Part shown: in pieces, positions 1 through 64,000 of the stretch | Layout of the letters: every line of letters begins with the position of its first letter | How positions within the stretch are numbered: position 1 is the first letter of the stretch | Virus record (IMG/VR): IMGVR_UViG_3300042922_000923 | Location: 62,001-126,000 of that record | Length of the DNA stretch: 64,000 nt | Strand: one strand, 5' to 3' | Source: a virus | Program-made: the position numbers and the translations under genes | The notes under the pieces: model-generated | Told to the model about the DNA's origin: nothing | Database searches by the model: none | The model's input: the letters and a program-made list of their open reading frames with translations, nothing else

Positions 1-1
1 A

Positions 2-505
2 TTTAATAATGGTGATAATAGCTTAGATGGTGCAGTTACTCAGCTTTTAGCACATTTAGGTACCAAACAAATAGACTCTGATACTAAAGAAAAGTTTATA
101 GCTGAATTAACAAATGAAATAGAACTAAAGTTAGCTAGTGCTAAAGGGAATATAATAGTGAGTGTAGATTATGGTCCAGATAAAATTCTTTCTGATGCTG
201 CTACCAGTGTACACATGACTAAACTTAACTTTCCTTTGAAAACTACTATGTGGATAAACATGAATAGTATAATAGTAAGTTCTGGTTATAGGGCACCAAT
301 AAAAGAACTATATGCTAATAAAGCATACTGGAGAGATAAAATAAGCTCTGCTGAAGAATCTATTGAGTCATATGAAAATGGAACCTATACATGTGATTGG
401 ATTGAGGATGAAGAAGAGAGAAAGAAACAAGTAGCAGAAGATATTAAATTCTACAGAGAAAATCTTGAACTCTGTAAAAAATCAATGGAAAAGGCAGAGG
501 ATTAA
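2..505 (+). CDS. Hypothetical protein, 5' end cut by window edge
   Basis: The frame is open from base 2 with no stop, so the GTG at 158 is an internal codon and the gene starts before the window. At least 167 residues are visible. I do not recognise the family. The last third is rich in E and K and probably forms a coiled coil. It is followed after one base by the next gene, so the two are probably co-transcribed and translationally coupled. Confidence 0.75.
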   Translation, partial: FNNGDNSLDGAVTQLLAHLGTKQIDSDTKEKFIAELTNEIELKLASAKGNIIVSVDYGPDKILSDAATSVHMTKLNFPLKTTMWINMNSIIVSSGYRAPIKELYANKAYWRDKISSAEESIESYENGTYTCDWIEDEEERKKQVAEDIKFYRENLELCKKSMEKAED

Positions 506-506
506 T

Positions 507-722
507 ATGAAAACTGTAGTTACATTACCTGAAATAAATAAAAGAATAAGTAAATGCAATCAGAGAATAAATGCATTACAAGCAGCTATTTCAAGATTAA
601 GTCCAGATAGAGACTATGTTCAGGAAAGAAAAGTCCTGGAAATTATGAAACAAGAGTATACTAAAGAACTGGATAATTATAATGCTTGTATTAAAAGTAT
701 TGAAATAGAAATAGACGTATAA
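507..722 (+). CDS. Small hypothetical coiled-coil protein
   Basis: 71 residues. The ATG at 507 is chosen because AGAGG lies about 8 bases upstream, inside the end of the previous gene; a longer in-frame start at 465 has no ribosome-binding site. The protein is charged and mostly helical in appearance, with no motif I recognise. It lies between a truncated unknown gene and the DHH phosphoesterase gene. Confidence 0.7.
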   Translation: MKTVVTLPEINKRISKCNQRINALQAAISRLSPDRDYVQERKVLEIMKQEYTKELDNYNACIKSIEIEIDV

Positions 723-738
723 AAAATGGAGGTAAGAC

Positions 739-1653
739 ATGAACAGATACAAACAATTTACACATACTGACTTTGATGGAGTTAGTTGCGCTATACTATC
801 TCAGATTGCTTTTGATTCTGTAGAAGTAGAATACTGTGATTATGATAACGTAAATGAAAAAATACAGAAGTTTATAGAAAGTAAAGATTATTTAAATTAC
901 AGTAGGATCTATATTACAGATATTTCAATAAATAAAGAACTTGCTGAAGTTATTAACAATTTAAAAGATGAAATAAATATTAAGCTTATAGATCATCATG
1001 AAACAGCGTTATACCTAAATAAGTATGACTGGTGTACAGTAACTACTTCTAATGACAGAGGACCTACATGTGGTACAACTTTATTTTATGATTACTTAAT
1101 TAATTTAAAAAATACTATGCTAGACAATGACTGGATAAGGGACTTTGTAGAAACTGTAAGACAATACGACACCTGGGAATGGAAAAATGTTTATCATAAC
1201 GACAAGCCTAAGTTGTGGAATAATTTATTGTATCTCTATGGAAGAGATTTATTTATAGATCATATCTGTGGAATGCTTATATATTGTAAAACATTTGCTT
1301 TTACAGATACTGATAACTTATTGCTTAAGCTTGAAGAAAAGAAAAAGGAAGAATATTTTAAGAAAAAGTCTGAAGAAATGGATGCAAACTATTATTTGCT
1401 AGGCTATCATGTAGGTGTAGTATTTGCAGAACAATACATTTCTGAATTAGGAAACTTCTTAGCTGAAGGAAATAAGCAACTTGATTTTATAGTCATTATT
1501 AGTGGAAAAACAATAAGTTATAGAACTATTAAAAAAGATATTAATTTAGGTAAAATAGCAGAAAAATTTGGTGGTGGTGGACACCCTGCATCAGCAGGTA
1601 GCCAGATTTCTTTAGATAAACAAGTTAAATACTGCTCTATCCTTTTTGAATAA
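739..1653 (+). CDS. DHH/DHHA1-family phosphoesterase, NrnB-like
   Basis: 304 residues, the usual length for bacterial DHH phosphoesterases that act on nanoRNA, pAp or cyclic dinucleotides with Mn. Visible motifs are HTDFDG at residues 9-14, a DHH triplet at 85-87, and the DHHA1 substrate-binding motif GGGGHPASAG near 278-287. The likely role is clearing short oligonucleotides or recycling nucleotides during infection; the exact substrate cannot be read from sequence. GGAGG lies 7 bases before the ATG. A strong terminator follows. Confidence 0.88.
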   Translation: MNRYKQFTHTDFDGVSCAILSQIAFDSVEVEYCDYDNVNEKIQKFIESKDYLNYSRIYITDISINKELAEVINNLKDEINIKLIDHHETALYLNKYDWCTVTTSNDRGPTCGTTLFYDYLINLKNTMLDNDWIRDFVETVRQYDTWEWKNVYHNDKPKLWNNLLYLYGRDLFIDHICGMLIYCKTFAFTDTDNLLLKLEEKKKEEYFKKKSEEMDANYYLLGYHVGVVFAEQYISELGNFLAEGNKQLDFIVIISGKTISYRTIKKDINLGKIAEKFGGGGHPASAGSQISLDKQVKYCSILFE

Positions 1654-1681
1654 TATTAATAAAATAAGATTCTCTAAGTGG

Positions 1682-1716
1682 ACTAGTCTAAAATAATTTA
1701 GGCTAGTTTTTCTTTT
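1682..1716 (+). terminator. Rho-independent terminator
   Basis: ACTAG-t-CTAAA pairs with TTTAG-g-CTAGT around the loop ATAA, followed by TTTTTC. It lies 29 bases after the DHH phosphoesterase stop and separates it from the primase gene. Confidence 0.85.
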
Positions 1717-1730
1717 ATATTTATATAGGG
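1713..1730 (+). promoter_or_regulatory. Candidate phage promoter (TTTTATATTTATATAG motif)
   Basis: TTTTATATTTATATAG lies just after the terminator and before the primase ribosome-binding site. The same 16-mer occurs at 51920 before the redoxin gene, and a close variant at 16461 before the NA37 gene. All three lie in untranslated DNA before plus-strand genes that follow a gap. No consensus -35 box is present, so activator or alternative-sigma dependence is inferred. Confidence 0.5.
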
Positions 1731-1753
1731 ACTAAAAAGGAGTGAGAATTAAT

Positions 1754-2731
1754 ATGTTAATAGATATTCTTGCACAAGGTTTAGGAGAACCTGTATATAC
1801 AAATAGAGAATCTGAATACAGATTTGATTGTCCTCATTGTGGCGAAACTAAGCATAGGCTTTATGTATCTACTTCTAAGGGACTTTATAACTGTTATAAC
1901 TGTGGTGAGTTTAGTGGTCCTATAGTTGGACTTATAGCATATATACAAGGAATTAGTTATAAAGAAGCCTTTGAGTTATATAAGGAATATGCTAATGTTT
2001 ATACATTATCCGGTGACATTAGAGAAGCTATTTTAGAAAAATTAAAAGTATTTGATATAGATAAATACATGCTTAAATCACCTATTCCACTACCTGAAAC
2101 TTTTACGCTACTAGATAAAAGTGATTCTAGAGAGGCTAAGAGAATACGCAAAGTGCTTCATTCAAGGCTTGTTACAGATTCACAAATAACCAGACATAAA
2201 TTTGGATATTGTTTCGATGGGGAATATTCAGAAAGAGCTGTACTTCCTATCTATGAACAAAAAGAGCTTCAATTTTGGGTTGCTAGAGCAACTACGAAAA
2301 CTGCTTATAAGAAAGAAATGAGTCCAACCAATGAAGAATATCAAATCTCTAAGTCAGAAGTAATATTTAATTTAGATTATGCAGCAAAAAACTTTGGAGC
2401 TATAGTAATTTGTGAAGGAATATATGATGCAGTTTCCTATGGAGACATAGGTGTTGCTACTTTAGGAAAAATTTTATCAGAAGCTCAAGTTGAAAAAATA
2501 CTTAAGTATAAAAACAAATTAGTAAACGGTGTTTACATGTCTTATGATGAAGATGCAATAAAATACAATCTGAGAGCAGCTGAGGAACTAAGCAAATATT
2601 TAGATGTGCACATGATAAACGTTAAAGATGATCCTAATGAAATGGGTAGACTAGGATGCTTAGAGGCTTTTAAAAAGGCAGAAGCATTTGACTTTAGCTA
2701 TAAATTAAAGATGAAACTAAAAGGGTACTAG
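1754..2731 (+). CDS. DNA primase with CxxC zinc ribbon and TOPRIM domain
   Basis: 325 residues. The N-terminus carries a C4 zinc ribbon (C26, C29, C47, C50) of the phage primase type. The second half has a TOPRIM-like fold with ICEGIYDA as the conserved glutamate strand and a later DED motif. It probably synthesises RNA primers with a separate helicase, since no helicase domain is attached. The ATG at 1754 has GGAG 11 bases upstream; an in-frame GTG at 1742 directly abuts the GGAG and is unlikely. Confidence 0.85.
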   Translation: MLIDILAQGLGEPVYTNRESEYRFDCPHCGETKHRLYVSTSKGLYNCYNCGEFSGPIVGLIAYIQGISYKEAFELYKEYANVYTLSGDIREAILEKLKVFDIDKYMLKSPIPLPETFTLLDKSDSREAKRIRKVLHSRLVTDSQITRHKFGYCFDGEYSERAVLPIYEQKELQFWVARATTKTAYKKEMSPTNEEYQISKSEVIFNLDYAAKNFGAIVICEGIYDAVSYGDIGVATLGKILSEAQVEKILKYKNKLVNGVYMSYDEDAIKYNLRAAEELSKYLDVHMINVKDDPNEMGRLGCLEAFKKAEAFDFSYKLKMKLKGY

Positions 2732-2746
2732 AAAGGAATTTGCAAA

Positions 2747-2998
2747 ATGGAATACACAGAGAGAGATATGAGTGAATTTGTAATAGATACAATTAATATT
2801 AATAAGCAACCATTAAAATTTTTAGAATTAAATACTACTACTACATTACAGCTATTAACAAAAGGATATAACGTTGTTGTAAAGGAAGATAAACATTCTT
2901 TATGTTCACTATTTTATTCAGTAGTATTTCCACCCAAAAGCAATTTTATAAAGAATGTTACAAGAAAATTTAAGAAAGGTAAGTTGCGTAATGTTTAG
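2747..2998 (+). CDS. Small hypothetical protein
   Basis: 83 residues with a basic C-terminus. AAAGGA lies 9 bases before the ATG. The family is not recognised. Its 3' end overlaps the next gene by 8 bases, which suggests translational coupling. Confidence 0.65.
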   Translation: MEYTERDMSEFVIDTININKQPLKFLELNTTTTLQLLTKGYNVVVKEDKHSLCSLFYSVVFPPKSNFIKNVTRKFKKGKLRNV

Positions 2999-3464
2999 TT
3001 TTAAAATGAATATGGATCTAGTAAATCTATATGCAGAAGGAATAAAAATAGACTCTGGTGACACATTGAAAATTGAGTATATGTCAGCTGATGGAAAGTC
3101 TATTGAAAAGGAAGAACTAGCAATAATAGAGACTATAGAACATTATAATGGAGATTTATTTCTTCTAACCTTTAAAGATAAGCAGGGAAGCTTTTCTTTT
3201 AGTTTAAATCAGTTAGTACATTTTAAGTATTATGAAAATATTAATAGATTTGATGTAAATAAAACTTATATTTTTGATAAAGAAATAGCTCTAAAACATG
3301 ATAAACATCTGAAAAAGAATTATGAATCAGGAAATTCTAAATACTGGGTTGACTACTGTGATGGAAAGCAAGTTACGGATACAAATGAACATGGTGGATT
3401 TATTAATGGTGAAGTTAATATGTATACCATAGATCCTACATGGTGTAGAAGTATTGATAAGTAA
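2991..3464 (+). CDS. Hypothetical protein
   Basis: 157 residues from the ATG at 2991, which has AAAGG about 12 bases upstream inside the preceding gene; an earlier in-frame start at 2955 lacks a ribosome-binding site. The composition suggests a compact soluble beta-rich protein. No family is recognised. Confidence 0.65.
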   Translation: MFSFKMNMDLVNLYAEGIKIDSGDTLKIEYMSADGKSIEKEELAIIETIEHYNGDLFLLTFKDKQGSFSFSLNQLVHFKYYENINRFDVNKTYIFDKEIALKHDKHLKKNYESGNSKYWVDYCDGKQVTDTNEHGGFINGEVNMYTIDPTWCRSIDK

Positions 3465-3485
3465 TACGTAGAAAGGATGAAATAA

Positions 3486-3728
3486 GTGGAATTAAAAGAA
3501 TTTGTTGAAAAGTATATCTGTAAAAATACTATTATCAGACTTTGGAAACCAATAAAAGGTGGACATGAGATGTTGCACCAAAAGAATGATAAAGAAGTGT
3601 GTATGGAGTGGGAATTACTCAAAAATGAAGTTTGGCAATCTAAGTACAATGAAAATAAAGTTGTAGGAATTACTGATATAATTACTGATACTTACAGAGA
3701 AGCAGTAAATATTGTTATAGATATTTAA
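3486..3728 (+). CDS. Small hypothetical protein, GTG start
   Basis: 80 residues beginning at a GTG with GAAAGGA at good spacing. The family is not recognised. A minus-strand frame over the same bases has no ribosome-binding site and was rejected. Confidence 0.65.
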   Translation: MELKEFVEKYICKNTIIRLWKPIKGGHEMLHQKNDKEVCMEWELLKNEVWQSKYNENKVVGITDIITDTYREAVNIVIDI

Positions 3729-3771
3729 TTTACAACACTAAATTTAGTATAGCGAAGATAAGGAGTAATTC

Positions 3772-3873
3772 ATGGATAAATTTGATTTATGGTATAACAG
3801 AATTATTTTTATGATTTTTGGATTTGCGTTAGGTTTAGCTGTTGCATTTTCAGGAGTTACTAAAGGATGGTGA
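3772..3873 (+). CDS. Single-pass membrane micropeptide
   Basis: 33 residues with an AAGGAG ribosome-binding site 7 bases before the ATG. One hydrophobic stretch at residues 10-28 (IIFMIFGFALGLAVAF within it) is long enough to cross the membrane. It is followed directly by another short gene. The role is unknown. Confidence 0.6.
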   Translation: MDKFDLWYNRIIFMIFGFALGLAVAFSGVTKGW

Positions 3874-3879
3874 TAATAA

Positions 3880-4047
3880 ATGAATTTTAATTCACGTTTT
3901 AAGCTTGAATTTGATATAAAAACCAATAGTGATAATATGGCAGATATACTTAAAGTTATTGTAGATACTATAGGGAAAGAAACAAATGAAATGAAAAAAT
4001 ATATAGAGCTTGAAATAACCCCAACCATAACAAAAATTGATGTGTAA
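3880..4047 (+). CDS. Small hypothetical protein
   Basis: 55 residues, beginning 6 bases after the membrane micropeptide, with AAAGGATGGTGAT upstream as ribosome-binding region. It is a mixed-charge, probably helical protein of unknown role. The 102-residue minus-strand frame that covers it lacks a ribosome-binding site. Confidence 0.55.
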   Translation: MNFNSRFKLEFDIKTNSDNMADILKVIVDTIGKETNEMKKYIELEITPTITKIDV

Positions 4048-4088
4048 TTCACAATACTAAAATAAACAAAAATTAAGGAGGAAAATTT

Positions 4089-4799
4089 ATGGAAATAGAA
4101 AGAAAGTGGCTATTTAACATCAAAGAAGTACCTATAGGACTATCTAGTACATTAACTCATTATAAGCAAGGGTACATTTCAGTTGAACCAGAAGTAAGAA
4201 TAAGAAGTAAGTCTGTAGAAAGTGCAATTCATGATAAATGTACTAGCGAGTCTTATGCTCTATGCATAAAAGGAAATGGGTCATTAACAAGGCAGGAAAT
4301 ACCAAAGAGCATTACAAAAGATGAATTTGAAGCATTAAAGGAAATTGGAAATATAAATGATGATATGTTTATTAGAAAACACTATTATACTATACCTATT
4401 GGAAATTATGAATTAACCGTTGGAGTTGTTGATAAAGGAAGTTCCTCTGAGTTTTGTTATGGAGAAATAGAATTTGAGTCAGAAACTGAAGCTTTACAAT
4501 TCCAACCTCCTTTTTGGTTTGGAAAAGAAATAACTAATGATCCTGATTATAAAATGAAAAATTATTGGAAACGAACTAGATTAAATATAAATACAATAAA
4601 TAAATTTGAAATAAAATGCAAATGCTGCAATAAAAAACCAGATGAAATAAGTGAATATACAGATATGGTTAAAGCTGGAGACTACAAAACAGCTGAAGAA
4701 GCTGTAAAATGTGAAGAAGGTACCTACAATCCTAAGACAGGAGCGTTTTATTGTACGTCATGCTATATAAAAGTTGGAATGCCTCTAGGTAAGGCTTAA
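4089..4799 (+). CDS. CYTH-domain protein with C-terminal zinc ribbon
   Basis: 236 residues. The CYTH signature ExExK begins the protein (EIERKW at residues 2-7), followed by strands rich in charged residues (RIRSKS, LCIKG, TRQEIP) that line the tunnel of triphosphate tunnel enzymes. These enzymes hydrolyse inorganic triphosphate or nucleoside/thiamine triphosphates. The last 50 residues carry CKCC and CTSC pairs that look like a zinc ribbon, an unusual addition. AGGAGG lies 8 bases before the ATG. The substrate is not assignable. Confidence 0.82.
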   Translation: MEIERKWLFNIKEVPIGLSSTLTHYKQGYISVEPEVRIRSKSVESAIHDKCTSESYALCIKGNGSLTRQEIPKSITKDEFEALKEIGNINDDMFIRKHYYTIPIGNYELTVGVVDKGSSSEFCYGEIEFESETEALQFQPPFWFGKEITNDPDYKMKNYWKRTRLNINTINKFEIKCKCCNKKPDEISEYTDMVKAGDYKTAEEAVKCEEGTYNPKTGAFYCTSCYIKVGMPLGKA

Positions 4800-4808
4800 G
4801 GAGATACT

Positions 4809-5072
4809 ATGAAGGAATGTAGTGATAAAGAAAGTTGGATAGAAAAATTTAGAAAGACTATGGCTTCTGAACCTTTAATGTTACCAATACCTTCTACTAT
4901 TGATATTGAACCAGATAAAGAACTTGAAGAAATAAGAAGTATACTTGCAGATTTAATAGGAAGATCCAAAGATTACGATGATTCTATGAAGTTACTTAAA
5001 GTTTATGACTACGTAAATAAAGTAGCTTCTAAGGGATTCATTAACCTTAAGATATCTCATAAAGAAGAATAA
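4809..5072 (+). CDS. Small hypothetical protein
   Basis: 87 residues with AAGGAG 6 bases before the ATG, in an operon with the CYTH protein. Acidic and helical in appearance; no family recognised. Confidence 0.65.
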   Translation: MKECSDKESWIEKFRKTMASEPLMLPIPSTIDIEPDKELEEIRSILADLIGRSKDYDDSMKLLKVYDYVNKVASKGFINLKISHKEE

Positions 5073-5100
5073 TAAATGTTTGAAAGGAGAAATTCATTGT

Positions 5101-5403
5101 ATGAAGGCAAATAAAAAAACCTTAAAAGCAGTTAAGAACTTTCTGCAAAATAGGGAAGGCTGGGATCTAGATGAAGTAAAGGATGATATAGTAGCAGAAT
5201 TACAATTATTAAAATCTAAAGAAATGAAAGATGCATCATTAGCTACAGATGAATGCAGTATTAACTGGGGAGAAGAGGAAGTATGTGTATTATGCAACTT
5301 TATAGATGCTTACACAGACAAATTATTAGAAAAGATGTGTAACGTGTTAGATTCATTTGTTGGTGAAGATATATCTTGTTATTTAGAAGAGGATGAAGAG
5401 TGA
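5101..5403 (+). CDS. Acidic hypothetical protein
   Basis: 100 residues from the ATG at 5101, with GAAAGGAG about 11 bases upstream. An in-frame TTG at 5080 lies before that ribosome-binding site and is less likely. The C-terminus is strongly acidic. The family is unknown. Confidence 0.65.
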   Translation: MKANKKTLKAVKNFLQNREGWDLDEVKDDIVAELQLLKSKEMKDASLATDECSINWGEEEVCVLCNFIDAYTDKLLEKMCNVLDSFVGEDISCYLEEDEE

Positions 5404-5407
5404 TAGC

Positions 5408-5611
5408 ATGAAAGATAAGAAAAAGCTAGTAGATTTTGTTGTAGATGCTCTTATCATATTGGGACTAACTTCTCTAGTTGTAATGGGATGGTATTTTTTA
5501 GAAATGCTTATGCTAGGTGATATAAATCCTAACTCAGTAGATAGTATTATTGCATTAATATTAATAATTTCATTGTATGCAAATCTAGAACATTGGATTA
5601 AGAAATATTAA
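5408..5611 (+). CDS. Small two-pass membrane protein
   Basis: 67 residues with two hydrophobic segments (about residues 8-32 and 42-60) joined by a short polar loop and basic residues at both ends, consistent with a helical hairpin in the membrane. The ATG at 5408 is preferred over 5393, which is too close to its AGAGG. The role is unknown; a holin-like role cannot be excluded, but the lysis genes are elsewhere. Confidence 0.6.
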   Translation: MKDKKKLVDFVVDALIILGLTSLVVMGWYFLEMLMLGDINPNSVDSIIALILIISLYANLEHWIKKY

Positions 5612-5651
5612 TGTAGTTATAAATATATAAATTTAGAAAGAAGGAATAATA

Positions 5652-6152
5652 ATGAAAGAAGAAAAAGTAGAATATTTAGGAGAAGGATCAGCTCTTTGTA
5701 CTGGAGTAATGTTATTTGATATGACTGTAAAAGTAAAAAAATTGGTGGATAACGCAGTAATTCCTAATTATGCGCATGATGGAGATGCTGGATTAGACTT
5801 ATATGCCGTAGGAAGTTATACTCTAGCTCCAGGAGAAAGAGTTTTAGTAAAGACTGGTATAGCAATAGAGTTACCTGTACATGCTGAAGCTCAAATAAGG
5901 CCAAGAAGTGGCCTAGCACTTAAGCATGGGATAACTGTACTAAATGCTCCTGGAACTGTAGATGCAGGTTATAGAGGTGAAGTTGGAGTAATATTAATTA
6001 ATCATGGAAATGAAACATTTAATATTGCTGAAGGAGATAAAATTGCTCAAATGGTTGTAAAGCCAGTGTATAAAATAAATATGGAAGTTGTAGATGAATT
6101 AATTTCTGCTGAGAGAGCTGAAAAAGGATTTGGATCATCAGGAAATAAATAG
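5652..6152 (+). CDS. dut: dUTP diphosphatase (dUTPase)
   Basis: 166 residues with all five motifs of the trimeric dUTPase family: AGLDLYA at 46-52, [12 protein letters not shown] at 83-94, [12 protein letters not shown] at 101-112, GDKIAQMVV at 128-136 and the C-terminal KGFGSSG at 158-164. It hydrolyses dUTP to dUMP and pyrophosphate, keeping uracil out of phage DNA and feeding dTMP synthesis. About 25 extra N-terminal residues precede the core. AGAAAGGA precedes the ATG. Confidence 0.95.
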
Positions 6153-6168
6153 AAAAGAGGAATGCAGC

Positions 6169-6534
6169 ATGGATGCAACAAAAAATATGATTAATAATCA
6201 AAAGAAACACCAAATACCTGAGAAAAGTAAAGAACAGATGGAACAAGAAGCTTTTATGAATAGTCCTATTACACGACAAGAAACAATGGAATACGTACAA
6301 CAGACTGTAGCAAGTGTAACAATATCTTTTAACACTATATTTAGCATATTTCAAAAGACTTTAATAACTAAGGGCCTTGTGACTTTAGAAGACCTTGAAA
6401 AAGTAAGTGAAGAAGTATTAAAAAAACAAGGAATTATACAGGATGAAGCAAAGGATGACACTGAACCTGAAAAATCAGATATAACTGAAGACTCACCTAA
6501 GCCTAGTAAGGATAATCATAAAAAGCATAAATAA
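6169..6534 (+). CDS. Hypothetical protein with charged C-terminal tail
   Basis: 121 residues from the ATG at 6169 with GAGG 8 bases upstream; an in-frame start at 6130 lies inside dut and has no site. The middle is amphipathic helix, and the last 35 residues are low-complexity K, D, E and S. It is the last gene of the plus-strand block, followed by a terminator shared with the converging lysis genes. Confidence 0.65.
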   Translation: MDATKNMINNQKKHQIPEKSKEQMEQEAFMNSPITRQETMEYVQQTVASVTISFNTIFSIFQKTLITKGLVTLEDLEKVSEEVLKKQGIIQDEAKDDTEPEKSDITEDSPKPSKDNHKKHK

Positions 6535-6540
6535 AGTATA

Positions 6541-6567
6541 AAAGAGCGATATTACTCGCTCTTTTTG
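6541..6567. terminator. Terminator between converging genes
   Basis: AAAGAGCGA pairs perfectly with TCGCTCTTT around the loop TATTAC, followed on the plus strand by TTG TTT. It sits between the stop codons of two converging genes and may work in both directions, though the minus-strand U tract is weaker. Confidence 0.85.
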
Positions 6568-6568
6568 T

Positions 6569-7600
6569 TTATAACTTTGTTGCATGTCCTTTGGTATCAA
6601 AATGATAACCATAAATATCTGTGCCTACTATTAATTCACCTGTAGAATAAGTTAGATAATCATACCCCTCTACACTAAACCATCCAGTAACCATTGAACC
6701 ATCTGGATTAAAATAGTACCAATTATTGTTTATAAATTGCCAGCCGGTCTTCATAGATCCATCATTAGAATCTCCAAGATAATACCATTTACTATCTTTA
6801 AGTAACCATCCTGACTTCATTGAACCATCACCAGAGTCACCTAGATAATACCAGCTATTACCATATTTTTTCCAATCATAAAGCATCCATCCATCTTTAT
6901 CAAAGAAGTACCATTTTTCATTTATAAACTCCCATCCATTGGAAGTATAACTTCCATCATCGTGTTTATACCACCATCTGTTATCTTTGATAATCCATTG
7001 TCCTGGTTTAATAGTATACTTAAGTGCAACACCCTCAGTAAATACATTAACATCACATTTGTCAGATACACCATTTACTATACCAGTTTCAGTATATTGA
7101 TGACCTACTCTATTTGTGAAAAAATTTGATGGTAGATTCCAAGGATCATTGTTATAGTTAGCCTCCCATAAAGGAATATCCTTAATCATATCATAAGCAT
7201 CATATATTAAATCAATGAAACTTGTATAAGAGTAAATTCCTAGAGTTAAAGGACTTAACTTTCTAAATTCTATTATAAATCTTTCTAGGTAATTAGGAAG
7301 TCCATCAAAAGATGTTTCAACATCTACCATAGGGATTAGATCCCACTCGTAATCTTTTATCATTGAATAAAAATTTCTAGCTTGATCCTCAGGTAAAGAA
7401 GTTCCAACAAGAAAATGATATGCTCCTACCTTTAGATTATTATCCTTGCATTTAGAATAGAAAGGCTGCATAGAAGCATCTTGAAATGAAGTTCCTTCTG
7501 TGGCTTTTAAATAAACATATTGAACTCCATCAGCTGCCACTGAAGAGAAGTCTATATAACTATTATTATTTGAAATATCAATACCTTTTATGTTTCCCAT
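6569..7600 (-). CDS. Endolysin: GH25 lysozyme with choline-binding repeats
   Basis: 343 residues. Residues 1 to about 190 are a glycoside hydrolase family 25 muramidase: GIDIS near the start, KATEG, GAYHF and the acidic MVDVE that holds catalytic residues. The rest is a row of about 20-residue tryptophan/glycine repeats (NSWYYL, DGSMKSGW) of the choline-binding type, which anchor the enzyme to choline-containing teichoic acid. The start has AAGGAGG 8 bases upstream; longer in-frame starts run into the upstream gene. The initiation region matches that of the portal gene. Confidence 0.93.
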   Translation of the reverse strand: MGNIKGIDISNNNSYIDFSSVAADGVQYVYLKATEGTSFQDASMQPFYSKCKDNNLKVGAYHFLVGTSLPEDQARNFYSMIKDYEWDLIPMVDVETSFDGLPNYLERFIIEFRKLSPLTLGIYSYTSFIDLIYDAYDMIKDIPLWEANYNNDPWNLPSNFFTNRVGHQYTETGIVNGVSDKCDVNVFTEGVALKYTIKPGQWIIKDNRWWYKHDDGSYTSNGWEFINEKWYFFDKDGWMLYDWKKYGNSWYYLGDSGDGSMKSGWLLKDSKWYYLGDSNDGSMKTGWQFINNNWYYFNPDGSMVTGWFSVEGYDYLTYSTGELIVGTDIYGYHFDTKGHATKL

Positions 7601-7616
7601 AGAAAATTCCTCCTTA

Positions 7617-8810
7617 TTAGTTAATACATGCACCATTTGAATCAAAGGTATATTGAACTCCATCAATTAAAATTGTACAGTCAGTATAACAATAACCTTT
7701 ATCAATATCTAAATAATATTTTTTAGCAGGACTTTCATAGAACCAACCAGTTAGCATAGCTCCATCAGAACCTACTCTATACCATTTTTCTTTCCAGAGT
7801 ATCCATTTATCTGTTGCCATTGCACAAGTTTGTGCTTCAAAGTAATACCATTTATCTTTCCAAATTACCCAGTCTCCATCTACAGCATAGATATCATTAA
7901 AATAGTACCAAAGATATTTTATTTGTTTCCAGCAATCCTTAGCTAATGTTACACCATCCTCAGAGTATATCCATTTTCCTGTAGAATCAGTATCCCATCC
8001 TACTCTATAGTTTACTATTACAGGTTTATTTATAGGCTTATCTGTAATCATATAATAGTCATTAATTATACTAGAATTTTCATCTAGCCAAAGATTATGA
8101 TCCCATGCACCACTCCATGAATTAAAAAGTTCATATTTTCCTGATTGAGTTCCTAATTGATATCCAATAATAAGCATTTCATGATTTCCTAGTTTTGTTC
8201 CTTCAGGATCTGTAGGAATTTCGTAGTTATTATTTATTGCTTGATAGAAATTAGAATAAACTTTAACACTTATAAGAACAGGAATACCTTGTGCTAATAA
8301 TCCGTAAACTTCACTAGCATCTACTTTTACATATCCATTAATTTTATTAGTAGCTGCATTTTCAAATATTTCATCTTTATTTGGATTATTCATTAATTCA
8401 TCACGAATGGCAGGGTACTCTTCTGCAATGTTGAAAAGGTCTAGCAAAGGTATACCTTCTTTTCTTGCATGGTCTAGAACTTGCCTTTCATAGCATCCTA
8501 TACCTTGAAAGTCAGAATCATCTCTGTCAGCATATAAAAACCACCATGACAAAGCTTTTTTAGAACCTTTTAGATACATTATACTAGAAGCAGTGGCACA
8601 ACACGTACAGGCCCCTATAGAGCCTTGGTCAACCTTAATAGGTAAGTTTATAGGCAAATGAATATTATTACGCTCTGTGGAGTCAATAGAGGCTATTCCT
8701 GACACCATATCAAGAGTATAGTCACGTAAGTCAATAGGCTGGTCTTCAGGAATTAAAGGATGCTTTTTTAACATATCTTGGATATACTTATCATTAATTA
8801 CAGTATTCAT
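7617..8810 (-). CDS. Papain-like (C1) peptidase with choline-binding repeats
   Basis: 397 residues. The first 250 look like a papain-fold cysteine peptidase: DQGSIGACTCCA supplies the oxyanion glutamine and catalytic cysteine, GNHEMLIIGY the histidine, and LFNSWSGAW the asparagine. Choline-binding-type repeats (KWYYF, GAMLTGW) follow. It probably cleaves peptide bonds at the cell surface, either peptidoglycan cross-bridges or host surface proteins. It lies directly before the GH25 lysozyme, so both are probably made together at lysis. Confidence 0.85.
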   Translation of the reverse strand: MNTVINDKYIQDMLKKHPLIPEDQPIDLRDYTLDMVSGIASIDSTERNNIHLPINLPIKVDQGSIGACTCCATASSIMYLKGSKKALSWWFLYADRDDSDFQGIGCYERQVLDHARKEGIPLLDLFNIAEEYPAIRDELMNNPNKDEIFENAATNKINGYVKVDASEVYGLLAQGIPVLISVKVYSNFYQAINNNYEIPTDPEGTKLGNHEMLIIGYQLGTQSGKYELFNSWSGAWDHNLWLDENSSIINDYYMITDKPINKPVIVNYRVGWDTDSTGKWIYSEDGVTLAKDCWKQIKYLWYYFNDIYAVDGDWVIWKDKWYYFEAQTCAMATDKWILWKEKWYRVGSDGAMLTGWFYESPAKKYYLDIDKGYCYTDCTILIDGVQYTFDSNGACIN

Positions 8811-8831
8811 ATAATCATACCTTTCTTTTTA

Positions 8832-8864
8832 TGTTTAAAAAAGTAACCCATGAGGTTACTTTTA
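8832..8864 (-). terminator. Rho-independent terminator
   Basis: On the minus strand AAGTAACC and GGTTACTT form a stem with a 5-base loop, followed by TTTTTT. It separates the holin-like gene from the peptidase and lysozyme genes, either ending the transcript or reducing read-through. Confidence 0.75.
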
Positions 8865-8867
8865 TTG

Positions 8868-9446
8868 CTATTGAGCAGCTGTTGAATTTTCAGTTGTATT
8901 AGCAAGTATAGACTGAGTATCTGTAGCTTCTACTTTAGGTGTAGTAAAAGCTGCTTGTACATTATCTGGAATTGAACTAAGCTTACCCTCAAGATCTTCA
9001 GCTTTTGATGTTAAAGTAGCTATTGTAGCTTGCATTGTAGCTGCTTCAGCTTGAAGCTGTTTAATTATGCTTGATTGGTCAATTACAGAAGATTTTCCCT
9101 GATTTACTTCACCAGCTATAGCTTGCCTTAACGATGTTAATTCATCTTGAGTCAATCCAGGTATCTTTTTAAGCATCAACTTATCAAATTCATCAGCTTT
9201 AGATCCTAGTGCTGTAGCAATGCTGTCAGTTATTCTAAACTTTTCATCTATTTCATAGAATGATTCCCATGCAGTCTTAACAACTTCTTCTTTACCAGCA
9301 TCTTTAATCTGAGCTTCAGCTAGTTCCCTCTTTTTAACTAAATAAGCAGTAACATTTTTTCCAACCTCTTTAATTATAAGAACCAGTGCACCAACGATTG
9401 CAGTATCTAAATATGGAACAAGTTGACCGAAAAAAAACTCTTTCAT
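8868..9446 (-). CDS. Holin-like membrane protein (LL-H type)
   Basis: 192 residues. One N-terminal membrane segment at about residues 10-26 (LDTAIVGALVLIIKEVG) is followed by a long charged, coiled-coil cytoplasmic tail, the layout of LL-H-family phage holins. Its place just upstream of two cell-wall hydrolases in transcription order supports a role in timing lysis. AGGAGG lies 9 bases before the ATG. A longer tail than typical holins leaves some doubt. Confidence 0.65.
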   Translation of the reverse strand: MKEFFFGQLVPYLDTAIVGALVLIIKEVGKNVTAYLVKKRELAEAQIKDAGKEEVVKTAWESFYEIDEKFRITDSIATALGSKADEFDKLMLKKIPGLTQDELTSLRQAIAGEVNQGKSSVIDQSSIIKQLQAEAATMQATIATLTSKAEDLEGKLSSIPDNVQAAFTTPKVEATDTQSILANTTENSTAAQ

Positions 9447-9490
9447 TTTAAATTCCCTCCTGTATTTTACTTAAAGGCTTCTTGCCTTTC

Positions 9491-9504
9491 TAGTAATAAT
9501 ATTA
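9491..9504 (-). promoter_or_regulatory. Candidate late promoter before holin-like gene
   Basis: On the minus strand TAATATTATTACTA stands about 45 bases before the ATG. It is one of eight similar sites (consensus close to TATATTATTAGTA) before minus-strand late genes. Confidence 0.5.
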
Positions 9505-9528
9505 GTTCAGTAACAAGAGAGTTTTATG

Positions 9529-10212
9529 TTAAAGTGAATAATTTTTGAACTTAAGACCATTTAAATCTCCATTCAGAGAGTTTAGAGTATGTTGAGCATC
9601 ATTAAGCAAGTCAGAATACACAGAACAATAAGTATCGAAAATAGATACAGCCTTAGAATAAGCATCCTTATAAAAAAGAGAAGCACAGCATACTGTATAG
9701 ATTGTTTCCATGACGTACTGGATTCTAGGATAATGCCAACATTCAAATTTTTTACTCACTATTTTTAGGCACTCACGCTCTTCAGCTGTATAGCTATCAT
9801 CTTTTAAGAAGAATATCTCCATTTCAGATAAACTTTGTTCTATATTATTTTTGAACATAGTGTATATCTCAGTGGAGGATATATCCTGATTGGTGTCAAG
9901 TCTTTCATCTATTTCTTCAGCTAGAGCTAATAATGTGTCATATCCTATTTTTATTTTTGCTAATAAAAGACAACGGAATACTGCTTCTTTTCCTTTATTT
10001 GGAATAGAAAAAGTAGTTTCTACTTGATTTGTATACATGGTTAGTCTGTTAAAAAGAATATGTGTAGCTAACTTTGGCTTTTCTGCTGCCGCCTTTTTTT
10101 GCTTTAAACAGTATTCAAGCTTCACTTTTCTAAAATCAAAGTACGCTTTAAGTCCTATTCCAAGCAAGCTTCCTGCTAAACTTACTAGCGCAACTATTAT
10201 TTCTATCTGCAT
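9529..10212 (-). CDS. Membrane-anchored hypothetical protein of lysis region
   Basis: 227 residues from the ATG at 10212, which has AAAGGAG 9 bases upstream. An N-terminal membrane segment (residues 2-20) is followed by a K-rich stretch and a largely helical cytoplasmic domain with several cysteines. It precedes the holin-like gene and might regulate lysis or membrane processes, but no family is recognised. Confidence 0.65.
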   Translation of the reverse strand: MQIEIIVALVSLAGSLLGIGLKAYFDFRKVKLEYCLKQKKAAAEKPKLATHILFNRLTMYTNQVETTFSIPNKGKEAVFRCLLLAKIKIGYDTLLALAEEIDERLDTNQDISSTEIYTMFKNNIEQSLSEMEIFFLKDDSYTAEERECLKIVSKKFECWHYPRIQYVMETIYTVCCASLFYKDAYSKAVSIFDTYCSVYSDLLNDAQHTLNSLNGDLNGLKFKNYSL

Positions 10213-10228
10213 AATTATCAGCTCCTTT

Positions 10229-10241
10229 ACTAGTAATATCA
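10229..10241 (-). promoter_or_regulatory. Candidate late promoter
   Basis: TGATATTACTAGT on the minus strand, 17 bases before the ATG of the membrane-anchored gene, with TATGTAG about 8 bases further upstream. Matches the late-promoter motif seen before other structural operons. Confidence 0.5.
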
Positions 10242-10271
10242 AAACACTACATAGTATTATTTCTGAGGTAT

Positions 10272-10296
10272 AAAAAAAGAGCGATTTACGCTCTTT
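10272..10296 (-). terminator. Rho-independent terminator
   Basis: On the minus strand AAAGAGCG and CGCTCTTT flank a 5-base loop and are followed by a run of seven T. It ends the fibre and baseplate transcript before the lysis region. Confidence 0.85.
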
Positions 10297-10326
10297 AAGG
10301 AATATACTATATATGTTGTTTACTAC

Positions 10327-10431
10327 TCAATTTTTTCCTATTGTAGTTTTGCTTATAATTTTTAAATATGCAGTTCCAAAGTTTATTTCTTTCCCACAAA
10401 AATTTTTACTTGTGTTTATTTGTAAAGCCAT
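10327..10431 (-). CDS. Possible 34-residue micropeptide
   Basis: A short frame with AGAAGG 8 bases before its ATG, in the otherwise empty stretch after the tailspike-like gene. The peptide is basic. Size and lack of homologues make it tentative. Confidence 0.4.
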   Translation of the reverse strand: MALQINTSKNFCGKEINFGTAYLKIISKTTIGKN

Positions 10432-10452
10432 AACATTAACCTTCTTTCTAAT

Positions 10453-11958
10453 TTATTGGGTATCATACTCAACATTTATCATGTAATAATAAAACTTTCC
10501 TGTATCGGCTGTGCTTGATTTTATTTTTAAAGTTGTACCATCTATATAACCATATCCTATGCCATCAATCTCATAGCCAGATATTCCCATGCCAACCGCG
10601 AAATACTTTGCAACAGCGTGGCCTAGATAGTAAGGGAATGTACCTACCGTTGTATCACTAGATGTTAAGGCGGAGGTGGTTTTGCAATAAAGTTCTAATA
10701 TAACTCTTTTATTTTTCTTTGTTATAACATTTCTAGTTCCTATTTGTGTGAAGCCACTTGCTAATGTAACTGATGATTTTATAATATTTATGTCATCCGA
10801 ATATCCAAAATAGGTGTTGTTATCTATATAACCCATGAATTTTGTTTTATCAATATTACTAAATTGTCCACTACCCGTAATTCCAGTAGTATCATAGTTA
10901 ACTGTTGTTAAATATGAATTAGTGAGAGAAAAATATTTAGCTGAATTTTCACTGTCTGTGTCAAAATAAAAAAGATATGGATTAGTCGAAACGTTGGGTG
11001 CTTTATATACTAATATATTATAAGAAGGGTATAATTCAGTAATAACTGGTCTATGGAGAGTTCCTATAACATAAAAAGCATATTGATATGAATCAGGACT
11101 ACTTTTTGAAATAATTGGGCTTCCATTTAATTTGCACCATATAGAGCCTTCTAATAAAGTTGTGTCCCATATCCATAAATGTATCTCAGTAAAAATACTA
11201 GTTCCCTCAGTATACCAGCCAATGTAATTATCAACGCCGAATATTTTAGTAAAATGGCAGTCGTTTGTCGTAACTTTAAACCCCATACCGGCAGTTGTTT
11301 TTCCTTTTATTGTCATCTCGCTGAATCTTAATTCATATCCAGATACAACATTAAATCCAATCCCTGTGTTATTTAAATATTCTATACATTCAACAATTCC
11401 CCGTCTACCGTACGTAACATGAAGCCCTTCACCAGCTAAACTATTCATATCTAGTATTATATTTTTTATGTGTAAAAAATCCGAATCAGTGTTTATATCA
11501 ATCATTTTAGAAACTGCCGAAACTGCTTTTATTGTTGCATAATTTAAATTCATTTTTATAGCATCTGTGATCGATAGTGTTGAACTTATTAAGTAAATTT
11601 GAGATTCGCTAGATTCTAATCTTAAATTATTTGCAATTGCATAATCTATAGCGCTTTGTAAATTAACTGTGTCGTCTGTTATTCCATCACCAATACAACC
11701 AAACATTTCAGGGCATACCCATTTTGTTTTCTTCGCTACATCTGACAATTGTGCAGTATTTTCATTTACTGCATTAACTAAATCTTTATTAGTAGTATTT
11801 AACTTACTAGTGTCACCAACTTCATTTGTATAAATATATTCTAAAGTTTTACCATTATTTAAGATAACTGCATCTCCAGAAGTATATACATCAACGTCCT
11901 CAACATCATCTGAATCTTCAAGTATTGCGTGGATACGTGCTTTTTTTAGGTTAGACAT
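10453..11958 (-). CDS. Tailspike-like protein with pectate-lyase-type beta-helix
   Basis: 501 residues. The first 70 residues form a module also found at the start of the fibre at 41414-44278 (shared YTSGDAVILNN), probably the part that docks on the virion. Then GCIGDGITDDTVNLQSAID marks the start of a pectate-lyase-type right-handed beta-helix, typical of polysaccharide-degrading tailspikes. The C-terminus is a beta-rich end domain. It probably binds or cuts surface glycans. Confidence 0.8.
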   Translation of the reverse strand: MSNLKKARIHAILEDSDDVEDVDVYTSGDAVILNNGKTLEYIYTNEVGDTSKLNTTNKDLVNAVNENTAQLSDVAKKTKWVCPEMFGCIGDGITDDTVNLQSAIDYAIANNLRLESSESQIYLISSTLSITDAIKMNLNYATIKAVSAVSKMIDINTDSDFLHIKNIILDMNSLAGEGLHVTYGRRGIVECIEYLNNTGIGFNVVSGYELRFSEMTIKGKTTAGMGFKVTTNDCHFTKIFGVDNYIGWYTEGTSIFTEIHLWIWDTTLLEGSIWCKLNGSPIISKSSPDSYQYAFYVIGTLHRPVITELYPSYNILVYKAPNVSTNPYLFYFDTDSENSAKYFSLTNSYLTTVNYDTTGITGSGQFSNIDKTKFMGYIDNNTYFGYSDDINIIKSSVTLASGFTQIGTRNVITKKNKRVILELYCKTTSALTSSDTTVGTFPYYLGHAVAKYFAVGMGISGYEIDGIGYGYIDGTTLKIKSSTADTGKFYYYMINVEYDTQ

Positions 11959-11972
11959 TTTAATCGACCTCC

Positions 11973-12221
11973 TTAGTCAATGTATATTTCTAAATCTGGA
12001 TCAGTTTTAGTAACAGTCCCATCTTCTAGAGTAAGTCCAATAGCATAACTCATAATACTTGCGTCCTTTATTTTGAAATAAAGCATAGCATCCTTACGTT
12101 CTGGAACTATAGGAAGTGTTGTACCCTCATAAAGAATATCTCTATTATCTAATTCAGAAATTACGTCTACAACCTGAGTAAAAATCTCCTTCATATTGTC
12201 TTTATTTAAATCAATATTCAT
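11973..12221 (-). CDS. Small virion-associated protein
   Basis: 82 residues. AGGTG overlapping the stop of the upstream gene serves as ribosome-binding site. It is beta-rich and acidic, and lies between a large baseplate gene and the tailspike gene, so a fibre-assembly or accessory role is possible. Unrecognised. Confidence 0.65.
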   Translation of the reverse strand: MNIDLNKDNMKEIFTQVVDVISELDNRDILYEGTTLPIVPERKDAMLYFKIKDASIMSYAIGLTLEDGTVTKTDPDLEIYID

Positions 12222-12231
12222 AAACTTTCAC

Positions 12232-12402
12232 CTACTTTGTATCTAGAGTTTGATTAGTGGAACTATTTATTTGCTCCTGGAGCTTATCAAATTTTTCAGA
12301 TAAGCTTTGGTAATTTTCTTTTAAATCTATAATATCTTTTTCAGCTGGAGTTAAATCAAATATTAAAGCACCTGAATGCTTGTCTTTTCTTATATCTGGC
12401 AT
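12232..12402 (-). CDS. Small coiled-coil protein
   Basis: 56 residues with AAAGAGGTG before the ATG, in the same operon as the baseplate and fibre genes. Residues 20-50 form a clear coiled coil. It has the size and position of the small proteins that accompany fibre genes in PBSX-like phages, but no firm family match is claimed. Confidence 0.65.
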   Translation of the reverse strand: MPDIRKDKHSGALIFDLTPAEKDIIDLKENYQSLSEKFDKLQEQINSSTNQTLDTK

Positions 12403-12426
12403 AAATTATTCACCTCTTTATAAATT

Positions 12427-12453
12427 TTTGGGGAACTTATTTAAGCTCCCCTA
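12427..12453 (-). terminator. Intergenic hairpin after baseplate gene
   Basis: GGGGA-x-CTT pairs with AAG-x-TCCCC around a 4-base loop, just after the large baseplate gene and before the next ribosome-binding site. The downstream minus strand is AAAAATTT rather than a T run, so it is more likely a processing or stability hairpin than a strong terminator. Confidence 0.4.
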
Positions 12454-12457
12454 TTAT

Positions 12458-15400
12458 TTATTTTATTATATTCATGAAATTCTTAGCTTTTGGAATAACA
12501 GTTGGATCTGCTGTGGATAGATTAACTCTAGCTCTAAACTTAGTTGCAGTAGCACCACCAGCAAGAGTTGTCTGGAAGGTATACTTAGTATACTCTGTGT
12601 CTACTGTAGCAGTTGATACTTGAGTTGCAGTTACCCAAGAAGATTCAGTTGTTCCATTTCCATCTGTACAGAACTGAACTGTTGCTGTGCATCCTGAAGG
12701 TAACTTAAGGTCCACAACCTGTTTTACAGTTGTAAAAGGCTGAGACATTACTACATTTTTTGTAACATAAGAACCAGAAGTCTTAAATAACAATGTTTCT
12801 AGTCTTATTAAATCAGAACTTAGAACCGGGGAAACTAATTGTGTTCCAGTAAATTTAGCTCTTATTTGAACTTTAGATGTAACTGCACCTAAGTATGTGA
12901 GAACATAAGGAGTTAATGAGAACCAGTTATTAGTATTCTTTGTTATATCATTGTCAGTTCTATATTCCCATACACAATTACAGCCTATTGGTAAAATAGC
13001 ATCAGTATCAAGGTATAATACATTAGCATTTACATTAATAGGATTAAATACAGCTATACCTGATGGATTAAATTTCTGTGATAAAAGTTTCATCTTAAGG
13101 TCCATGTTTTGGTTTGGAGTCCATGTTAACGCGTTACTTGATGTAAATAGAACACCACCAGCATTAATTTGACTAGATACTTTAGCACCAGTTAGAATAT
13201 CTGTCTTACCTACTGTTGAAGTAAATAATTGATAATCTGTGCTATCTGATTCAATGATAATACAATATTGCTTGTCTCCATCACAATATATTGGATTATC
13301 AAAGATAACAGTAGTTTCAGAAGTACCTTTAGCACTAACATTAACCTGATTAGGAGTTAAAACCTTAGCTGCATACTGAGTAGTACTAGGGAAACCATTA
13401 TCCATTCCTCTTAGCTCTATAGTTACATTAGATGAATTTGATTTGGTTAAGAAGTATAATGTAACTCCTGAAATAAAACAAGAATCGTCTAAGCTAAAGC
13501 TTTGTGCTACTGGATCATAAGGTTTATAAATTGTATTTACATGATTTATAGTTTGATAAGTATCATATACTATTCCAGTGCTTGTAAATATTGATGAACC
13601 TGTTACAGTTGCATTAGATCCTGAAACATCAGACAACGTACCAGTAATAACTACTTTCTTTGTTCCTGTTAATACGTTAGGAGGAATTACAAAGGTTCCT
13701 TGTGTATATCCATTTACATCTGCTTTTAATGTCCCGGGTTTAGTACCTACGTATGCTGCTTGTGCAGAACATGTAACTTGTATTCCATCAAATGTTACAA
13801 CTAGATTATCTTGATAAGGCATGAAATTATAACCAGTAACAGTTATAGTATCTTGAGGAATGTATAAATATAATCTTGATTTAATACTTGTAGTAACTGT
13901 TATGTTATTAGTTTCTGATGCCTGAAGTGTTTCATAGTAGTATTGGTTTCTATAGTATTTTGAAGCAACAATATTATTTGTTATATTTTGATAAGTATCT
14001 GTAGTATATACATTTCCTACTTGAGATGTAGCTGAAGGTGAAAGTGAAACTACAGCTGACTTAGTATATATAGCATAAGGATTGACCGATAAGGTTTCAG
14101 TAGCATTACTTTGATTTAATAGTACATTTGTAGCACTTACAGATTTTGAAAATATATTTGAACCTATTTTATTTACAGATGAATTTACTGTATCTAAAGT
14201 CAAATAAGTAGATGCTCTTGTAAAATCAGGAAGCAACACTCTCTCAGTAACATCTAGTGAAGATTTAAATAAACTATGAGTTAAGTCACATTTATCAAAG
14301 TTTACAAAAGAGTCTGTAAGAATACCTTTTAAACTTGATGCTGATTCACCTTGCATAGCTGTAGAATCTAAGTTGCTTATAGCATCGTTATATTCCAAAT
14401 CTTCAATACGCTGCATCATCGCCCACAATTTTTCAATAGTGAATCTTTGAATTGCGTTATTGTTAATTTCAATGTTATCTGAATTTGCGGAAATAGTAAC
14501 TATTCCAAGTCTAAAATAATCAATATTATTAAAGTCAGGGCAAGCTACTCTATCATAAATATCTGATTCACCTTTAAGAACATATATGTTTCCTTCTTTA
14601 TCCATAACAACAACATCTTGTCTACTTAAATAGAAAGTATAAGTTATAGTGAAAGAAGTAGTATCTACAGGAAGATCACCAGTCATACCTGTAAAATCTA
14701 TATAGTCTCCAGTAGTATCACTTGTTAGCTTGTAATCAAAATCTTTAGCAAGAGTTTTGTTGTATCTCCAAATACAAGTATAAGTTGACCCTATTGCAGG
14801 TTCTGCACCAGATAAACTCCAATCTATAGAATTTCCTGTAAGTTGATAATCAGTACCTTTTACATAAGTAGTACTACCTGCTGTTATGCTAGTTATATCT
14901 ACAACTGGTGTTGCAGGTAAAAGGTCTGAGCCTCCAGCAGTATTACCTCTTGTTATTGTTTGAGTTCTTGAAACTTGAGCTATTATCTCTTCAACAGCAC
15001 AAGCTGGAGAATTATTTAATTTATATTTACTAGTACCAGTATGATATATTTTAGGTTCTCCAATAACTTCTCTAGTATCTTTTGCTTTGTCTGCATAGAT
15101 AATAGTTGCAGCTTGCTTTGTTATAGCATATCCTTTTACATAAGCTTTTCCTGCATTTACAGAAAGTTTTAATTGTGTACCATCTCCACTTTCTTCCTTC
15201 TTATCTATTATTTCTAATCCAAATACTTTGTAGTTTCCTACTTCATCATAAGTTCTACTTGCTAGAGCTTCATTTACTACTGCAAGGTCAGTAACAGTAT
15301 TACTATTAATTAATGATCCATCTTGAAGCTTATAAATAACTTGAGCAGTACTATTGTTAGCAACTATAGCAATAGTTTCTTGTAACCTATGTGCTCCAGG

Positions 15401-15802
15401 CAAACCATAATTTTCTTCATTTTCAGCAGGATCTAGTAAACTGTTATCTTCAGATTCTGTAATTATAGTTTGATTAATTAGAGCACCTATAGTTTCCTCT
15501 CCAATACCTGTAATTGTAACGTGAGACTCATGTACGTCTCTAACTAAACCAGACATATAAATTTTTCCAGGACTGATTGTAACGTTAGTTCCTGATATTA
15601 TAATTTCACAACCAGAAATTATGGTACCTTCAGTTACAAGGGTATCTGATATTCTTTTTAAGTATTCTCTTTGAATAGCTTGAGTTTCATTTACTTCTTG
15701 TGCCTGTTCTACGTATCCAGCTCTGTAGAGTACAGCTGTGTAATTTTTGCTTGCATCATATCTATTGTAATAAGGATCTCCATTGGTAATTACTGAACTC
15801 AT
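12458..15802 (-). CDS. Large baseplate/fibre-attachment protein (DUF4815-like)
   Basis: 1114 residues from the ATG at 15802, 7 bases after AGGAGGT. The N-terminal 400 residues resemble the DUF4815 domain of contractile-tailed phages (DPYYNRYD, YTAVLYRAGYVEQAQEVNE). The rest is a chain of beta-sandwich-like segments. It sits among baseplate and fibre genes, so it probably forms an outer baseplate arm. No enzyme motif is visible. Confidence 0.7.
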   Translation of the reverse strand: MSSVITNGDPYYNRYDASKNYTAVLYRAGYVEQAQEVNETQAIQREYLKRISDTLVTEGTIISGCEIIISGTNVTISPGKIYMSGLVRDVHESHVTITGIGEETIGALINQTIITESEDNSLLDPAENEENYGLPGAHRLQETIAIVANNSTAQVIYKLQDGSLINSNTVTDLAVVNEALASRTYDEVGNYKVFGLEIIDKKEESGDGTQLKLSVNAGKAYVKGYAITKQAATIIYADKAKDTREVIGEPKIYHTGTSKYKLNNSPACAVEEIIAQVSRTQTITRGNTAGGSDLLPATPVVDITSITAGSTTYVKGTDYQLTGNSIDWSLSGAEPAIGSTYTCIWRYNKTLAKDFDYKLTSDTTGDYIDFTGMTGDLPVDTTSFTITYTFYLSRQDVVVMDKEGNIYVLKGESDIYDRVACPDFNNIDYFRLGIVTISANSDNIEINNNAIQRFTIEKLWAMMQRIEDLEYNDAISNLDSTAMQGESASSLKGILTDSFVNFDKCDLTHSLFKSSLDVTERVLLPDFTRASTYLTLDTVNSSVNKIGSNIFSKSVSATNVLLNQSNATETLSVNPYAIYTKSAVVSLSPSATSQVGNVYTTDTYQNITNNIVASKYYRNQYYYETLQASETNNITVTTSIKSRLYLYIPQDTITVTGYNFMPYQDNLVVTFDGIQVTCSAQAAYVGTKPGTLKADVNGYTQGTFVIPPNVLTGTKKVVITGTLSDVSGSNATVTGSSIFTSTGIVYDTYQTINHVNTIYKPYDPVAQSFSLDDSCFISGVTLYFLTKSNSSNVTIELRGMDNGFPSTTQYAAKVLTPNQVNVSAKGTSETTVIFDNPIYCDGDKQYCIIIESDSTDYQLFTSTVGKTDILTGAKVSSQINAGGVLFTSSNALTWTPNQNMDLKMKLLSQKFNPSGIAVFNPINVNANVLYLDTDAILPIGCNCVWEYRTDNDITKNTNNWFSLTPYVLTYLGAVTSKVQIRAKFTGTQLVSPVLSSDLIRLETLLFKTSGSYVTKNVVMSQPFTTVKQVVDLKLPSGCTATVQFCTDGNGTTESSWVTATQVSTATVDTEYTKYTFQTTLAGGATATKFRARVNLSTADPTVIPKAKNFMNIIK

Positions 15803-15814
15803 GCAATGCACCTC

Positions 15815-16321
15815 CTAAAATTCGATTATAAACGATAGTTTTTCTTTTTGGTCTTTTTGCCTTGTAGTTAGCTTTCTGTTATCTATTAAAAATAAAGTTC
15901 CTTGAGAACTGACCTCTTCAGGAAGCAACGCTGCTTTAGCATCATCAACACCAGCTGCACGTACTAAATCTAAAAGGAGGCCTACCTGTCCGTATTTATC
16001 TAATGGAAGTTCACCGTAATTGATATAACATTCAACATATACCCATTTAGCACCTTGAGTATATATTTGGTTAGCAGGTGTAATTGTCCACCTGGTATCT
16101 CGATATATAATACTTCCTTCTGGATCAGGAATTACTAAATATTTACTTTCACATTTTTTAAAACCTAAAGGTTCGATAACTTCTTTTTGATTAACATTTG
16201 GGGGATCTGGAATATCAGGATTAGACCAATCAGTTTGCTTTCCTAGTCCAAAATAAATATTTGTATTATTAAAAAAAGCTAAAGCTTTTGAACAGTGTCC
16301 ATATAGCGTAGTTACAGCCAT
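15815..16321 (-). CDS. Putative baseplate wedge protein
   Basis: 168 residues, first gene of the minus-strand fibre operon, with AGGAGG before the ATG. The beta-rich sequence with aromatic residues (YGHCSKALAFFNN) and the neighbouring DUF4815-like protein suggest a baseplate component. No precise family recognised. Confidence 0.55.
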   Translation of the reverse strand: MAVTTLYGHCSKALAFFNNTNIYFGLGKQTDWSNPDIPDPPNVNQKEVIEPLGFKKCESKYLVIPDPEGSIIYRDTRWTITPANQIYTQGAKWVYVECYINYGELPLDKYGQVGLLLDLVRAAGVDDAKAALLPEEVSSQGTLFLIDNRKLTTRQKDQKEKLSFIIEF

Positions 16322-16352
16322 AAGTATTCCTCCTTCTATTGTTCTTTTTAAC

Positions 16353-16365
16353 TACTAATAATATA
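16353..16365 (-). promoter_or_regulatory. Candidate late promoter of the fibre operon
   Basis: TATATTATTAGTA on the minus strand, 31 bases before the first ATG of the operon, with TATAGTG about 13 bases upstream. It is an exact example of the late-promoter motif. Confidence 0.6.
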
Positions 16366-16420
16366 AAACCCTTGGCACTATAGAGTTTAAGAAATACCTA
16401 GATTAATAGAAAAATTTGGC

Positions 16421-16478
16421 TTCTATATGGAAAAAATTTAATATTTTTAAATTAATTCACTTTTTTATTTATATAAGG
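16421..16478 (+). promoter_or_regulatory. Candidate bipartite promoter for NA37 cassette
   Basis: TTCTATATGG at 16421-16430 is followed 37 bases later by ATTTATATA in TTTTTTATTTATATAAGG. The same pair and spacing occurs at 51880-51935 and a weaker one at 50667-50722, all before plus-strand genes. Confidence 0.45.
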
Positions 16479-16529
16479 ATGCATTCATTTTTTAGCATTC
16501 TAATTAAAATAAGAGAAAGAAGGACTTTT

Positions 16530-17546
16530 ATGAGGTATATAAAAGATATAAACATAAATGAAGTTATTGTTCATGTTTTAAACAAGCAATCGGAGGAACC
16601 ACTTTTAAATGACTTAGAATTGGAACTAGATGAATCAACATACAATTATATTGAAAATTTGATTGTTAAGAGCCTAAATAATCAAAAGCTCTACTATGCT
16701 ACATTTTTGAATAAAGAGGCAGAGACTGAAGTAGAAACATTAGCTGGTCTATATTTTACTGGAAAAGCTGGAGATATAATAGATATATCAAAATCTCTTG
16801 CTACAAGAATGTTCTCATTACTAAGAGGAAATTCTGGTATATCCTCTTGTGATTTGTTAGTTGCTTCTTTAACTACTGATTTAGGACCTCTTTTAGCAAT
16901 ATTAGTTATGGATTATGATAGAACCTTTAAGCATAACATAGAAAAGTTAGATGAAAATACTGTTATAACGCTTGTAAAGGATAAAGAAGGTCTTCCTAAG
17001 ACTGCTGGAAAAGTTCAAAAAGCTGCATTTATACTTCCTCATGGTATGGATACTTTTGATTTAATGGTACTAGATAAAGATCCTAAAAATAATTATTTTT
17101 CAAGTGAATTTTTAAAAGCTAAGTATGTTGCAAATGAAAGAGACTTGACTAAGAGGTTCATTTCATTAACAGAAGCTTGGATTGTAAAAAAACATGCATG
17201 TGATGCAGTAAAGGCAGAAGATGCTAGAAGTACTATAAGGAAGGCTTGTTTATTAGACGATGAAATAGTTCTAGAGGATCTAGCAGATGAACTTTATACT
17301 TCAGAAAGTGACCATGAAGAATTTTTAGATTATTATAAGCAAGCACAGCTGCCTGAAAAACTAGTTTTAGATAGGACCTGGCTTGATGAATCTACAAGTA
17401 AAATAAAATTAAACTTAGAGAATCTTATTAAAGTTGAAATGTATTCTAGCTTATATAACGATCCTAATAGATTTGAAATTCAAGCAAATTCAGATAAAAG
17501 TATAAATATTGTTATAAAGAATATTATGAATTATAGAGAAAACTAG
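16530..17546 (+). CDS. 37-kDa nucleoid-associated (NA37/YejK-like) protein
   Basis: 338 residues from the ATG at 16530, which has AGAAGGA upstream; the longer start at 16416 runs through the promoter region. The pattern fits the NA37 family: an N-terminal VIVHVLNK segment, the central LAILVMDYDRTFKH, and KVQKAAFILP followed by FDLMVLDK. These proteins bind nucleoid DNA. It is transcribed opposite to the surrounding late genes together with a nuclease-like gene, with its own promoter and terminator. Confidence 0.8.
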   Translation: MRYIKDININEVIVHVLNKQSEEPLLNDLELELDESTYNYIENLIVKSLNNQKLYYATFLNKEAETEVETLAGLYFTGKAGDIIDISKSLATRMFSLLRGNSGISSCDLLVASLTTDLGPLLAILVMDYDRTFKHNIEKLDENTVITLVKDKEGLPKTAGKVQKAAFILPHGMDTFDLMVLDKDPKNNYFSSEFLKAKYVANERDLTKRFISLTEAWIVKKHACDAVKAEDARSTIRKACLLDDEIVLEDLADELYTSESDHEEFLDYYKQAQLPEKLVLDRTWLDESTSKIKLNLENLIKVEMYSSLYNDPNRFEIQANSDKSINIVIKNIMNYREN

Positions 17547-17555
17547 GTGGTTACT

Positions 17556-18281
17556 GTGAAGGAGACAGACCTATTTATGTATTTGAGGGATTACTTTGAA
17601 ACTAATCCCCACAATGTTATATATACAGAGGTCGTAGGAGTAGGATATGGAAGACCAGATATTGTTGTTTTAAACAATGGTATTGTTACTGTAGTTGAAA
17701 TGAAAACTACTTTAAGCATGAAACTTATTGAACAGGCCTTTAACTGGAGATATGTTGCTAATTATGTTTATATAGCTATTCCTAAAGGAAGTAAGCCTTT
17801 AAATACATTTGTTACAAAGATATTAAGAGACTATGGAATAGGCATACTGCAAATAGATATACAAGGTTCCAGTACTTTAAAATGGTATCAAGAACACAAT
17901 GAAAAACTTAATTTTTGTGTTAGGGAAAGCCTAAGGCCTAAACTATTTAGGAATAAATCTAGAATTGATTGGAAGTCAAAACTTAAGGACATGTTTAAGT
18001 ATGAGAATAATGTTAGTGGTGGTAATGTAGGTGGAGGATATAATACTCCATACAAAGCTATGATAACGGAAGTAAAATGGTACCTGAAAACGCATCAAGA
18101 TAAACCTGTAGCTATAAAAGAACTAATTGAGTATCTAGACATTGTTAGAAGTCATTATAGTAATCCTAAAGCTGGCTTATATAATGCGCTAACAACTATA
18201 GAAAGTAAGGATATTGTATGTGAAACTATTGGTAATAAGATTTATTTCTCATTAACTAAAGAGGCTTCTGAGAAATATTAA
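17556..18281 (+). CDS. PD-(D/E)XK-like nuclease with C-terminal winged-helix-like domain
   Basis: 241 residues from the GTG at 17556, which has AGGTGG 5 bases upstream. The segment YGRPDIVVLNNGIVTVVEMK gives the D-(x)n-ExK arrangement of restriction-type nucleases (PD, then E-M-K). A glycine-rich linker near residues 150-160 leads to a C-terminal domain that looks like a winged helix (IKELIEYL, LYNALTTIES). It is encoded 9 bases after the NA37 protein. A DNA-targeting role is likely; the substrate is unknown. Confidence 0.65.
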   Translation: MKETDLFMYLRDYFETNPHNVIYTEVVGVGYGRPDIVVLNNGIVTVVEMKTTLSMKLIEQAFNWRYVANYVYIAIPKGSKPLNTFVTKILRDYGIGILQIDIQGSSTLKWYQEHNEKLNFCVRESLRPKLFRNKSRIDWKSKLKDMFKYENNVSGGNVGGGYNTPYKAMITEVKWYLKTHQDKPVAIKELIEYLDIVRSHYSNPKAGLYNALTTIESKDIVCETIGNKIYFSLTKEASEKY

Positions 18282-18290
18282 GACTTATTA

Positions 18291-18326
18291 AAATAAGGAG
18301 CAAATTAATGCTCCTTATTTTTTTAT
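18291..18326. terminator. Strong terminator between converging genes
   Basis: AAATAAGGAGC pairs perfectly with GCTCCTTATTT around an 8-base loop, followed by TTTTATT. It separates the NA37/nuclease cassette from the converging tail operon. Confidence 0.9.
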
Positions 18327-19654
18327 TCAGCTATAATTTCAACATTCGCGTTTGGTTGGAACTCAATAAGGTCAGCTTGATCTAGTGTATAGATAGAAGC
18401 ATAATCTACGTCTATTAATGTAAGTACTGGAGAATTTGGACTTATATTGTGTAAAAGTGGATAAGAACATTCATTTTCTATATAGTAGTCATCCCAAATT
18501 ACCTGTTTTCCAGATAAAAGTGACTTAGTATTATATTCTCTACTATACTCAGAGGTAATTACTTCATAATCACTAAAAATAGTACCCTCTTCATCTGCAA
18601 CAAATACATCTGCAATCATTTCTGGAGTATTGTGTCTCCAACCACCACCTGTAATTCCAGATAATGGACCACTTCCAGATAATTTAGAATACGTATCAGA
18701 AAGCATCTTAGGTCTATAACCTACATGAAATTCTTGACAAGGCATTTGTATGTCTATAGGTTCATCATCTTTTACAATAGGTACTGCATCATAGATCCAT
18801 TTATCAGTCTCTAAAATTTTGTTACCAAATGAATTTGTATAATTATTTTTCTTAATATTAGCTAATACATTGTAAATGTAGCTATCATAAGCAAGTCTAT
18901 CATAGGCCATGTTACCTTCTATTATTATAGTTATTTCACAGAACATATTGTGCTTACCTGAAAGATATCTCTCAGCCTTAGATACATTTCCAGAAAGAGT
19001 ATTTCCTTGTATTCTTTGAGCTGCATAGAGGTCATATTCTAAAGAATAATCAGAAAGTATATTATCTACAACTGAATCTGTATCATCGACTATTATTCCA
19101 GAGTTCTGAGTTTGAGTATAATATACTTTTATACCTGCTGCCTTTATTTGAGTAATTAAATTACGCAAATTTGTATCAGCATCATAAGGAAGATAAATGT
19201 CTATAACATTTCTTCTCCAGTATGTTCCATTTGGGAACCTACAGTCTCCAGAAAGAGTTCCTTTCCTACTTAGAACTTTTATTTTAGTGTAAGGTTCAAA
19301 AATAGTAATATCACTTTCATTTAGAGTAACATTATACTTTTGAGATAAATATGCTGCAACATTTCCTTTTAATGCAGATAAAGTTACCTTAGGATTTTGA
19401 ATGGAAGATATTATTCTAGCTCTATATAAGTCATCAGGTTCATCAACTGTTCTTATTACACCAAACCAGCTACCCCACTCATTTAACCAAGTGTCTGTAG
19501 CTGTGGTTATACATAATTCTAGTACTAAAAGGGCAGTGTCTTCTTCAGCTATGCTTAGTATGTTATATATAGATCCTAAGATAGCTTTATGAATTTCTTG
19601 TGATAAGTTTAAACTGTTTAGGAATCTTTGAGGAAAAAACTTAAAAAAATTCAT
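18323..19654 (-). CDS. Tail/baseplate protein (XkdU/gpI-like)
   Basis: 443 residues. The N-terminal part (TWLNEWGSWFGVIRTVDEPDDLYRAR within it) has the pattern of tail protein I / XkdU-like wedge proteins, which connect the J-like protein to fibres. Glycine and tyrosine-rich beta segments follow. The position right after the baseplate J-like gene fits. AGGGGG precedes the ATG. Confidence 0.65.
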   Translation of the reverse strand: MNFFKFFPQRFLNSLNLSQEIHKAILGSIYNILSIAEEDTALLVLELCITTATDTWLNEWGSWFGVIRTVDEPDDLYRARIISSIQNPKVTLSALKGNVAAYLSQKYNVTLNESDITIFEPYTKIKVLSRKGTLSGDCRFPNGTYWRRNVIDIYLPYDADTNLRNLITQIKAAGIKVYYTQTQNSGIIVDDTDSVVDNILSDYSLEYDLYAAQRIQGNTLSGNVSKAERYLSGKHNMFCEITIIIEGNMAYDRLAYDSYIYNVLANIKKNNYTNSFGNKILETDKWIYDAVPIVKDDEPIDIQMPCQEFHVGYRPKMLSDTYSKLSGSGPLSGITGGGWRHNTPEMIADVFVADEEGTIFSDYEVITSEYSREYNTKSLLSGKQVIWDDYYIENECSYPLLHNISPNSPVLTLIDVDYASIYTLDQADLIEFQPNANVEIIAE

Positions 19655-19667
19655 TTTCGTGTTCCCC

Positions 19668-20735
19668 CTAATTTCCTACAGTTTCTGTAGTTACTTTAAT
19701 TGTTCCTGGTCTTAATAGTACCTGAGTAGATGCTGGTATTTTAGTAGCCGGTTCAATAACCTCAACATCTACTACTGCTAAATCATCTAGATTCATTAAG
19801 TACTTTATTAAACTAGTTATATAAAAAGCTTGATTTACTTGAAATTCATACATGTATGTTGATATAGCAGTTGATATTGTAGTCTTATAAAGTTCTGGAT
19901 CATAATCTTGATTAAGAATAACATTTACTTCTACATCTATAAGACTCTTGATTACAGGTAATATTTCAACTTCTACACCAGCTGACCTATATTCATCAAC
20001 AGCTGCTTTAACAGCCTGCTTTAGTGTATCTGAAAGATCTCCATTGGTATCATGACAGTATACTTTTACTAAACCAATATTACTATCATCAACGTAAACT
20101 CCTGTTATCCCTGATACTGTTGAAGCGGCGTATTCTATAGATCCTGCTGTGCCTCTAACTAGATTACTTATAAATTTTTTAAATCTAGCTTTACGTTCAG
20201 CCTTTGTTTCTGCTGCTCTACCATTAGTAAAAGGTAGTTCATTGTACACTTTTGATACTAAAGTATTAGCTGTTACCATTATGTTTATACTGTTCTCAGT
20301 AGTGTTTCCAGTAACACCAGCAACCGTACATATTACAGGTAGAATAATTTTACTCGAACCTATTGGTGCTATTACGTCTTTTGCTAATCTATAGTACTTT
20401 ACAGCACCAATACTTGAAGAGGTACAGAATGTTAATCCTGCTGGAAAATTTATTTCAGAAGTTAGTACATTTTTAAATTCAAGGGTTACATCTCCGCTTG
20501 CATATTCTTCAGGTATTATAGAAAATCCAAATGCATTAAATATGCTGTTTTCAATAGCATAAGAAATTGCATCATACATTTTAAAGTAAAGTTCCTCAAG
20601 TTGTAGGGAAACTGACTCTAATAAAGTTCTTACAACTGAACCAACTGAAAAATCAGTTATTTTTTTAGTTGTATGTGTAACATACGTAATTGCATTTTTT
20701 AATATTTCGCTTGCATTTTTTATTTTTAGTCCCAT
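19668..20735 (-). CDS. Baseplate J-like protein (XkdT-like)
   Basis: 355 residues from the ATG at 20735. The family pattern is clear: an N-terminal helical region (FSVGSVVRTLLESVS), a beta region beginning FPAGLTF, and the ETKAERKARFKKFI...RGTAGSIEYAA segment of J-like/gp47 wedge proteins. It forms the baseplate wedge around the hub, with the gp25-like protein encoded just upstream. Two GTG codons further upstream are possible but badly spaced. Confidence 0.88.
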   Translation of the reverse strand: MGLKIKNASEILKNAITYVTHTTKKITDFSVGSVVRTLLESVSLQLEELYFKMYDAISYAIENSIFNAFGFSIIPEEYASGDVTLEFKNVLTSEINFPAGLTFCTSSSIGAVKYYRLAKDVIAPIGSSKIILPVICTVAGVTGNTTENSINIMVTANTLVSKVYNELPFTNGRAAETKAERKARFKKFISNLVRGTAGSIEYAASTVSGITGVYVDDSNIGLVKVYCHDTNGDLSDTLKQAVKAAVDEYRSAGVEVEILPVIKSLIDVEVNVILNQDYDPELYKTTISTAISTYMYEFQVNQAFYITSLIKYLMNLDDLAVVDVEVIEPATKIPASTQVLLRPGTIKVTTETVGN

Positions 20736-20751
20736 TATACTTTTCACCACC

Positions 20752-21417
20752 TTACACTGTTACGAAAGTTTCACTGAATGTAAACTTTTCATTAGGAGTG
20801 ACAAGAATAATATCACATGTTATGGTAACACCATTAGGCACTGATTTTACAATGCAATTTCTAACATTTGATACTCTTGTATCCTTCTTAAAAGTAGATA
20901 TTACTTCAAGTTTCATTTTTGTTAAATTTGATAGAGTTTTTGGCTTGCCTATCATTGTCATAAAATCAGATCCATAGTCTAAATGCATAGGAAGCTCACC
21001 ATAGTTCGTAGAAAGTCTCGTTAATAATGCTTGCCTAATATTCTCTATGCCTATAGCTTGCTTTATGTCTCCAGAAGAATCATCGGTTAGTTCTCCTTGT
21101 TTTTCAAAATTTTGAATACCATTAGTATCAGTTTCAAAGTCTAAAAACATATCAACACCATAAGTTCTCTTTTGAAGCTCTGCATCAGATACATAGTCTA
21201 TAGTAGAGACATTTTCTACAGGTATTAATAAATTGTCACCTATATATTTGATATTAGGAAGTCTCTGTGTAGAAGGTAAGGCTATTTCATCTATAATAAA
21301 AGGATATTGTAATCCATTTATATATACTATGTCTTCCCAAGAGGTGACGTTATACCTTGATGCGAGTCTTTGTAAGGTATCTCCAAGTACTATTTTATGA
21401 GAAATACAAGTACTCAT
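20752..21417 (-). CDS. Baseplate wedge gp25-like protein with N-terminal LysM domain
   Basis: 221 residues. Residues 5-50 look like a LysM peptidoglycan-binding repeat (HKIVLGDTLQRLASRYNV, then DIVYINGL). Residues 115-221 match GpW/gp25-like wedge proteins (IENIRQALLTRLSTNYGELP, LDYGSD). Such proteins initiate sheath assembly at the baseplate. The start codon overlaps the stop of the upstream gene by one base (TAATG). Confidence 0.82.
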   Translation of the reverse strand: MSTCISHKIVLGDTLQRLASRYNVTSWEDIVYINGLQYPFIIDEIALPSTQRLPNIKYIGDNLLIPVENVSTIDYVSDAELQKRTYGVDMFLDFETDTNGIQNFEKQGELTDDSSGDIKQAIGIENIRQALLTRLSTNYGELPMHLDYGSDFMTMIGKPKTLSNLTKMKLEVISTFKKDTRVSNVRNCIVKSVPNGVTITCDIILVTPNEKFTFSETFVTV

Positions 21418-22214
21418 TATGATTTTACCTCCCTGCTATAGTTATCAAATAACTCTATTGTTCCTCTTATGTTCTGAATTGCTATATGAAGCTTTCGTAC
21501 TTCTTTTATAAGAAGAATAGGTCTGATACTTAAATCATATAGCTCTAAAGCACAAGAAACATACTTAATGTTATTTAGTAACACATCTAGTTCTAGAAGT
21601 GAAATAGATATTTTTACTGGATTACTAATAAAATTTGCTAGTATAGAATATATTCTTACAGCAGATACTAATATGTGCTTAGTCATTAATAAATAATTGT
21701 TATTTAGATTATATAATTTTAGTACACTAACAAAATTACTATCTTGAATATTATCTCCTTGTGCTAGTAATAGAGCTAGTATAGTGCTATAGCTAATACC
21801 TGTATTCTTAGATGTTACCGAATTTCTAGGAAGATACACAGAAATATATTTATAGTAGCTTTCAGTTTCTATTAAGTCTTCAGAATAATTTTTTAATTTA
21901 TCAAATATTGATAAGTTGTCATTAGACCACTCATTTTTAAAGGCTATATCTTGAACTCCATCATTCATAAGAACAGAACAGTGTATATTAGTAAAGGTTC
22001 CAGAGCTAAGTACTGATATTCCAGATGTTATATATTTAGCCACAACTGGCGAAATTTTACCATTTGAACCTCCTAATATATCTGTAAAATTATTTAGTAG
22101 CGTTTTCATAGAATCTATAGTGCTGCTTGTTATTTCCTGATTATATTCATACTGCACACCAACCTCTAAAGGAGCGTATACTTCTATTATTTTAGAAATT
22201 GAATTATCTGGCAC
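21417..22214 (-). CDS. Baseplate-region hypothetical protein
   Basis: 265 residues from the GTG at 22214, which has AAAGGAG 9 bases upstream; an ATG three codons earlier touches that site. It is mostly helical, without an enzyme motif, and sits between the hub-adaptor and gp25-like genes. A structural baseplate role is inferred from position only. Confidence 0.6.
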   Translation of the reverse strand: MPDNSISKIIEVYAPLEVGVQYEYNQEITSSTIDSMKTLLNNFTDILGGSNGKISPVVAKYITSGISVLSSGTFTNIHCSVLMNDGVQDIAFKNEWSNDNLSIFDKLKNYSEDLIETESYYKYISVYLPRNSVTSKNTGISYSTILALLLAQGDNIQDSNFVSVLKLYNLNNNYLLMTKHILVSAVRIYSILANFISNPVKISISLLELDVLLNNIKYVSCALELYDLSIRPILLIKEVRKLHIAIQNIRGTIELFDNYSREVKS

Positions 22215-22258
22215 ATTAATCATCTCCTTTATTAATAAAATAAGGTGCAGTACATATA

Positions 22259-22873
22259 TTATTTGTTTTCAGATGAATTTGTTGGCTGATGTTCTGCTAA
22301 ATAATTTTCATAAGCTTCATTGGTATCTGTAGTCTCAATAGAAGTTGATGAAATTAAGTTTGGACTTATTGGAACAATGTCTTTAAATACTGTATCTGCT
22401 GTAGTTGGATTTAAAGGATCATAATCACCAATCATAGCAAGTCCAATTAGACTAATATCATAAACATAAAGTAAGCTTCTAGACTTATCTCTATCTAGTA
22501 AGAATTTATCAGGGTATACATACCAGTAGTCTTCATCAGTGTAATTATAGAATTTTAGAAGATTACTTATTTTTTCACCTGGCTTAACATCTTTATATAT
22601 TTTTCTTATGAAGTCTCTAAGCTCAACAAATTTTTTAAAACCATTTGTAGCATCACCTGTCCCATTTTTAAAACCTGTAGTCCCTTTTATTTCAATAGAT
22701 ACTAAGGCTGCACCCCAAGCATCAATGTATGCACCACCTTTTGTTTGGACAACTGTAGCACGACTAGGTTCTGATTGAGTGTACTGCTCAGGGTTCAATG
22801 CAAATTTATATGAGGAATCCCCATATTCAAATTCTATTCTCTTTAATGAAGTTACTCCATTACTTTGTGGCAT
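22259..22873 (-). CDS. Hub adaptor protein (XkdP-like N-terminal domain)
   Basis: 204 residues. The start of the protein (FEYGDSSYKFALNPEQYTQ) and the later WGAALVSIEIKGTTG resemble the N-terminal domain of XkdP/gp53-type adaptors that join the tail tube to the hub. The LysM domain usual at the C-terminus of XkdP is missing here and is instead fused to the gp25-like protein. AGAGGTGAT precedes the ATG. Confidence 0.68.
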   Translation of the reverse strand: MPQSNGVTSLKRIEFEYGDSSYKFALNPEQYTQSEPSRATVVQTKGGAYIDAWGAALVSIEIKGTTGFKNGTGDATNGFKKFVELRDFIRKIYKDVKPGEKISNLLKFYNYTDEDYWYVYPDKFLLDRDKSRSLLYVYDISLIGLAMIGDYDPLNPTTADTVFKDIVPISPNLISSTSIETTDTNEAYENYLAEHQPTNSSENK

Positions 22874-22884
22874 AAAAATCACCT

Positions 22885-23892
22885 CTATTCAGACTTTGTT
22901 ACAACTTCCTTACCATTTACTAATACATTTCCAGTAAAGTTAATGGTATCACCATCTATAGTAAATGTAGCTCCTTTTGAATTAGATATAGTAACCTTTC
23001 CTAATTCATCAACACAGAACTCAGTAAAAGTATTAGCTTCATCTCTTTTGTTAGAATCAAGCTGTCTCTTAATTTTAATTGCTCCATTAGCTGACATTTG
23101 AACATAACTTAAGGTATTATCATTATTATCTCTTGATAACCTTAAGGTACCCTTATCATTTGTCATATCCACAAATACCTTAGTTTTAGTACTTGTAGAA
23201 TCATCAATATTATCTCTAAATACTGCTAAAAAACTTTTAGGATTAGTATAAAAATTATATCCATTTCCATATTCATCTTGAAAATTAGAAGGTAATTGAA
23301 GAGTTTTATTTGATACTTTTGATTTTTGAGATAAATCTTCAAAGTCAGTTGTATCGTCATTAATATCCTCAGACCAAGATATAAATGACTTTGAATGCAT
23401 TGCAAATTCTAAATTTCCTAGTCCATCAATTTTAAAGTAATCCTGAAGAGGAAATACTCTTAGGTATTTTCTATAGTCTTTTAAGTCTCTAAAGCTATTA
23501 ACAGGATCTAAAGGATAAGTAGCTGGAAATATATTATTTAAGTTATCTACATTATGCATAGTTCCAATAATAACTGGTTCATCTTTAAGTCCATCTAAGA
23601 AAGTTAGAGCAACTGTTTGTCCTTTCATAAGAGGTTCTTGAACTCCATAAGAAATTTGGTTGGCAGAGTCATATCCTGAGTTAGATGATAGCACTCTACA
23701 TGCAAATCTTCCTTCATTATTAGCAGATCCTATGATTCTATTATTATTTCTGATTAATTTTACATCTACAGTATTGTGTTTTTCATGAACCTTTATTACT
23801 TCAGCAAGTACAATGTATCCAAACATATTTTGGTCTTGCCTAAAGGTTCCTTTTAGTCTTCCTAAGCTACTTTGAAATATTGGACCTTCCAT
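22885..23892 (-). CDS. Baseplate central spike protein (gpV/gp45-like)
   Basis: 335 residues. The N-terminal half reads as an OB-fold (GYIVLAEVIKVHEKHNTVDV, then GQTVALTFLDGLKDEPVIIG), as in gpV-type spike proteins. The C-terminal half is a repetitive beta region ending in GATFTIDGDTINFTGN, typical of the membrane-piercing beta-helical spike. It lies between hub and adaptor genes, as in other contractile tails. Confidence 0.8.
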   Translation of the reverse strand: MEGPIFQSSLGRLKGTFRQDQNMFGYIVLAEVIKVHEKHNTVDVKLIRNNNRIIGSANNEGRFACRVLSSNSGYDSANQISYGVQEPLMKGQTVALTFLDGLKDEPVIIGTMHNVDNLNNIFPATYPLDPVNSFRDLKDYRKYLRVFPLQDYFKIDGLGNLEFAMHSKSFISWSEDINDDTTDFEDLSQKSKVSNKTLQLPSNFQDEYGNGYNFYTNPKSFLAVFRDNIDDSTSTKTKVFVDMTNDKGTLRLSRDNNDNTLSYVQMSANGAIKIKRQLDSNKRDEANTFTEFCVDELGKVTISNSKGATFTIDGDTINFTGNVLVNGKEVVTKSE

Positions 23893-23903
23893 TTAATCAT
23901 CTC

Positions 23904-25700
23904 CTATAAAACTCTTCTTACTGCACATAGTGATGGTACTGGAGCTATTTTAACTTTATCATTTTTATGTGGAGCTTCTATCATTTTTCCATCACCTATA
24001 TACATCATTACATGACCTGGACCACCTGAACCCGGTTCAGAAAATAATAAGTCTCCAGCTTGCCATTTAGACTGATCGTTTATGTCAATATCCTTTCCAC
24101 AGTTAGATTGTTCTTGTGACGTTCTAGGTAAATTGATACCAAAGTGTTTATAAACATATTGTACAAATCCAGAACAATCAAAGCTACTAGGTCCTGTAGC
24201 ACCATATTCATAAGGTACTCCTAAGAAAGTTTTAGAGTAAGCTACCACTTCAGCTCCTGTTCCAGTTGCAGTACCAAGATCTCCAGATGAATCTGATGAT
24301 GATGACACAGTTTTTGTTTTTATTCCAAAAATAGAAGGATCAAAAGTTTCATACTGGTCATAGGGTTCATTGAATCTATCATCAGGTGGTAAGCCTCTTG
24401 TAAGTGCTAATTGAACTTGATATGTTCCAAATATGTTAAAAATGCATGTTACACCTTCTACATAAAGTTCTAAACCTTCAGACTTTAATTTAACCCTTGA
24501 ACCTAATTTAAATCTATTACTACCACGAACAAGTAATGGACCATTATACATAGAATTATTTTTTATGTTCCAGTTAAATAGATCCTGAGTGCACTGCATA
24601 CTTCTTGTATTAGCAGCATCCTTATCATCAGCTCCTGCAAACATTGAATACATTGTTGTAACGTCTAAACGTCTGACACCATACTTTTTAAAATAAGGAG
24701 GATACCATAAAGGTACATATCCAAATGAACTTGAAGCATTCATTGAAGATAGCATTGTAGAACAATTTACTGAATACAAAGTATAAGTTTCTAAGTCTGA
24801 CCTTCCTAAACCATCTGTAATAATTTCTTCATCAAGAATATCAGTAGTACTTAGTTGCTCCCAAAGGTCCTTTGAAAATGGTGTTGGCCTAAGACAGAGT
24901 GTTGGAATATCGTCTATTACTTCCCAAAATAATTCATTAAATGGAGCATTTTGTATTTCCTTCATTAACTGCCATAAAGAGCCTTGATAGTTTAAAAGAC
25001 TACTCACATCTAATAGCGTGTAGTCTGGCCTAGCACTTAATTTTAATTGAATCTTTTTTAATAAAGAAGAATTATCTGAAAAATTATAGTCAATATAAGC
25101 TCCTGCATAAGCATTAATTAACTTATCTATAGCTTCATTAGCAGCACAACCTTCTAATGAAACTTCTTGGCCTAAATATCCTAAAAAGTTTTCAGAGACT
25201 TCAACTTCATTAACAATACCTATGTTAAAAGATAAAAAAGCTTTATTTAATCCTCTTCCTGAAATAGTGAGTACTCTAGTTGGTTTATCTTGATTGTATA
25301 CAAAGTTTCTTCTACAATCATCGACTAGGCCAACAAAGGTAACTTGTAATTTTTCAGGAGGTCTACACATCTTTATAACAACTAAATCATTTGATGCTAT
25401 AGAATAAAACCATTCATCTCTATACACTAAATTTAAAGAAAAAACAGGAGCATCATTATGCAGTAGTCTAGATGTAGTTATAGACACTATATCATAGCCA
25501 AATTCTGTAACATTAGGCTTTATTTCTCCTTTTACTACTATATTTGAAGTTTCAGTATATATAGTAACTTCAGCAGCAGGATAATAAATGCTAGTTCTAT
25601 TTCCAGATGAAGTATTTCCCGATTGTGATGTTCCTGTAGAAGAAGAGGACAATCCTGTAGTTAATGAAGAACCTGCGAGATTAGTAGTATCATCTGCCAC
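23904..25700 (-). CDS. Tail hub protein fused to NlpC/P60 endopeptidase
   Basis: 598 residues, GTG start with AGAGGTG upstream. Residues 40 to about 440 resemble XkdQ/gp27-type hub proteins. After a serine-rich linker, the last 120 residues are an NlpC/P60 domain: catalytic cysteine in FDCSGF, histidine in GHVMMYIG and a third polar residue in the following APH. The enzyme probably cuts peptidoglycan peptides during DNA injection. Confidence 0.88.
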   Translation of the reverse strand: MADDTTNLAGSSLTTGLSSSSTGTSQSGNTSSGNRTSIYYPAAEVTIYTETSNIVVKGEIKPNVTEFGYDIVSITTSRLLHNDAPVFSLNLVYRDEWFYSIASNDLVVIKMCRPPEKLQVTFVGLVDDCRRNFVYNQDKPTRVLTISGRGLNKAFLSFNIGIVNEVEVSENFLGYLGQEVSLEGCAANEAIDKLINAYAGAYIDYNFSDNSSLLKKIQLKLSARPDYTLLDVSSLLNYQGSLWQLMKEIQNAPFNELFWEVIDDIPTLCLRPTPFSKDLWEQLSTTDILDEEIITDGLGRSDLETYTLYSVNCSTMLSSMNASSSFGYVPLWYPPYFKKYGVRRLDVTTMYSMFAGADDKDAANTRSMQCTQDLFNWNIKNNSMYNGPLLVRGSNRFKLGSRVKLKSEGLELYVEGVTCIFNIFGTYQVQLALTRGLPPDDRFNEPYDQYETFDPSIFGIKTKTVSSSSDSSGDLGTATGTGAEVVAYSKTFLGVPYEYGATGPSSFDCSGFVQYVYKHFGINLPRTSQEQSNCGKDIDINDQSKWQAGDLLFSEPGSGGPGHVMMYIGDGKMIEAPHKNDKVKIAPVPSLCAVRRVL

Positions 25701-25701
25701 T

Positions 25702-28700
25702 TTAATTCACCTCTCTTGTCATACCATTTGATAGTAGATTTAATAATTGTGGTTGATTATTATTTATAACTTGAATAGCAGCATTTGCTACATTTCCTTG
25801 TTGCTCTTTGCTAAATCCGGTACCATTAACTGTTATAGTTAAATTAAGGCTTCCAGAAATATTAGAACTTCTAGAAGTTACATTGGAACCTCCTGAAATA
25901 TCTCCTAATAACGATGCAGTAGATACGTTAGCAGGATTATCAGGATTTTCGTTAGCTGGAACAACTTTTTCACCCTTATGCGCATAAATTAATCCATCAT
26001 TGCTTAAACTTTTAGCACCTATAGCATATTTTGAAGCACTATTTTGCAATTCTTCATAGTACTTTGGAACTTTTTGAATATAGTCCATTGTTTCTTTATA
26101 CCCTAAGTACTTTCCAGTATTAACAGCACCTTGTCCAGCATTGTATGCAGCTAGTGCTAATTTTATATCACCATTATTTGCTTTTAAGTCTCTTGCAAGT
26201 TCAGAAGCACCTGCATTAATATTTGCTTGTGGATCATTTTTTACTTGATTCCAGTTCATTCCACTAGTTTCTGCTGAGTCACTTGTTATTTGCATTAAAC
26301 CATATGCCCCAGCAGAACTAACTGAATCTTTATTTCCACCAGACTCTTGCATCATTACAGCTTTTATTAAATTAGGATCAACACCATATTCCTTAGCAGA
26401 TTTTTGTACCATTTTATCCCACTGATTTACATTGCTCCATCCAGAGCCACCACTACCTAATTTACTGTTACCATTCATCCCACCATTGATACTCTTTGTA
26501 CTTGTGCCAGAATCTGAGTCGCTTCCACCACCAAATAAATTTGAGAACCAGTCTCCTATTTCATCTAGTAGACTCTTTTCTTTTTTAGGTTGAAATTGTT
26601 GTGTTATATTATTAGCACTACTAGAATTATTCCAGAAGCTAGAAGTTCCATCAGCATTTGCTGATTTTTGGGAATCTTTATTTAAGTCTTCTCTTCTCTT
26701 TACAACATCTGACTCAGTTTGAAGAATATCCTTCCATTGTTTCTGCTGATCTATTCGTTCTGAAACAACACTTCCTGTAGAAGATGAAGAGGAACCAGAA
26801 CCTTCTAGTTTAGATACATCATTGTATAAGTTTCCAGATACAGATGAACCTATGTGACTTCCTCCAAAAGCTCCAGCTATTCCTCCAATAATTCCACCAA
26901 TACCAGCTCCAATAGGTCCACCAAACGCACCAATAGCTGCACCAGCTTCAGCGCCTCCCCATGCTCCAAGGCCTCCACCAATACCAGCTCCAGCACCTTT
27001 AGCCACAGCTTCTCCATCAGAACCTCCATTTGCTTTAGTGCTAGAATATTCATCATATGCGCTAAATAAACCTGAAACTATTGGAGCGCCTTTTCCTATT
27101 ATTTTACCTGCTTTAGATAAAACGTCTCCAAATCCTCCTGCTGCTTCAGCTCCTACGCTTGCATCTCCCATAAATCCTAAACCTTTAGTAGTGAATGACT
27201 CAGCTTCAGCTGCTTCTGATGCTGCACCACCAGCACCTCCAAAAGGGTTCTTAAATTTACCTTTAAAAAGTCCACTAAGAAGTTTTGAACCAATAGAATA
27301 CATTCCTATTCCAGCTGCACCTGACAATGCATTCATAGCTATTTGTCCACCTACACTAGAATTGTTATAAGTGTTTTGCCAAGGTGTAACAATAGAGTCT
27401 TCTATATCTCCAACAGCCTTTGAAGAATTTTCTTTATTAGCTCTATAAGCATCTCTTCTTCTAACACCAGAGTTATTATAAGTATCATATTTGCTATCTA
27501 AGTCTCCATTAGATGAAGTTATTTTTTCAATTTCTGATTGAGCTTTTTTTCCTGATTTTAGGTCATCATAGTTAGAATCACTTAGAAGCTGGTCTGCAAC
27601 TGATGAAGATATTCCTAGCTTATCCATCAAAATCATTTCTTGATAAGACTTATTTCCTCCAGCCAATTTTTCAGAATTTTGAAGTATTCTTGCTAAATTC
27701 TGAGGATCAGAAATACCTTTTTCCATTTGTCTTCTCAAAGAAAGCATACCCTCAGGACCAGTAAATTCTGAATTTCTTCCTAAAAGAATTTGCATACCAT
27801 TATCAGCGTTTTGAATATTGCTGTTCATGCTAGAAAGTACATTAGCGCCTTGTGAACCTCTTAATTGAGGTGACATTTCACCAAACATATTTTGCATAGC
27901 CATTATTCCGGTTAAATCTGAGTTATTTACAGTAGTCTTAGCACTAGCAACACTTTGAGCAAGCTGATTTGTAGATTCAATAAGTTCAGATTCTCTACCA
28001 GACATATTCTGTTGCTTAATACTTTCAGCAATCATGCCAGCAAACTTTTGCTGTTCACCTTCATTTGTAGCTCCAATTTTATTCATGTTCCCAGCTACAC
28101 TAGCAAGCTGATTAGCATCTACAGCATATGCTCTTCCAAATTTTTGAAATGCATCAACGTCTGCTAAACTATTTTTAGTATTAGTAACTCCACCTATTGT
28201 TTCATATGTAGAAGCTACTTGAGCACTTTCACTCATAGTATGACTTGTATTTCTAGCTAGTTGTTCAATATCTTTTCTAGCTTGCTTGTAGTCAGAACCA
28301 TAGTCACCTGTTTTTTGAACAGTGTTATACGCTAATCTTTCATCACGATCCATTAAGTCATAACCAGAATTTAGTGCACCAAAAATATGTCTTGTTGCAC
28401 TAATACCCATGTAGCCACCAAATAGATCTCCTATGCTTAAGCCACCAGAACCACCAGAGCCTCCACCAGGACTATTAGGATTTGTGTTATCTTGAGAAGG
28501 TGGTGGAGTATAAGGAACCGGAAGATTCCTATTGCCTCCACCAAAATCAGTAGTATTTGTACCTCCAGTGTTGCCTCCACCACCAAAGCCTCCAGATCCT
28601 CCAGAGCCACTAGTATTATGCATGTTATTAAATAAATCTTGTTGCTTTCTATACATATCATCAGCAACTCGCATAGTTTCCTGAAGTTGTTGTCTTTGAG

Positions 28701-29028
28701 TCTCTAAAGCATTTATTTGACCTTGTATACTTTGAGAAGTTTTATTGTCAGAAGCTCTTTGAGATTGCTCAAGTTGCCTGTCATATTCTTCAATAGTACC
28801 TTTTAAGTTATCAATGCTGCTTTGCATTGAGTTAACTAAAGAATTATATGCATCTTGAAATTTTCTTGTAGCATCATCTATTTCTCTTGAACTTCCTGAT
28901 ATCGAGTCTCCAGAGGAAAATCCACTAGCTTTTTGAAGCTTATCAAATTCTTCTTCTAATCTTTTTAATTCTGATTCAGCTTCCCTAACATCAGCTGATA
29001 CATTCAACCTAATATCGTTACTAGCCAC
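25702..29028 (-). CDS. Tail tape measure protein with lytic transglycosylase domain
   Basis: 1108 residues, GTG start after GGAGGTG. It begins with coiled coils (about 1-140), then a glycine-rich linker, helical segments, and a glycine/alanine-rich hydrophobic stretch (about 640-740) typical of tape measures. Residues 880-1010 are a goose-type (SLT) transglycosylase domain: AVMMQESGGN holds the catalytic glutamate, followed by GAYGLMQI and LALAAYNAGQG. The protein sets tail length and helps local peptidoglycan digestion. Confidence 0.93.
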   Translation of the reverse strand: MASNDIRLNVSADVREAESELKRLEEEFDKLQKASGFSSGDSISGSSREIDDATRKFQDAYNSLVNSMQSSIDNLKGTIEEYDRQLEQSQRASDNKTSQSIQGQINALETQRQQLQETMRVADDMYRKQQDLFNNMHNTSGSGGSGGFGGGGNTGGTNTTDFGGGNRNLPVPYTPPPSQDNTNPNSPGGGSGGSGGLSIGDLFGGYMGISATRHIFGALNSGYDLMDRDERLAYNTVQKTGDYGSDYKQARKDIEQLARNTSHTMSESAQVASTYETIGGVTNTKNSLADVDAFQKFGRAYAVDANQLASVAGNMNKIGATNEGEQQKFAGMIAESIKQQNMSGRESELIESTNQLAQSVASAKTTVNNSDLTGIMAMQNMFGEMSPQLRGSQGANVLSSMNSNIQNADNGMQILLGRNSEFTGPEGMLSLRRQMEKGISDPQNLARILQNSEKLAGGNKSYQEMILMDKLGISSSVADQLLSDSNYDDLKSGKKAQSEIEKITSSNGDLDSKYDTYNNSGVRRRDAYRANKENSSKAVGDIEDSIVTPWQNTYNNSSVGGQIAMNALSGAAGIGMYSIGSKLLSGLFKGKFKNPFGGAGGAASEAAEAESFTTKGLGFMGDASVGAEAAGGFGDVLSKAGKIIGKGAPIVSGLFSAYDEYSSTKANGGSDGEAVAKGAGAGIGGGLGAWGGAEAGAAIGAFGGPIGAGIGGIIGGIAGAFGGSHIGSSVSGNLYNDVSKLEGSGSSSSSTGSVVSERIDQQKQWKDILQTESDVVKRREDLNKDSQKSANADGTSSFWNNSSSANNITQQFQPKKEKSLLDEIGDWFSNLFGGGSDSDSGTSTKSINGGMNGNSKLGSGGSGWSNVNQWDKMVQKSAKEYGVDPNLIKAVMMQESGGNKDSVSSAGAYGLMQITSDSAETSGMNWNQVKNDPQANINAGASELARDLKANNGDIKLALAAYNAGQGAVNTGKYLGYKETMDYIQKVPKYYEELQNSASKYAIGAKSLSNDGLIYAHKGEKVVPANENPDNPANVSTASLLGDISGGSNVTSRSSNISGSLNLTITVNGTGFSKEQQGNVANAAIQVINNNQPQLLNLLSNGMTREVN

Positions 29029-29031
29029 TTT

Positions 29032-29397
29032 TTACACCTCCATAAAGTCATCATCAAAGAAATTATCATCATCAAGCTCTTGGGTAGTTTTATCAGATGA
29101 TACTACTTGAGCACTAGGTTTAAACTTAAATCCTAGTTCATCCATTTTTTCAGAGTTATCTTGTTTATCTACTTTATCAAATTCTTCATCAAATTCAGGA
29201 TCGTAGAAATAATTTTCTAGTTTGCTTAACTTTTCTGGATCATCAGCTATATCAGCATATAGCATAAAATCAATTTGTTCTCTAGTTAAGCTTTGTATCC
29301 TTTCATCATTTATCGGTATTTGAAACATCTTCATGATTCTCCACAGATCTTTCATCTGAGGAAGTTTTACTATCTCCAGCATTGGTACTTGTTGCAT
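29032..29397 (-). CDS. Tail assembly chaperone, downstream part (expressed by frameshift)
   Basis: The frame is open from 29445 to 29032 and lies +1 relative to the upstream chaperone frame; the overlap is 140 bases. No convincing ribosome-binding site stands before the first ATG (29397), so it is probably made as a C-terminal extension of the upstream protein, the lambda G-GT arrangement. The product is acidic and ends just before the tape measure. A good +1 site is TTT-C at 29410-29407. Confidence 0.72.
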   Translation of the reverse strand: MQQVPMLEIVKLPQMKDLWRIMKMFQIPINDERIQSLTREQIDFMLYADIADDPEKLSKLENYFYDPEFDEEFDKVDKQDNSEKMDELGFKFKPSAQVVSSDKTTQELDDDNFFDDDFMEV

Positions 29398-29758
29398 TTG
29401 TTCTACGAAAGGTATTGTTCCAAGCTTTATAATTATTGTAGATAGCTAAAAGCACTTCATAGGAATCTAGAGTAGCTATATTAAACCATTCAGGAGCCTC
29501 CTTTACTACAACTGATAATGTTGCTGTAATGTATGATATATTATCTGTTATTGTATCTAATGAAGCTATAGCAGCACCATTTAAATATTTAGCTCTACGT
29601 ACACCAATTTCCATTTCATCAAGTAATGAAGGGTGTTTAACCTTGAAGTGACCTTTAAATTCAAACATATCTATGTCAAATTCAAATTCCTTTTTATTAG
29701 AATTTTTTACTGCTGTTGCAGCAGCTACGGTTTTTAAAATTTCATCTCTTTCATTCAT
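29306..29758 (-). CDS. Tail assembly chaperone (XkdN/gpG-like)
   Basis: 150 residues with AGGAGG before the ATG. It lies between the tail tube and the tape measure, the constant place of tail assembly chaperones. After residue 115 the sequence becomes low-complexity S, N, T and D, which suggests that most folded function ends where the frameshift into the next frame would occur. Confidence 0.8.
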   Translation of the reverse strand: MNERDEILKTVAAATAVKNSNKKEFEFDIDMFEFKGHFKVKHPSLLDEMEIGVRRAKYLNGAAIASLDTITDNISYITATLSVVVKEAPEWFNIATLDSYEVLLAIYNNYKAWNNTFRRTNATSTNAGDSKTSSDERSVENHEDVSNTDK

Positions 29759-29780
29759 TATTAATTCCTCCTAATAAAAT

Positions 29781-29804
29781 AAGCATTCTTTTCAGAATGC
29801 TTAC
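29781..29804 (-). terminator. Terminator after the tail tube gene
   Basis: On the minus strand AAGCATTCT and AGAATGCTT flank a 4-base loop, followed by ATTTTATT. It probably lowers transcription from the abundant sheath and tube genes into the chaperone and tape measure genes. Confidence 0.75.
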
Positions 29805-29858
29805 TGTTTTCTTTATAAATAATATCTAATTGACTAACACATTGATTTCTTCATGACT

Positions 29859-30356
29859 TTATGCATATAAAGTTACTGAGTCTGTATCATAGGTTCCATC
29901 ACCACGAACACCATTAACAATACTTGAATCAGTGTCTGTATTATCAGAACAAGTTAAGTATTGGAATGTAGCATTTTCACCACAGATAGCATTAACTTTA
30001 AATACTTCAGAGTAGTCAGAAATTGTACAGCCTCTATATACTCTTACTATATTTCCAGTTGTTTTATCAAAAACCTCAATGTCAATTACATCTTTTCTTA
30101 GAACCTCTTCTCCAAGTGGTGCAACTCCAATATCATTTAAAGATTGTTTTTTAACTAAAAATCTATCTAAAGTTGCAGTACCTTCATATCTTAAATTGAT
30201 GTGTTCTTGGGGCATTATAGATCCAATTTCATATACACCTTGTGTTCCAAAGCTTCTACGACCATTTAAACCTTGTGCTCTACCTACTATAACTCCACCA
30301 ATTTTAATATAAATTGTTTGTCCAGAATGAACCTTTTGATTTAAGACAGTAGCCAT
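29859..30356 (-). CDS. Tail tube protein (XkdM-like)
   Basis: 165 residues directly after the sheath gene in transcription order. The pattern, with an early VHSGQTIYIKIGG and the central GTATLDRFLVKK, fits XkdM-like tube proteins of contractile tails. It stacks as hexamers inside the sheath to form the DNA channel. AAAGGATG precedes the ATG. Confidence 0.85.
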   Translation of the reverse strand: MATVLNQKVHSGQTIYIKIGGVIVGRAQGLNGRRSFGTQGVYEIGSIMPQEHINLRYEGTATLDRFLVKKQSLNDIGVAPLGEEVLRKDVIDIEVFDKTTGNIVRVYRGCTISDYSEVFKVNAICGENATFQYLTCSDNTDTDSSIVNGVRGDGTYDTDSVTLYA

Positions 30357-30393
30357 TGACTTTCACATCCTTTCTAGCATCAAAAAATTAGAA

Positions 30394-32439
30394 TTACGCT
30401 GTAATTTGATCTGCTGTATAGAAATGTCCAGATATTAACGCAAAGTTAACTGGTTCAACTGGAGCAGCACCATAATCAACATAAATTACTCTGTTCTCAT
30501 ATTTAACACTGACATTCTTATAAGCAACGATTACGTTGTCTCTAATCTTTTGTTGTAAAAAGCTTATAGTTAGGTTTTTGATGGATTCTACGTTAGTAAC
30601 AACACCTTTTTTACCTATTATTTCATCTTCTATTTTTGTTCTTAATTCTTTATTTAAACTGTCAGCTAAGTCTCTTACAGAGCGTTCAGTATATAACGAA
30701 ATAGTGTCATTGGTATAAGTTGTGATATCTTGAGCTAGTCTATATCCTTTATTAATTACGTATTCAAATGTGGCAACACCTGAAGTAAGTAAAGAATTTA
30801 CTTCTGTCGGATTTAAGTTCTTTTCAAGGCTTACAACGTTAAAGTAATCAAATGTTGCAGCTTCTCCAATAGGAAGGTAAGCTTGTCTTCCAGCCAACAT
30901 TGCAGCTGATATAAATGGTGGATATAACTCTTGTTCTCCGTATTCATTAGTATCATAGAATCCTGGGTAAGCAAGTTGAACTCTATCAGAAGAGTAATTT
31001 AATGCTCTAGCTTGAGTTTGCTCAACACTTTCTCCAGCATTTCCACCTACCTTTAAGGATCTTTCTCTTCCCATACTTGAACTTACATAATTAACATGCT
31101 CTTTAGCTTCAGCTATTATTGCTTCATCCCCAGTTAAAGGAACAATATAGTTAACATCATAAGTGCTTAATAAGTCAAAATAAGAAAGCCAGCTTGAAGG
31201 AGTTATACCATCACTACCCCCACTTAGATTTATATAATCAAAGTTTTTAGGTGGTCCTGATACATAAGTAGTACGATTAAATCTAACTAGTTTAGATAAA
31301 CTGTTTAACTGGATTTCTAAGTCCTTCCAGATAGAACATAATAAAAATTCATCTTTTGTAATATCCTTAGAATCTACAACATCTAAGTCAGTTGCTTTTA
31401 TTCCTGAACTAACAACTGCATAGGATCTACAAGAATAATTTTCATACTGTGAAATATAATCAACTAAGTCTCTTATACCTGAAAATCTAGAATCAGTTAA
31501 GTCAATTTGTAAATCTTCAATAGAATGACTTTCATCAACTCCTATTTTTGTAGTTAGCGAAATAGCTTTACCAGCATCATCGTGTTCTACATTTACAATT
31601 GCATAAGGTTGAGTTCCTGTGTATCTTAGATAGAAACAAGCTCCCATATTATCAAGAACTTCTATTGTAGAGTCTTCATAATAATTAGTTGTAAACATCT
31701 TAGTACCAGGTTTTGTACCATCTTCCATTTTGCACTGTATCTTTTTAGTCCAAGCACCATAGTCTTCAGAAACAATAGTTCCTACAACTGTATTATCCTT
31801 TTTACTCTTAGCTGTTATTTTCCAAACACTGTTTTGGTTATAAGATCCAGCTCCAAAAGTTACTTTAATACCATTTTCAATATCAACTGCTGAACTATCA
31901 GAAGGAACAGTTATCTTTTCTGCTTTCCAGTTTTCTCCACTATATCTCCATCCAAAAGTAACATTACTCAAACTAGCTGAATCAGCTGAGTCAATTATAA
32001 TTTCTATAGTTACATCAGATGTTCCAGTATAGGTACCACTTGAAGTAACAGTGCCAGTACTAGTATTAGTCTCGGCCTTTACAGCAGGTCCAATACTTGC
32101 TACTACAGGTATTTCATCACCTATTGGTAATGATGATTGGATAGCTTGATTTGCTCTAATACATGCTATTGTATAAGCACCTTCAGAACTAGAAGTAGGT
32201 CCCCAAGCCTTTTGAGCAGCTTTTAATAAGTATCCACCCTTTAGAGTCTTCTTTGCAGCAGTTGGATCAGTAAACCACATAACTTCACCAGGTATTCCAC
32301 CCTTTGAAGTTCCAATTAATGCAACAATTTTTTGACTTCCTGTAGACATTGAACTCATGGAACTTGCATCTATTCCTCCATATGCACCTGGATGAATAAC
32401 CCATCTTCCGTTAAAATATATTCCATTAGTAGTAGCCAT
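30394..32439 (-). CDS. Tail sheath protein
   Basis: 681 residues. The start (WVIHPGAYGGIDASS, then VALIGTSKGG) and the C-terminal half (TTYTNDTISLYTERSVRDLADSL) are typical of phage sheath proteins. About 150 extra residues near 110-260 form a beta domain, probably on the sheath surface. It contracts to drive the tube through the envelope. The order sheath-tube-chaperone-tape measure supports the call. Confidence 0.93.
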   Translation of the reverse strand: MATTNGIYFNGRWVIHPGAYGGIDASSMSSMSTGSQKIVALIGTSKGGIPGEVMWFTDPTAAKKTLKGGYLLKAAQKAWGPTSSSEGAYTIACIRANQAIQSSLPIGDEIPVVASIGPAVKAETNTSTGTVTSSGTYTGTSDVTIEIIIDSADSASLSNVTFGWRYSGENWKAEKITVPSDSSAVDIENGIKVTFGAGSYNQNSVWKITAKSKKDNTVVGTIVSEDYGAWTKKIQCKMEDGTKPGTKMFTTNYYEDSTIEVLDNMGACFYLRYTGTQPYAIVNVEHDDAGKAISLTTKIGVDESHSIEDLQIDLTDSRFSGIRDLVDYISQYENYSCRSYAVVSSGIKATDLDVVDSKDITKDEFLLCSIWKDLEIQLNSLSKLVRFNRTTYVSGPPKNFDYINLSGGSDGITPSSWLSYFDLLSTYDVNYIVPLTGDEAIIAEAKEHVNYVSSSMGRERSLKVGGNAGESVEQTQARALNYSSDRVQLAYPGFYDTNEYGEQELYPPFISAAMLAGRQAYLPIGEAATFDYFNVVSLEKNLNPTEVNSLLTSGVATFEYVINKGYRLAQDITTYTNDTISLYTERSVRDLADSLNKELRTKIEDEIIGKKGVVTNVESIKNLTISFLQQKIRDNVIVAYKNVSVKYENRVIYVDYGAAPVEPVNFALISGHFYTADQITA

Positions 32440-32442
32440 GTA

Positions 32443-32649
32443 TTATCCCTCCTTTAAATCTCTATTTTTATATTCAAAAAGCTTTTGGTTCCAATTATCT
32501 CTGGATAGATATTTATGCTTTCGTGTGTATGCTCTAAAGCCAGCAATTTCTTCGACTCTTAGATTCTTGCTTTTAACGAACTCGTCTAGACTTATCAATC
32601 TTTTACTTTTTTCTATGACTATATCTTGATCTTGCTTTTTAGTTCCCAT
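32443..32649 (-). CDS. Small hypothetical protein before sheath
   Basis: 68 residues, highly charged, with AAGGAG before the ATG and only 3 bases from the sheath start codon. The plus-strand frame over the same bases is a shadow. The role is unknown. Confidence 0.7.
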   Translation of the reverse strand: MGTKKQDQDIVIEKSKRLISLDEFVKSKNLRVEEIAGFRAYTRKHKYLSRDNWNQKLFEYKNRDLKEG

Positions 32650-32676
32650 AGATAATCAATCTCCTTCCATATAACC

Positions 32677-33528
32677 CTAATCTCCTTTGCTTACTATGCT
32701 TTTGTCATTCTCATACAGATGCTGAGTAACAACAATCTTATCAATTTCATAGAAAATATTCTTAATTTCCTCGTTATCATAGTAATTTTCTATTGATCCA
32801 GTTAATAAGAGAGATCTTCTAAAAATAAACGTTGGCATGTAATCTGGAATAGGTTCTAAGTCTGAACCTCTTATGATAGGATTAAGTAATCCGTTTTCTA
32901 TTAATAACTGTCGCTTGTACAACATAATAAACTTTAAGAGATGGTACATATACACTACTAAATTACTATTGTCGGCCCAGCATTCAATTCTATAGCTAAA
33001 CTCCATGAGAGTACCTGATTTGCATATATTATCTTGTGTGTATCCTATAGTGGCTTCAACTGTATCATCAACATCTGAGTACTCGTTGAGTATGATTCTA
33101 CCTTTTACATTTGGATCATAAGCACATTCCTGTATTTCTTTTCCATTAGTAAGATTAGTTATAACGTCAACGCTCACAATGTCCTCTAAATTGGTATCTA
33201 TATATAAATTTCCTGAGTCATCTTTTTTAACTTGATACTCATTGGTTATAGATACAACGTCTGAGCTATTTTCTAAAAATTCTCCTAGTGACTCAGGATT
33301 TTCATTTTCTTCACCTAGCATAATGCAGTAACAAGGGAATTTTTGAGATGTTCTAGGAAAATTTTTTATAACATCAATATCATTATTTTCAATAAATTCC
33401 CTCAAGTCTTTGCTATAAGTAGTGTTAGAATAACTAAAGATTTTTTCTATTATCTGTGGATTTGCTTTAAGTAAAGCAAGGGTAGTTACTATCGTATTTT
33501 CTAGTAATTCCTCTACTATAGGAATCAT
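32677..33528 (-). CDS. Neck/tail terminator-region protein
   Basis: 283 residues from the ATG at 33528, which has GAGGTG upstream. An acidic alpha/beta protein encoded between a connector gene and the sheath, the usual place of tail terminator or sheath-completion proteins. The family is not recognised, so the role is positional inference. Confidence 0.6.
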   Translation of the reverse strand: MIPIVEELLENTIVTTLALLKANPQIIEKIFSYSNTTYSKDLREFIENNDIDVIKNFPRTSQKFPCYCIMLGEENENPESLGEFLENSSDVVSITNEYQVKKDDSGNLYIDTNLEDIVSVDVITNLTNGKEIQECAYDPNVKGRIILNEYSDVDDTVEATIGYTQDNICKSGTLMEFSYRIECWADNSNLVVYMYHLLKFIMLYKRQLLIENGLLNPIIRGSDLEPIPDYMPTFIFRRSLLLTGSIENYYDNEEIKNIFYEIDKIVVTQHLYENDKSIVSKGD

Positions 33529-33538
33529 AATTATCACC

Positions 33539-34243
33539 TCAAAAACCAAATACTTGGTTTATATATTTTTTAACAGTAGATTCTAGTATTGAACTTGCTG
33601 AGGGTTCCATCTGGTCTAATAAATGAACTCCTGTGAATCCAGGATGAATCCATGATGTTGGATCAGATTTATCTGAAACTCTTCTCCACGTCATGTAAGA
33701 ATTTTTTCCTGAAGAGGTACTAACTTTAGTTAGATAATCAAAGGTTGAAGCAGAGTATTGATATCCTGTCCATGATTCAGTTGAACCTTGATTAGTTCTA
33801 AGGACTCCCCATGCAGGCAACTTTTTAGCTTGAGTATATACAGAATTGCTAAGAGATGAACTGAAATTTGTTGAGTTTGGAGTACCTTGTCGCATAGGAA
33901 TATCAATATACCAGCCTCCAGATTTTGAAAACTTAACTTTAGCACTTTGAGAAAATAGAATTTTCAAATCATAAGGTGGACTTCCTTTTTCAAGCTTAGT
34001 TGGAAAATCTCCTTCAAGCCTTACAGATCCTGATAGTCCATCCTTATTAATTTGAACAGATAAACCTTGAACATATGCTGCCTTACCTGACCTTAGATTC
34101 GTCTTAGCCAGATTTTCCCACTGTTTTTTTATTTGAAACATAGAATCTACAAATGCACTCTGAACTGTCTCTTTTAAACATGGTGACATATCTACTATAC
34201 GATCATAAGAATCTGAATTAAGTTTGAGTTGCAATCTGCGCAT
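33539..34243 (-). CDS. Putative head-tail joining protein
   Basis: 234 residues, overlapping the upstream gene by 26 bases. A basic N-terminal helical part is followed by a glycine- and serine-rich beta region (SGGWYIDIPMRQGTPN). The position among neck genes suggests a head-tail joining or HK97 gp10-like protein. Low family certainty. Confidence 0.6.
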   Translation of the reverse strand: MRRLQLKLNSDSYDRIVDMSPCLKETVQSAFVDSMFQIKKQWENLAKTNLRSGKAAYVQGLSVQINKDGLSGSVRLEGDFPTKLEKGSPPYDLKILFSQSAKVKFSKSGGWYIDIPMRQGTPNSTNFSSSLSNSVYTQAKKLPAWGVLRTNQGSTESWTGYQYSASTFDYLTKVSTSSGKNSYMTWRRVSDKSDPTSWIHPGFTGVHLLDQMEPSASSILESTVKKYINQVFGF

Positions 34244-34913
34244 ATGTGTAATCCTCTCTTTTTATAAGATATTGCTTTGATAACTCTGTAAAGTTATTAG
34301 AATTTCCAACTTGAGTTCCCCTTAGTTCATGAGGAATATCTATTACTGAATAAATAGGTGAAGTTTTATATAGCATTGCAAGGAAAAAGTCGTTACCAGC
34401 CTTTTTCTTTTCATCATTTACATAGGTGTTAATGATATCTGGATCAATTTTTATATTCCATCCATCATTAATAATTTCAATCTTATCAATATCTATTTTT
34501 AGATCCTCATATTGTGCCACAAGTATACTTTTTACTTGATGCTTTAATTTAACTGACTTTCCAAACTTAACACTTACTACCTCTGAATATTTACTGCGTA
34601 GGTCAGAAAAAGTTAATCTATCGTGGAATCCCATAAGAACATCAGAAGTTGGTGTTAAATAAGCATCTCCAACGTTTCTATTACCTATAGGTTCAAAATT
34701 TTGATCTCCACCTAGCTTAGTTACTAGAGCTATAATTTTTTTAGGGGGACTATATAAGTATCCTGAACCATTACAGTATTTACAATTAAACAGTGGCTGG
34801 CCTTTACCTTGACCTAGACAGGAGCAAAGCATCGCCTCTTCCCAAAGTACATTAAGTCCCTTTTCTGAGATAGCCTTATCAAATTTTTGAACTTTTAGAT
34901 CAACTCTATCCAT
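34218..34913 (-). CDS. Neck-region protein with CxC..CxxC zinc site
   Basis: 231 residues. CSC near residue 30 and CKYCNGSGY about 15 residues later look like a small zinc knuckle related to the DnaJ cysteine repeat. The rest is mixed alpha/beta. It sits in the neck gene cluster and is probably a virion adaptor. AGAAGGTG precedes the ATG. Confidence 0.6.
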   Translation of the reverse strand: MDRVDLKVQKFDKAISEKGLNVLWEEAMLCSCLGQGKGQPLFNCKYCNGSGYLYSPPKKIIALVTKLGGDQNFEPIGNRNVGDAYLTPTSDVLMGFHDRLTFSDLRSKYSEVVSVKFGKSVKLKHQVKSILVAQYEDLKIDIDKIEIINDGWNIKIDPDIINTYVNDEKKKAGNDFFLAMLYKTSPIYSVIDIPHELRGTQVGNSNNFTELSKQYLIKREDYTYAQIATQT

Positions 34914-34924
34914 ATCTGCACCTT

Positions 34925-35251
34925 CTATTCAAAGTTAAATTCATCTATATCATCATTATTCTTAAAAAATTCTTTCATTTCAGGAGTTCTCATAAGAGTA
35001 TATAAAGGCTTTCCATCACTTTTCATGTTAAGTCTAAAAGCTCCATCTCCATCTACATATACCTTAAAGCTTGTAGAATGACCAACATCTCCCAACCATT
35101 GCATATAACCTAGCATCTTTTCTATATTTTCAATGTATCTAGGAGAACCTTCTAAAGTAATAATTTTCTTTGTAGGTTTATTATTGTTAAAGCTAACTGA
35201 CTTTTTTAAAAAATTAACAGTAGCTTCATCACTTCCATTATTTACAAACAT
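34925..35251 (-). CDS. Small neck-region protein
   Basis: 108 residues from the ATG at 35251 with AGGAGGTG upstream; an in-frame start at 35317 lies inside the upstream gene and lacks a site. Alpha/beta composition; no family recognised. Confidence 0.62.
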   Translation of the reverse strand: MFVNNGSDEATVNFLKKSVSFNNNKPTKKIITLEGSPRYIENIEKMLGYMQWLGDVGHSTSFKVYVDGDGAFRLNMKSDGKPLYTLMRTPEMKEFFKNNDDIDEFNFE

Positions 35252-35261
35252 ATTACACCTC

Positions 35262-36026
35262 CTAAACAACCGTAAAGCGAATACCATCGTACCTACTCTT
35301 AAGTGTAGATAAAGCATCTTGTAACTCAGCGTTGTATTGGTTATATAATTGAAGAGGTGGCTTAGTAACGGATTGACTTAATCCATCTATACCAATAGAT
35401 TCACTTGCACCATGTCCAATATAGAACATGTTGTACCAAACCTGAATTACATTAATAGCAGCCTTTTTATAAACATAGTCATATATGTCGTATGGAATAG
35501 TTTCAAAACCGGCTGTATAAGTAACTTTCCACATTTGAGGATAGTGATTACTACCAAAAAAGGGTTGTACAAGGGAACCATCAGCTGAAATAATAAGCGA
35601 ATTAACAGATCCCATATTTGGTACTAATCGTAGTAATGAAGTTGCCTTTGTAAGCATTATCCAAGATAATGGAAAATTTGTTACTTGAGTATCTGCAAAC
35701 ATAATCTCCATATTACTAACTTTTAGAGCTGGCTTCTTAAATAACTTTAAAAATCCCCAGTTTTGAAAGTCATCCGCGTAATAGTCATGTTCTTCTACAA
35801 ATTCTGTTGGAACTAAAACTATATCTAGAAGACCTGATACATTCTGAATAGCTGCATTCAAATGATGGTAGTATAAATTTTCAGGAAATGGATTTCCATC
35901 AGAGTCTTCAAGTTTTAATCCAAATAGAAAGGTATCTTTTAATGTCTGAACGTCAAATCTAGAATCTATTAATAATTTTCCTCCTGGAGTGATATCAGAA
36001 GCATTGTTTACTGTAGAATCATCCAT
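35262..36026 (-). CDS. Head-tail connector protein
   Basis: 254 residues. It contains WKVTYTAGFETIPYDIYDYVYKKAAINV, a pattern seen in helical head-tail connector (gp6-like/YqbG-type) proteins where a beta hairpin leads into helices. It comes second after the major capsid gene. It likely sits below the portal. Confidence 0.65.
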   Translation of the reverse strand: MDDSTVNNASDITPGGKLLIDSRFDVQTLKDTFLFGLKLEDSDGNPFPENLYYHHLNAAIQNVSGLLDIVLVPTEFVEEHDYYADDFQNWGFLKLFKKPALKVSNMEIMFADTQVTNFPLSWIMLTKATSLLRLVPNMGSVNSLIISADGSLVQPFFGSNHYPQMWKVTYTAGFETIPYDIYDYVYKKAAINVIQVWYNMFYIGHGASESIGIDGLSQSVTKPPLQLYNQYNAELQDALSTLKSRYDGIRFTVV

Positions 36027-36041
36027 AGATTACACCTTCTC

Positions 36042-36371
36042 TTAGCTTTCTTGCTTTGCTTGAAGTATTACATTCAAAATATCTTCTCTTTTACTTGCAG
36101 AACCTAAATCTATATTCTCTTTAGCTGCATATCTTATTAATTGTTTAACTGTCATAGAATTTATGTCTTCAGAATTACTATTGTCATCAGTTGTATCTTC
36201 AACATATTCAGAACCATCTTCATTAACAAGAATGTATCCGTTTAGTTCTACTATGGTATCTGCGTGTTCCTCTTGAATTTCAGCTATAGAGTTTTCATTG
36301 AAGTGTAATTGATTACCTCTGTAAGTAACTTCATGATTTTTAAATCTTATATTTTTAACAAACTTTGACAT
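36042..36371 (-). CDS. Small head protein with SAP/HeH-like C-terminus
   Basis: 109 residues from the ATG at 36371 with GAAAGGAAG upstream. The N-terminal half is small and beta-rich. The C-terminus (TVKQLIRYAAKENIDL, then KREDILNVI) has the helix-extension-helix pattern found in many small phage head proteins encoded next to the capsid gene. Possibly a head completion or decoration-type protein. Confidence 0.65.
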   Translation of the reverse strand: MSKFVKNIRFKNHEVTYRGNQLHFNENSIAEIQEEHADTIVELNGYILVNEDGSEYVEDTTDDNSNSEDINSMTVKQLIRYAAKENIDLGSASKREDILNVILQAKQES

Positions 36372-36404
36372 GCCAATCTTCCTTTCATATATAAAATAAA
36401 AGGG

Positions 36405-36440
36405 CATAAAAGGGTAAAAACCCAAGTACACCCTTAAGAG
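36405..36440 (-). terminator. Possible weak terminator after capsid gene
   Basis: On the minus strand AAGGGT can pair with ACCCTT (or GGGT with ACCC), followed by TTATG and TTTTATTTTAT. It is placed right after the capsid stop. The alternative stems make it uncertain. Confidence 0.35.
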
Positions 36441-36449
36441 TATTTAATA

Positions 36450-37895
36450 TTAGTGAATTAATCCAAAGCTAGGAGATGCCTTGATATTCTTGAATTTCAT
36501 CCACTTTTTAGGAGCAAATAATTGAGGTACACCATATATTAGAATCATCCATCTGTATGAAGGAGAAAGAGTTGCCAAATTCATCTTCATCATTGGAGCT
36601 AGTTGCTTAAATTGAATAACATCTGGAGTAAGTTGTCCCATAAATGAAGTATAAGTGTTAGGCATTGTTTCATTCTTATCATAGCAAGTGATTGAAGTTC
36701 CAGCATCGTTTTGAGAAGCAGGTACTTCTAACACACAGTAAGCTTGAGTACCATCCTTTTCAGTTCTATAAACTCTAAACCATTCAGGAGCTACAGCCAT
36801 AGATGCAGCATTCTTTATAGTTAAAGTAACTGATTTATTTAATCCAGTTGAGTCAATAGCTACAGTAGTAGCTGCTGTAGGTAGAGATTCACCATGTCTA
36901 CTACAAGCTGTGACATAATAAGTGTAAGTACCTACACCTGAAGGATTAAAGTCACCAGCATCATTTACTCCTGTTCCTGTTGATACAGCAGCAGTAATGC
37001 TTGCAGGAATTGTAGGACATTGTTGACCACCAGTAGCCTTTGTAGGAAGTGGAGCAGTCTTTTGAAGGAATAAATCTGAACTAAAGTCGATTGGTCCTCC
37101 AATAGATTGGAATTTGTTTATTGTTAAGCCTGCTTGATATGTGCTTGCAGTAGGCATAATAACTCTTTCCTTAGGGAAGAATGTCTCAGAGAATTTTGCT
37201 AATGTTTCAAATGGTAGGAATAAATCGGTAGGAACACCGTAATTTTCGATTATCATTTGAGCACCACGATTTATATCAGTATCTTGAAGATCATTACCTC
37301 TTAGGTCAATTACATTGTCAGGATCTATCAAGTTATTTAATCCATCAAATTGAACACCTTCATTACCATTAGCAGCTAATCTTGAGTTACCCCAGAATAA
37401 TCCTGTTTCTAACTTCTTCATTAACCAAAGAATACCATTTCTGTTTTCAAGAGAAATAACGTCTCCATGAGCACTATTTACAAGTGTCATAGGGTGAGTT
37501 ACGCTTCTAGTAGTTCCTAAGAACTTAACAAAGCTTGCCTTTCTTTGGTAACTAGAATCTTCTTCATCCGGTAAAATACCTTCACCAACGAATCCTCCAC
37601 CTTCTGAACCATAGCTAGTTAATTGATTGTACTCTTCAACAGTAGAGTAAGCAGGAGCTTTATATATCTTTTTCCAGAATACAATTTGTTTTTCATTGTA
37701 AGTTAATACCTTCAATGAGTTTTCTAATGATTCGACTTGTAAAGCTGCACCATTAACTTGTCCAGATACACCATCTGCATATCCATAGTTTCCTGTGTTT
37801 AAGGCTTTACTTAATTGAGCTAATGATTGTGAGCTTCCCATACCAAACCCACTACCAAAATTTACATAATCGCTTATTGATACTACACCATTCAT
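36450..37895 (-). CDS. Major capsid protein with inserted Ig-like domain
   Basis: 481 residues, encoded after protease and scaffold genes with GGAGGTG before the ATG. The N-terminal 290 and C-terminal 70 residues are consistent with an HK97-type shell protein (GEGILPDEEDSSYQRK, FLPFETLAKFSETFF). Residues about 300-410 form a fibronectin/Ig-like beta domain (GTYTYYVTACSRHGES) likely displayed on the capsid surface. Confidence 0.85.
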   Translation of the reverse strand: MNGVVSISDYVNFGSGFGMGSSQSLAQLSKALNTGNYGYADGVSGQVNGAALQVESLENSLKVLTYNEKQIVFWKKIYKAPAYSTVEEYNQLTSYGSEGGGFVGEGILPDEEDSSYQRKASFVKFLGTTRSVTHPMTLVNSAHGDVISLENRNGILWLMKKLETGLFWGNSRLAANGNEGVQFDGLNNLIDPDNVIDLRGNDLQDTDINRGAQMIIENYGVPTDLFLPFETLAKFSETFFPKERVIMPTASTYQAGLTINKFQSIGGPIDFSSDLFLQKTAPLPTKATGGQQCPTIPASITAAVSTGTGVNDAGDFNPSGVGTYTYYVTACSRHGESLPTAATTVAIDSTGLNKSVTLTIKNAASMAVAPEWFRVYRTEKDGTQAYCVLEVPASQNDAGTSITCYDKNETMPNTYTSFMGQLTPDVIQFKQLAPMMKMNLATLSPSYRWMILIYGVPQLFAPKKWMKFKNIKASPSFGLIH

Positions 37896-37910
37896 AACTA
37901 CACCTCCAAA

Positions 37911-38771
37911 TTATTGTCTTGATGAAGCAATTTGATTTATTCTAGTTTCTACTTCAGGTCTTAAAGGAGAACCAGACTCTAAATTAAGAATATCCATAGG
38001 CATTACGGTATCTCCTTTTTCAAAGAGTTCCATAGCTATAGTTGTTTTTTCGGATTTACTAAGAGGTTGGTTTTCTTCTCCGATACTCTTAGTAAAGTTT
38101 TTATTGTGAACAGATAAGTCTCTTACTGACTTTCTCATGGTTGGTTGACCTTCCATTTCTTCAATTCTTGTAGACATATCTTCCATTTTTTCAGAAATTG
38201 ATTTAACTAAGCTAGTTAATTGCACGTTTTGTTGCATAGTAGCTTCTTGAGCTTTAAACAATGCTCCAAATGATTTTGCAAAAGCACCAACTACATTTTC
38301 ATCTGGTCCTTTTTGTTCTAGAGCATTTTTAACTCCTTCTAAAGACTTAGAAAGCTCTACAGTAACTCTACTTAAGAAAGGACTAACATCTAGAACATTT
38401 CCTTCAGGAGAATTTTGTACTGATTTTTCTAATGATTCAGGATCAGTAGATTTCTTGCAGTCATCTTTGTCTTTATCTCCTTTTTTATCATCAGAAGTAT
38501 CTCCATTTTTAGGATCTGAAATGTCGGCAGCATTAACGTCACCTTCTGATTTTTGAATAGTACCTGAAAAAGCACCTTCATCTTCATCAAGTTTCTTACC
38601 TGTTTTACCTGCTGCATCTGACAAAGAACCATTTGCAGTAGCTGCATCAGAATCTGCCTTTGCTATTGAAGCTGTAACTTGAGATTGAGCACCTTGAAAA
38701 TTCTCAGATTTTACTACTAAATTTTCAGCTTCTTGTGTCATATTTAATAATGATTTAATTAAATCGCTCAT
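37911..38771 (-). CDS. Putative scaffold protein
   Basis: 286 residues between the prohead protease and the capsid gene, the usual place of the scaffold. It is highly charged and low in aromatic residues, with coiled-coil-like stretches and a KGDKDKDDCKK low-complexity patch, as expected for a protein cleaved out of the prohead. AGGAGG precedes the ATG. Confidence 0.7.
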   Translation of the reverse strand: MSDLIKSLLNMTQEAENLVVKSENFQGAQSQVTASIAKADSDAATANGSLSDAAGKTGKKLDEDEGAFSGTIQKSEGDVNAADISDPKNGDTSDDKKGDKDKDDCKKSTDPESLEKSVQNSPEGNVLDVSPFLSRVTVELSKSLEGVKNALEQKGPDENVVGAFAKSFGALFKAQEATMQQNVQLTSLVKSISEKMEDMSTRIEEMEGQPTMRKSVRDLSVHNKNFTKSIGEENQPLSKSEKTTIAMELFEKGDTVMPMDILNLESGSPLRPEVETRINQIASSRQ

Positions 38772-38787
38772 TAAACTTACCTCCTAC

Positions 38788-39582
38788 TTATTTTTCATTT
38801 TCATATTTAAAAACTATATTTTGAGCATCTTGTCTAGAGACTCCAGTAGATACTTGTAAAAATAATATAGCTTCATTAACACTTAGAGATTTATTAACTA
38901 GCAACTGGTCTTTCAGCAAATTACGTTTTTCCTTTGCTTCATCTGAATCATCACAAAGAGTAGATAGATTTTTTAAAGATGTATCCAAGGATTCTCTCTT
39001 TAAACAACTTCCATTATTCTCTTCATCTAGATTAAATTCATAGCCAGCATCACATGCTTTTGATATGTCATAATTATCTTCAGTAAAGCTCTTTATTACT
39101 GCTTCCCATGTAGCAGTAGGGTTAACTGGATTAGCTGTAATTGCACAGTTGTATATAAGTGCTTTTAAAATTTTGCCTGTTTCAGACTTCTTTAGAATCT
39201 TACCTTCTACAGAAAATCCAAGTCTTCTAGGAGCATTCGATTTCTGAAGAGCTACAGCTGTTTCCCACATACGATCAGCAATATCTACACCTCTAAGAAG
39301 TGTACCTTCTACATATAAACCTTTTGAATCAATCTTTGTTTTTGACTTATCTGGATAACCTAATATGATTGAATTATCATGGTCATAATTGAACCAGCCA
39401 TGATTAACAAAGTTTGAAATGTCTAGTCCAGATTGTAGAATACTTTCATCTTGCCTATCTTTAAATGAGTTTGAAGCATAACCTCTAATTCTACGTTCAC
39501 CTTTATCAGAAGAATCTGACTTCTCAATATCTATTTCAAAAGGTACAAAGAACGCAAAGTCACTTTTTGATCTAGCTTTCAC
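38788..39582 (-). CDS. Prohead protease
   Basis: 264 residues, GTG start after GGAGGTG. RRIRGYASN, the histidine in FNYDHDN and the serine in RRLGFSVEG fit the herpes/phage prohead serine protease fold. The C-terminal third is an acidic extension with a CDAGYEF patch, possibly a scaffold-like tail. It processes head proteins during maturation. Confidence 0.83.
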   Translation of the reverse strand: MKARSKSDFAFFVPFEIDIEKSDSSDKGERRIRGYASNSFKDRQDESILQSGLDISNFVNHGWFNYDHDNSIILGYPDKSKTKIDSKGLYVEGTLLRGVDIADRMWETAVALQKSNAPRRLGFSVEGKILKKSETGKILKALIYNCAITANPVNPTATWEAVIKSFTEDNYDISKACDAGYEFNLDEENNGSCLKRESLDTSLKNLSTLCDDSDEAKEKRNLLKDQLLVNKSLSVNEAILFLQVSTGVSRQDAQNIVFKYENEK

Positions 39583-39605
39583 CTTTATTCACCTCCTGCT
39601 CTTTT

Positions 39606-39618
39606 CAGTAATAATATT
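39606..39618 (-). promoter_or_regulatory. Candidate late promoter of the head-tail operon
   Basis: AATATTATTACTG on the minus strand, 23 bases before the protease GTG, with CTATGTGTAC about 10 bases upstream. Matches the late-promoter motif and heads the long head-tail operon. Confidence 0.55.
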
Positions 39619-39708
39619 CTTAAGCGTACACATAGCAGTTTTATGAGCAAATAAAATTTAAATATAAATACTTGGAAAAAATAAATAGAATACTATTTTC
39701 AACAATAA

Positions 39709-39738
39709 TTTACAAAGTATTCAAAAATAAGGTATAAT
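39709..39738 (+). promoter_or_regulatory. Sigma-A-type promoter for the HTH regulator
   Basis: TTTACA and TATAAT are separated by 18 bases, about 40 bases before the coding start. This near-consensus promoter suggests expression by unmodified host polymerase, unlike the flanking late genes. Confidence 0.7.
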
Positions 39739-39787
39739 AAATTTGTACAATATACAGAGTGCTTTATAAAGAGAGGCAATGGTGAAT

Positions 39788-40741
39788 ATGTATGACAAAG
39801 ACAATGATATTAATAGCATTTTCTTAGAAGATTCAAGAACTAAAAAAAGAATAGCAATAGGAATTCATTCTAGAGCTAGTAGAAGAGGTTATATTAAAGG
39901 TGGTGTAAGAACTCAAAGTGACTATTTAAGTAAAAAAGAAAAGAATAAACTAAATGGAGAGGTGCGAATATATAATATGTACGATGATTATAAGAACTTA
40001 GAAAATTGTGATTTGACTGAAATATTTAAAAAGGAACCTAATGAAATTAAAGCTATTTTGACTATGATGAAAGAAAATAATACTGCTAATGCAATATGCA
40101 AAAAATTTAAATTTTCAAATGGGACATTATATAATTTATATAAAAAATATGGAGTTTACATAGAGAAAAAAGAACGTAGAGTACCTGCATTGAAACAGAA
40201 TAATTCAACGTTACCAAACATTATTTTAACTAAAGAGAAATTTGATTTACTTGATTCCTTAGATAAAGGGAGATATATTTTACATATAAAAGAGCTTAAG
40301 AAACTAAGTTCAAGAGATCTTGCTGCTAAACTTAATGTATCTAAATCTATGCTAACTTACTATACAGATAAACTTAAAAATTCAAATAAAAAAGATGAAC
40401 CTGAAAATAAAATTGTGCCTAAAGACAGTATTCCTAAAGAAGTTCTAGAAGAGGTTGCATTTACTTCTGAGGAAAAAGAAGATAACTCTGAGAGTGCATT
40501 GTTATATAAGAGGATACAGGACCTAGAAAGAGAAATTCTAGAAACCAAAAATGAAAATAAAAAATTAGTGGACCATTTAATGGAACTTTCAAAGACTGAT
40601 AAAAAAGAACAAGGCCTAAAAATAGATATTAATGGATCTTATTCTAAAGAGGAATTAAGTGATAGACTGCTTTCACTAGATCATATAACTCTAGAAAATA
40701 AGACATATAGAATAGCATTGCACTTAGAAGAAGAGCTTTAA
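39788..40741 (+). CDS. Helix-turn-helix regulatory protein
   Basis: 317 residues from the ATG at 39788; the ATG at 39779 is only 2 bases from GAGAGG and GTG at 39782 is possible. Two HTH-like segments are visible: AICKKFKFSNGTLYNLYKKY and SSRDLAAKLNVSKSMLTYY. A C-terminal coiled coil follows. It is a single plus-strand gene between two late minus-strand blocks with a host-type promoter and its own terminator, so a regulatory role in early or middle infection is likely. Confidence 0.6.
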   Translation: MYDKDNDINSIFLEDSRTKKRIAIGIHSRASRRGYIKGGVRTQSDYLSKKEKNKLNGEVRIYNMYDDYKNLENCDLTEIFKKEPNEIKAILTMMKENNTANAICKKFKFSNGTLYNLYKKYGVYIEKKERRVPALKQNNSTLPNIILTKEKFDLLDSLDKGRYILHIKELKKLSSRDLAAKLNVSKSMLTYYTDKLKNSNKKDEPENKIVPKDSIPKEVLEEVAFTSEEKEDNSESALLYKRIQDLEREILETKNENKKLVDHLMELSKTDKKEQGLKIDINGSYSKEELSDRLLSLDHITLENKTYRIALHLEEEL

Positions 40742-40748
40742 ATATATA

Positions 40749-40776
40749 AGCCTAGCTAATAATTAGCTAGGCTATA
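40749..40776. terminator. Hairpin terminator between converging genes
   Basis: AGCCTAGCTA pairs with TAGCTAGGCT around a 5-base loop between two converging stop codons. The U tract is poor on the plus strand and TTATATATTT on the minus strand. Confidence 0.65.
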
Positions 40777-40782
40777 CTAGTG

Positions 40783-41076
40783 TTACTCAGAAGGACTATT
40801 ATCACTAGATTCATTTGGTGCATCTGTAGTAGTAGTTCCTGTTGTAGGAGCTGGTAAATATGCAAGAGTTTCATCATATTCTTGCTGATTTATCCATCCG
40901 TTTTTTAATGCTTCATCAAACTCAAATCTATAAAAGTTTAATGCCGCATACTGTTCTACTGCATCATAGTACCCATCTGCAATGCTTGGATATCCATCTC
41001 TAGGTGTTAATCTGTATGTCCCAAACCTATAAATGTTTAGAGCATAAGTTGAAGTTCTAAAAGGTAATAATGCCAT
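40783..41076 (-). CDS. Small tail-fibre accessory protein (XkdX-position)
   Basis: 97 residues. Tyrosine-rich N-terminal half (RTSTYALNIYRFGTYRL), then a threonine/serine-rich tail. Last gene of the fibre group; in PBSX-like phages one or two small proteins occupy this position. Unknown function. Confidence 0.6.
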   Translation of the reverse strand: MALLPFRTSTYALNIYRFGTYRLTPRDGYPSIADGYYDAVEQYAALNFYRFEFDEALKNGWINQQEYDETLAYLPAPTTGTTTTDAPNESSDNSPSE

Positions 41077-41133
41077 AAGTAAACCCTCTTTTCATCTTTA
41101 ATTTTTATTAAAATAACTACAATTAAGTAATTA

Positions 41134-41403
41134 TTATAAGCTTGTTATAAAGTCTATCATTTGTGATAAATTAGTGTTTGTTGTAGCCAAACTTTGTTTT
41201 AAAACATCAATTTCACTTGGAACAGGTGTTGAAGGAACTACTATTGGATCTGGCTTACCATTTGGATAAGCTTTTTCAAATTCATCAAATAGTTCTAATT
41301 CCTCTTTTGTTGCTCCATCTCTTGGTATACATTTAATAAAGCCATCATCATTAGTTATTATTAGAACATTATCTATTAAATTAGTTTTATTTAAATCTAA
41401 CAT
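41134..41403 (-). CDS. Small tail-fibre accessory protein (XkdW-position)
   Basis: 89 residues with AGGAGG before the ATG, directly after the long tail fibre gene. A short beta N-terminus and a C-terminal helix ending TNTNLSQMIDFITSL. Perhaps a fibre chaperone or attachment protein; position is the only support. Confidence 0.6.
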   Translation of the reverse strand: MLDLNKTNLIDNVLIITNDDGFIKCIPRDGATKEELELFDEFEKAYPNGKPDPIVVPSTPVPSEIDVLKQSLATTNTNLSQMIDFITSL

Positions 41404-41413
41404 AATCTGCCTC

Positions 41414-44278
41414 CTATATTCTTCCTCTACAGTCTGAAATTAATTTTAATCCGATATTACAACCATAATTTTTTATATCAGTTATAGTAGAACCATCTGA
41501 AGTATACCAGCGTATAAAAACACTTGACTTAGATGGAACAACTGCATTTAAATTAAACTTATTTGTAACATCTATAGAATCTGCTGTACCTTGTCCTTTC
41601 CAAATACTAAAACTCGATATGGATACTATAGGCATAACTTTTTTTATCACTCCAAAATGTAATAGTATTGATACATACAAATTACCTCCAGTGTGGTAAT
41701 AAGAAATATTTGGTCTAAAAGAATATGGGTTAGTAAAGTCTATAGTCTCATATAAACTCAAGTCAACAATAGAATCTAAGATACTATCGTGTTGTTGCCT
41801 ATTGTTGACTTCTTCCTGAATATTTTCTATGGTTCCTACGATATCCTGACCATATGAACAACTTATAACACCAATCTGTGGTGCTTGAGTTGCTAATATT
41901 TTATAATCTACAGTATAAGTTGAATTAATATCAAAATTAGCTACCGTCCATGCTAAAAATTCTCTTCCGTATCCCCTACCAGTATCATATCCACTTCTAT
42001 TATATTTAGAGTCAAAAATTAAATTTCTATAAGCATTACTTATTGATTCAACTTTATACTTTAAAGGAGAATTAAAAGTTGTATCATTCAAATAATAATT
42101 ATTGCTACCTCCACCTAATACTGGATTGGCGACTTCCTCTAGTATAATTCCAGAGTCTAAATACAAATAATTATCTCCTACATCAAATTTAGGAATATCC
42201 CCCTTAACATTACAGTTAAGATCTGTAGTAGGTTCTGGATTCTGCAATTTATAATGTAACTGATATCCTGGGTACCCAGGTGCCACATTGTTTTTACAGT
42301 AATTAAGTAATGGAGTACTAGCTATTCCATCATCTTCTTTCACAACTACAGTGCCGATAGAAGCACTATGAGTTATTGCAGATATAGTTAAAGTATTTGA
42401 GGATATCGCAGTTATAGTTCTTCCCCATACTGTACCATCGTCACACACTAGGGCTAACCCATCCCCAACTGAGAATATTGAACTATTTTCAACAACTAGT
42501 GAGGTAGAACCACTTGTATAAGTAGATGATAATTTAGTAGATGGCCCTCCACTGGGAAGGCTACCGTCTACAATACTTATCCACGTTACATATCTACCAT
42601 TGGTGCTAAAAAGAGCTTTCCAACCATTCATAAAACATTTAACTTCATCGTTGTTAGGATTTATGTTTTCTGTCCATCCTGTATCTGTGTCTGATACTTG
42701 TGGATAAATATTAGTATATGATTTTAAGATATTTAAAGAATCTGTCTTAGTAGATGTACCAATATTCTCAATAGTCAAGATTTTACTATCATATTTTGTA
42801 AAAATAACACTCGAAATATCACCATTATCTATAAAATTAGGTAACGAAGACTTTGCTAGTTTTATAGATTTCCAACTAGTAGCATCTGCATCAAATTGCC
42901 AGTCATAATCCTTACCAAATAGAGTTTTATGCTTCCACCATATTTGACCAGTAACTTTCCCATTACTGTAGGTAATAGAATCATCAGAAGTTAACTTAGT
43001 TTCTAATACTGTTCTTTCAATTCTACAAGGTTTGTATGCAGATGGAGCGGTTGTTCCTTCTACTAACATTATATTTCTAAATGTACATGTTGTACTTGGC
43101 GATACAATGTGCATTAATATTGCAATTTTAGAATTACTATCACTATTAAAAGTTCCACTTTCAGAAATTAATGTTACAACATCACTTGAAAAAACTCTTA
43201 CTGATCCTCCATTAGTTGTTGTTCCTTGTAAATAGTAATTTGTATTAGGTTTTACATTTAAAATTTGCTTTACCCATGTACCACTACTAGATGGTGATGT
43301 AACGCTAAATACTCCATTCAATACTGAAAAAGCTGTTGTTACCAAGGTATTAGGTGTCCACCATGCAGTTCCTTCTTCACCATTACCATTTCTAATTAAG
43401 TTATCATGTTTTATCTCAAGGTACGGATTTGTTAAACAGGTATAGGAATCTACGTAAGGATATTTAGATAAAAGAGTATCTACGCCTAAAGCATACTCAG
43501 AAGAAGTTATTTCATTAATCATTATTCCATCAACATAAGCATATTGTCCACTTGTACCTGTAACATATATTGCTAATACATTTAAAGAATTAAAATCAGA
43601 TGGTTGTATTACTACTCCTACCCTATTAAACTTAGTAGTATCTGTTACTGTTGCACTTGAAATAGTAGTTCCACCACCAGTAGAATCTTTCATTACTTTT
43701 ACACTTGTAGCATTTCCATTTTTCAAATATGCACTAAATAAATAATATTTAGAGGTATCTAAATTATATTTCGATATAGGATTATTTATATTGGCATTTG
43801 TACCGGTAAGATTTATCTTAATTCCAATATTCCCATCTAAATTAGTAGTAGCAGTAACATTATTCCACTTACTTACATCTTCACAATTTCCATCTTTACC
43901 TAATAAGTTCACTAATGTTTTGCCCTTAATACTAAACTCAGGAGATGTAGAAACCTTTCCTGAATTAGTAATAACATTATTCATACCATAACTAATAGTT
44001 GGAGTTGCTATAACTGATGCTGAAAGATTATCAGATAAAGATTTTATTTTTGAATTAGTATCGTCTATGTTATACGTATTTTCATTTATTGCATCTACTA
44101 CAGATTTATTATCTGTATTTAAATTAGCTACATTTCCTATCTCATTCTGATATATATTTTCTAAAGTTTTATCATTATTTAAGATAACTGCATCTCCAGA
44201 AGTATATACATCAACGTCTTCTATTATAGTTCCATCTGAATCAACAGAGTGAATACGTGCTTTTTTTAAATTAGACAT
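41414..44278 (-). CDS. Long tail fibre/receptor-binding protein
   Basis: 954 residues. The first 70 residues match the start of the tailspike-like protein at 10453-11958 (YTSGDAVILNN and an NAxNENT stretch). Then come several carbohydrate-binding-module-like beta-sandwich segments (NLLGKDGNCEDVSKWNN; NTNYYLQGTTTNGGSV). It probably shares a docking site with the tailspike and provides alternative receptor recognition. AAAGGAG is 13 bases before the ATG, a rather long spacing. Confidence 0.75.
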   Translation of the reverse strand: MSNLKKARIHSVDSDGTIIEDVDVYTSGDAVILNNDKTLENIYQNEIGNVANLNTDNKSVVDAINENTYNIDDTNSKIKSLSDNLSASVIATPTISYGMNNVITNSGKVSTSPEFSIKGKTLVNLLGKDGNCEDVSKWNNVTATTNLDGNIGIKINLTGTNANINNPISKYNLDTSKYYLFSAYLKNGNATSVKVMKDSTGGGTTISSATVTDTTKFNRVGVVIQPSDFNSLNVLAIYVTGTSGQYAYVDGIMINEITSSEYALGVDTLLSKYPYVDSYTCLTNPYLEIKHDNLIRNGNGEEGTAWWTPNTLVTTAFSVLNGVFSVTSPSSSGTWVKQILNVKPNTNYYLQGTTTNGGSVRVFSSDVVTLISESGTFNSDSNSKIAILMHIVSPSTTCTFRNIMLVEGTTAPSAYKPCRIERTVLETKLTSDDSITYSNGKVTGQIWWKHKTLFGKDYDWQFDADATSWKSIKLAKSSLPNFIDNGDISSVIFTKYDSKILTIENIGTSTKTDSLNILKSYTNIYPQVSDTDTGWTENINPNNDEVKCFMNGWKALFSTNGRYVTWISIVDGSLPSGGPSTKLSSTYTSGSTSLVVENSSIFSVGDGLALVCDDGTVWGRTITAISSNTLTISAITHSASIGTVVVKEDDGIASTPLLNYCKNNVAPGYPGYQLHYKLQNPEPTTDLNCNVKGDIPKFDVGDNYLYLDSGIILEEVANPVLGGGSNNYYLNDTTFNSPLKYKVESISNAYRNLIFDSKYNRSGYDTGRGYGREFLAWTVANFDINSTYTVDYKILATQAPQIGVISCSYGQDIVGTIENIQEEVNNRQQHDSILDSIVDLSLYETIDFTNPYSFRPNISYYHTGGNLYVSILLHFGVIKKVMPIVSISSFSIWKGQGTADSIDVTNKFNLNAVVPSKSSVFIRWYTSDGSTITDIKNYGCNIGLKLISDCRGRI

Positions 44279-44306
44279 AGGTAGACTTCATCTCCTTTAT
44301 CTTTTT

Positions 44307-44316
44307 TAATAATATA
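44307..44316 (-). promoter_or_regulatory. Candidate late promoter of the tail fibre gene
   Basis: TATATTATTA on the minus strand followed by AAAAAAG, with TATGTAC 10-15 bases upstream. A partial match to the late-promoter motif. Confidence 0.45.
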
Positions 44317-44349
44317 CAATAAAGTACATAATTAATTTTTGATAAAAAA

Positions 44350-44371
44350 AAGAGCAGTGTAAACTGCTCTT
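44350..44371 (-). terminator. Terminator overlapping the portal stop codon
   Basis: On the minus strand AAGAGCAGT and ACTGCTCTT flank a 4-base loop and are followed by eight T. The stem includes the last bases of the portal gene, so coding and termination signals overlap. Confidence 0.88.
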
Positions 44372-45932
44372 AAACATCTATTTCTATATTTACTGATTTT
44401 TTAACATCATCTTGTTCATTTTCAGAAGGATCTACTGGAGCTTGAGCATTTTGCTGCATCATTTGTTGTTGTTGAGCTTGTTGAAGTTGCTGCATAACAG
44501 TCATAGCTCTTTGTTGCTGTTGTTGTTGTAGATTAGACATATACTGAACAAATACACCATCTAGAATAATATCTCCATTCTCAAGTGGTTCTTGATCGTG
44601 TTCTGCACGTATTTCATTTACAGTTTTATAAGTCTTAACTTGTGATGCATCGAGTTCAGCTTGATCCTTTTCAGAGTTTTCATTAAGACCTTTAAATATA
44701 AATATAAAATCAGGACTAAATTGCCAGATAATATACTTATTTATTAAACTTGCTACGAAAGTCAACAAAGGCTTTAATCCTTTATCTTTAGATTGATTAA
44801 ATTTTTCTTTATGTCCACCTTCCATCATAGAAGCACCTTTTCCACCAACGCCACCGTTATTAGGAAAATTGACTTCAGCTGGATCTATTTGAAAAACTGC
44901 ACATGAAATATTAATTAGATAATTCATCCATTTCTCAAATTCCATTTCTCTATTAGACTGAGATACATTAATATATTCTAATCCATTTGGAACATTCATA
45001 ATTGGAGTCTTCCATGCTCCTGTAAGTCCACTTACTTGTGCGTGCCACTGTCTTTTAAAGGACTCTAATGTTTCAAGATTTACTTCATTGGTCCCCGACT
45101 TTATATTAATTATACCCTTTGTAGTACCACCTTGACTAAAAAATCTAGAATTATATTCTTCTGCAAATAGATGTGCAGTGACTTGATGCATAATTTGCTC
45201 AAGTTCTCCAAATCCATAAGGCTGAATATCAATATCTGTTCTAGGATTACGTACTCCAAAAGCTAAATTTCTAGAATTAAATACAGCTTCAATTTTACCA
45301 TTAATAACTTGAACCCATTTAACCTTCTCTGGATCATTAGAATACTCTGCATATACTGAATCTTTGTCCTTTTCTGAAGCAGCTCTTATTGTTGCTGCAT
45401 CAACTGCTAGTATTTCAGCAGGTCTTCCTTTTCTATCTGGTACAACTTCAAAAGCAACTTGATCGTAAGTAAGAGAGTCTCTGAGTATCTTTTTAACGAA
45501 TGTATCAAATGAATCCCTATCCATATCGTCATCAAATCCACAGTTCTCCAAAAACATCTCCAGGGCCAAGATAACCTTCTTTTGTTCATCCGTAGGAGAA
45601 GCTTTAGGATCTCTCAATTTTATTTCATATCCAAGTCCATCCTCACTAAATTTTGCAGGTTTAGTAAAATTTGATACTTGATTTATTCTGGTAAGGATAA
45701 TAGAACTAATAACTGCATTCTTTGCAGCCATTTTTTTTAATATATCATAACTTAAAGAGAAAGGTCTATCCTTGTATCCTGCTGCATCTATCAAAGACAT
45801 AGGATCAAAATACACTGCTGTAGGTGATTGTGCAGGCATACTTTTTGCTAAATTAAAATTTATTGGTTGAAATTCTTTAGAGTAACTAACAGTACCCTCT
45901 GATTTCTTAAATACACTACTAAATGGTCCCAT
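44370..45932 (-). CDS. Portal protein
   Basis: 520 residues from the ATG at 45932, which has AAAGGAGG upstream; a longer in-frame start would read through the ribosome-binding site. The pattern of long helices with a WVQVINGKIEAVFNSRNLAF segment, EYNSRFFSQGG and a glutamine-rich C-terminal tail fits phage portals. It lies after the MuF gene. It forms the dodecameric packaging ring. Confidence 0.85.
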   Translation of the reverse strand: MGPFSSVFKKSEGTVSYSKEFQPINFNLAKSMPAQSPTAVYFDPMSLIDAAGYKDRPFSLSYDILKKMAAKNAVISSIILTRINQVSNFTKPAKFSEDGLGYEIKLRDPKASPTDEQKKVILALEMFLENCGFDDDMDRDSFDTFVKKILRDSLTYDQVAFEVVPDRKGRPAEILAVDAATIRAASEKDKDSVYAEYSNDPEKVKWVQVINGKIEAVFNSRNLAFGVRNPRTDIDIQPYGFGELEQIMHQVTAHLFAEEYNSRFFSQGGTTKGIINIKSGTNEVNLETLESFKRQWHAQVSGLTGAWKTPIMNVPNGLEYINVSQSNREMEFEKWMNYLINISCAVFQIDPAEVNFPNNGGVGGKGASMMEGGHKEKFNQSKDKGLKPLLTFVASLINKYIIWQFSPDFIFIFKGLNENSEKDQAELDASQVKTYKTVNEIRAEHDQEPLENGDIILDGVFVQYMSNLQQQQQQRAMTVMQQLQQAQQQQMMQQNAQAPVDPSENEQDDVKKSVNIEIDV

Positions 45933-45953
45933 AGAAAATTCCTCCTTTTCTAT

Positions 45954-45964
45954 GTAGTAATATA
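45954..45964 (-). promoter_or_regulatory. Candidate late promoter of the portal gene
   Basis: TATATTACTAC on the minus strand, 22 bases before the portal start. It overlaps the stop codon region of the MuF gene. Weaker match to the late-promoter motif. Confidence 0.4.
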
Positions 45965-45968
45965 GCAT

Positions 45969-47768
45969 TTATTCCAAAGCAGGTTTTTGTCCAGTTAATT
46001 CTCTAACTAATTTTTTTAATATTTCCTTGGCATCTTTATCTCTTACGTTAGCAGATTGTAGCCTAATTTCATTAAAAAACCAGTCTCCACGTGAGCTATT
46101 TTTAGGATCTAATTTTAAGTCTAAAGGCACTAAAGGTATTGCAGAGGCAATGTTTGCAGTGTGTAACCATTTAGAATAAATATCGCTTAGAGTATACTTA
46201 CCCTTATTGCCATAAAAAGTATTTCCTACCTGTGTAACAATACCAAGTACTTTATCTTTATTATAGTCATAAACTCCAAGTGTAGGATACATACCTCCAG
46301 TAACAGTATTTATAAGTCTAGCATAATCTCCCTCTTCATGGTGAGATGCACTTGACTGTATTGTATTAAATATCTTTTCTTGATAGTCTTTATTAGAATT
46401 TGGAGTGCTAGATACACAAAGATACTGTTCTATTTCATTCCATGCTTTATTCCATGCTTGCTCAGAATCAGAAACATCAACTTTAAATCCAGTATCCTGT
46501 AAGTATTTAAGCGCTTTTTCTCTTCCAAAAATGTATTTTAATGACAATGCTGTTCCGTAGTCAAAGCCTAATATAGCTCCAAAATACTTCTTTCTCTTAT
46601 CTGGTAAGTTAGCAAGTGGAATAGTAGGCAATTCTACATCTTTATCCCCTTGAGTTACCTGAATAGTTTGTGGTTCAGTATCTTGAGTTACATTAGCTCC
46701 AGTATGTTGATTCATTCCTGAAATGTTAGAATTACTAGAAGCCTTTCCTGGTCCAACTGCCTTTTGATTTGGTGATTTTGGATCACCCTCGTACTTTTTA
46801 GCATTTGCATCTTTTACTTTTGCATGTTCATCTGATGGATTACTAGCAGCATTAGAATCACTATCTGATGGCCCTTGGTCATCTTTTACCCAAAATCCCT
46901 GCTCATGGAGTATACCATGATCGTTAACCATCTTTTTTTCATACCTAAGCTTAGTCTTATCAACTTTTCTAGTTGATACTGGTACTGATTTAGATAAGTC
47001 TGAAGGAGGTGATACTTCTTCTGTAGATGCTACAACTAATCTACACATACAATTTGGATGCATTGTACCTAATACAGGCTTCCATTCTCCCACTTTTTTA
47101 CCATAGTTTGTTCCATTTTCTATTAGTTCTCTTAGTGTAAACTTCTTTGGATTTCCATTAGAATCTAAATAATGCTTTTTACAGTGCTTACAAGCATCTG
47201 GTTCTAGTTTCTTATACACTATAGTATCTAGTCCATCCTTAGAGTGCTCTATAATACTTTCAGCTTGACCATAAATCTTTGCATTCCATAGTTCAGTGTG
47301 TGCTATACTTCTCCAGTTTTTTGTATAATCTTTTGTTAGATCCTCAAGCTTCTTTGCAATAGTAGTAGAATCATTTGCATCTACATTTTTTATAAATATA
47401 TTTTTTATATCATTCTTTGTAACTTCATTGATAACTTGTTTTTTTATATCATTTTTAAAACTATCAATAGAGTTTAATGAGTTAATCTTTATGAATAGTA
47501 ATGCCTTTTTATCTGCATCAGATAATTCAACATTGCTAATTAATTTAAAAATTTCTTCAGCATTTTTATTTTTTATAGATATATTACTGAGCATTTCAGC
47601 TTTTCCATATTTATAGAATAAATCTACTATTGGTTTTTTATCCTTTATTCTAAGTGATTCAAGTACACTTTCATCTGGTTTGTTTTCTCCAGTTAATACA
47701 TAGTTCATTACATTCATATACTTATTAATTACTGCTTCAATTTGTTTAACTTTATCAAGTGTAATCAT
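45969..47768 (-). CDS. MuF-type head morphogenesis protein with extra C-terminal domain
   Basis: 599 residues. The segment HTELWNAKIYGQAESI, the CKHCKKHY pair and GTMHPNCMCRL near residue 240 are the Mu gpF minor head signature. A serine/asparagine linker (about 300-380) leads to a separate domain of about 200 residues (KKYFGAILGFDYGTALSLKY; ASHHEEGDYARL) that I do not recognise. MuF proteins with long C-terminal domains can carry effector enzymes that enter the cell with phage DNA. Confidence 0.82.
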   Translation of the reverse strand: MITLDKVKQIEAVINKYMNVMNYVLTGENKPDESVLESLRIKDKKPIVDLFYKYGKAEMLSNISIKNKNAEEIFKLISNVELSDADKKALLFIKINSLNSIDSFKNDIKKQVINEVTKNDIKNIFIKNVDANDSTTIAKKLEDLTKDYTKNWRSIAHTELWNAKIYGQAESIIEHSKDGLDTIVYKKLEPDACKHCKKHYLDSNGNPKKFTLRELIENGTNYGKKVGEWKPVLGTMHPNCMCRLVVASTEEVSPPSDLSKSVPVSTRKVDKTKLRYEKKMVNDHGILHEQGFWVKDDQGPSDSDSNAASNPSDEHAKVKDANAKKYEGDPKSPNQKAVGPGKASSNSNISGMNQHTGANVTQDTEPQTIQVTQGDKDVELPTIPLANLPDKRKKYFGAILGFDYGTALSLKYIFGREKALKYLQDTGFKVDVSDSEQAWNKAWNEIEQYLCVSSTPNSNKDYQEKIFNTIQSSASHHEEGDYARLINTVTGGMYPTLGVYDYNKDKVLGIVTQVGNTFYGNKGKYTLSDIYSKWLHTANIASAIPLVPLDLKLDPKNSSRGDWFFNEIRLQSANVRDKDAKEILKKLVRELTGQKPALE

Positions 47769-47789
47769 AGTATTCCTCCTTATATAAAA

Positions 47790-47812
47790 AAGCTAGACAT
47801 TGTGCCTAGCTT
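47790..47812 (-). terminator. Terminator before the MuF gene
   Basis: AAGCTAG and CTAGCTT flank a 9-base loop, followed on the minus strand by TTTTTTATAT. It separates the small genes after terminase from the MuF gene. Confidence 0.75.
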
Positions 47813-47814
47813 AA

Positions 47815-48147
47815 CTAATAGTCTATCATAATTCTGTCCTGTGGATCATCTGGTAGTGTGTTAGGAGGCTGCTCTGCATTATAGAACGAGAATAAGGACT
47901 CTTGACCACCATTAGCAAACAGGTTGCAAATAACATCTTTAGCAACTTTAATTGGATCTACTGAAAAGTCTCTTCCTGGAGATAGGCTTATTGCTAAATC
48001 TATAATAGCTCTATTACCTATCTCATTTTGCAAATCTAAAAATTCCTGTTCCTCTTGAGTTTTAGCTTTAGGAATATTTAAAAATGCATTGTTATTTACA
48101 ACTAATTTTGGACCTGAATCAGAATGTACGTCACGTGGATCTATCAT
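47815..48147 (-). CDS. Small hypothetical protein of packaging region
   Basis: 110 residues, acidic C-terminus (NTLPDDPQDRIMIDY), with AGGAGG about 10 bases before the ATG. Between terminase and MuF genes. No family recognised. Confidence 0.65.
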   Translation of the reverse strand: MIDPRDVHSDSGPKLVVNNNAFLNIPKAKTQEEQEFLDLQNEIGNRAIIDLAISLSPGRDFSVDPIKVAKDVICNLFANGGQESLFSFYNAEQPPNTLPDDPQDRIMIDY

Positions 48148-48162
48148 ACCCTAGTCCTCCTA

Positions 48163-48369
48163 TCATTGAATTATATTTCTGATATCCTTTATAATTTGCT
48201 TTCGTATTATTTTAATAATATCAAGCAATTCTTCATCAGCTGTTCTAAGAATTGGTTCATCAAATTCTTTTTCTATGTTGGTATCATGTTTTAAAAATTC
48301 TAGTGCTTTTTCTAATGAAGCTTCAGCATCCACTTCATCTTCAGCACCATTAATTTGAATTTTCGCCAA
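48163..48369 (-). CDS. Small acidic helical protein, TTG start
   Basis: 68 residues from a TTG with GGAAGGTG 8 bases upstream; the GTG at 48378 is inside that site. Acidic and helical. It overlaps no other gene and follows a 52-residue gene within 6 bases. A terminase small subunit has not been found elsewhere in the window, but nothing in this sequence proves that role. Confidence 0.6.
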   Translation of the reverse strand: MAKIQINGAEDEVDAEASLEKALEFLKHDTNIEKEFDEPILRTADEELLDIIKIIRKQIIKDIRNIIQ

Positions 48370-48374
48370 TGGTA

Positions 48375-48533
48375 TCACCTTCCTTTTTTGGGTATAATAG
48401 ATCTTTTATTCTTATTATACACTTTATTGTCAGAAAAGCAAGACTTTAGAAGATTCTCGACGATTTCTTCTTCTGGTCTATCTGTGTATTTATACAATGC
48501 TTTACGTAAACTTTCAGGAACTTTTTTACCCAT
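48375..48533 (-). CDS. Small basic protein
   Basis: 52 residues with AGAGGTG before the ATG at 48533. Starts VPESLRKALYKYTDRPEEEI after MGKK and ends in a lysine-rich tail. Packed between two small genes in the packaging region. A longer plus-strand frame here lacks a start signal and is a shadow. Confidence 0.6.
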   Translation of the reverse strand: MGKKVPESLRKALYKYTDRPEEEIVENLLKSCFSDNKVYNKNKRSIIPKKGR

Positions 48534-48550
48534 TTTGGCTTCACCTCTCA

Positions 48551-48829
48551 TTAATACAAGTTATGATTATATATTTTTATATTATGATTTTCATTCCATT
48601 CTTCATTTTGTCCAAGTAATATTTCAACTTTATGTTTAATATAACTATTACTTTTAGAAAAATCATTCTTTATTGCTTTTTGTACAATTATTTTACAGGT
48701 TTTTATACTATCATTAATATGAACATGAGTGTTAAGTTTTTTATTAATTATGGTGTAGTAACTCTTTTTCTTTCCACCATTAATTACAACTAAGTATTCC
48801 TGTTTTTCTAATAGAATGCAGCTACTCAT
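48551..48829 (-). CDS. Small hypothetical protein after terminase
   Basis: 92 residues with AGAGGTGG before the ATG. Basic, with beta-rich N-terminus and helical middle. First gene after terminase in transcription order. Unknown. Confidence 0.65.
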   Translation of the reverse strand: MSSCILLEKQEYLVVINGGKKKSYYTIINKKLNTHVHINDSIKTCKIIVQKAIKNDFSKSNSYIKHKVEILLGQNEEWNENHNIKIYNHNLY

Positions 48830-48848
48830 AAAACCACCTCTTTTAATA

Positions 48849-48861
48849 TACTAATAATATA
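48849..48861 (-). promoter_or_regulatory. Candidate late promoter
   Basis: TATATTATTAGTA on the minus strand, exactly the consensus, 19 bases before the ATG, with TGTGTAGC about 9 bases upstream. Confidence 0.6.
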
Positions 48862-48883
48862 ATGAGTAGCTACACAATTAGAT

Positions 48884-50599
48884 TTAGATAAATTCCATTC
48901 CTATATCTTTATTAGTGTTGTAATTCAACAATTTATCTTTTCCTATTAATGTATATACTAATGCGCAAGCTAAGTGATCTGGGCCTACTCTAGTAGCAAT
49001 TTGATAGACTTGTCCTCCATCTTCCATATCCATGATACGTACATTTTTTAAATGTTTAGTAAGCATTGCAATTTTTTCGTCCCACGTATATAAGTTTATT
49101 CCTTGAGACTTAATAGTATGCAACATTCTCTGAACAACTGTAGTTTTATCTACAGAAACTTCTCTAGCTGTATCATTCCACTGATTTATAAATTTAACAC
49201 TAGATTGAGAGTTTTTGACTGTTAAGAACTTACAAGAATACAATGCATTCGGAAACTGTTGGTACATATAACTATTTCTATCAGAACCATATCCAGCATC
49301 AGCTACAATTAAGTTTGGTTGATATGCCTTTAATATAGCTGCCATATGCATAACCGGTTCTAATGGTTTAAAAGGATTATCAGCAAACCAATAGATGTCT
49401 AAAAGGTCTATTTGACCATTGCCTTTTATACCTATTATAACCATCCAGTTTACAGCTCCCCAGTCTATTCCTGCAATGATTAGATTGTATTCTCTGGTTC
49501 TAGATAAAGTAGCTGAATTTAGCTTAATAGCTAATCTTACGTCCTGTTCATTTACTATTAATCCTTCAGAGGCATAAGGATATCCTAAAACGTAGTTATA
49601 GAATAATTGTTTAGATGAATAGTTTTTCTGTCTTCTCATTATATCCGTTGGAGATATCCAAGGAGCATCCAATTGAGATATAAAGTAACCCTTAATTTCA
49701 ATTCTATTAGGATTTAAAGGTACCCATATACCATCTGCCTCCATTCTATTTAATGGTAATTTACAATGAGAACAAATAATATCATAGCTATCATCTGGAA
49801 TATCATCTACTAGTGGATCAAATCCAGATTTAACTTGAACAATGTTATCTTCTAAAGTTATGATTTGTCTAGTTCCACAATGTGGACATGTCCAAAACCA
49901 TTGATTTTTATCAGAAATATCATATAGCCTATTAACACCTCTTCCGGGGATAGTAGGTGTAGACCACCTGCTCATTAAATGATACTGAGAAGACTTTAAG
50001 GATTCCTGAAAGGCAAGTTCAACATTATCCTTCATTCTGTCATATTCATCAAAAGCTACAAAGTCAGCATCGACACCTTCACCCAGTGCAGATCCCCAGG
50101 CACTTCTCATAAATAGAAAGCTGGTACCTATCTTCTTTAAAGATACACTATCTTGCTCTTTAGAAATTAAGCTCTGCATATGTTCTCCAGATTGAAGTGC
50201 CGGCTTAACTCTTGTGTTACTAAATTCTTTCATTTGCTGATCTCTAGGGAATGTGTATACTGCTTTAGTATTCTTATTAACATCTAGAAAATGAAGGACC
50301 TTACTCATACCTGTCTCTGACAGTCCTAATTGTCTAGATTTTTGCACAACTATGTTTTCATGAGGATCATCTAATATTGCAACCTGCCAAGGCCTACGTG
50401 CGTAGGGATTATGCTTACTGTTAAATACAGTAGGCTTATTTTTTATAGCTTTATACTTTAGCGCCCATAGACTAGCGAATCGCTTTATATACGCTTGCTC
50501 TATAACACTTAAATCACAATTTTGAAGGACAGACTGAGCTTCATTTACTTCTTGTAGAAGTCTTTGATACTGCTCTTCAGAATTAAACGAATCTACCAT
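48884..50599 (-). CDS. Terminase large subunit (gpA-like)
   Basis: 571 residues from the ATG at 50599 (GGAGG 8 bases upstream). The ATPase has QKSRQLGLSE at about 86-95 as Walker A-like loop and VDADFVAFDEYD as Walker B with catalytic glutamate. CPHCG and CSHC form a zinc ribbon in the middle. The RNase H-like nuclease starts at AGIDWG and continues with DAGYGSDR. It pumps and cuts DNA at the portal. No small subunit is recognised beside it. Confidence 0.93.
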   Translation of the reverse strand: MVDSFNSEEQYQRLLQEVNEAQSVLQNCDLSVIEQAYIKRFASLWALKYKAIKNKPTVFNSKHNPYARRPWQVAILDDPHENIVVQKSRQLGLSETGMSKVLHFLDVNKNTKAVYTFPRDQQMKEFSNTRVKPALQSGEHMQSLISKEQDSVSLKKIGTSFLFMRSAWGSALGEGVDADFVAFDEYDRMKDNVELAFQESLKSSQYHLMSRWSTPTIPGRGVNRLYDISDKNQWFWTCPHCGTRQIITLEDNIVQVKSGFDPLVDDIPDDSYDIICSHCKLPLNRMEADGIWVPLNPNRIEIKGYFISQLDAPWISPTDIMRRQKNYSSKQLFYNYVLGYPYASEGLIVNEQDVRLAIKLNSATLSRTREYNLIIAGIDWGAVNWMVIIGIKGNGQIDLLDIYWFADNPFKPLEPVMHMAAILKAYQPNLIVADAGYGSDRNSYMYQQFPNALYSCKFLTVKNSQSSVKFINQWNDTAREVSVDKTTVVQRMLHTIKSQGINLYTWDEKIAMLTKHLKNVRIMDMEDGGQVYQIATRVGPDHLACALVYTLIGKDKLLNYNTNKDIGMEFI

Positions 50600-50600
50600 A

Positions 50601-50642
50601 ATGTAGCCTCCTTTCATTAGTAATATAGAGAAGAGGCTACAT
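50601..50642. repeat. Inverted repeat around the terminase promoter
   Basis: ATGTAGCCTC at 50601-50610 and GAGGCTACAT at 50633-50642 are a perfect 10-base inverted repeat. One arm overlaps the terminase ribosome-binding site and the loop contains the late-promoter motif, so it could be an operator or an RNA hairpin. Confidence 0.6.
50616..50627 (-). promoter_or_regulatory. Candidate late promoter of terminase
   Basis: TATATTACTAAT on the minus strand, 16 bases before the terminase start, with ACATGTAGC about 12 bases upstream. Good match to the late-promoter motif. Confidence 0.55.
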
Positions 50643-50745
50643 GTACACTTTGTATATTATAGTATTCTCTATGTGGAAAGTATCTAAATAATTACTAAAA
50701 ACACGCCTTTTTAATATTAAAGACATGTAATTTGGAGGATTAATA

Positions 50746-51876
50746 ATGGAAAATTCAGATGTAAATTCAAGCTTATCAAATGAAGAGCTTTTAAGATTAT
50801 ACAGAAGTACAAATAATAGAAAATACTTAAATTTACTTTTTGCAAATGTAGAGAACCTAGTTTACTATGCGTGTAGTCATACTTCTTCTGGAAAAAAGCT
50901 TATGACTGTATATAAATTATCACTAGAAGAAGTTAAAAGTATAGCTTTTTTGGGAGTAAGTAAGATAATAAATACTTATTCTTTTGAGAGAAACATAAAA
51001 TTTTCTACTGCTATGTATAGTTATATAATTCGTGAATTTCATAAAAGTTTCGATTATTACAATAGAAAAAATAGGGAACTTAATTTAGACAGTTTACAAG
51101 GTTCCTGTTCTCAAAGGGATGATTTTGCTACACCTGTAGCAATGTCTGAACAATTAAAGGATGAAACTATTGATATAGAAGAACATGTATTAGACGAAAT
51201 AGAATACTCTGAATATTCTTTAAAATTAAATAATGCTCTAGAAGTTATGTCTGAACGCTCTAAATTTATAATACATGAATATTTTTATAATAATAAAACC
51301 AATGCAGACATAGCTAAAGTACTAAACTTTAATGCAAACTCAGTCAGTAGGTTAAAGATTGAAATACTAAAGGAATTAAAAAAGATGATTATAGATCCAG
51401 AGTATATAGAGATAGCTAAGACACACGAAAAGGATAAATCACGTGGAGTACTAAGAAATCTTCCAAAAGATTATAAAAAGTATACTAAGCTACTAAGTGA
51501 CAAAGAAAAAAAGGCTTTAAATATGAGACTTAATGGAAAGACATATGAAGAAATTGGAAAGAAACTTAGTATACATCAAGGTACAGTTGGTTCTATTCTT
51601 ACTAGAGTAGTAAATAAACTCGGTGAAGCAACGATAAGAGATGCTGGTAAATGTAAAACTAAAGAATTTTATGAGACTCTATATAAGAAGTATCCAAAGT
51701 ATCTAAATGAAATAAGCTTAACAGACCAGAGGCTATTAGAGTTTAAGTATAAAGAAAATAAAAAATATTCTGAAATAGCAAAAATGTTAGATAAAAAGGA
51801 AACTGCTGTTTGCGTTTTAATTCGTAACGCTGAGTATAGATTTGGGAACGTTATTATGAGATATGAAGAAATATAG
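50746..51876 (+). CDS. Sigma-70-like factor with extra C-terminal HTH domains
   Basis: 376 residues, GGAGG 7 bases before the ATG. Region 2 is visible at about 60-120 (FERNIKFSTAMYSYIIREFH), the core-binding and -10-melting region. Region 4-like HTH follows near 170-215 (NADIAKVLNFNANSVSRLK). Two further HTH units occur at about 250-295 (YEEIGKKLSIHQGTVGSIL) and 325-370 (YSEIAKMLDKKETAV). It probably redirects host polymerase to the phage late promoters. The three tandem HTH units are unusual. Confidence 0.8.
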   Translation: MENSDVNSSLSNEELLRLYRSTNNRKYLNLLFANVENLVYYACSHTSSGKKLMTVYKLSLEEVKSIAFLGVSKIINTYSFERNIKFSTAMYSYIIREFHKSFDYYNRKNRELNLDSLQGSCSQRDDFATPVAMSEQLKDETIDIEEHVLDEIEYSEYSLKLNNALEVMSERSKFIIHEYFYNNKTNADIAKVLNFNANSVSRLKIEILKELKKMIIDPEYIEIAKTHEKDKSRGVLRNLPKDYKKYTKLLSDKEKKALNMRLNGKTYEEIGKKLSIHQGTVGSILTRVVNKLGEATIRDAGKCKTKEFYETLYKKYPKYLNEISLTDQRLLEFKYKENKKYSEIAKMLDKKETAVCVLIRNAEYRFGNVIMRYEEI

Positions 51877-51879
51877 AGT

Positions 51880-51935
51880 TTCTATGTGGCAATTATCTAA
51901 TATTTTTGAAAAATAGAGCTTTTATATTTATATAG
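51880..51935 (+). promoter_or_regulatory. Candidate bipartite promoter before redoxin gene
   Basis: TTCTATGTGG is followed 36-37 bases later by ATTTATATAG within TTTTATATTTATATAG. Same pair and spacing as at 16421; the 16-mer also occurs at 1713. Confidence 0.5.
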
Positions 51936-51962
51936 TGATTAATAAAAAGAGGTGAAAAAGAT

Positions 51963-52193
51963 ATGATTAAAATGTATAAAGGTAACTTTTGTAATAATTG
52001 TGACATGGTATCTCAATACTTAAAATCAAATGATGTTAAGTTTGAAGAAATAGAAATAACACCTGAAATTCAAAAAGAGCTAGTAGCTAAAGGACTTAAA
52101 ACTTTACCTGTACTAGATGTAAATGGTGAATTAAAATCAGGCCTTTCTAAAAAAGATTTAGATGAATTAATAAAATTTGAAAAAGGTATGTAG
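51963..52193 (+). CDS. Glutaredoxin/NrdH-like redoxin
   Basis: 76 residues with GAGGTG before the start. CNNC at residues 10-13 lies after the first beta strand, and TLPVLDVNG holds the cis-proline of the thioredoxin fold. Probably a small dithiol carrier, for example for ribonucleotide reductase. The next gene encodes a protein resembling its likely reductase. The two genes are 13 bases apart. Confidence 0.8.
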   Translation: MIKMYKGNFCNNCDMVSQYLKSNDVKFEEIEITPEIQKELVAKGLKTLPVLDVNGELKSGLSKKDLDELIKFEKGM

Positions 52194-52206
52194 AAAAGGA
52201 GTACAC

Positions 52207-52707
52207 ATGGAACAAATAATAGAACAACCTAATGGACAATTATGTATATATTCACCTAAGGATAACAAAATGCTTTTAAAAAATGCATCAGCTGGAGAGG
52301 TTATAAATTTTATTGTAACTTTAGAGCTTAAAGAAGCTAAGGAGAACATAATAGCAAGAACAAAAGATTTAATAGCTGCTGCAAGGCATAATAAGGAACC
52401 ACTACATGAGTTTGCTTATTCTTATAAAGAAGCTACTGAAAGAATAACAGATAGTTATATACAGGAAGCCTCTGAAAGAGGTAAAAGCTTAGGATGCGAG
52501 TTAAATCCAAATAAAGAAACAGTAAATAAAATTGTTACTGCACTAAATAATACTAAAGAGCTTTTAGGAAAGTCATATTGTCCATGTTCTTTAATAAAAG
52601 ATGAATCTACAATTTGCTGTTGCGATGAATGGAAAAAATCTATGACTGATAATTCAAATGAATTTTGTCACTGTAAATTGTATTATAATCCTAATTTCCG
52701 TAAATAA
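52207..52707 (+). CDS. Ferredoxin:thioredoxin-reductase-like protein (catalytic chain motif)
   Basis: 166 residues from the ATG at 52207 with AAGGAG upstream. The C-terminus contains YCPC (125-127 for CPC), CCC (137-139) and CHC (154-156). Ferredoxin:thioredoxin reductase catalytic chains carry CPC...CPC...CHC with a 4Fe-4S cluster and a redox disulfide. Spacing is shorter and the second motif is CCC rather than CPC, so activity needs testing. The N-terminal 100 residues are an unrecognised, mostly helical region. The adjacent redoxin is the likely partner. Confidence 0.65.
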   Translation: MEQIIEQPNGQLCIYSPKDNKMLLKNASAGEVINFIVTLELKEAKENIIARTKDLIAAARHNKEPLHEFAYSYKEATERITDSYIQEASERGKSLGCELNPNKETVNKIVTALNNTKELLGKSYCPCSLIKDESTICCCDEWKKSMTDNSNEFCHCKLYYNPNFRK

Positions 52708-52742
52708 TAATTGTATCTAATTTGAAAGAGGGTAATGATTTT

Positions 52743-53195
52743 ATGTTTCATTTTTTTAATTTATTTAATAAACCAAAGCAAACTATCGAAAATTCAGATA
52801 ATACTATACAGGCTTTAAGTGATGGTAATGTGTGCAAAATAACTGTAAATGGAGTCACAAAAACAGTACTAGGATCTATTTCTTCTGTTATTGGAAAGAG
52901 GATTTATGTAGATGGTAAAGCTGTTTCTATGGAAGGACTTAATGATGATGCGTATAGCAACTCTGAAGTTGTAAATATAATCATAGAAGGATCAGCACAA
53001 GATATAACTTGTACTGGAAATGTAACGGTACATGGTAATGTAGTTGGCAAGATAGCTTCTGATGAAGATGTGTGCATCTGTGGAGATATGTCAGGCACAA
53101 TCATAGCTGAAGGTGATGTAAGTATTGAAGGAGCATATGAAGGACCTGTCAGGTCTAATACGCTTACTGTACAGAAAATGTCTACAAGCTGTTAA
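52743..53195 (+). CDS. Bactofilin-like beta-helix protein
   Basis: 150 residues from the ATG at 52743 with GAGGG upstream; a TTG at 52722 is possible. Residues 75-145 are short repeats (DITCTGNVTVHGNVVGKI, then DEDVCICGDMSGTIIAEG) typical of polymer-forming beta-helix or bactofilin-type folds. The N-terminal 60 residues are different. It may form a filament or scaffold. Role in infection unknown. Confidence 0.6.
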   Translation: MFHFFNLFNKPKQTIENSDNTIQALSDGNVCKITVNGVTKTVLGSISSVIGKRIYVDGKAVSMEGLNDDAYSNSEVVNIIIEGSAQDITCTGNVTVHGNVVGKIASDEDVCICGDMSGTIIAEGDVSIEGAYEGPVRSNTLTVQKMSTSC

Positions 53196-53206
53196 GGAGG
53201 TTTATT

Positions 53207-53341
53207 ATGGAATTAGGAAAGATAGTTAAAATACATGGAACCTCTTTTAAATTAATACTTGAATTTAAAAATTTTTATTTAGGATTAAATTTAGAAACTC
53301 ATAAGTGTAAAGAAATTCCAATATTGGAGAGGATAAAATGA
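53207..53341 (+). CDS. Micropeptide coupled to next gene
   Basis: 44 residues with AAGGAGG 6 bases before the ATG. Its stop overlaps the next start (ATGA), so translation is probably coupled. Unknown function. Confidence 0.6.
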   Translation: MELGKIVKIHGTSFKLILEFKNFYLGLNLETHKCKEIPILERIK

Positions 53342-53679
53342 TAAGTACAGGAACCGAAAGATATATACGTGGGTACAATTTCATAAATAATAAAAGTGTT
53401 TGGACAGAGGCCAGAAAGGGAGAGAAAGTAGTAATAAGACTATATGATGTAACTCCAGCTGAAGATGGTAAAGGTGAAATACTATCACGTGGCAACAAAG
53501 TTATATCAGGAGTAATAATGGATATAGGAACTAAATTTCTTACTTTAGAAACTGGCCCTCGGCTTATCTGCAAAAGGAGCACATATTTATCCTGGAAAAA
53601 AATAAGAATAGATATTGTGCATTCTTTTCACAAGTATCCAAGCAATCATCAAGAATATAAAGATTATAAATTATATTAA
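53338..53679 (+). CDS. Hypothetical protein
   Basis: 113 residues, basic, beta-rich, with GGAGAGGA before the ATG inside the preceding gene. Unknown family. The minus-strand frame over the same bases is a shadow. Confidence 0.65.
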   Translation: MISTGTERYIRGYNFINNKSVWTEARKGEKVVIRLYDVTPAEDGKGEILSRGNKVISGVIMDIGTKFLTLETGPRLICKRSTYLSWKKIRIDIVHSFHKYPSNHQEYKDYKLY

Positions 53680-53695
53680 ATAGGGGGATGGTATT

Positions 53696-54202
53696 ATGCC
53701 AGAAGAAAGTAATAGAATTATTTCAGCTAAACCATTTAGAATTAACAATAAATTTATATTAGAGCCTTTAGAAGATAAAGCAGCTGAGGTTGCATTAAGA
53801 GCATATGCAGATGCACTAGATGATACTGCACCACACAATTTAAAAAATGTAGTACAAGAGTTTTTATCAAATCTTCAAAAGCTAAGAGATCTAGAAAAAC
53901 TTTTTAGTGAAAATGGGTATACTCCTGAAAAAATATCAGAAATTAAGTGCTCAGATGCTATAGCTGTGGAAGAATATTTAGAAAATCTAGAAGCTGAAAA
54001 GAAAATAGCTCCTATATTTAAGGTAATAATGACAGATAACTATGATAGAGAGCTTTATGATGACAAGCTTGTACAGGATAACCTAGTGCTTGCTGAGGCT
54101 GAAGAAATGGCTAGTAAGCTAAATAGTAAATTAGGTGATTATTCTAATTGGTGGTATAAGGTAGTACCAAATAGCTATGAACTTTTTGTATATGAACCTT
54201 AA
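53696..54202 (+). CDS. Hypothetical protein
   Basis: 168 residues, acidic, mostly helical until a C-terminal beta hairpin (NWWYKVVPNSYELFVYEP). GGGGGATGG precedes the ATG. No family recognised. Confidence 0.68.
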   Translation: MPEESNRIISAKPFRINNKFILEPLEDKAAEVALRAYADALDDTAPHNLKNVVQEFLSNLQKLRDLEKLFSENGYTPEKISEIKCSDAIAVEEYLENLEAEKKIAPIFKVIMTDNYDRELYDDKLVQDNLVLAEAEEMASKLNSKLGDYSNWWYKVVPNSYELFVYEP

Positions 54203-54227
54203 AAATTAATAGTAGGAAGGGAATTTT

Positions 54228-54503
54228 ATGGGAAAGAATAAAATAAAAACAATGATTGATCTAGAAAAACTATTCAATACAGCAAAACAGTTTGGAATGA
54301 ATTATATTGCTATAAAAATAAAGATGCCAGGTCTAGATAATCCTGAAATAACTATTACTCCTAAGAGCAATTTTGATTCTAGGTTGGAATATTGCAAAAT
54401 GGTCTATGATGACAATCTTCACTTGAAAGCTAATCCAGACATTAAGATAATATCAGCATGTGCTGAATATAAAGCTAAAAATATTATTGATAACTTTTTA
54501 TAG
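54228..54503 (+). CDS. Small hypothetical protein
   Basis: 91 residues, AAGGG before the ATG. Mixed alpha/beta. Same operon as its neighbours. Unknown. Confidence 0.65.
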   Translation: MGKNKIKTMIDLEKLFNTAKQFGMNYIAIKIKMPGLDNPEITITPKSNFDSRLEYCKMVYDDNLHLKANPDIKIISACAEYKAKNIIDNFL

Positions 54504-54514
54504 GGAGGTGAAGG

Positions 54515-54832
54515 ATGCATACATTACTTGATACAATAAGAGATATTAAAGATAATAAAAAGCCAGATTATGAAGATTTACGTTATGCAGTACTTGCTCT
54601 ATTAAAATTAAATGCAGTTACTCAAAGTATATTAGAGGACGTAAGCTCTGATACTCCTGTAGGTAGCCTTGCATCCAAAAAGAGAAAGATAAAATTACTA
54701 TTTTCACAGGCTTTAATTACTTCACCAAAAGAATTTGTAGGTTGGAAAGATGATCCAGAAAATCCTGAGTATCAAAGGTATAGACAAGTTTCAAAGAGGA
54801 TACTCAATAGATTCAGGCAAAAACTAAAGTAA
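54515..54832 (+). CDS. Small basic helical protein
   Basis: 105 residues, AGGGAGGTG before the ATG, basic C-terminus (RYRQVSKRILNRFRQKLK). Could bind nucleic acid, but no motif confirms this. A terminator follows. Confidence 0.65.
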   Translation: MHTLLDTIRDIKDNKKPDYEDLRYAVLALLKLNAVTQSILEDVSSDTPVGSLASKKRKIKLLFSQALITSPKEFVGWKDDPENPEYQRYRQVSKRILNRFRQKLK

Positions 54833-54840
54833 CTTATATT

Positions 54841-54871
54841 GCTGCATGAAAGTGCAGCTTATTTTTTATAA
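54841..54871 (+). terminator. Rho-independent terminator
   Basis: GCTGCA and TGCAGC flank a 6-base loop, followed by TTATTTTTTATA. Placed 9 bases after the stop of the preceding gene. Confidence 0.8.
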
Positions 54872-54946
54872 AATTTCAATAAATTTGCACAAATTTCAGT
54901 AAAAAACATATCTTAATATTATAAATAACATCAAGGAGATTTTTAT

Positions 54947-55522
54947 ATGTTAACACCTGAAATTAGAACTATGGACATGAAAGAAGTTATAGAACTTTGG
55001 AATACTGATAATAAAAAATTAAAGATTAAATTATTGGATGATTATCATGATTTAGCTAAAGAGTATAGAAATCAAATTAAAATTTACAATCAAGAAGGAC
55101 ATAAAACAAGTAAACTGTGGCTAGAACGTCATAGCTGTACACCTATTAATTATCAAGCTGAACTAGGAATAGAAGAATATATAAGAGACAAAATTATATT
55201 CTCAGAGGACTTTACTGAGAATATAAAAATAGGTTTAGAAATATTCCATTCTATGCTAAGTAACAGGCGCGAAATTCAGGCCTATGTATTAGCAGAGACA
55301 ATAAGATTAAAGGCAAGAGAAATTGAAGATGTATTGCAGCTTTTAAATATTAAGGTTCCATATGTTAAAGATTTTGAAAAACAAAATAACTGGTTACATG
55401 AGGATCTAGATGAATTAAGACTACAAGAATTTAAAGAGGCTGAGGAAAAGCAAAAGGAAATTAAGGAACGTGCTAAATACCTTTGTGAAAGTATTGATGA
55501 AGAGGGAGCTTCAGCCTTATGA
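54947..55522 (+). CDS. Helical hypothetical protein
   Basis: 191 residues, highly charged, probably coiled coil in its C-terminal third. AAGGAG precedes the ATG. It overlaps the next gene as ATGA, so the two are co-translated. Unknown function. Confidence 0.68.
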   Translation: MLTPEIRTMDMKEVIELWNTDNKKLKIKLLDDYHDLAKEYRNQIKIYNQEGHKTSKLWLERHSCTPINYQAELGIEEYIRDKIIFSEDFTENIKIGLEIFHSMLSNRREIQAYVLAETIRLKAREIEDVLQLLNIKVPYVKDFEKQNNWLHEDLDELRLQEFKEAEEKQKEIKERAKYLCESIDEEGASAL

Positions 55523-55794
55523 ATATAAATGAAAAATGTGATTTATTAAAGAATAAATGTATTAAGCTTCTACAGGAAAGTAATAATAAGCAAGTTAAGA
55601 TTCAGGAAGAATATGATTCCTTATGTATTAAAAGGAGAAAAAAGAGAACTGAAGAAGTTGAAGCAGCTATTGATGAAAATATAACAACTTCAGCTAAGAA
55701 TTTTAATAACAGATTTATGTATGAGGACATTGTATCTCTAATTGAATTTCTTCAGGATGAAACAGCTTCTTCTTATAAAGAAATTGAAATTTAA
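55519..55794 (+). CDS. Small coiled-coil protein
   Basis: 91 residues, lysine- and glutamate-rich coiled coil, translationally coupled to the preceding gene, possibly its partner. Unknown. Confidence 0.65.
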   Translation: MNINEKCDLLKNKCIKLLQESNNKQVKIQEEYDSLCIKRRKKRTEEVEAAIDENITTSAKNFNNRFMYEDIVSLIEFLQDETASSYKEIEI

Positions 55795-55815
55795 AATAAG
55801 CAAGGTGTGATAAAA

Positions 55816-56265
55816 TTGGATACAAAAACTCATGTTGCAGCTGGAGTTTTGGTAGCATTACCTTTTATTTCAATAACAGATCCCATAAGTACCTTAGGAA
55901 TAATAGGAAGCATAGCTCCTGACTGGGACAAAATACTGAAGATAAAACATAGGACATTTACCCACTGTTTAATTTCTTTGTGTGGAAGTTGTGTCTATAT
56001 GAATTGTATCAATAATAAATTAGGAATTGTCTGGTTTGTAACTTATTCGAGTCATTTGTTTCTTGATAGCCTTACGGTGCGTGGAGTGCCTTTGTTATAT
56101 CCATTTAAAAAGGACACGTATGGACTGAAGCTATTTACTACTGGAAAAAGGTTCGATAAGTGCCTTGAGCTTGCATGTAACTTTGGAAGTGCCTTATATA
56201 TCATTAGTAAACTTGAAGGGACTGCAACTCATATTATAAATAAACTTGCGACAATTATTAAATAG
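55816..56265 (+). CDS. YdjM-like membrane metal-dependent hydrolase family protein
   Basis: 149 residues from a TTG with AAGGTG 8 bases upstream; the GTG at 55807 overlaps the site. Pattern fits the YdjM/DUF457 family: DWDK near residue 40, HRTFTH near 50, and SSHLFLDSLTVRGVPLLYPF near 90-110, with several hydrophobic segments. The family is membrane bound and predicted to bind a metal through these acidic and histidine residues. Substrate unknown. A terminator stem starts within the stop codon. Confidence 0.8.
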   Translation: MDTKTHVAAGVLVALPFISITDPISTLGIIGSIAPDWDKILKIKHRTFTHCLISLCGSCVYMNCINNKLGIVWFVTYSSHLFLDSLTVRGVPLLYPFKKDTYGLKLFTTGKRFDKCLELACNFGSALYIISKLEGTATHIINKLATIIK

Positions 56266-56290
56266 GTGCCTAAACGGTGCCTATTTTTAT
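56263..56290 (+). terminator. Terminator overlapping stop codon
   Basis: TAGGTGCC pairs with GGTGCCTA (two G-T pairs) around the loop TAAAC, followed by TTTTTATTT. The 5' end of the stem is the stop codon of the YdjM-like gene. It ends the plus-strand block before the noncoding region. Confidence 0.78.
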
Positions 56291-57050
56291 TTAGGAAAAA
56301 TAACGAAAATAAAAGAATGCTTTTTCCTATAAGGTGCCTTAGTTTTTTTAATGGAATTTAAAAGGCCAGGGGGGGGAGTATCGGTGCTTAGTGGGTTCGT
56401 GGGACTTAAGAAAATTTATAAACTAATCTAAGAAGCGAAGAAAATCGAGAAGTGAGTAAATAACTAGAGGCGCGGTAGGAATACAAGCACGCTGCATGGG
56501 ACCCAAAAATATTGTCGAATTTTAGGCCAGGGTGGGTACTTCTTTAAATGGTATAAAGTACTATATAATATAGTTATTGCATTAGTTCAAAATATAAACA
56601 GTTATTGAATAACTTTTACAGTGTTCAAATAATAAACTAGTATACATTACTTTATAAAGATATATTAAAAAATTAATAAGTAGTATTGTATACTATATTC
56701 TTTCATAGATCCCGGTAGAAACATTAAGAGTTATTATATACTACATTGTACAATAAACAATACTATTATAATTAAAATATAGCCTATTTAAGGCCAGTAA
56801 ATATTCTTTTAGTAGAATATACGTTAAATTAATTTTAACGCGTTGTGGAGTCTATAGGATATATTCTATTTAATTCTGTATAGGGTTATATATAGTTTAT
56901 AGAATTAATTATATTGCCTCTCTCGTCCTTCTCCTGCCCTTCTATATAGTTTGTCGTGTGTTATATCCTTTTTAATATTGTCTCCGTAAACGGTCTGTAT
57001 AATGCATAGAAAATAATATAAAAATTTCTAATATTTTTTTAAAAAAGGTA
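56290..57050. other. Long noncoding, structured region
   Basis: About 760 bases without a credible gene. Visible structure: GGAGTA (56375-56380) can pair with TACTTC near 56536, enclosing a relatively G-rich 160 bases with crossing pairs GTGCTT/AAGCAC and TGGGTTC/GGGACCCA. TAGAATATA and TATATTCTA (near 56814 and 56859) enclose CGTTAAA/TTTAACG. TTAATTCTGTA pairs with TATAGAATTAA near 56870-56912. AGGCCAG occurs three times (56363, 56524, 56791) and one G run is 8 long. It may encode a large noncoding RNA, or be a replication or packaging site. Confidence 0.55.
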
Positions 57051-57079
57051 TTGACTACGTGTATTATTGGTAGTATACT
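57051..57079 (+). promoter_or_regulatory. Early sigma-A-type promoter 1
   Basis: TTGACT, 17 bases, TATACT. Upstream lies an A/T block like an UP element. Directly after the -35 box is ACGTGTA, shared with the two other early promoters. Confidence 0.82.
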
Positions 57080-57171
57080 TAGTTCATAAGCAAGGGACAA
57101 ACACAAAATACAAATTACTTAATAACTTGTTTATGACAGTTTTACACCAAAAAATATTTTTAAAAAAGATA

Positions 57172-57200
57172 TTGACAACGTGTAAGATTGGGATTATAAT
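57172..57200 (+). promoter_or_regulatory. Early sigma-A-type promoter 2 (full consensus)
   Basis: TTGACA, 17 bases, TATAAT, an exact consensus. ACGTGTA follows the -35 box and an A/T block TATTTTTAAAAAAG precedes it, as in promoter 1. It would drive the whole ribozyme-punctuated operon. Confidence 0.9.
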
Positions 57201-57250
57201 AATAACATAGACAACAAGGGAGCGACAAAATGTATTAGCGATAGTAAGCA

Positions 57251-57350
57251 GTTCTTTGACAATTGAATTAAGATTTTAGAAATAGAAATTTTGCGTTTCT
57301 ATTAAGTTTAAATTGAAACTAAAATCTTTTAAATTAAATTAAATTCTTTA
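57251..57350 (+). promoter_or_regulatory. Structured 5' leader with leader-complementary segment
   Basis: AAGATTTTAG (57270-57279) pairs with CTAAAATCTT (57319-57328) around an inner perfect hairpin AATAGAAA/TTTCTATT (57281-57303) and a weaker short hairpin. Immediately after, 57334-57349 reads TTAAATTAAATTCTTT, the exact reverse complement of the AAAGAATTTAATTTAA leader found before several downstream genes. It may act in cis or trans on those leaders, or as an attenuator. Confidence 0.5.
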
Positions 57351-57377
57351 TAGATTCATTATACAGTATATTCTGTA

Positions 57378-57697
57378 TAGTGAGTTTATATAAGGGTATT
57401 CAAAATTTAAATTATTGGAGTTGATTTTATGAATAAATTACAATTTTTAGATAGAGAATACATAAAAAATGAGGTTATAAGACTTTTTAAAAATTCTATA
57501 TATAAGCCTTTTAAATTTTCAGTTAATTTATTTAATAATACAGTGTGGGTATATTGTAACATACTAGAAACAAATAAATTCAGCGAAAAAATGATTAATA
57601 TAGAATTACAGTTTACTAATTCAAATGAATTAAAGTTTGGAAAAGTAATTGAAAGTGCATTTTAATACCTATTGAATACCCTTATACAAACTCACTA
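57378..57697. repeat. 26-base inverted repeat flanking a small gene
   Basis: The arms at 57378-57403 and 57672-57697 match in inverted orientation at 25 of 26 positions. They enclose exactly one gene (57429-57665) and its ribosome-binding site. In RNA they would form a long stem with the gene as loop; in DNA they resemble the ends of an invertible or inserted cassette. Confidence 0.75.
57429..57665 (+). CDS. Small hypothetical protein inside inverted repeat
   Basis: 78 residues, TTGGAG before the ATG, basic and beta-rich. First gene after the early promoters. No ribozyme follows it directly; a short hairpin ACTCACTAGTGAGT that resembles the start of a pistol ribozyme does. Unknown function. 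Confidence 0.68.
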   Translation: MNKLQFLDREYIKNEVIRLFKNSIYKPFKFSVNLFNNTVWVYCNILETNKFSEKMINIELQFTNSNELKFGKVIESAF

Positions 57698-57725
57698 GTG
57701 AGTAAATAAGAATAAAAGGAGATGC

Positions 57726-57995
57726 ATGTATATGTTATATGTTACAATGACTGATAAATTTATGAGTGGTTGGGGGCCTTGTGAAAATAAGATTAATAAA
57801 TTAATATTTGAGTGTGAAAATAGAGAAGAGGCAGACATAGTTATGACTAATGCAGAAAATAGAGGCGATATGAAAAACATAAATTTAGCAACTAAAAAGC
57901 CTTATTACTCAACCTCTAGATACTACGCTCAAACTAAAAATAAAGAGGAATACCCTTCATGGTATAAACAAGGGTTTTTCAAAAAAGATAACTAG
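57726..57995 (+). CDS. Conserved phage/mobile-element small protein
   Basis: 89 residues; ATG at 57726 or 57732, both near AAGGAG. The pattern TMTDKFMSGWG...KINKLIFEC...NAENRGDMK...YYSTSRYY...YPSWYKQGFF is familiar from many uncharacterised phage and mobile element proteins of Gram-positive bacteria, but I know no function. Its TAG stop lies inside stem I of the first hammerhead ribozyme. Confidence 0.75.
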   Translation: MYMLYVTMTDKFMSGWGPCENKINKLIFECENREEADIVMTNAENRGDMKNINLATKKPYYSTSRYYAQTKNKEEYPSWYKQGFFKKDN

Positions 57996-58050
57996 CCTGA
58001 CGAGTCTTTGAAAATTAAGACGAAACTGGAGAAGCTTCTCCAGTCGCTAG
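57992..58050 (+). ncRNA. Hammerhead ribozyme 1 (type I)
   Basis: Stem I CTAGC/GCTAG (57992-57996, 58046-58050); core CTGACGA (57997-58003); stem II GTCTT/AAGAC (58004-58008, 58017-58021); GAAA (58022-58025); stem III CTGGAGA/TCTCCAG (58026-58043); then TC with predicted cleavage between C58045 and G58046. All invariant hammerhead nucleotides are present. The stop codon TAG of the upstream gene (57993-57995) is part of stem I. Confidence 0.93.
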
Positions 58051-58086
58051 TAATAGCAAGAATTTAATTTAAGGAGATGCATTAAC

Positions 58087-58449
58087 ATGAGTTTAAAAGA
58101 AAGATTTGAGGAAGTTCAAGAAAATATTAATAATTATGACAGAACAGAGGCTGTTGAAAACTTAAAGAGTATTGCTTCAGATTATGGACAAGAAAGAGAA
58201 GTTGATAGCTTTATTCATACCGATGACGTTGACGATTTTGTGGAAAGGCGTTTTCAGTCAGGAGGTTGGCAAGGTGTAGCATGTTGTTTAACTGACTTAA
58301 TTCATAATCAAAGTGATGACTATTATAATATAGATGGTTACGAAAATTTAGAGTTAGTTACAGTCGATTTGCTACAAAATACTCTAGATGATTTAAAAAG
58401 AGCTTTATCTGATGAACTTGAAGAAGAAGAGGAAGAAGAACTCGACTAG
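58087..58449 (+). CDS. Acidic small protein, stop inside pistol ribozyme
   Basis: 120 residues, AAGGAG before the ATG, between hammerhead 1 and pistol 1. Contains SGGWQGVACCLTDLIHN and a run of ten acidic residues near the C-terminus. Acidic small proteins of this kind are common as DNA mimics or host-takeover proteins in phages, but nothing specific is recognised. Final codons lie in pistol P1. Confidence 0.72.
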   Translation: MSLKERFEEVQENINNYDRTEAVENLKSIASDYGQEREVDSFIHTDDVDDFVERRFQSGGWQGVACCLTDLIHNQSDDYYNIDGYENLELVTVDLLQNTLDDLKRALSDELEEEEEEELD

Positions 58450-58511
58450 ACGAGTATAAACAGTGTTTAGGTCTAGTGCGTTGTAGAGGCTATAAAGCTT
58501 CTACAGGTACA
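58440..58511 (+). ncRNA. Pistol ribozyme 1
   Basis: P1 ACTCG/CGAGT; P1 loop ACTAGA pairs with TCTAGT (58472-58477) as pseudoknot P2; ATAAACAG joins them; GCG precedes the predicted cut between G58480 and T58481; P3 is TGTAGA/TCTACA, followed by AGG. The loop and its partner both change relative to other copies, keeping pairing. TAG at 58447-58449 is the stop codon of the upstream gene. Confidence 0.92.
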
Positions 58512-58540
58512 AAGAATTTAATTTAAAAGGAGATGTTTTT

Positions 58541-59170
58541 ATGAATATGACAGCTGAAACAACTAAATATATAAACTTTGGTGATGAAAACCCACTTAGC
58601 TATTATGGTATCTGGTTAAGAAAAGATTCTGATAACGAAAAGTGTTTTGATATTGTAAAAGTAGATAATTTAGAGTGGTGCAGTGGTTCGACTGAAAATA
58701 GATATAGGCTTGAAGAAGGTTCTATTGACATTACTGATGATTGGATTAACTGGTCTGAGGTCTATAATTGTTATGACTTAAATGATGAATCTAGTGATGA
58801 AGAAAAGGCAATTTCAGCAGTTCAAAATTATACTATTCTTGAATTTGGTTCTACAAAAGACGTAAAAACAACAAGAGAAGCTTTGAAGTTCCTAGAGGAA
58901 CATGAAATAGTCCTTGGTGAAACTGTAGAAGATTATGAAAAGAGAATTGCTTCTGAGGTATTTGACATTTTAAACGATGCAGTAATGACTCTAGGAACTA
59001 ATACAAATGATTCCTTTATAGAAGATGAAGAGGAACTAAAGGAAGCTCAAAAGTTATTAAAACAACTTGAAGAGGAAGAAGAGAATCAAGAAGAATTATG
59101 TGATAAATACAATTATGAACTTGATGACATTAAAGAGTATATAAGCGATACTTATGGAATGAAATATTAA
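58541..59170 (+). CDS. Acidic protein of ribozyme operon
   Basis: 209 residues, AAAAGGAG before the ATG. Very acidic, with a C-terminal coiled coil. The N-terminal part (NPLSYYGIWLRKDSDN, later DVKTTREALKFLEEH) suggests a folded domain, unrecognised. Between pistol 1 and pistol 2; the stop is one base before pistol 2 P1. Confidence 0.72.
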   Translation: MNMTAETTKYINFGDENPLSYYGIWLRKDSDNEKCFDIVKVDNLEWCSGSTENRYRLEEGSIDITDDWINWSEVYNCYDLNDESSDEEKAISAVQNYTILEFGSTKDVKTTREALKFLEEHEIVLGETVEDYEKRIASEVFDILNDAVMTLGTNTNDSFIEDEEELKEAQKLLKQLEEEEENQEELCDKYNYELDDIKEYISDTYGMKY

Positions 59171-59171
59171 A

Positions 59172-59241
59172 ACTCGACTATGCGAGTATAAATAGACCTT
59201 AAGCATAGTGCGTTATGGAGAATAACTTCTCCATAGGTGGT
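59172..59241 (+). ncRNA. Pistol ribozyme 2
   Basis: P1 ACTCG/CGAGT; loop ACTATG pairs with CATAGT (59204-59209), a compensatory change; ATAAATAG present; GCG then predicted cut between G59212 and T59213; P3 ATGGAG/CTCCAT; then AGG. Confidence 0.92.
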
Positions 59242-59280
59242 AGTAATACCAAAAAGAATTTAATTTAAGGAGACGATATT

Positions 59281-59661
59281 ATGAAACTTGAAAAAGCTTT
59301 GGAAAATTTTAAAAATGAAAATAAGGAAAATTGGTTAATTACTTGTGTTGTTTGTGACATAGAGGATAAAGAACCAGAAGACCAACAAAGTTATATACAT
59401 GACGTAATTAATAATGGTTGTGAAAGTGGTATAGTGGGGTATCTTATATACTACACAGATACAGACGAATTTTTTGCTAAACATTATAAAGATATTCTTG
59501 AATTGATAAACAATTATAGAGAGGAAACTGGAGAAGTACCAAACCTTTCTGAGTGGAATGCAGAAAAATTATCATGGTTTGCATATGAAAGAGCTATGTA
59601 TCTATTAAATGAATACTTAGAAGGATACGATATATCAGACGAAGATGAAGAACTCGACTAG
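59281..59661 (+). CDS. Acidic protein, stop inside pistol ribozyme 3
   Basis: 126 residues, AAGGAG before the ATG. Predicted mostly helical, acidic throughout. Contains EVPNLSEWNAEKLSWFAYER. Similar to small ardA-like or DNA-mimic proteins only in charge. The final LD-stop codons are encoded by pistol P1. Confidence 0.72.
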   Translation: MKLEKALENFKNENKENWLITCVVCDIEDKEPEDQQSYIHDVINNGCESGIVGYLIYYTDTDEFFAKHYKDILELINNYREETGEVPNLSEWNAEKLSWFAYERAMYLLNEYLEGYDISDEDEELD

Positions 59662-59726
59662 GCGAGTATAAATAGAACTTAAGCCTAGTGCGTTGGGGAT
59701 AAGTGCGTATAGATCCCCAGGTGTAA
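59652..59726 (+). ncRNA. Pistol ribozyme 3
   Basis: P1 ACTCG/CGAGT; loop ACTAGG with CCTAGT (59684-59689); ATAAATAG; GCG, predicted cut between G59692 and T59693; P3 TGGGGAT/ATCCCCA with a larger loop; AGG follows. Stop codon TAG 59659-59661 lies in the loop that forms the pseudoknot. Confidence 0.93.
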
Positions 59727-59754
59727 GAATTTAATTTAAAAGGAGAAGATTATC

Positions 59755-60093
59755 ATGAGTCAAAATTCAGTAGTAGAAGGAACAGTAATTAACTTATATG
59801 TGTTTGATTCAGCAGGAATACATGAAAAGCTTGCTAAAAAGTATAATGCATTAGTTAGATTCAGAAATAAGAAAACAATCCTTGAAAATGGTTGTTTAAA
59901 TGCTGAAATAGAGTGCATTAGATACGTGAGAAAAGCAATAGAAAAGTCTTTTTGGGACACTAGAGATAGCATAGAGATAGTTACTAAGAACTATGGAACT
60001 TTTACAACTAGTAAGCCTGAGGAAATAAAAATTGATAGAAAGTATAATACTATAGAGTTTGGGAACTACTTCAATATACTTGATTGTAACTAG
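59755..60093 (+). CDS. Small protein of ribozyme operon
   Basis: 112 residues, AAAAGGAG before the ATG. Basic N-terminal half, beta-rich C-terminal half. Unlike its neighbours it is not acidic. Family unknown. The TAG stop is part of hammerhead 2 stem I. Confidence 0.7.
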   Translation: MSQNSVVEGTVINLYVFDSAGIHEKLAKKYNALVRFRNKKTILENGCLNAEIECIRYVRKAIEKSFWDTRDSIEIVTKNYGTFTTSKPEEIKIDRKYNTIEFGNYFNILDCN

Positions 60094-60150
60094 CCTGACG
60101 AGTCTTTGAAAATTAAGACGAAACTGGAGAAGTCATTCTCTAGTCGCTAG
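60090..60150 (+). ncRNA. Hammerhead ribozyme 2 (type I)
   Basis: Stem I CTAGC/GCTAG; core CTGACGA (60095-60101); stem II GTCTT/AAGAC; GAAA (60120-60123); stem III CTGGAGAA/TTCTCTAG around GTCA; TC, predicted cut between C60145 and G60146. Stem III differs from copy 1 but still pairs (one G-U), while the core is unchanged. Confidence 0.93.
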
Positions 60151-60188
60151 AAGATAGCAGAGAATTTAATTTAAAAGGAGAAGATAAT

Positions 60189-60734
60189 ATGTTAAAAATT
60201 AATGTAAAAGGTATTGAAATAGCAATAGACTATAGTAAAGGTATAGAAGAAACTATGCTAATTACAGCTAATGGAAAATATATTCATAACTTAGAGTTAA
60301 TTATTCAAGAAGATTACATTCTCTTTACATGGACATGTAGACAACATAAAGAGACAGTAATAAATATTAATAATGGACAACACATTGATAAAAACCTAGC
60401 TAGTTTTAATGATTTCTTAGCTGATTATTTTACTATTACAAAAGAGAATAGTCTAGATGCAGATTGTGTTATGAACAGTCATAGGGTTGCACTAAAAGAA
60501 ATTATTGTAATTATGGAACAAGTTTTTATGCTTATAACTAAGGATTTATGCAAAAAAGAAGAACAGTTTATGCTAGAACTTAAAGACGATACTGCTAAAA
60601 ATTCACTTCTAGAAGCAATAAGAATGTATCAACATTGGTTAAGTGAAGCGAATATGTCAGCTGATGAAGAAGAAGAGACAGAGGGTTATGCTGATTCACT
60701 AGAAGATATAGAAAAACAATTAACACACGACTAG
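60189..60734 (+). CDS. Hypothetical protein, stop inside pistol ribozyme 4
   Basis: 181 residues, AAAAGGAG before the ATG. N-terminal beta-rich part (TWTCRQHKETVININNGQH), then helices and an acidic C-terminus. No family recognised. Final HD-stop codons lie in pistol 4. Confidence 0.72.
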   Translation: MLKINVKGIEIAIDYSKGIEETMLITANGKYIHNLELIIQEDYILFTWTCRQHKETVININNGQHIDKNLASFNDFLADYFTITKENSLDADCVMNSHRVALKEIIVIMEQVFMLITKDLCKKEEQFMLELKDDTAKNSLLEAIRMYQHWLSEANMSADEEEETEGYADSLEDIEKQLTHD

Positions 60735-60793
60735 GCGTGTATAAATAGAGTTTAAGCCTAGTGCGTTATGGAGAATAACTTCTCCATAGGTAC
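60725..60793 (+). ncRNA. Pistol ribozyme 4
   Basis: P1 ACACG/CGTGT, a compensatory change from ACTCG/CGAGT; loop ACTAGG with CCTAGT (60757-60762); ATAAATAG; GCG, predicted cut between G60765 and T60766; P3 ATGGAG/CTCCAT; AGG. Stop TAG at 60732-60734. Confidence 0.93.
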
Positions 60794-60824
60794 AAAGAAT
60801 TTAATTTAAAAGGAGAAGATTATT

Positions 60825-61448
60825 ATGAAAAATTATATGCAAACTGAGACTTATATGGAACATTGTATAGAGGAATTTTATGACATATTAGAACAAGAAA
60901 GAGAATCTAAATTACAGGACTTTCTAGACGTTGAATTTAATAAAAGTACTGAATTAGATATACTTTTAACTTTTGATGCTTTAATAGTACTATGTCGTGA
61001 TAAGTATAAAGACTTCTTTGAAAAAACAAAAAAAGAATATGTTCATAGTTTATGTACTACTCTATCTGATGAAAATTGTGCAGAAATATTTAATGCTTAT
61101 CGTGAGTACGAAACCGTTGAGTATACTAAGTATGAAGATGGAACAGACGTAACTTATTGTAATTATTGTGGAAAGCCTCTACTTAGAGATTCTGACATAA
61201 GATTTATAGAAGGTGATGGTTCTTATTGCTACGAACAAATAAAAGAAGTAAAAGATATATCAATAACTTGTATTGGTAAAGAATTATTGAACTGTGGTTA
61301 TTCAGAGAAGGATATAATGTTTATGATAGGACCAGATTACAATGAATATTCAGAGGCTATATCTAGTGAAGAAGGTTTTGATAGTTATAACTTCTTATGT
61401 GAAAATGGTTATGCAATGCCAGAAATATTCTGTACAACTGCTGAATAA
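60825..61448 (+). CDS. Zinc-ribbon-containing protein of ribozyme operon
   Basis: 207 residues, AAAAGGAG before the ATG. Helical N-terminal 95 residues, then YCNYCGKPL and SYC, likely a zinc-binding turn. Unknown function. Confidence 0.72.
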   Translation: MKNYMQTETYMEHCIEEFYDILEQERESKLQDFLDVEFNKSTELDILLTFDALIVLCRDKYKDFFEKTKKEYVHSLCTTLSDENCAEIFNAYREYETVEYTKYEDGTDVTYCNYCGKPLLRDSDIRFIEGDGSYCYEQIKEVKDISITCIGKELLNCGYSEKDIMFMIGPDYNEYSEAISSEEGFDSYNFLCENGYAMPEIFCTTAE

Positions 61449-61456
61449 TATAAGAA

Positions 61457-61525
61457 ACACGACTAGGCGTGTATAAATAGAGTTTAGGCCTAGTGCGTTA
61501 TGGAGAATAGCTTCTCCATAGGTAC
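61457..61525 (+). ncRNA. Pistol ribozyme 5
   Basis: P1 ACACG/CGTGT; loop ACTAGG with CCTAGT (61489-61494); ATAAATAG; GCG, predicted cut between G61497 and T61498; P3 ATGGAG/CTCCAT; AGG. Nearly identical to pistol 4, implying a recent duplication or conversion. Confidence 0.92.
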
Positions 61526-61556
61526 AAAGAATTTAATTTAAAAGGAGAAGATTATT

Positions 61557-61982
61557 ATGAATACTGTTGTAGTAAATAGCTATGAATCTAATTTTACAGT
61601 GGAGTTTGAAAACTTACAAAAGGTTATAAAAAAAGAAGGTTGGCAGAGTGTAAAATACTTCTTAGACAATTACACTTATGACGATGGAGAAGACATTTAT
61701 AATATATGTAGGTCTAATGGTTATGTTATAGATGAAAGTTTGACTAACGAGTGTCTAAGAAAATTAATTAAAGAAGATTATATTGTTAGAAATGAAAATC
61801 CTTGTTTTTTAAAACATGATTATCTTATAACAATATATAGCTATAAAGATGGAATGTATATAACTGATTGTAGTATTGATGCAGGAGAATTTTCAAGTAC
61901 TATTGAGGAAGTTGAAAATATGCTACTTAGTGCTGGATTCAAAAGCATAGGATTACAAACTCGACTAGGCGAGGATAAATAG
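61557..61982 (+). CDS. Hypothetical protein ending inside pistol ribozyme 6
   Basis: 141 residues, AAAAGGAG before the ATG. Contains EGWQSVKYFLDNYTYDD, similar in style to the GGWQGV segment of the 58087 protein, possibly a distant relative. The last eight codons are encoded by the first 24 bases of pistol 6; the stop is the TAG of ATAAATAG. Confidence 0.72.
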   Translation: MNTVVVNSYESNFTVEFENLQKVIKKEGWQSVKYFLDNYTYDDGEDIYNICRSNGYVIDESLTNECLRKLIKEDYIVRNENPCFLKHDYLITIYSYKDGMYITDCSIDAGEFSSTIEEVENMLLSAGFKSIGLQTRLGEDK

Positions 61983-62034
61983 GACTTAAGCCTAGTGCGT
62001 TAGATAGGATCTATATGGTTCTATCTAGGTGTAA
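61959..62034 (+). ncRNA. Pistol ribozyme 6
   Basis: P1 CTCG/CGAG (the outer A-T pair is lost, G at 61974); loop ACTAGG with CCTAGT (61991-61996); ATAAATAG; GCG, predicted cut between G61999 and T62000; P3 TAGATAG/CTATCTA; AGG. It overlaps 24 coding bases, in a frame where the loop TAG is not read as stop. Confidence 0.9.
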
Positions 62035-62063
62035 GAATTTAATTTAAAAGGAGATGTATTAAT

Positions 62064-62525
62064 ATGAGTAAAGTTTATGTTGTAGAATGTCCAGAATTTA
62101 ATGATTTTTTAGGTATGTTTGAAGAGGAAGAACTACGAGAAGAGACTTGTAGTATTTGTGGTAGTTCTTTATTTGTAAGAGATACTTGCACTGGTGATGA
62201 ATATATTTGTGCTGATTGTGGTGATAAGATTGTAAAAAATCATATGGAAGCAAAGGAGCTTGATAGTGTTACAGGATACCCAGAGTGGATACTAGCAATA
62301 TTAAGAGAGTCTGTTAACATTGATAGATATGATACGCAACATGATGAAGAATTTAATACTAAGTGGTCTAAAGACGAAGTGTTTGATTCTGTTATGAGGT
62401 ATGAAGCAACGTATAATCCTACTAAAATTAAGGAATTTATAAGAGATATATATGGCGTAGATTTATTTACTAAAAATCCAAAAGATGACACTAAATTATG
62501 TCTTGACACTTATAAACTACGTTAA
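62064..62525 (+). CDS. Zinc-ribbon protein
   Basis: 153 residues, AAAAGGAG before the ATG. CSIC near residue 30 and CADC near 50 form a C4 zinc ribbon (with CTGDEY between them). The rest is acidic and helical. Possibly binds nucleic acid or polymerase; no specific family. Confidence 0.73.
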   Translation: MSKVYVVECPEFNDFLGMFEEEELREETCSICGSSLFVRDTCTGDEYICADCGDKIVKNHMEAKELDSVTGYPEWILAILRESVNIDRYDTQHDEEFNTKWSKDEVFDSVMRYEATYNPTKIKEFIRDIYGVDLFTKNPKDDTKLCLDTYKLR

Positions 62526-62535
62526 AAGTGTGAAG

Positions 62536-62604
62536 AGTCGTTGCAACGACTATAAACAGACCTTAGGTTGCAAGCGTTGAAGAGGTTAACCTCTTCAGGT
62601 GGTA
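62536..62604 (+). ncRNA. Pistol ribozyme 7
   Basis: The most divergent copy: P1 AGTCG/CGACT; loop TTGCAA with TTGCAA (62568-62573); ATAAACAG; GCG, predicted cut between G62576 and T62577; P3 TGAAGAGG/CCTCTTCA; AGG. P1, P2 and P3 have all changed while pairing is kept. Confidence 0.93.
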
Positions 62605-62633
62605 AGAATTTAATTTAAAAGGAGAAGATAAAT

Positions 62634-62897
62634 ATGAAGGAAATAAAGACGTTGATAAGAATTGCTAAGGACTGGGAATATGACTTCAAAGGTGACTTAT
62701 TAGAAGGTATTTTAGATAATGAGAGTATTAAATCATTTTTAGACACTCTAATTGATGAATGGATACCTGAATGGAAAGAAGAAAATCCTGAAAATGAAGA
62801 GATGTATGATAGATATAGTTGCAGACTAGAAGCTTTAAATAAAGAAGTAATAGAAGAAGAATATGCAGTTATTCAAGAACTTATAGCATTATCTTAG
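62634..62897 (+). CDS. Small acidic protein
   Basis: 87 residues, AAAAGGAG before the ATG. Acidic and helical (IDEWIPEWKEENPENEEM). No ribozyme separates it from the next gene, unlike its neighbours. Unknown. Confidence 0.7.
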   Translation: MKEIKTLIRIAKDWEYDFKGDLLEGILDNESIKSFLDTLIDEWIPEWKEENPENEEMYDRYSCRLEALNKEVIEEEYAVIQELIALS

Positions 62898-62914
62898 ATG
62901 TAGAGGTGAGTATT

Positions 62915-63124
62915 ATGAATAAGTCTAATTGGTTAATTGAAGGTCTAGAGTATGCTAAAAGGAATAAAATAGTTAGTTTTGTTATTGTAGGCTGCAAGTT
63001 AAAATATGCAACAACTTATCCAGTAGAAGGAAGTTTTAAGCACATAATCGACTTAGAAAACAATAGCGAAACTGTAATTCCATTAAAGGGAATAATAAAG
63101 AGTGGAATTTATAACATTGGATAA
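62915..63124 (+). CDS. Small basic protein
   Basis: 69 residues from the ATG at 62915 with AGAGGTGAG upstream; an in-frame GTG at 62906 is inside the site. Basic, beta-rich. Lies before the third early promoter and lacks the common leader. Unknown. Confidence 0.65.
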   Translation: MNKSNWLIEGLEYAKRNKIVSFVIVGCKLKYATTYPVEGSFKHIIDLENNSETVIPLKGIIKSGIYNIG

Positions 63125-63142
63125 ATAAATATTTTTTTACCA

Positions 63143-63171
63143 TTGACTACGTGTAAAAATGGGAGTATAAT
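63143..63171 (+). promoter_or_regulatory. Early sigma-A-type promoter 3
   Basis: TTGACT, 17 bases, TATAAT, with ACGTGTA after the -35 box and TATTTTTTT upstream, like promoters 1 and 2. It restarts transcription inside the ribozyme region. Confidence 0.85.
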
Positions 63172-63204
63172 AAAAGCATATTAAGAGATTGGAGATGTTG
63201 ATAA

Positions 63205-63582
63205 ATGAGTAATATAACAGAAATTTTAGAAAGAGAATATAAAAAGGCTACATGTGACAAGAAAGTGCTAGTGGAAAAAGCTACAGCAAGACTAAGAACT
63301 CTTAGCATCAATTTCAAATCATTTTTAAGAACTAAACAGTTACCAGCAAGAGAGTTTCCTAAAAGCTTATTCCATTATCAAGGTGTACAACATAGCTTTA
63401 ATTTTAAAATAAAGGATTCAGGAAATACTATTGAGGTTTGTATGTATACTATCGACATTGATAATTCAAATAATAATAGTACACAAACGTATAAAATAAG
63501 TAGTTTAAGTGATATTGATAACGAAAAATTTGATTCATGGGTATTATCTAATGCAATGGAACAATTCTTTAGAGAAAATTAA
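63205..63582 (+). CDS. Hypothetical protein under early promoter 3
   Basis: 125 residues, TTGGAG before the ATG. Basic helical N-terminus (TARLRTLSINFKSFLR), then a beta-rich part. Family unknown. The stop lies directly before pistol 8 P1. Confidence 0.7.
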   Translation: MSNITEILEREYKKATCDKKVLVEKATARLRTLSINFKSFLRTKQLPAREFPKSLFHYQGVQHSFNFKIKDSGNTIEVCMYTIDIDNSNNNSTQTYKISSLSDIDNEKFDSWVLSNAMEQFFREN

Positions 63583-63652
63583 ACTCAACTAAGTGAGTAT
63601 AAATAGTGGTTAGGCTTAGTGCGTTGGAGAGGTATAGTGCTTCTCCAGGTCC
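63583..63652 (+). ncRNA. Pistol ribozyme 8
   Basis: P1 ACTCA/TGAGT; loop ACTAAG with CTTAGT (63615-63620), again compensatory; ATAAATAG; GCG, predicted cut between G63623 and T63624; P3 TGGAGA/TCTCCA; AGG. Confidence 0.93.
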
Positions 63653-63686
63653 AAAATAAAATTTAATTTAGAAGGAGAAGATTATT

Positions 63687-64000
63687 ATGGGTACTTTAAC
63701 AAAAAAACAAGAAGGAATAATTTCTAAGGTGGTTAATTCAGAGACTATAGCTAAAGACTGGTTAAAGACTCCTTTTAAGACTACTAATGGAATTTTAGCT
63801 TGCGATGGATACAGAGTATTATCAAAATCTATTAATGCTAGTGAAGTTTCTGGAGACTACAAGTATGTTACTAGGTTTCTAGAACAGGATGACAAATTAA
63901 AAGTTGTTGATATTAAATTAAAAAGAACTGAGGTTATAAAGGCGATAACAGGTACTAAAAATGATGTAATAGTACTTACTTCTACAGGTTCAAAATTTGA
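63687..64000 (+). CDS. Hypothetical protein, 3' end cut by window edge
   Basis: At least 104 residues, GAAGGAG before the ATG, starting GTLTKKQEGIISKVVNSE. Open to the last base, so the gene continues beyond the window. Not recognised. Follows pistol 8 and the shared leader, so the ribozyme-punctuated operon continues. Confidence 0.75.
   Translation, partial: MGTLTKKQEGIISKVVNSETIAKDWLKTPFKTTNGILACDGYRVLSKSINASEVSGDYKYVTRFLEQDDKLKVVDIKLKRTEVIKAITGTKNDVIVLTSTGSKF

What the first reader, a model, noticed from the sequence alone, without database searches (positions are those of the whole stretch)
57992..63652. Ten self-cleaving ribozymes punctuate one early phage operon
Seen: two type I hammerheads and eight pistol ribozymes in about 5.7 kb, almost one per gene gap, all on the coding strand. 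Known: both classes cleave their own RNA, leaving 2',3'-cyclic phosphate and 5'-OH ends, and single copies occur in phages. Inferred: the early transcript is cut into single-gene mRNAs, so that each gene's dose and stability are set independently and the ends resist exonucleases that prefer a 5' monophosphate or a free 3'-OH. An array of this size with two classes mixed is, to my knowledge, unusual.
Basis: partly seen in the sequence, partly recalled or inferred. Interest (0 to 1): 0.95.

Follow-up and report, generated by a model that had tools for sequence, protein, structure and literature searches.

The report
Ribozymes that cut a phage operon
A phage operon carries ten self-cutting RNA elements of two unrelated types, one at nearly every gene boundary, and related and unrelated phages have similar arrays, which suggests that phages use them to turn one long message into separate single-gene messages with near-identical front ends.

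Summary
Rfam finds eight pistol ribozymes (53.8-68.3 bits; cut-off 34.5). A descriptor search finds exactly two complete type I hammerheads, and none in 40 shuffles. Ten of 13 gene gaps carry one, all on the coding strand. Compensatory changes hit 19 of 21 pistol base pairs, including all six of the pseudoknot; catalytic residues are intact in 8/8.
New: after all ten predicted cuts the downstream RNA starts with nearly the same leader (5' UTR 33-43 nt). Six upstream stop codons lie inside the ribozyme, the other four within 13 nt. A related phage (terminase 79% identical) has seven pistols with the same leader, but its orthologous genes are reordered, and two genes behind hammerheads here are behind pistols there. 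Other phages carry 6 hammerheads + 4 pistols, 5 + 3 and 3 + 4; another mixes pistols with twisters.
Most likely function: class-independent cutting of the transcript into single-gene mRNAs with a uniform leader. Clustered hammerheads cutting prophage transcripts were described in 2011, so this is a larger, mixed-class variant of a known kind. Nothing was tested at the bench.

The parts
57172..57200 (+). promoter-like TTGACA-17-TATAAT ahead of the operon (a second, TTGACT-17-TATACT, at 57051)
   Evidence: 12 of 12 consensus match; motif TTGACNACGTG...GGANTATAAT shared with the relative L213
57335..57708 (+). operon front: strong leader hairpin and 37-nt inverted arms that enclose gene A (57429-57665, 78 aa)
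   Evidence: z -5.5; inverted arms
57726..57995 (+). gene B, 89 aa (phrog_5423); its TAG stop lies in stem I of hammerhead 1
57991..58051 (+). hammerhead ribozyme 1, type I; predicted cut 58045|58046
   Evidence: sub-threshold in Rfam
58087..58449 (+). gene C, 120 aa; TAG stop inside pistol 1
   Evidence: ortholog L213:8969-9340, preceded there by a pistol
58440..58512 (+). pistol 1; predicted cut 58507|58508
   Evidence: 60.5 bits
58541..59170 (+). gene D, 209 aa
   Evidence: ortholog L213:7745-8353; phrog_3460
59172..59242 (+). pistol 2; predicted cut 59237|59238; product can start with hairpin UGGUA-GUAA-UACCA
   Evidence: 68.3 bits
59281..59661 (+). gene E, 126 aa (DUF7222); TAG stop inside pistol 3
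   Evidence: ortholog L213:6576-6971
59652..59726 (+). pistol 3; predicted cut 59721|59722
   Evidence: 65.1 bits
59755..60093 (+). gene F, 112 aa; TAG stop in stem I of hammerhead 2
60090..60150 (+). hammerhead ribozyme 2, type I; predicted cut 60145|60146
60189..60734 (+). gene G, 181 aa; TAG stop inside pistol 4
   Evidence: ortholog L213:8455-8817, preceded there by a pistol
60725..60795 (+). pistol 4; predicted cut 60790|60791
   Evidence: 64.5 bits
60825..61448 (+). gene H, 207 aa (weak zinc-ribbon matches)
61457..61527 (+). pistol 5; predicted cut 61522|61523
   Evidence: 63.9 bits
61557..61982 (+). gene I, 141 aa; frame runs through pistol P1 and ends at the UAG of the AUAAAUAG core
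61959..62034 (+). pistol 6; predicted cut 62029|62030
   Evidence: 59.1 bits
62064..62525 (+). gene J, 153 aa (TFIIB-type zinc ribbon, below Pfam cut-off)
62536..62604 (+). pistol 7; predicted cut 62599|62600
   Evidence: 64.1 bits
62634..63124 (+). genes K and L, no ribozyme between them here (in L213 the order is L-pistol-K)
63143..63171 (+). second promoter-like site TTGACT-17-TATAAT ahead of gene M
63205..63582 (+). gene M, 125 aa
63583..63654 (+). pistol 8; predicted cut 63649|63650; leads gene N (63687-64244, running past the window; match to the beta-clamp C-terminal domain just below cut-off)
   Evidence: 53.8 bits

Best explanation
The ten elements are active self-cleaving ribozymes, and the unit that selection keeps is [ribozyme + short AU-rich leader with a strong Shine-Dalgarno], placed at or directly behind each stop codon. 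A long transcript starts near 57.2 kb (and a shorter one near 63.2 kb), no convincing terminator interrupts it, and it is cut at each element. Every downstream gene then starts its own mRNA with almost the same leader (5' UTR 33-43 nt), and every upstream mRNA ends in a folded ribozyme with a 2',3'-cyclic phosphate. The effect is insulation: the translation start of each gene no longer depends on its neighbour, so genes can be shuffled freely. It does not matter which ribozyme class makes the cut. Shown here: the elements, their fold conservation, position, common leader, permuted gene order and class swaps. Inferred: in vivo cleavage, single-gene mRNAs, insulation, and that ribosome loading on the leader protects the 5'-OH end.
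For: Eight Rfam pistols and two full hammerheads. Over 15 pistols of two phages 94.9% of cells pair (shuffled 71.2%); 19/21 pairs, pseudoknot 6/6, have two-sided changes; no shuffle reaches the covariation score. Catalytic G33, G40-C41-G42, purine 32 and the G|U cut site present in 8/8. Leader common to 10/10. Upstream stop within -13 to +21 nt of the ribozyme start in all eight pistols, and inside stem I of both hammerheads. Relative G030: 7 pistols, same leader, order E-L-K-D-G-C instead of C-D-E-G-K-L, genes C and G behind pistols instead of hammerheads, terminase 79% identical. Mixed arrays with other leaders: G052 6 hammerheads + 4 pistols, G041 5 + 3, G094 3 + 4; G026 pistols + twisters; class swaps between G041 and G052. 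Clustered prophage hammerheads do cut ~2 kb polycistronic RNAs in vitro, a triple set also in E. coli (PMC3088659).
Against: No cleavage, no transcript and no 5' ends were measured. In Bacillota a 5'-OH mRNA made by a ribozyme can be an RNase J1 substrate, so cutting could lower rather than insulate expression. Three gaps lack a ribozyme. In both hammerheads the 3' arm of stem I can instead form a hairpin with downstream bases, and the MFE fold of hammerhead 2 prefers it, so these two may cleave less well. In G030 one pistol has lost C41 and another most of its P2 stem (alignment), so not every copy need be active.
Confidence: 0.7

Rival explanations
1. The repeats are mainly recombination cassettes: similar ribozyme-leader blocks between genes are sites for homologous exchange, and cutting is secondary or merely tolerated.
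For: Gene order of six orthologs is permuted between the window phage and G030; the leader is a repeated conserved block; gene order also differs between G041 and G052.
Against: A DNA recombination block needs sequence identity, not RNA pairing; the pistols diverge in sequence while keeping base pairs and catalytic residues. Two unrelated ribozyme classes share no sequence for recombination yet fill the same slot.
Confidence: 0.1
2. The cuts destabilise downstream messages: as with glmS, the 5'-OH product is fed to RNase J1, so the array shortens the life of the transcripts and limits expression to a short burst.
For: In B. subtilis the glmS 5'-OH product is degraded by RNase J1 (PMC3997798), and a 5'-trimming activity acts on it (PMC11780869). 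The host is probably Bacillota (terminase relatives).
Against: Every product carries a strong Shine-Dalgarno leader close to its 5' end, the feature that protects leaders in Bacilli; three products of the window can begin with a hairpin. Destabilisation needs no uniform leader. The same design occurs in phages with quite different leaders and probably other hosts.
Confidence: 0.1
3. Translation-gated cleavage: because the stop codon sits in or just before the first helix, a terminating ribosome blocks folding, so the RNA is cut only when the upstream gene is not being translated, and translation sets the operon's processing.
For: Stop codon inside 6 of 10 ribozymes and within 13 nt of the other 4; the +7 position in the P1 loop recurs in other phages (L213, L216, L218, L223, L245, L246).
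Against: Compact genomes favour overlap anyway, and the pistol P1 loop and core easily supply stop codons. Many pistols elsewhere sit clear of the stop codon. No expression data.
Confidence: 0.06
4. The products are religated or circularised, giving spliced or circular phage RNAs.
For: Both ribozyme classes leave the ends used by RtcB-type ligases, and ribozymes flank single genes.
Against: No RtcB and no AAA_33 kinase domain in the record or seven other array-bearing records; an earlier study of clustered hammerheads looked for spliced or circular products and found none (PMC3088659).
Confidence: 0.03

Closest known systems
Clustered hammerhead ribozymes of prophages (Perreault et al. 2011, PMC3088659)
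   Same: Several self-cleaving ribozymes flank single genes or short blocks in phage operons; cutting of the polycistronic RNA was shown in vitro and, for a triple set, in E. coli.
   Different: The clusters discussed there are hammerheads only (the one tested in E. coli is a triple); here ten elements of two classes, with one common leader, overlapping stop codons, and class swaps at orthologous genes.
Pistol ribozyme (RF02679; PMC4604425)
   Same: All eight match the family model, keep catalytic residues and lie among phage genes.
   Different: Mostly one or two per phage record in my survey; eight here.
RiboJ insulator of synthetic biology (PMC6206723)
   Same: Works like it: a self-cleaving ribozyme in front of the ribosome binding site gives each mRNA a defined leader.
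   Different: RiboJ is an engineered part placed behind promoters; here the elements lie between genes of one operon and occur naturally in series. Likeness of function only; not tested.
glmS riboswitch-ribozyme
   Same: A ribozyme cut upstream of a gene leaves a 5'-OH mRNA in a Bacillota cell.
   Different: glmS is metabolite-controlled and its cut triggers decay; no ligand site is seen here (not tested).

Membership tests
Pistol ribozyme (RF02679) | Match to the family covariance model above its gathering score | tested here: met
   Eight hits, 53.8-68.3 bits against 34.5
Pistol ribozyme (RF02679) | P1, P3 and P1-loop pseudoknot, with covariation | tested here: met
   98.7%, 99.0% and 97.8% of cells paired; two-sided changes in 4/5, 6/7 and 6/6 pairs. 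P2 is weaker, 73%
Pistol ribozyme (RF02679) | Catalytic residues (32, G33, G40, C41, G42) and G|U cut site | tested here: met
   8/8 in the window, position 32 being A or G (residues named in PMC6154101)
Pistol ribozyme (RF02679) | Self-cleavage | not testable with these tools
   needs RNA
Hammerhead ribozyme type I (RF00163) | CUGANGA...GAAA...UH core with stems I, II, III; stem I open | tested here: met
   stems of 6/5/8 and 5/5/9 pairs; none in shuffles
Hammerhead ribozyme type I (RF00163) | Rfam gathering score | tested here: not met
   21.1 bits against 34 for RF00163 and 24.7 against 48.5 for RF00008; the model also misses a perfect hammerhead in L217, so I do not treat this as defining
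Hammerhead ribozyme type I (RF00163) | Loop I-loop II tertiary contact and self-cleavage | not testable with these tools
   contact not modelled; needs RNA
Clustered ribozymes that cut phage polycistronic RNA (Perreault 2011) | Several ribozymes on the coding strand flanking single phage genes | tested here: met
   10 of 13 gaps, all + strand
Clustered ribozymes that cut phage polycistronic RNA (Perreault 2011) | One transcript spans the elements and is cut at them | not testable with these tools
   only promoter and terminator scans
RiboJ-like insulator | Uniform leader after the cut | tested here: met
   GAAUUUAAUUUAA(AA)GGAG in 9 of 10 products and a close variant after pistol 8; 5' UTR 33-43 nt
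RiboJ-like insulator | Expression independent of upstream context | not testable with these tools
   needs reporter assays

The most novel reading that the evidence does not exclude
Phages of unrelated hosts have separately evolved a general RNA punctuation system: any fast self-cleaving ribozyme (pistol, hammerhead, twister) joined to one phage-specific leader, set at each stop codon so that translation termination times the cut, and so that genes become freely interchangeable insulated modules.
Probability: 0.3. Interest if true: 0.9.

Novelty: new variant of a known kind. Interest (0 to 1): 0.78.

Why it matters
A 2017 review calls the biological role of bacterial hammerheads an open question with a persistent link to phages (PMC6155905). 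An array of ten, with two classes in equivalent positions and class swaps in front of orthologous genes, says that the cut itself matters and not the ribozyme that makes it. It gives ten predicted cut sites to test at once. If it works as proposed, it is a natural insulator system for operons and explains how phages reshuffle small genes without breaking their expression.

Tried and rejected
Pistol similarity as a tracer of whether a ribozyme travels with its upstream or downstream gene: no clear signal (same-downstream 0.68-0.70, same-upstream 0.43-0.72, others mean 0.62). Close relatives of gene D in viral contigs by peptide patterns: none confirmed. Annotated phages: a nucleotide search of the region hits only one single pistol, of Cellulosimicrobium phage DS1, among 50,697 records; protein relatives of D and E lie in Bacillus (Herelleviridae), Brevibacillus, Staphylococcus and Enterococcus phages, and the two neighbourhoods scanned (Brevibacillus phage Sundance, Bacillus phage BM15) have no pistols. 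Religation by phage RtcB or kinase: none found. The 5' hairpins on some products are more than chance (4 of 17; P = 2e-4 against the genome, 0.006 against shuffled leaders), but post hoc and partly from paralogs; kept as a hint only. Rfam freshwater-2, caiA and miRNA hits are sub-threshold and taken as chance.
Full report
What is there. The window is bases 62001-126000 of a 131,110-base virus record. Its terminase is about 49% identical to those of SPO1-like Bacillus phages, so it is a large tailed phage, probably of a Bacillota host (inference). Near the right end of the window 14 small genes (57429 to 64244) run on the + strand, behind promoter-like sites that match the vegetative consensus (12/12 at 57172, 11/12 at 63143). 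The scan shows no convincing rightward terminator until about 66.9 kb in window coordinates; its one hit inside the operon lies within gene J.

The ribozymes. Rfam finds eight pistols, far above threshold, and none elsewhere in the record. The two hammerheads fall below Rfam's threshold, but a descriptor asking for the full core and three stems finds exactly these two, and none in shuffled sequence. The pistols are not mere copies. Over the eight here and seven of a relative, base pairs are kept while bases change: 19 of 21 pairs show two-sided changes, all six pseudoknot pairs among them, and sliding the partners by one column drops pairing from 95% to 30-42%. All eight in the window keep the catalytic residues and the G|U cut site (residues as in PMC6154101).

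Anatomy of a junction. The ten predicted cuts leave 5' UTRs of 41, 33, 43, 33, 43, 34, 34, 34, 34 and 37 nt, all ending in nearly the same leader, AAGAAUUUAAUUUAAAAGGAG...AUG, whether a pistol or a hammerhead precedes it. In the stretches read, the leader in front of a gene is tied to the ribozymes. Upstream, six of ten stop codons lie inside the ribozyme: in the pistol P1 loop that forms the pseudoknot, in the AUAAAUAG core, or in hammerhead stem I. The other four lie within 13 nt. A ribosome that terminates there should cover the first helix (inference). Three products of the window and one of the relative begin with a perfect small hairpin at nucleotide 1. It uses the ribozyme's own 3' strand, so it could pull the product off after the cut, or compete before it.

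Relatives. G030 (39 kb, terminase 79% identical) has seven pistols in 4.3 kb and the same leader. Six orthologs (42-55% identical) stand in a different order, E-L-K-D-G-C. Genes C and G, behind hammerheads here, are behind pistols there. Two of its seven copies look damaged (C41 lost; P2 mostly lost, alignment), so decay happens. Among 177 viral records searched, 114 besides this one have a pistol; ten of those have three or more, and none exceeds the window's eight. Many records are fragments, so the counts are minima.

Other mixed arrays. G052 has six hammerheads and four pistols in about 4.9 kb, G041 five and three, G094 three and four. In G041 one hammerhead, near L217:3105, was read by eye and scores only 12.9 bits in Rfam; the other four pass the descriptor. 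G026 mixes pistols with twister-P5 ribozymes. Each phage has its own leader, repeated after both classes. G041 and G052 again differ in ribozyme class in front of orthologous genes. The same architecture with different leaders and different genes suggests convergence, or spread followed by replacement.

Mechanism. The simplest account is that each element cuts the transcript and that what is kept is the cut plus the leader. Two facts speak against a purely DNA role: pairing and catalytic residues are kept while sequence drifts, and unrelated classes fill the same slot. No RtcB and no AAA_33 kinase domain were found. That the RNA is cut in infected cells, that single-gene mRNAs result, and that this insulates the genes are all inferences.

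Novelty. Clustered hammerheads that flank prophage genes and cut ~2 kb polycistronic RNAs in vitro, one triple set also in E. coli, were published in 2011 (PMC3088659), and pistols are known to sit near phage genes (PMC4604425). My searches of the open-access library found no report of arrays of this size or mixture; most subscription papers are not in that library, so this is not proof of absence. I rate it a new variant of a known kind.

Noticed in passing
L129:2450-5400 (IMGVR_UViG_3300030102_003384, G094): In a mixed pistol/hammerhead array, six of the seven ribozyme hairpins of both classes, and a terminator-like hairpin after the array, contain the palindromic octamer GTTTAAAC (8 in 5.5 kb, 0.25 expected). 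Why unrelated hairpins share it is unexplained.
   Followed up: partly
window 57335-57708: Leader with a strong hairpin (z -5.5) and 37-nt inverted arms flanking gene A; in G030 (L213:6472-6532) the stem is present with altered sequence on both arms and no gene inside. A third stretch (GTGAGT) could pair alternatively, like a switch.
   Followed up: partly
L242:2001-4096: The terminase gene of the relative spans about 370 bases more than the 576-aa protein needs; an insertion such as an intron is possible.
   Followed up: no
window 50746-51876: A sigma factor-like protein (Sigma70 region 4) is encoded upstream of the array, consistent with staged transcription.
   Followed up: no
L213:8851-8926: In G030 the pistol before gene C has largely lost its P2 stem, and its product can start with a hairpin; the hammerhead before gene C in the window also yields a hairpin product. 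The hairpin may belong to gene C.
   Followed up: partly
L223:4556-4640 (G026): A third twister-like element below threshold seems to sit between two genes of the pistol/twister array.
   Followed up: no
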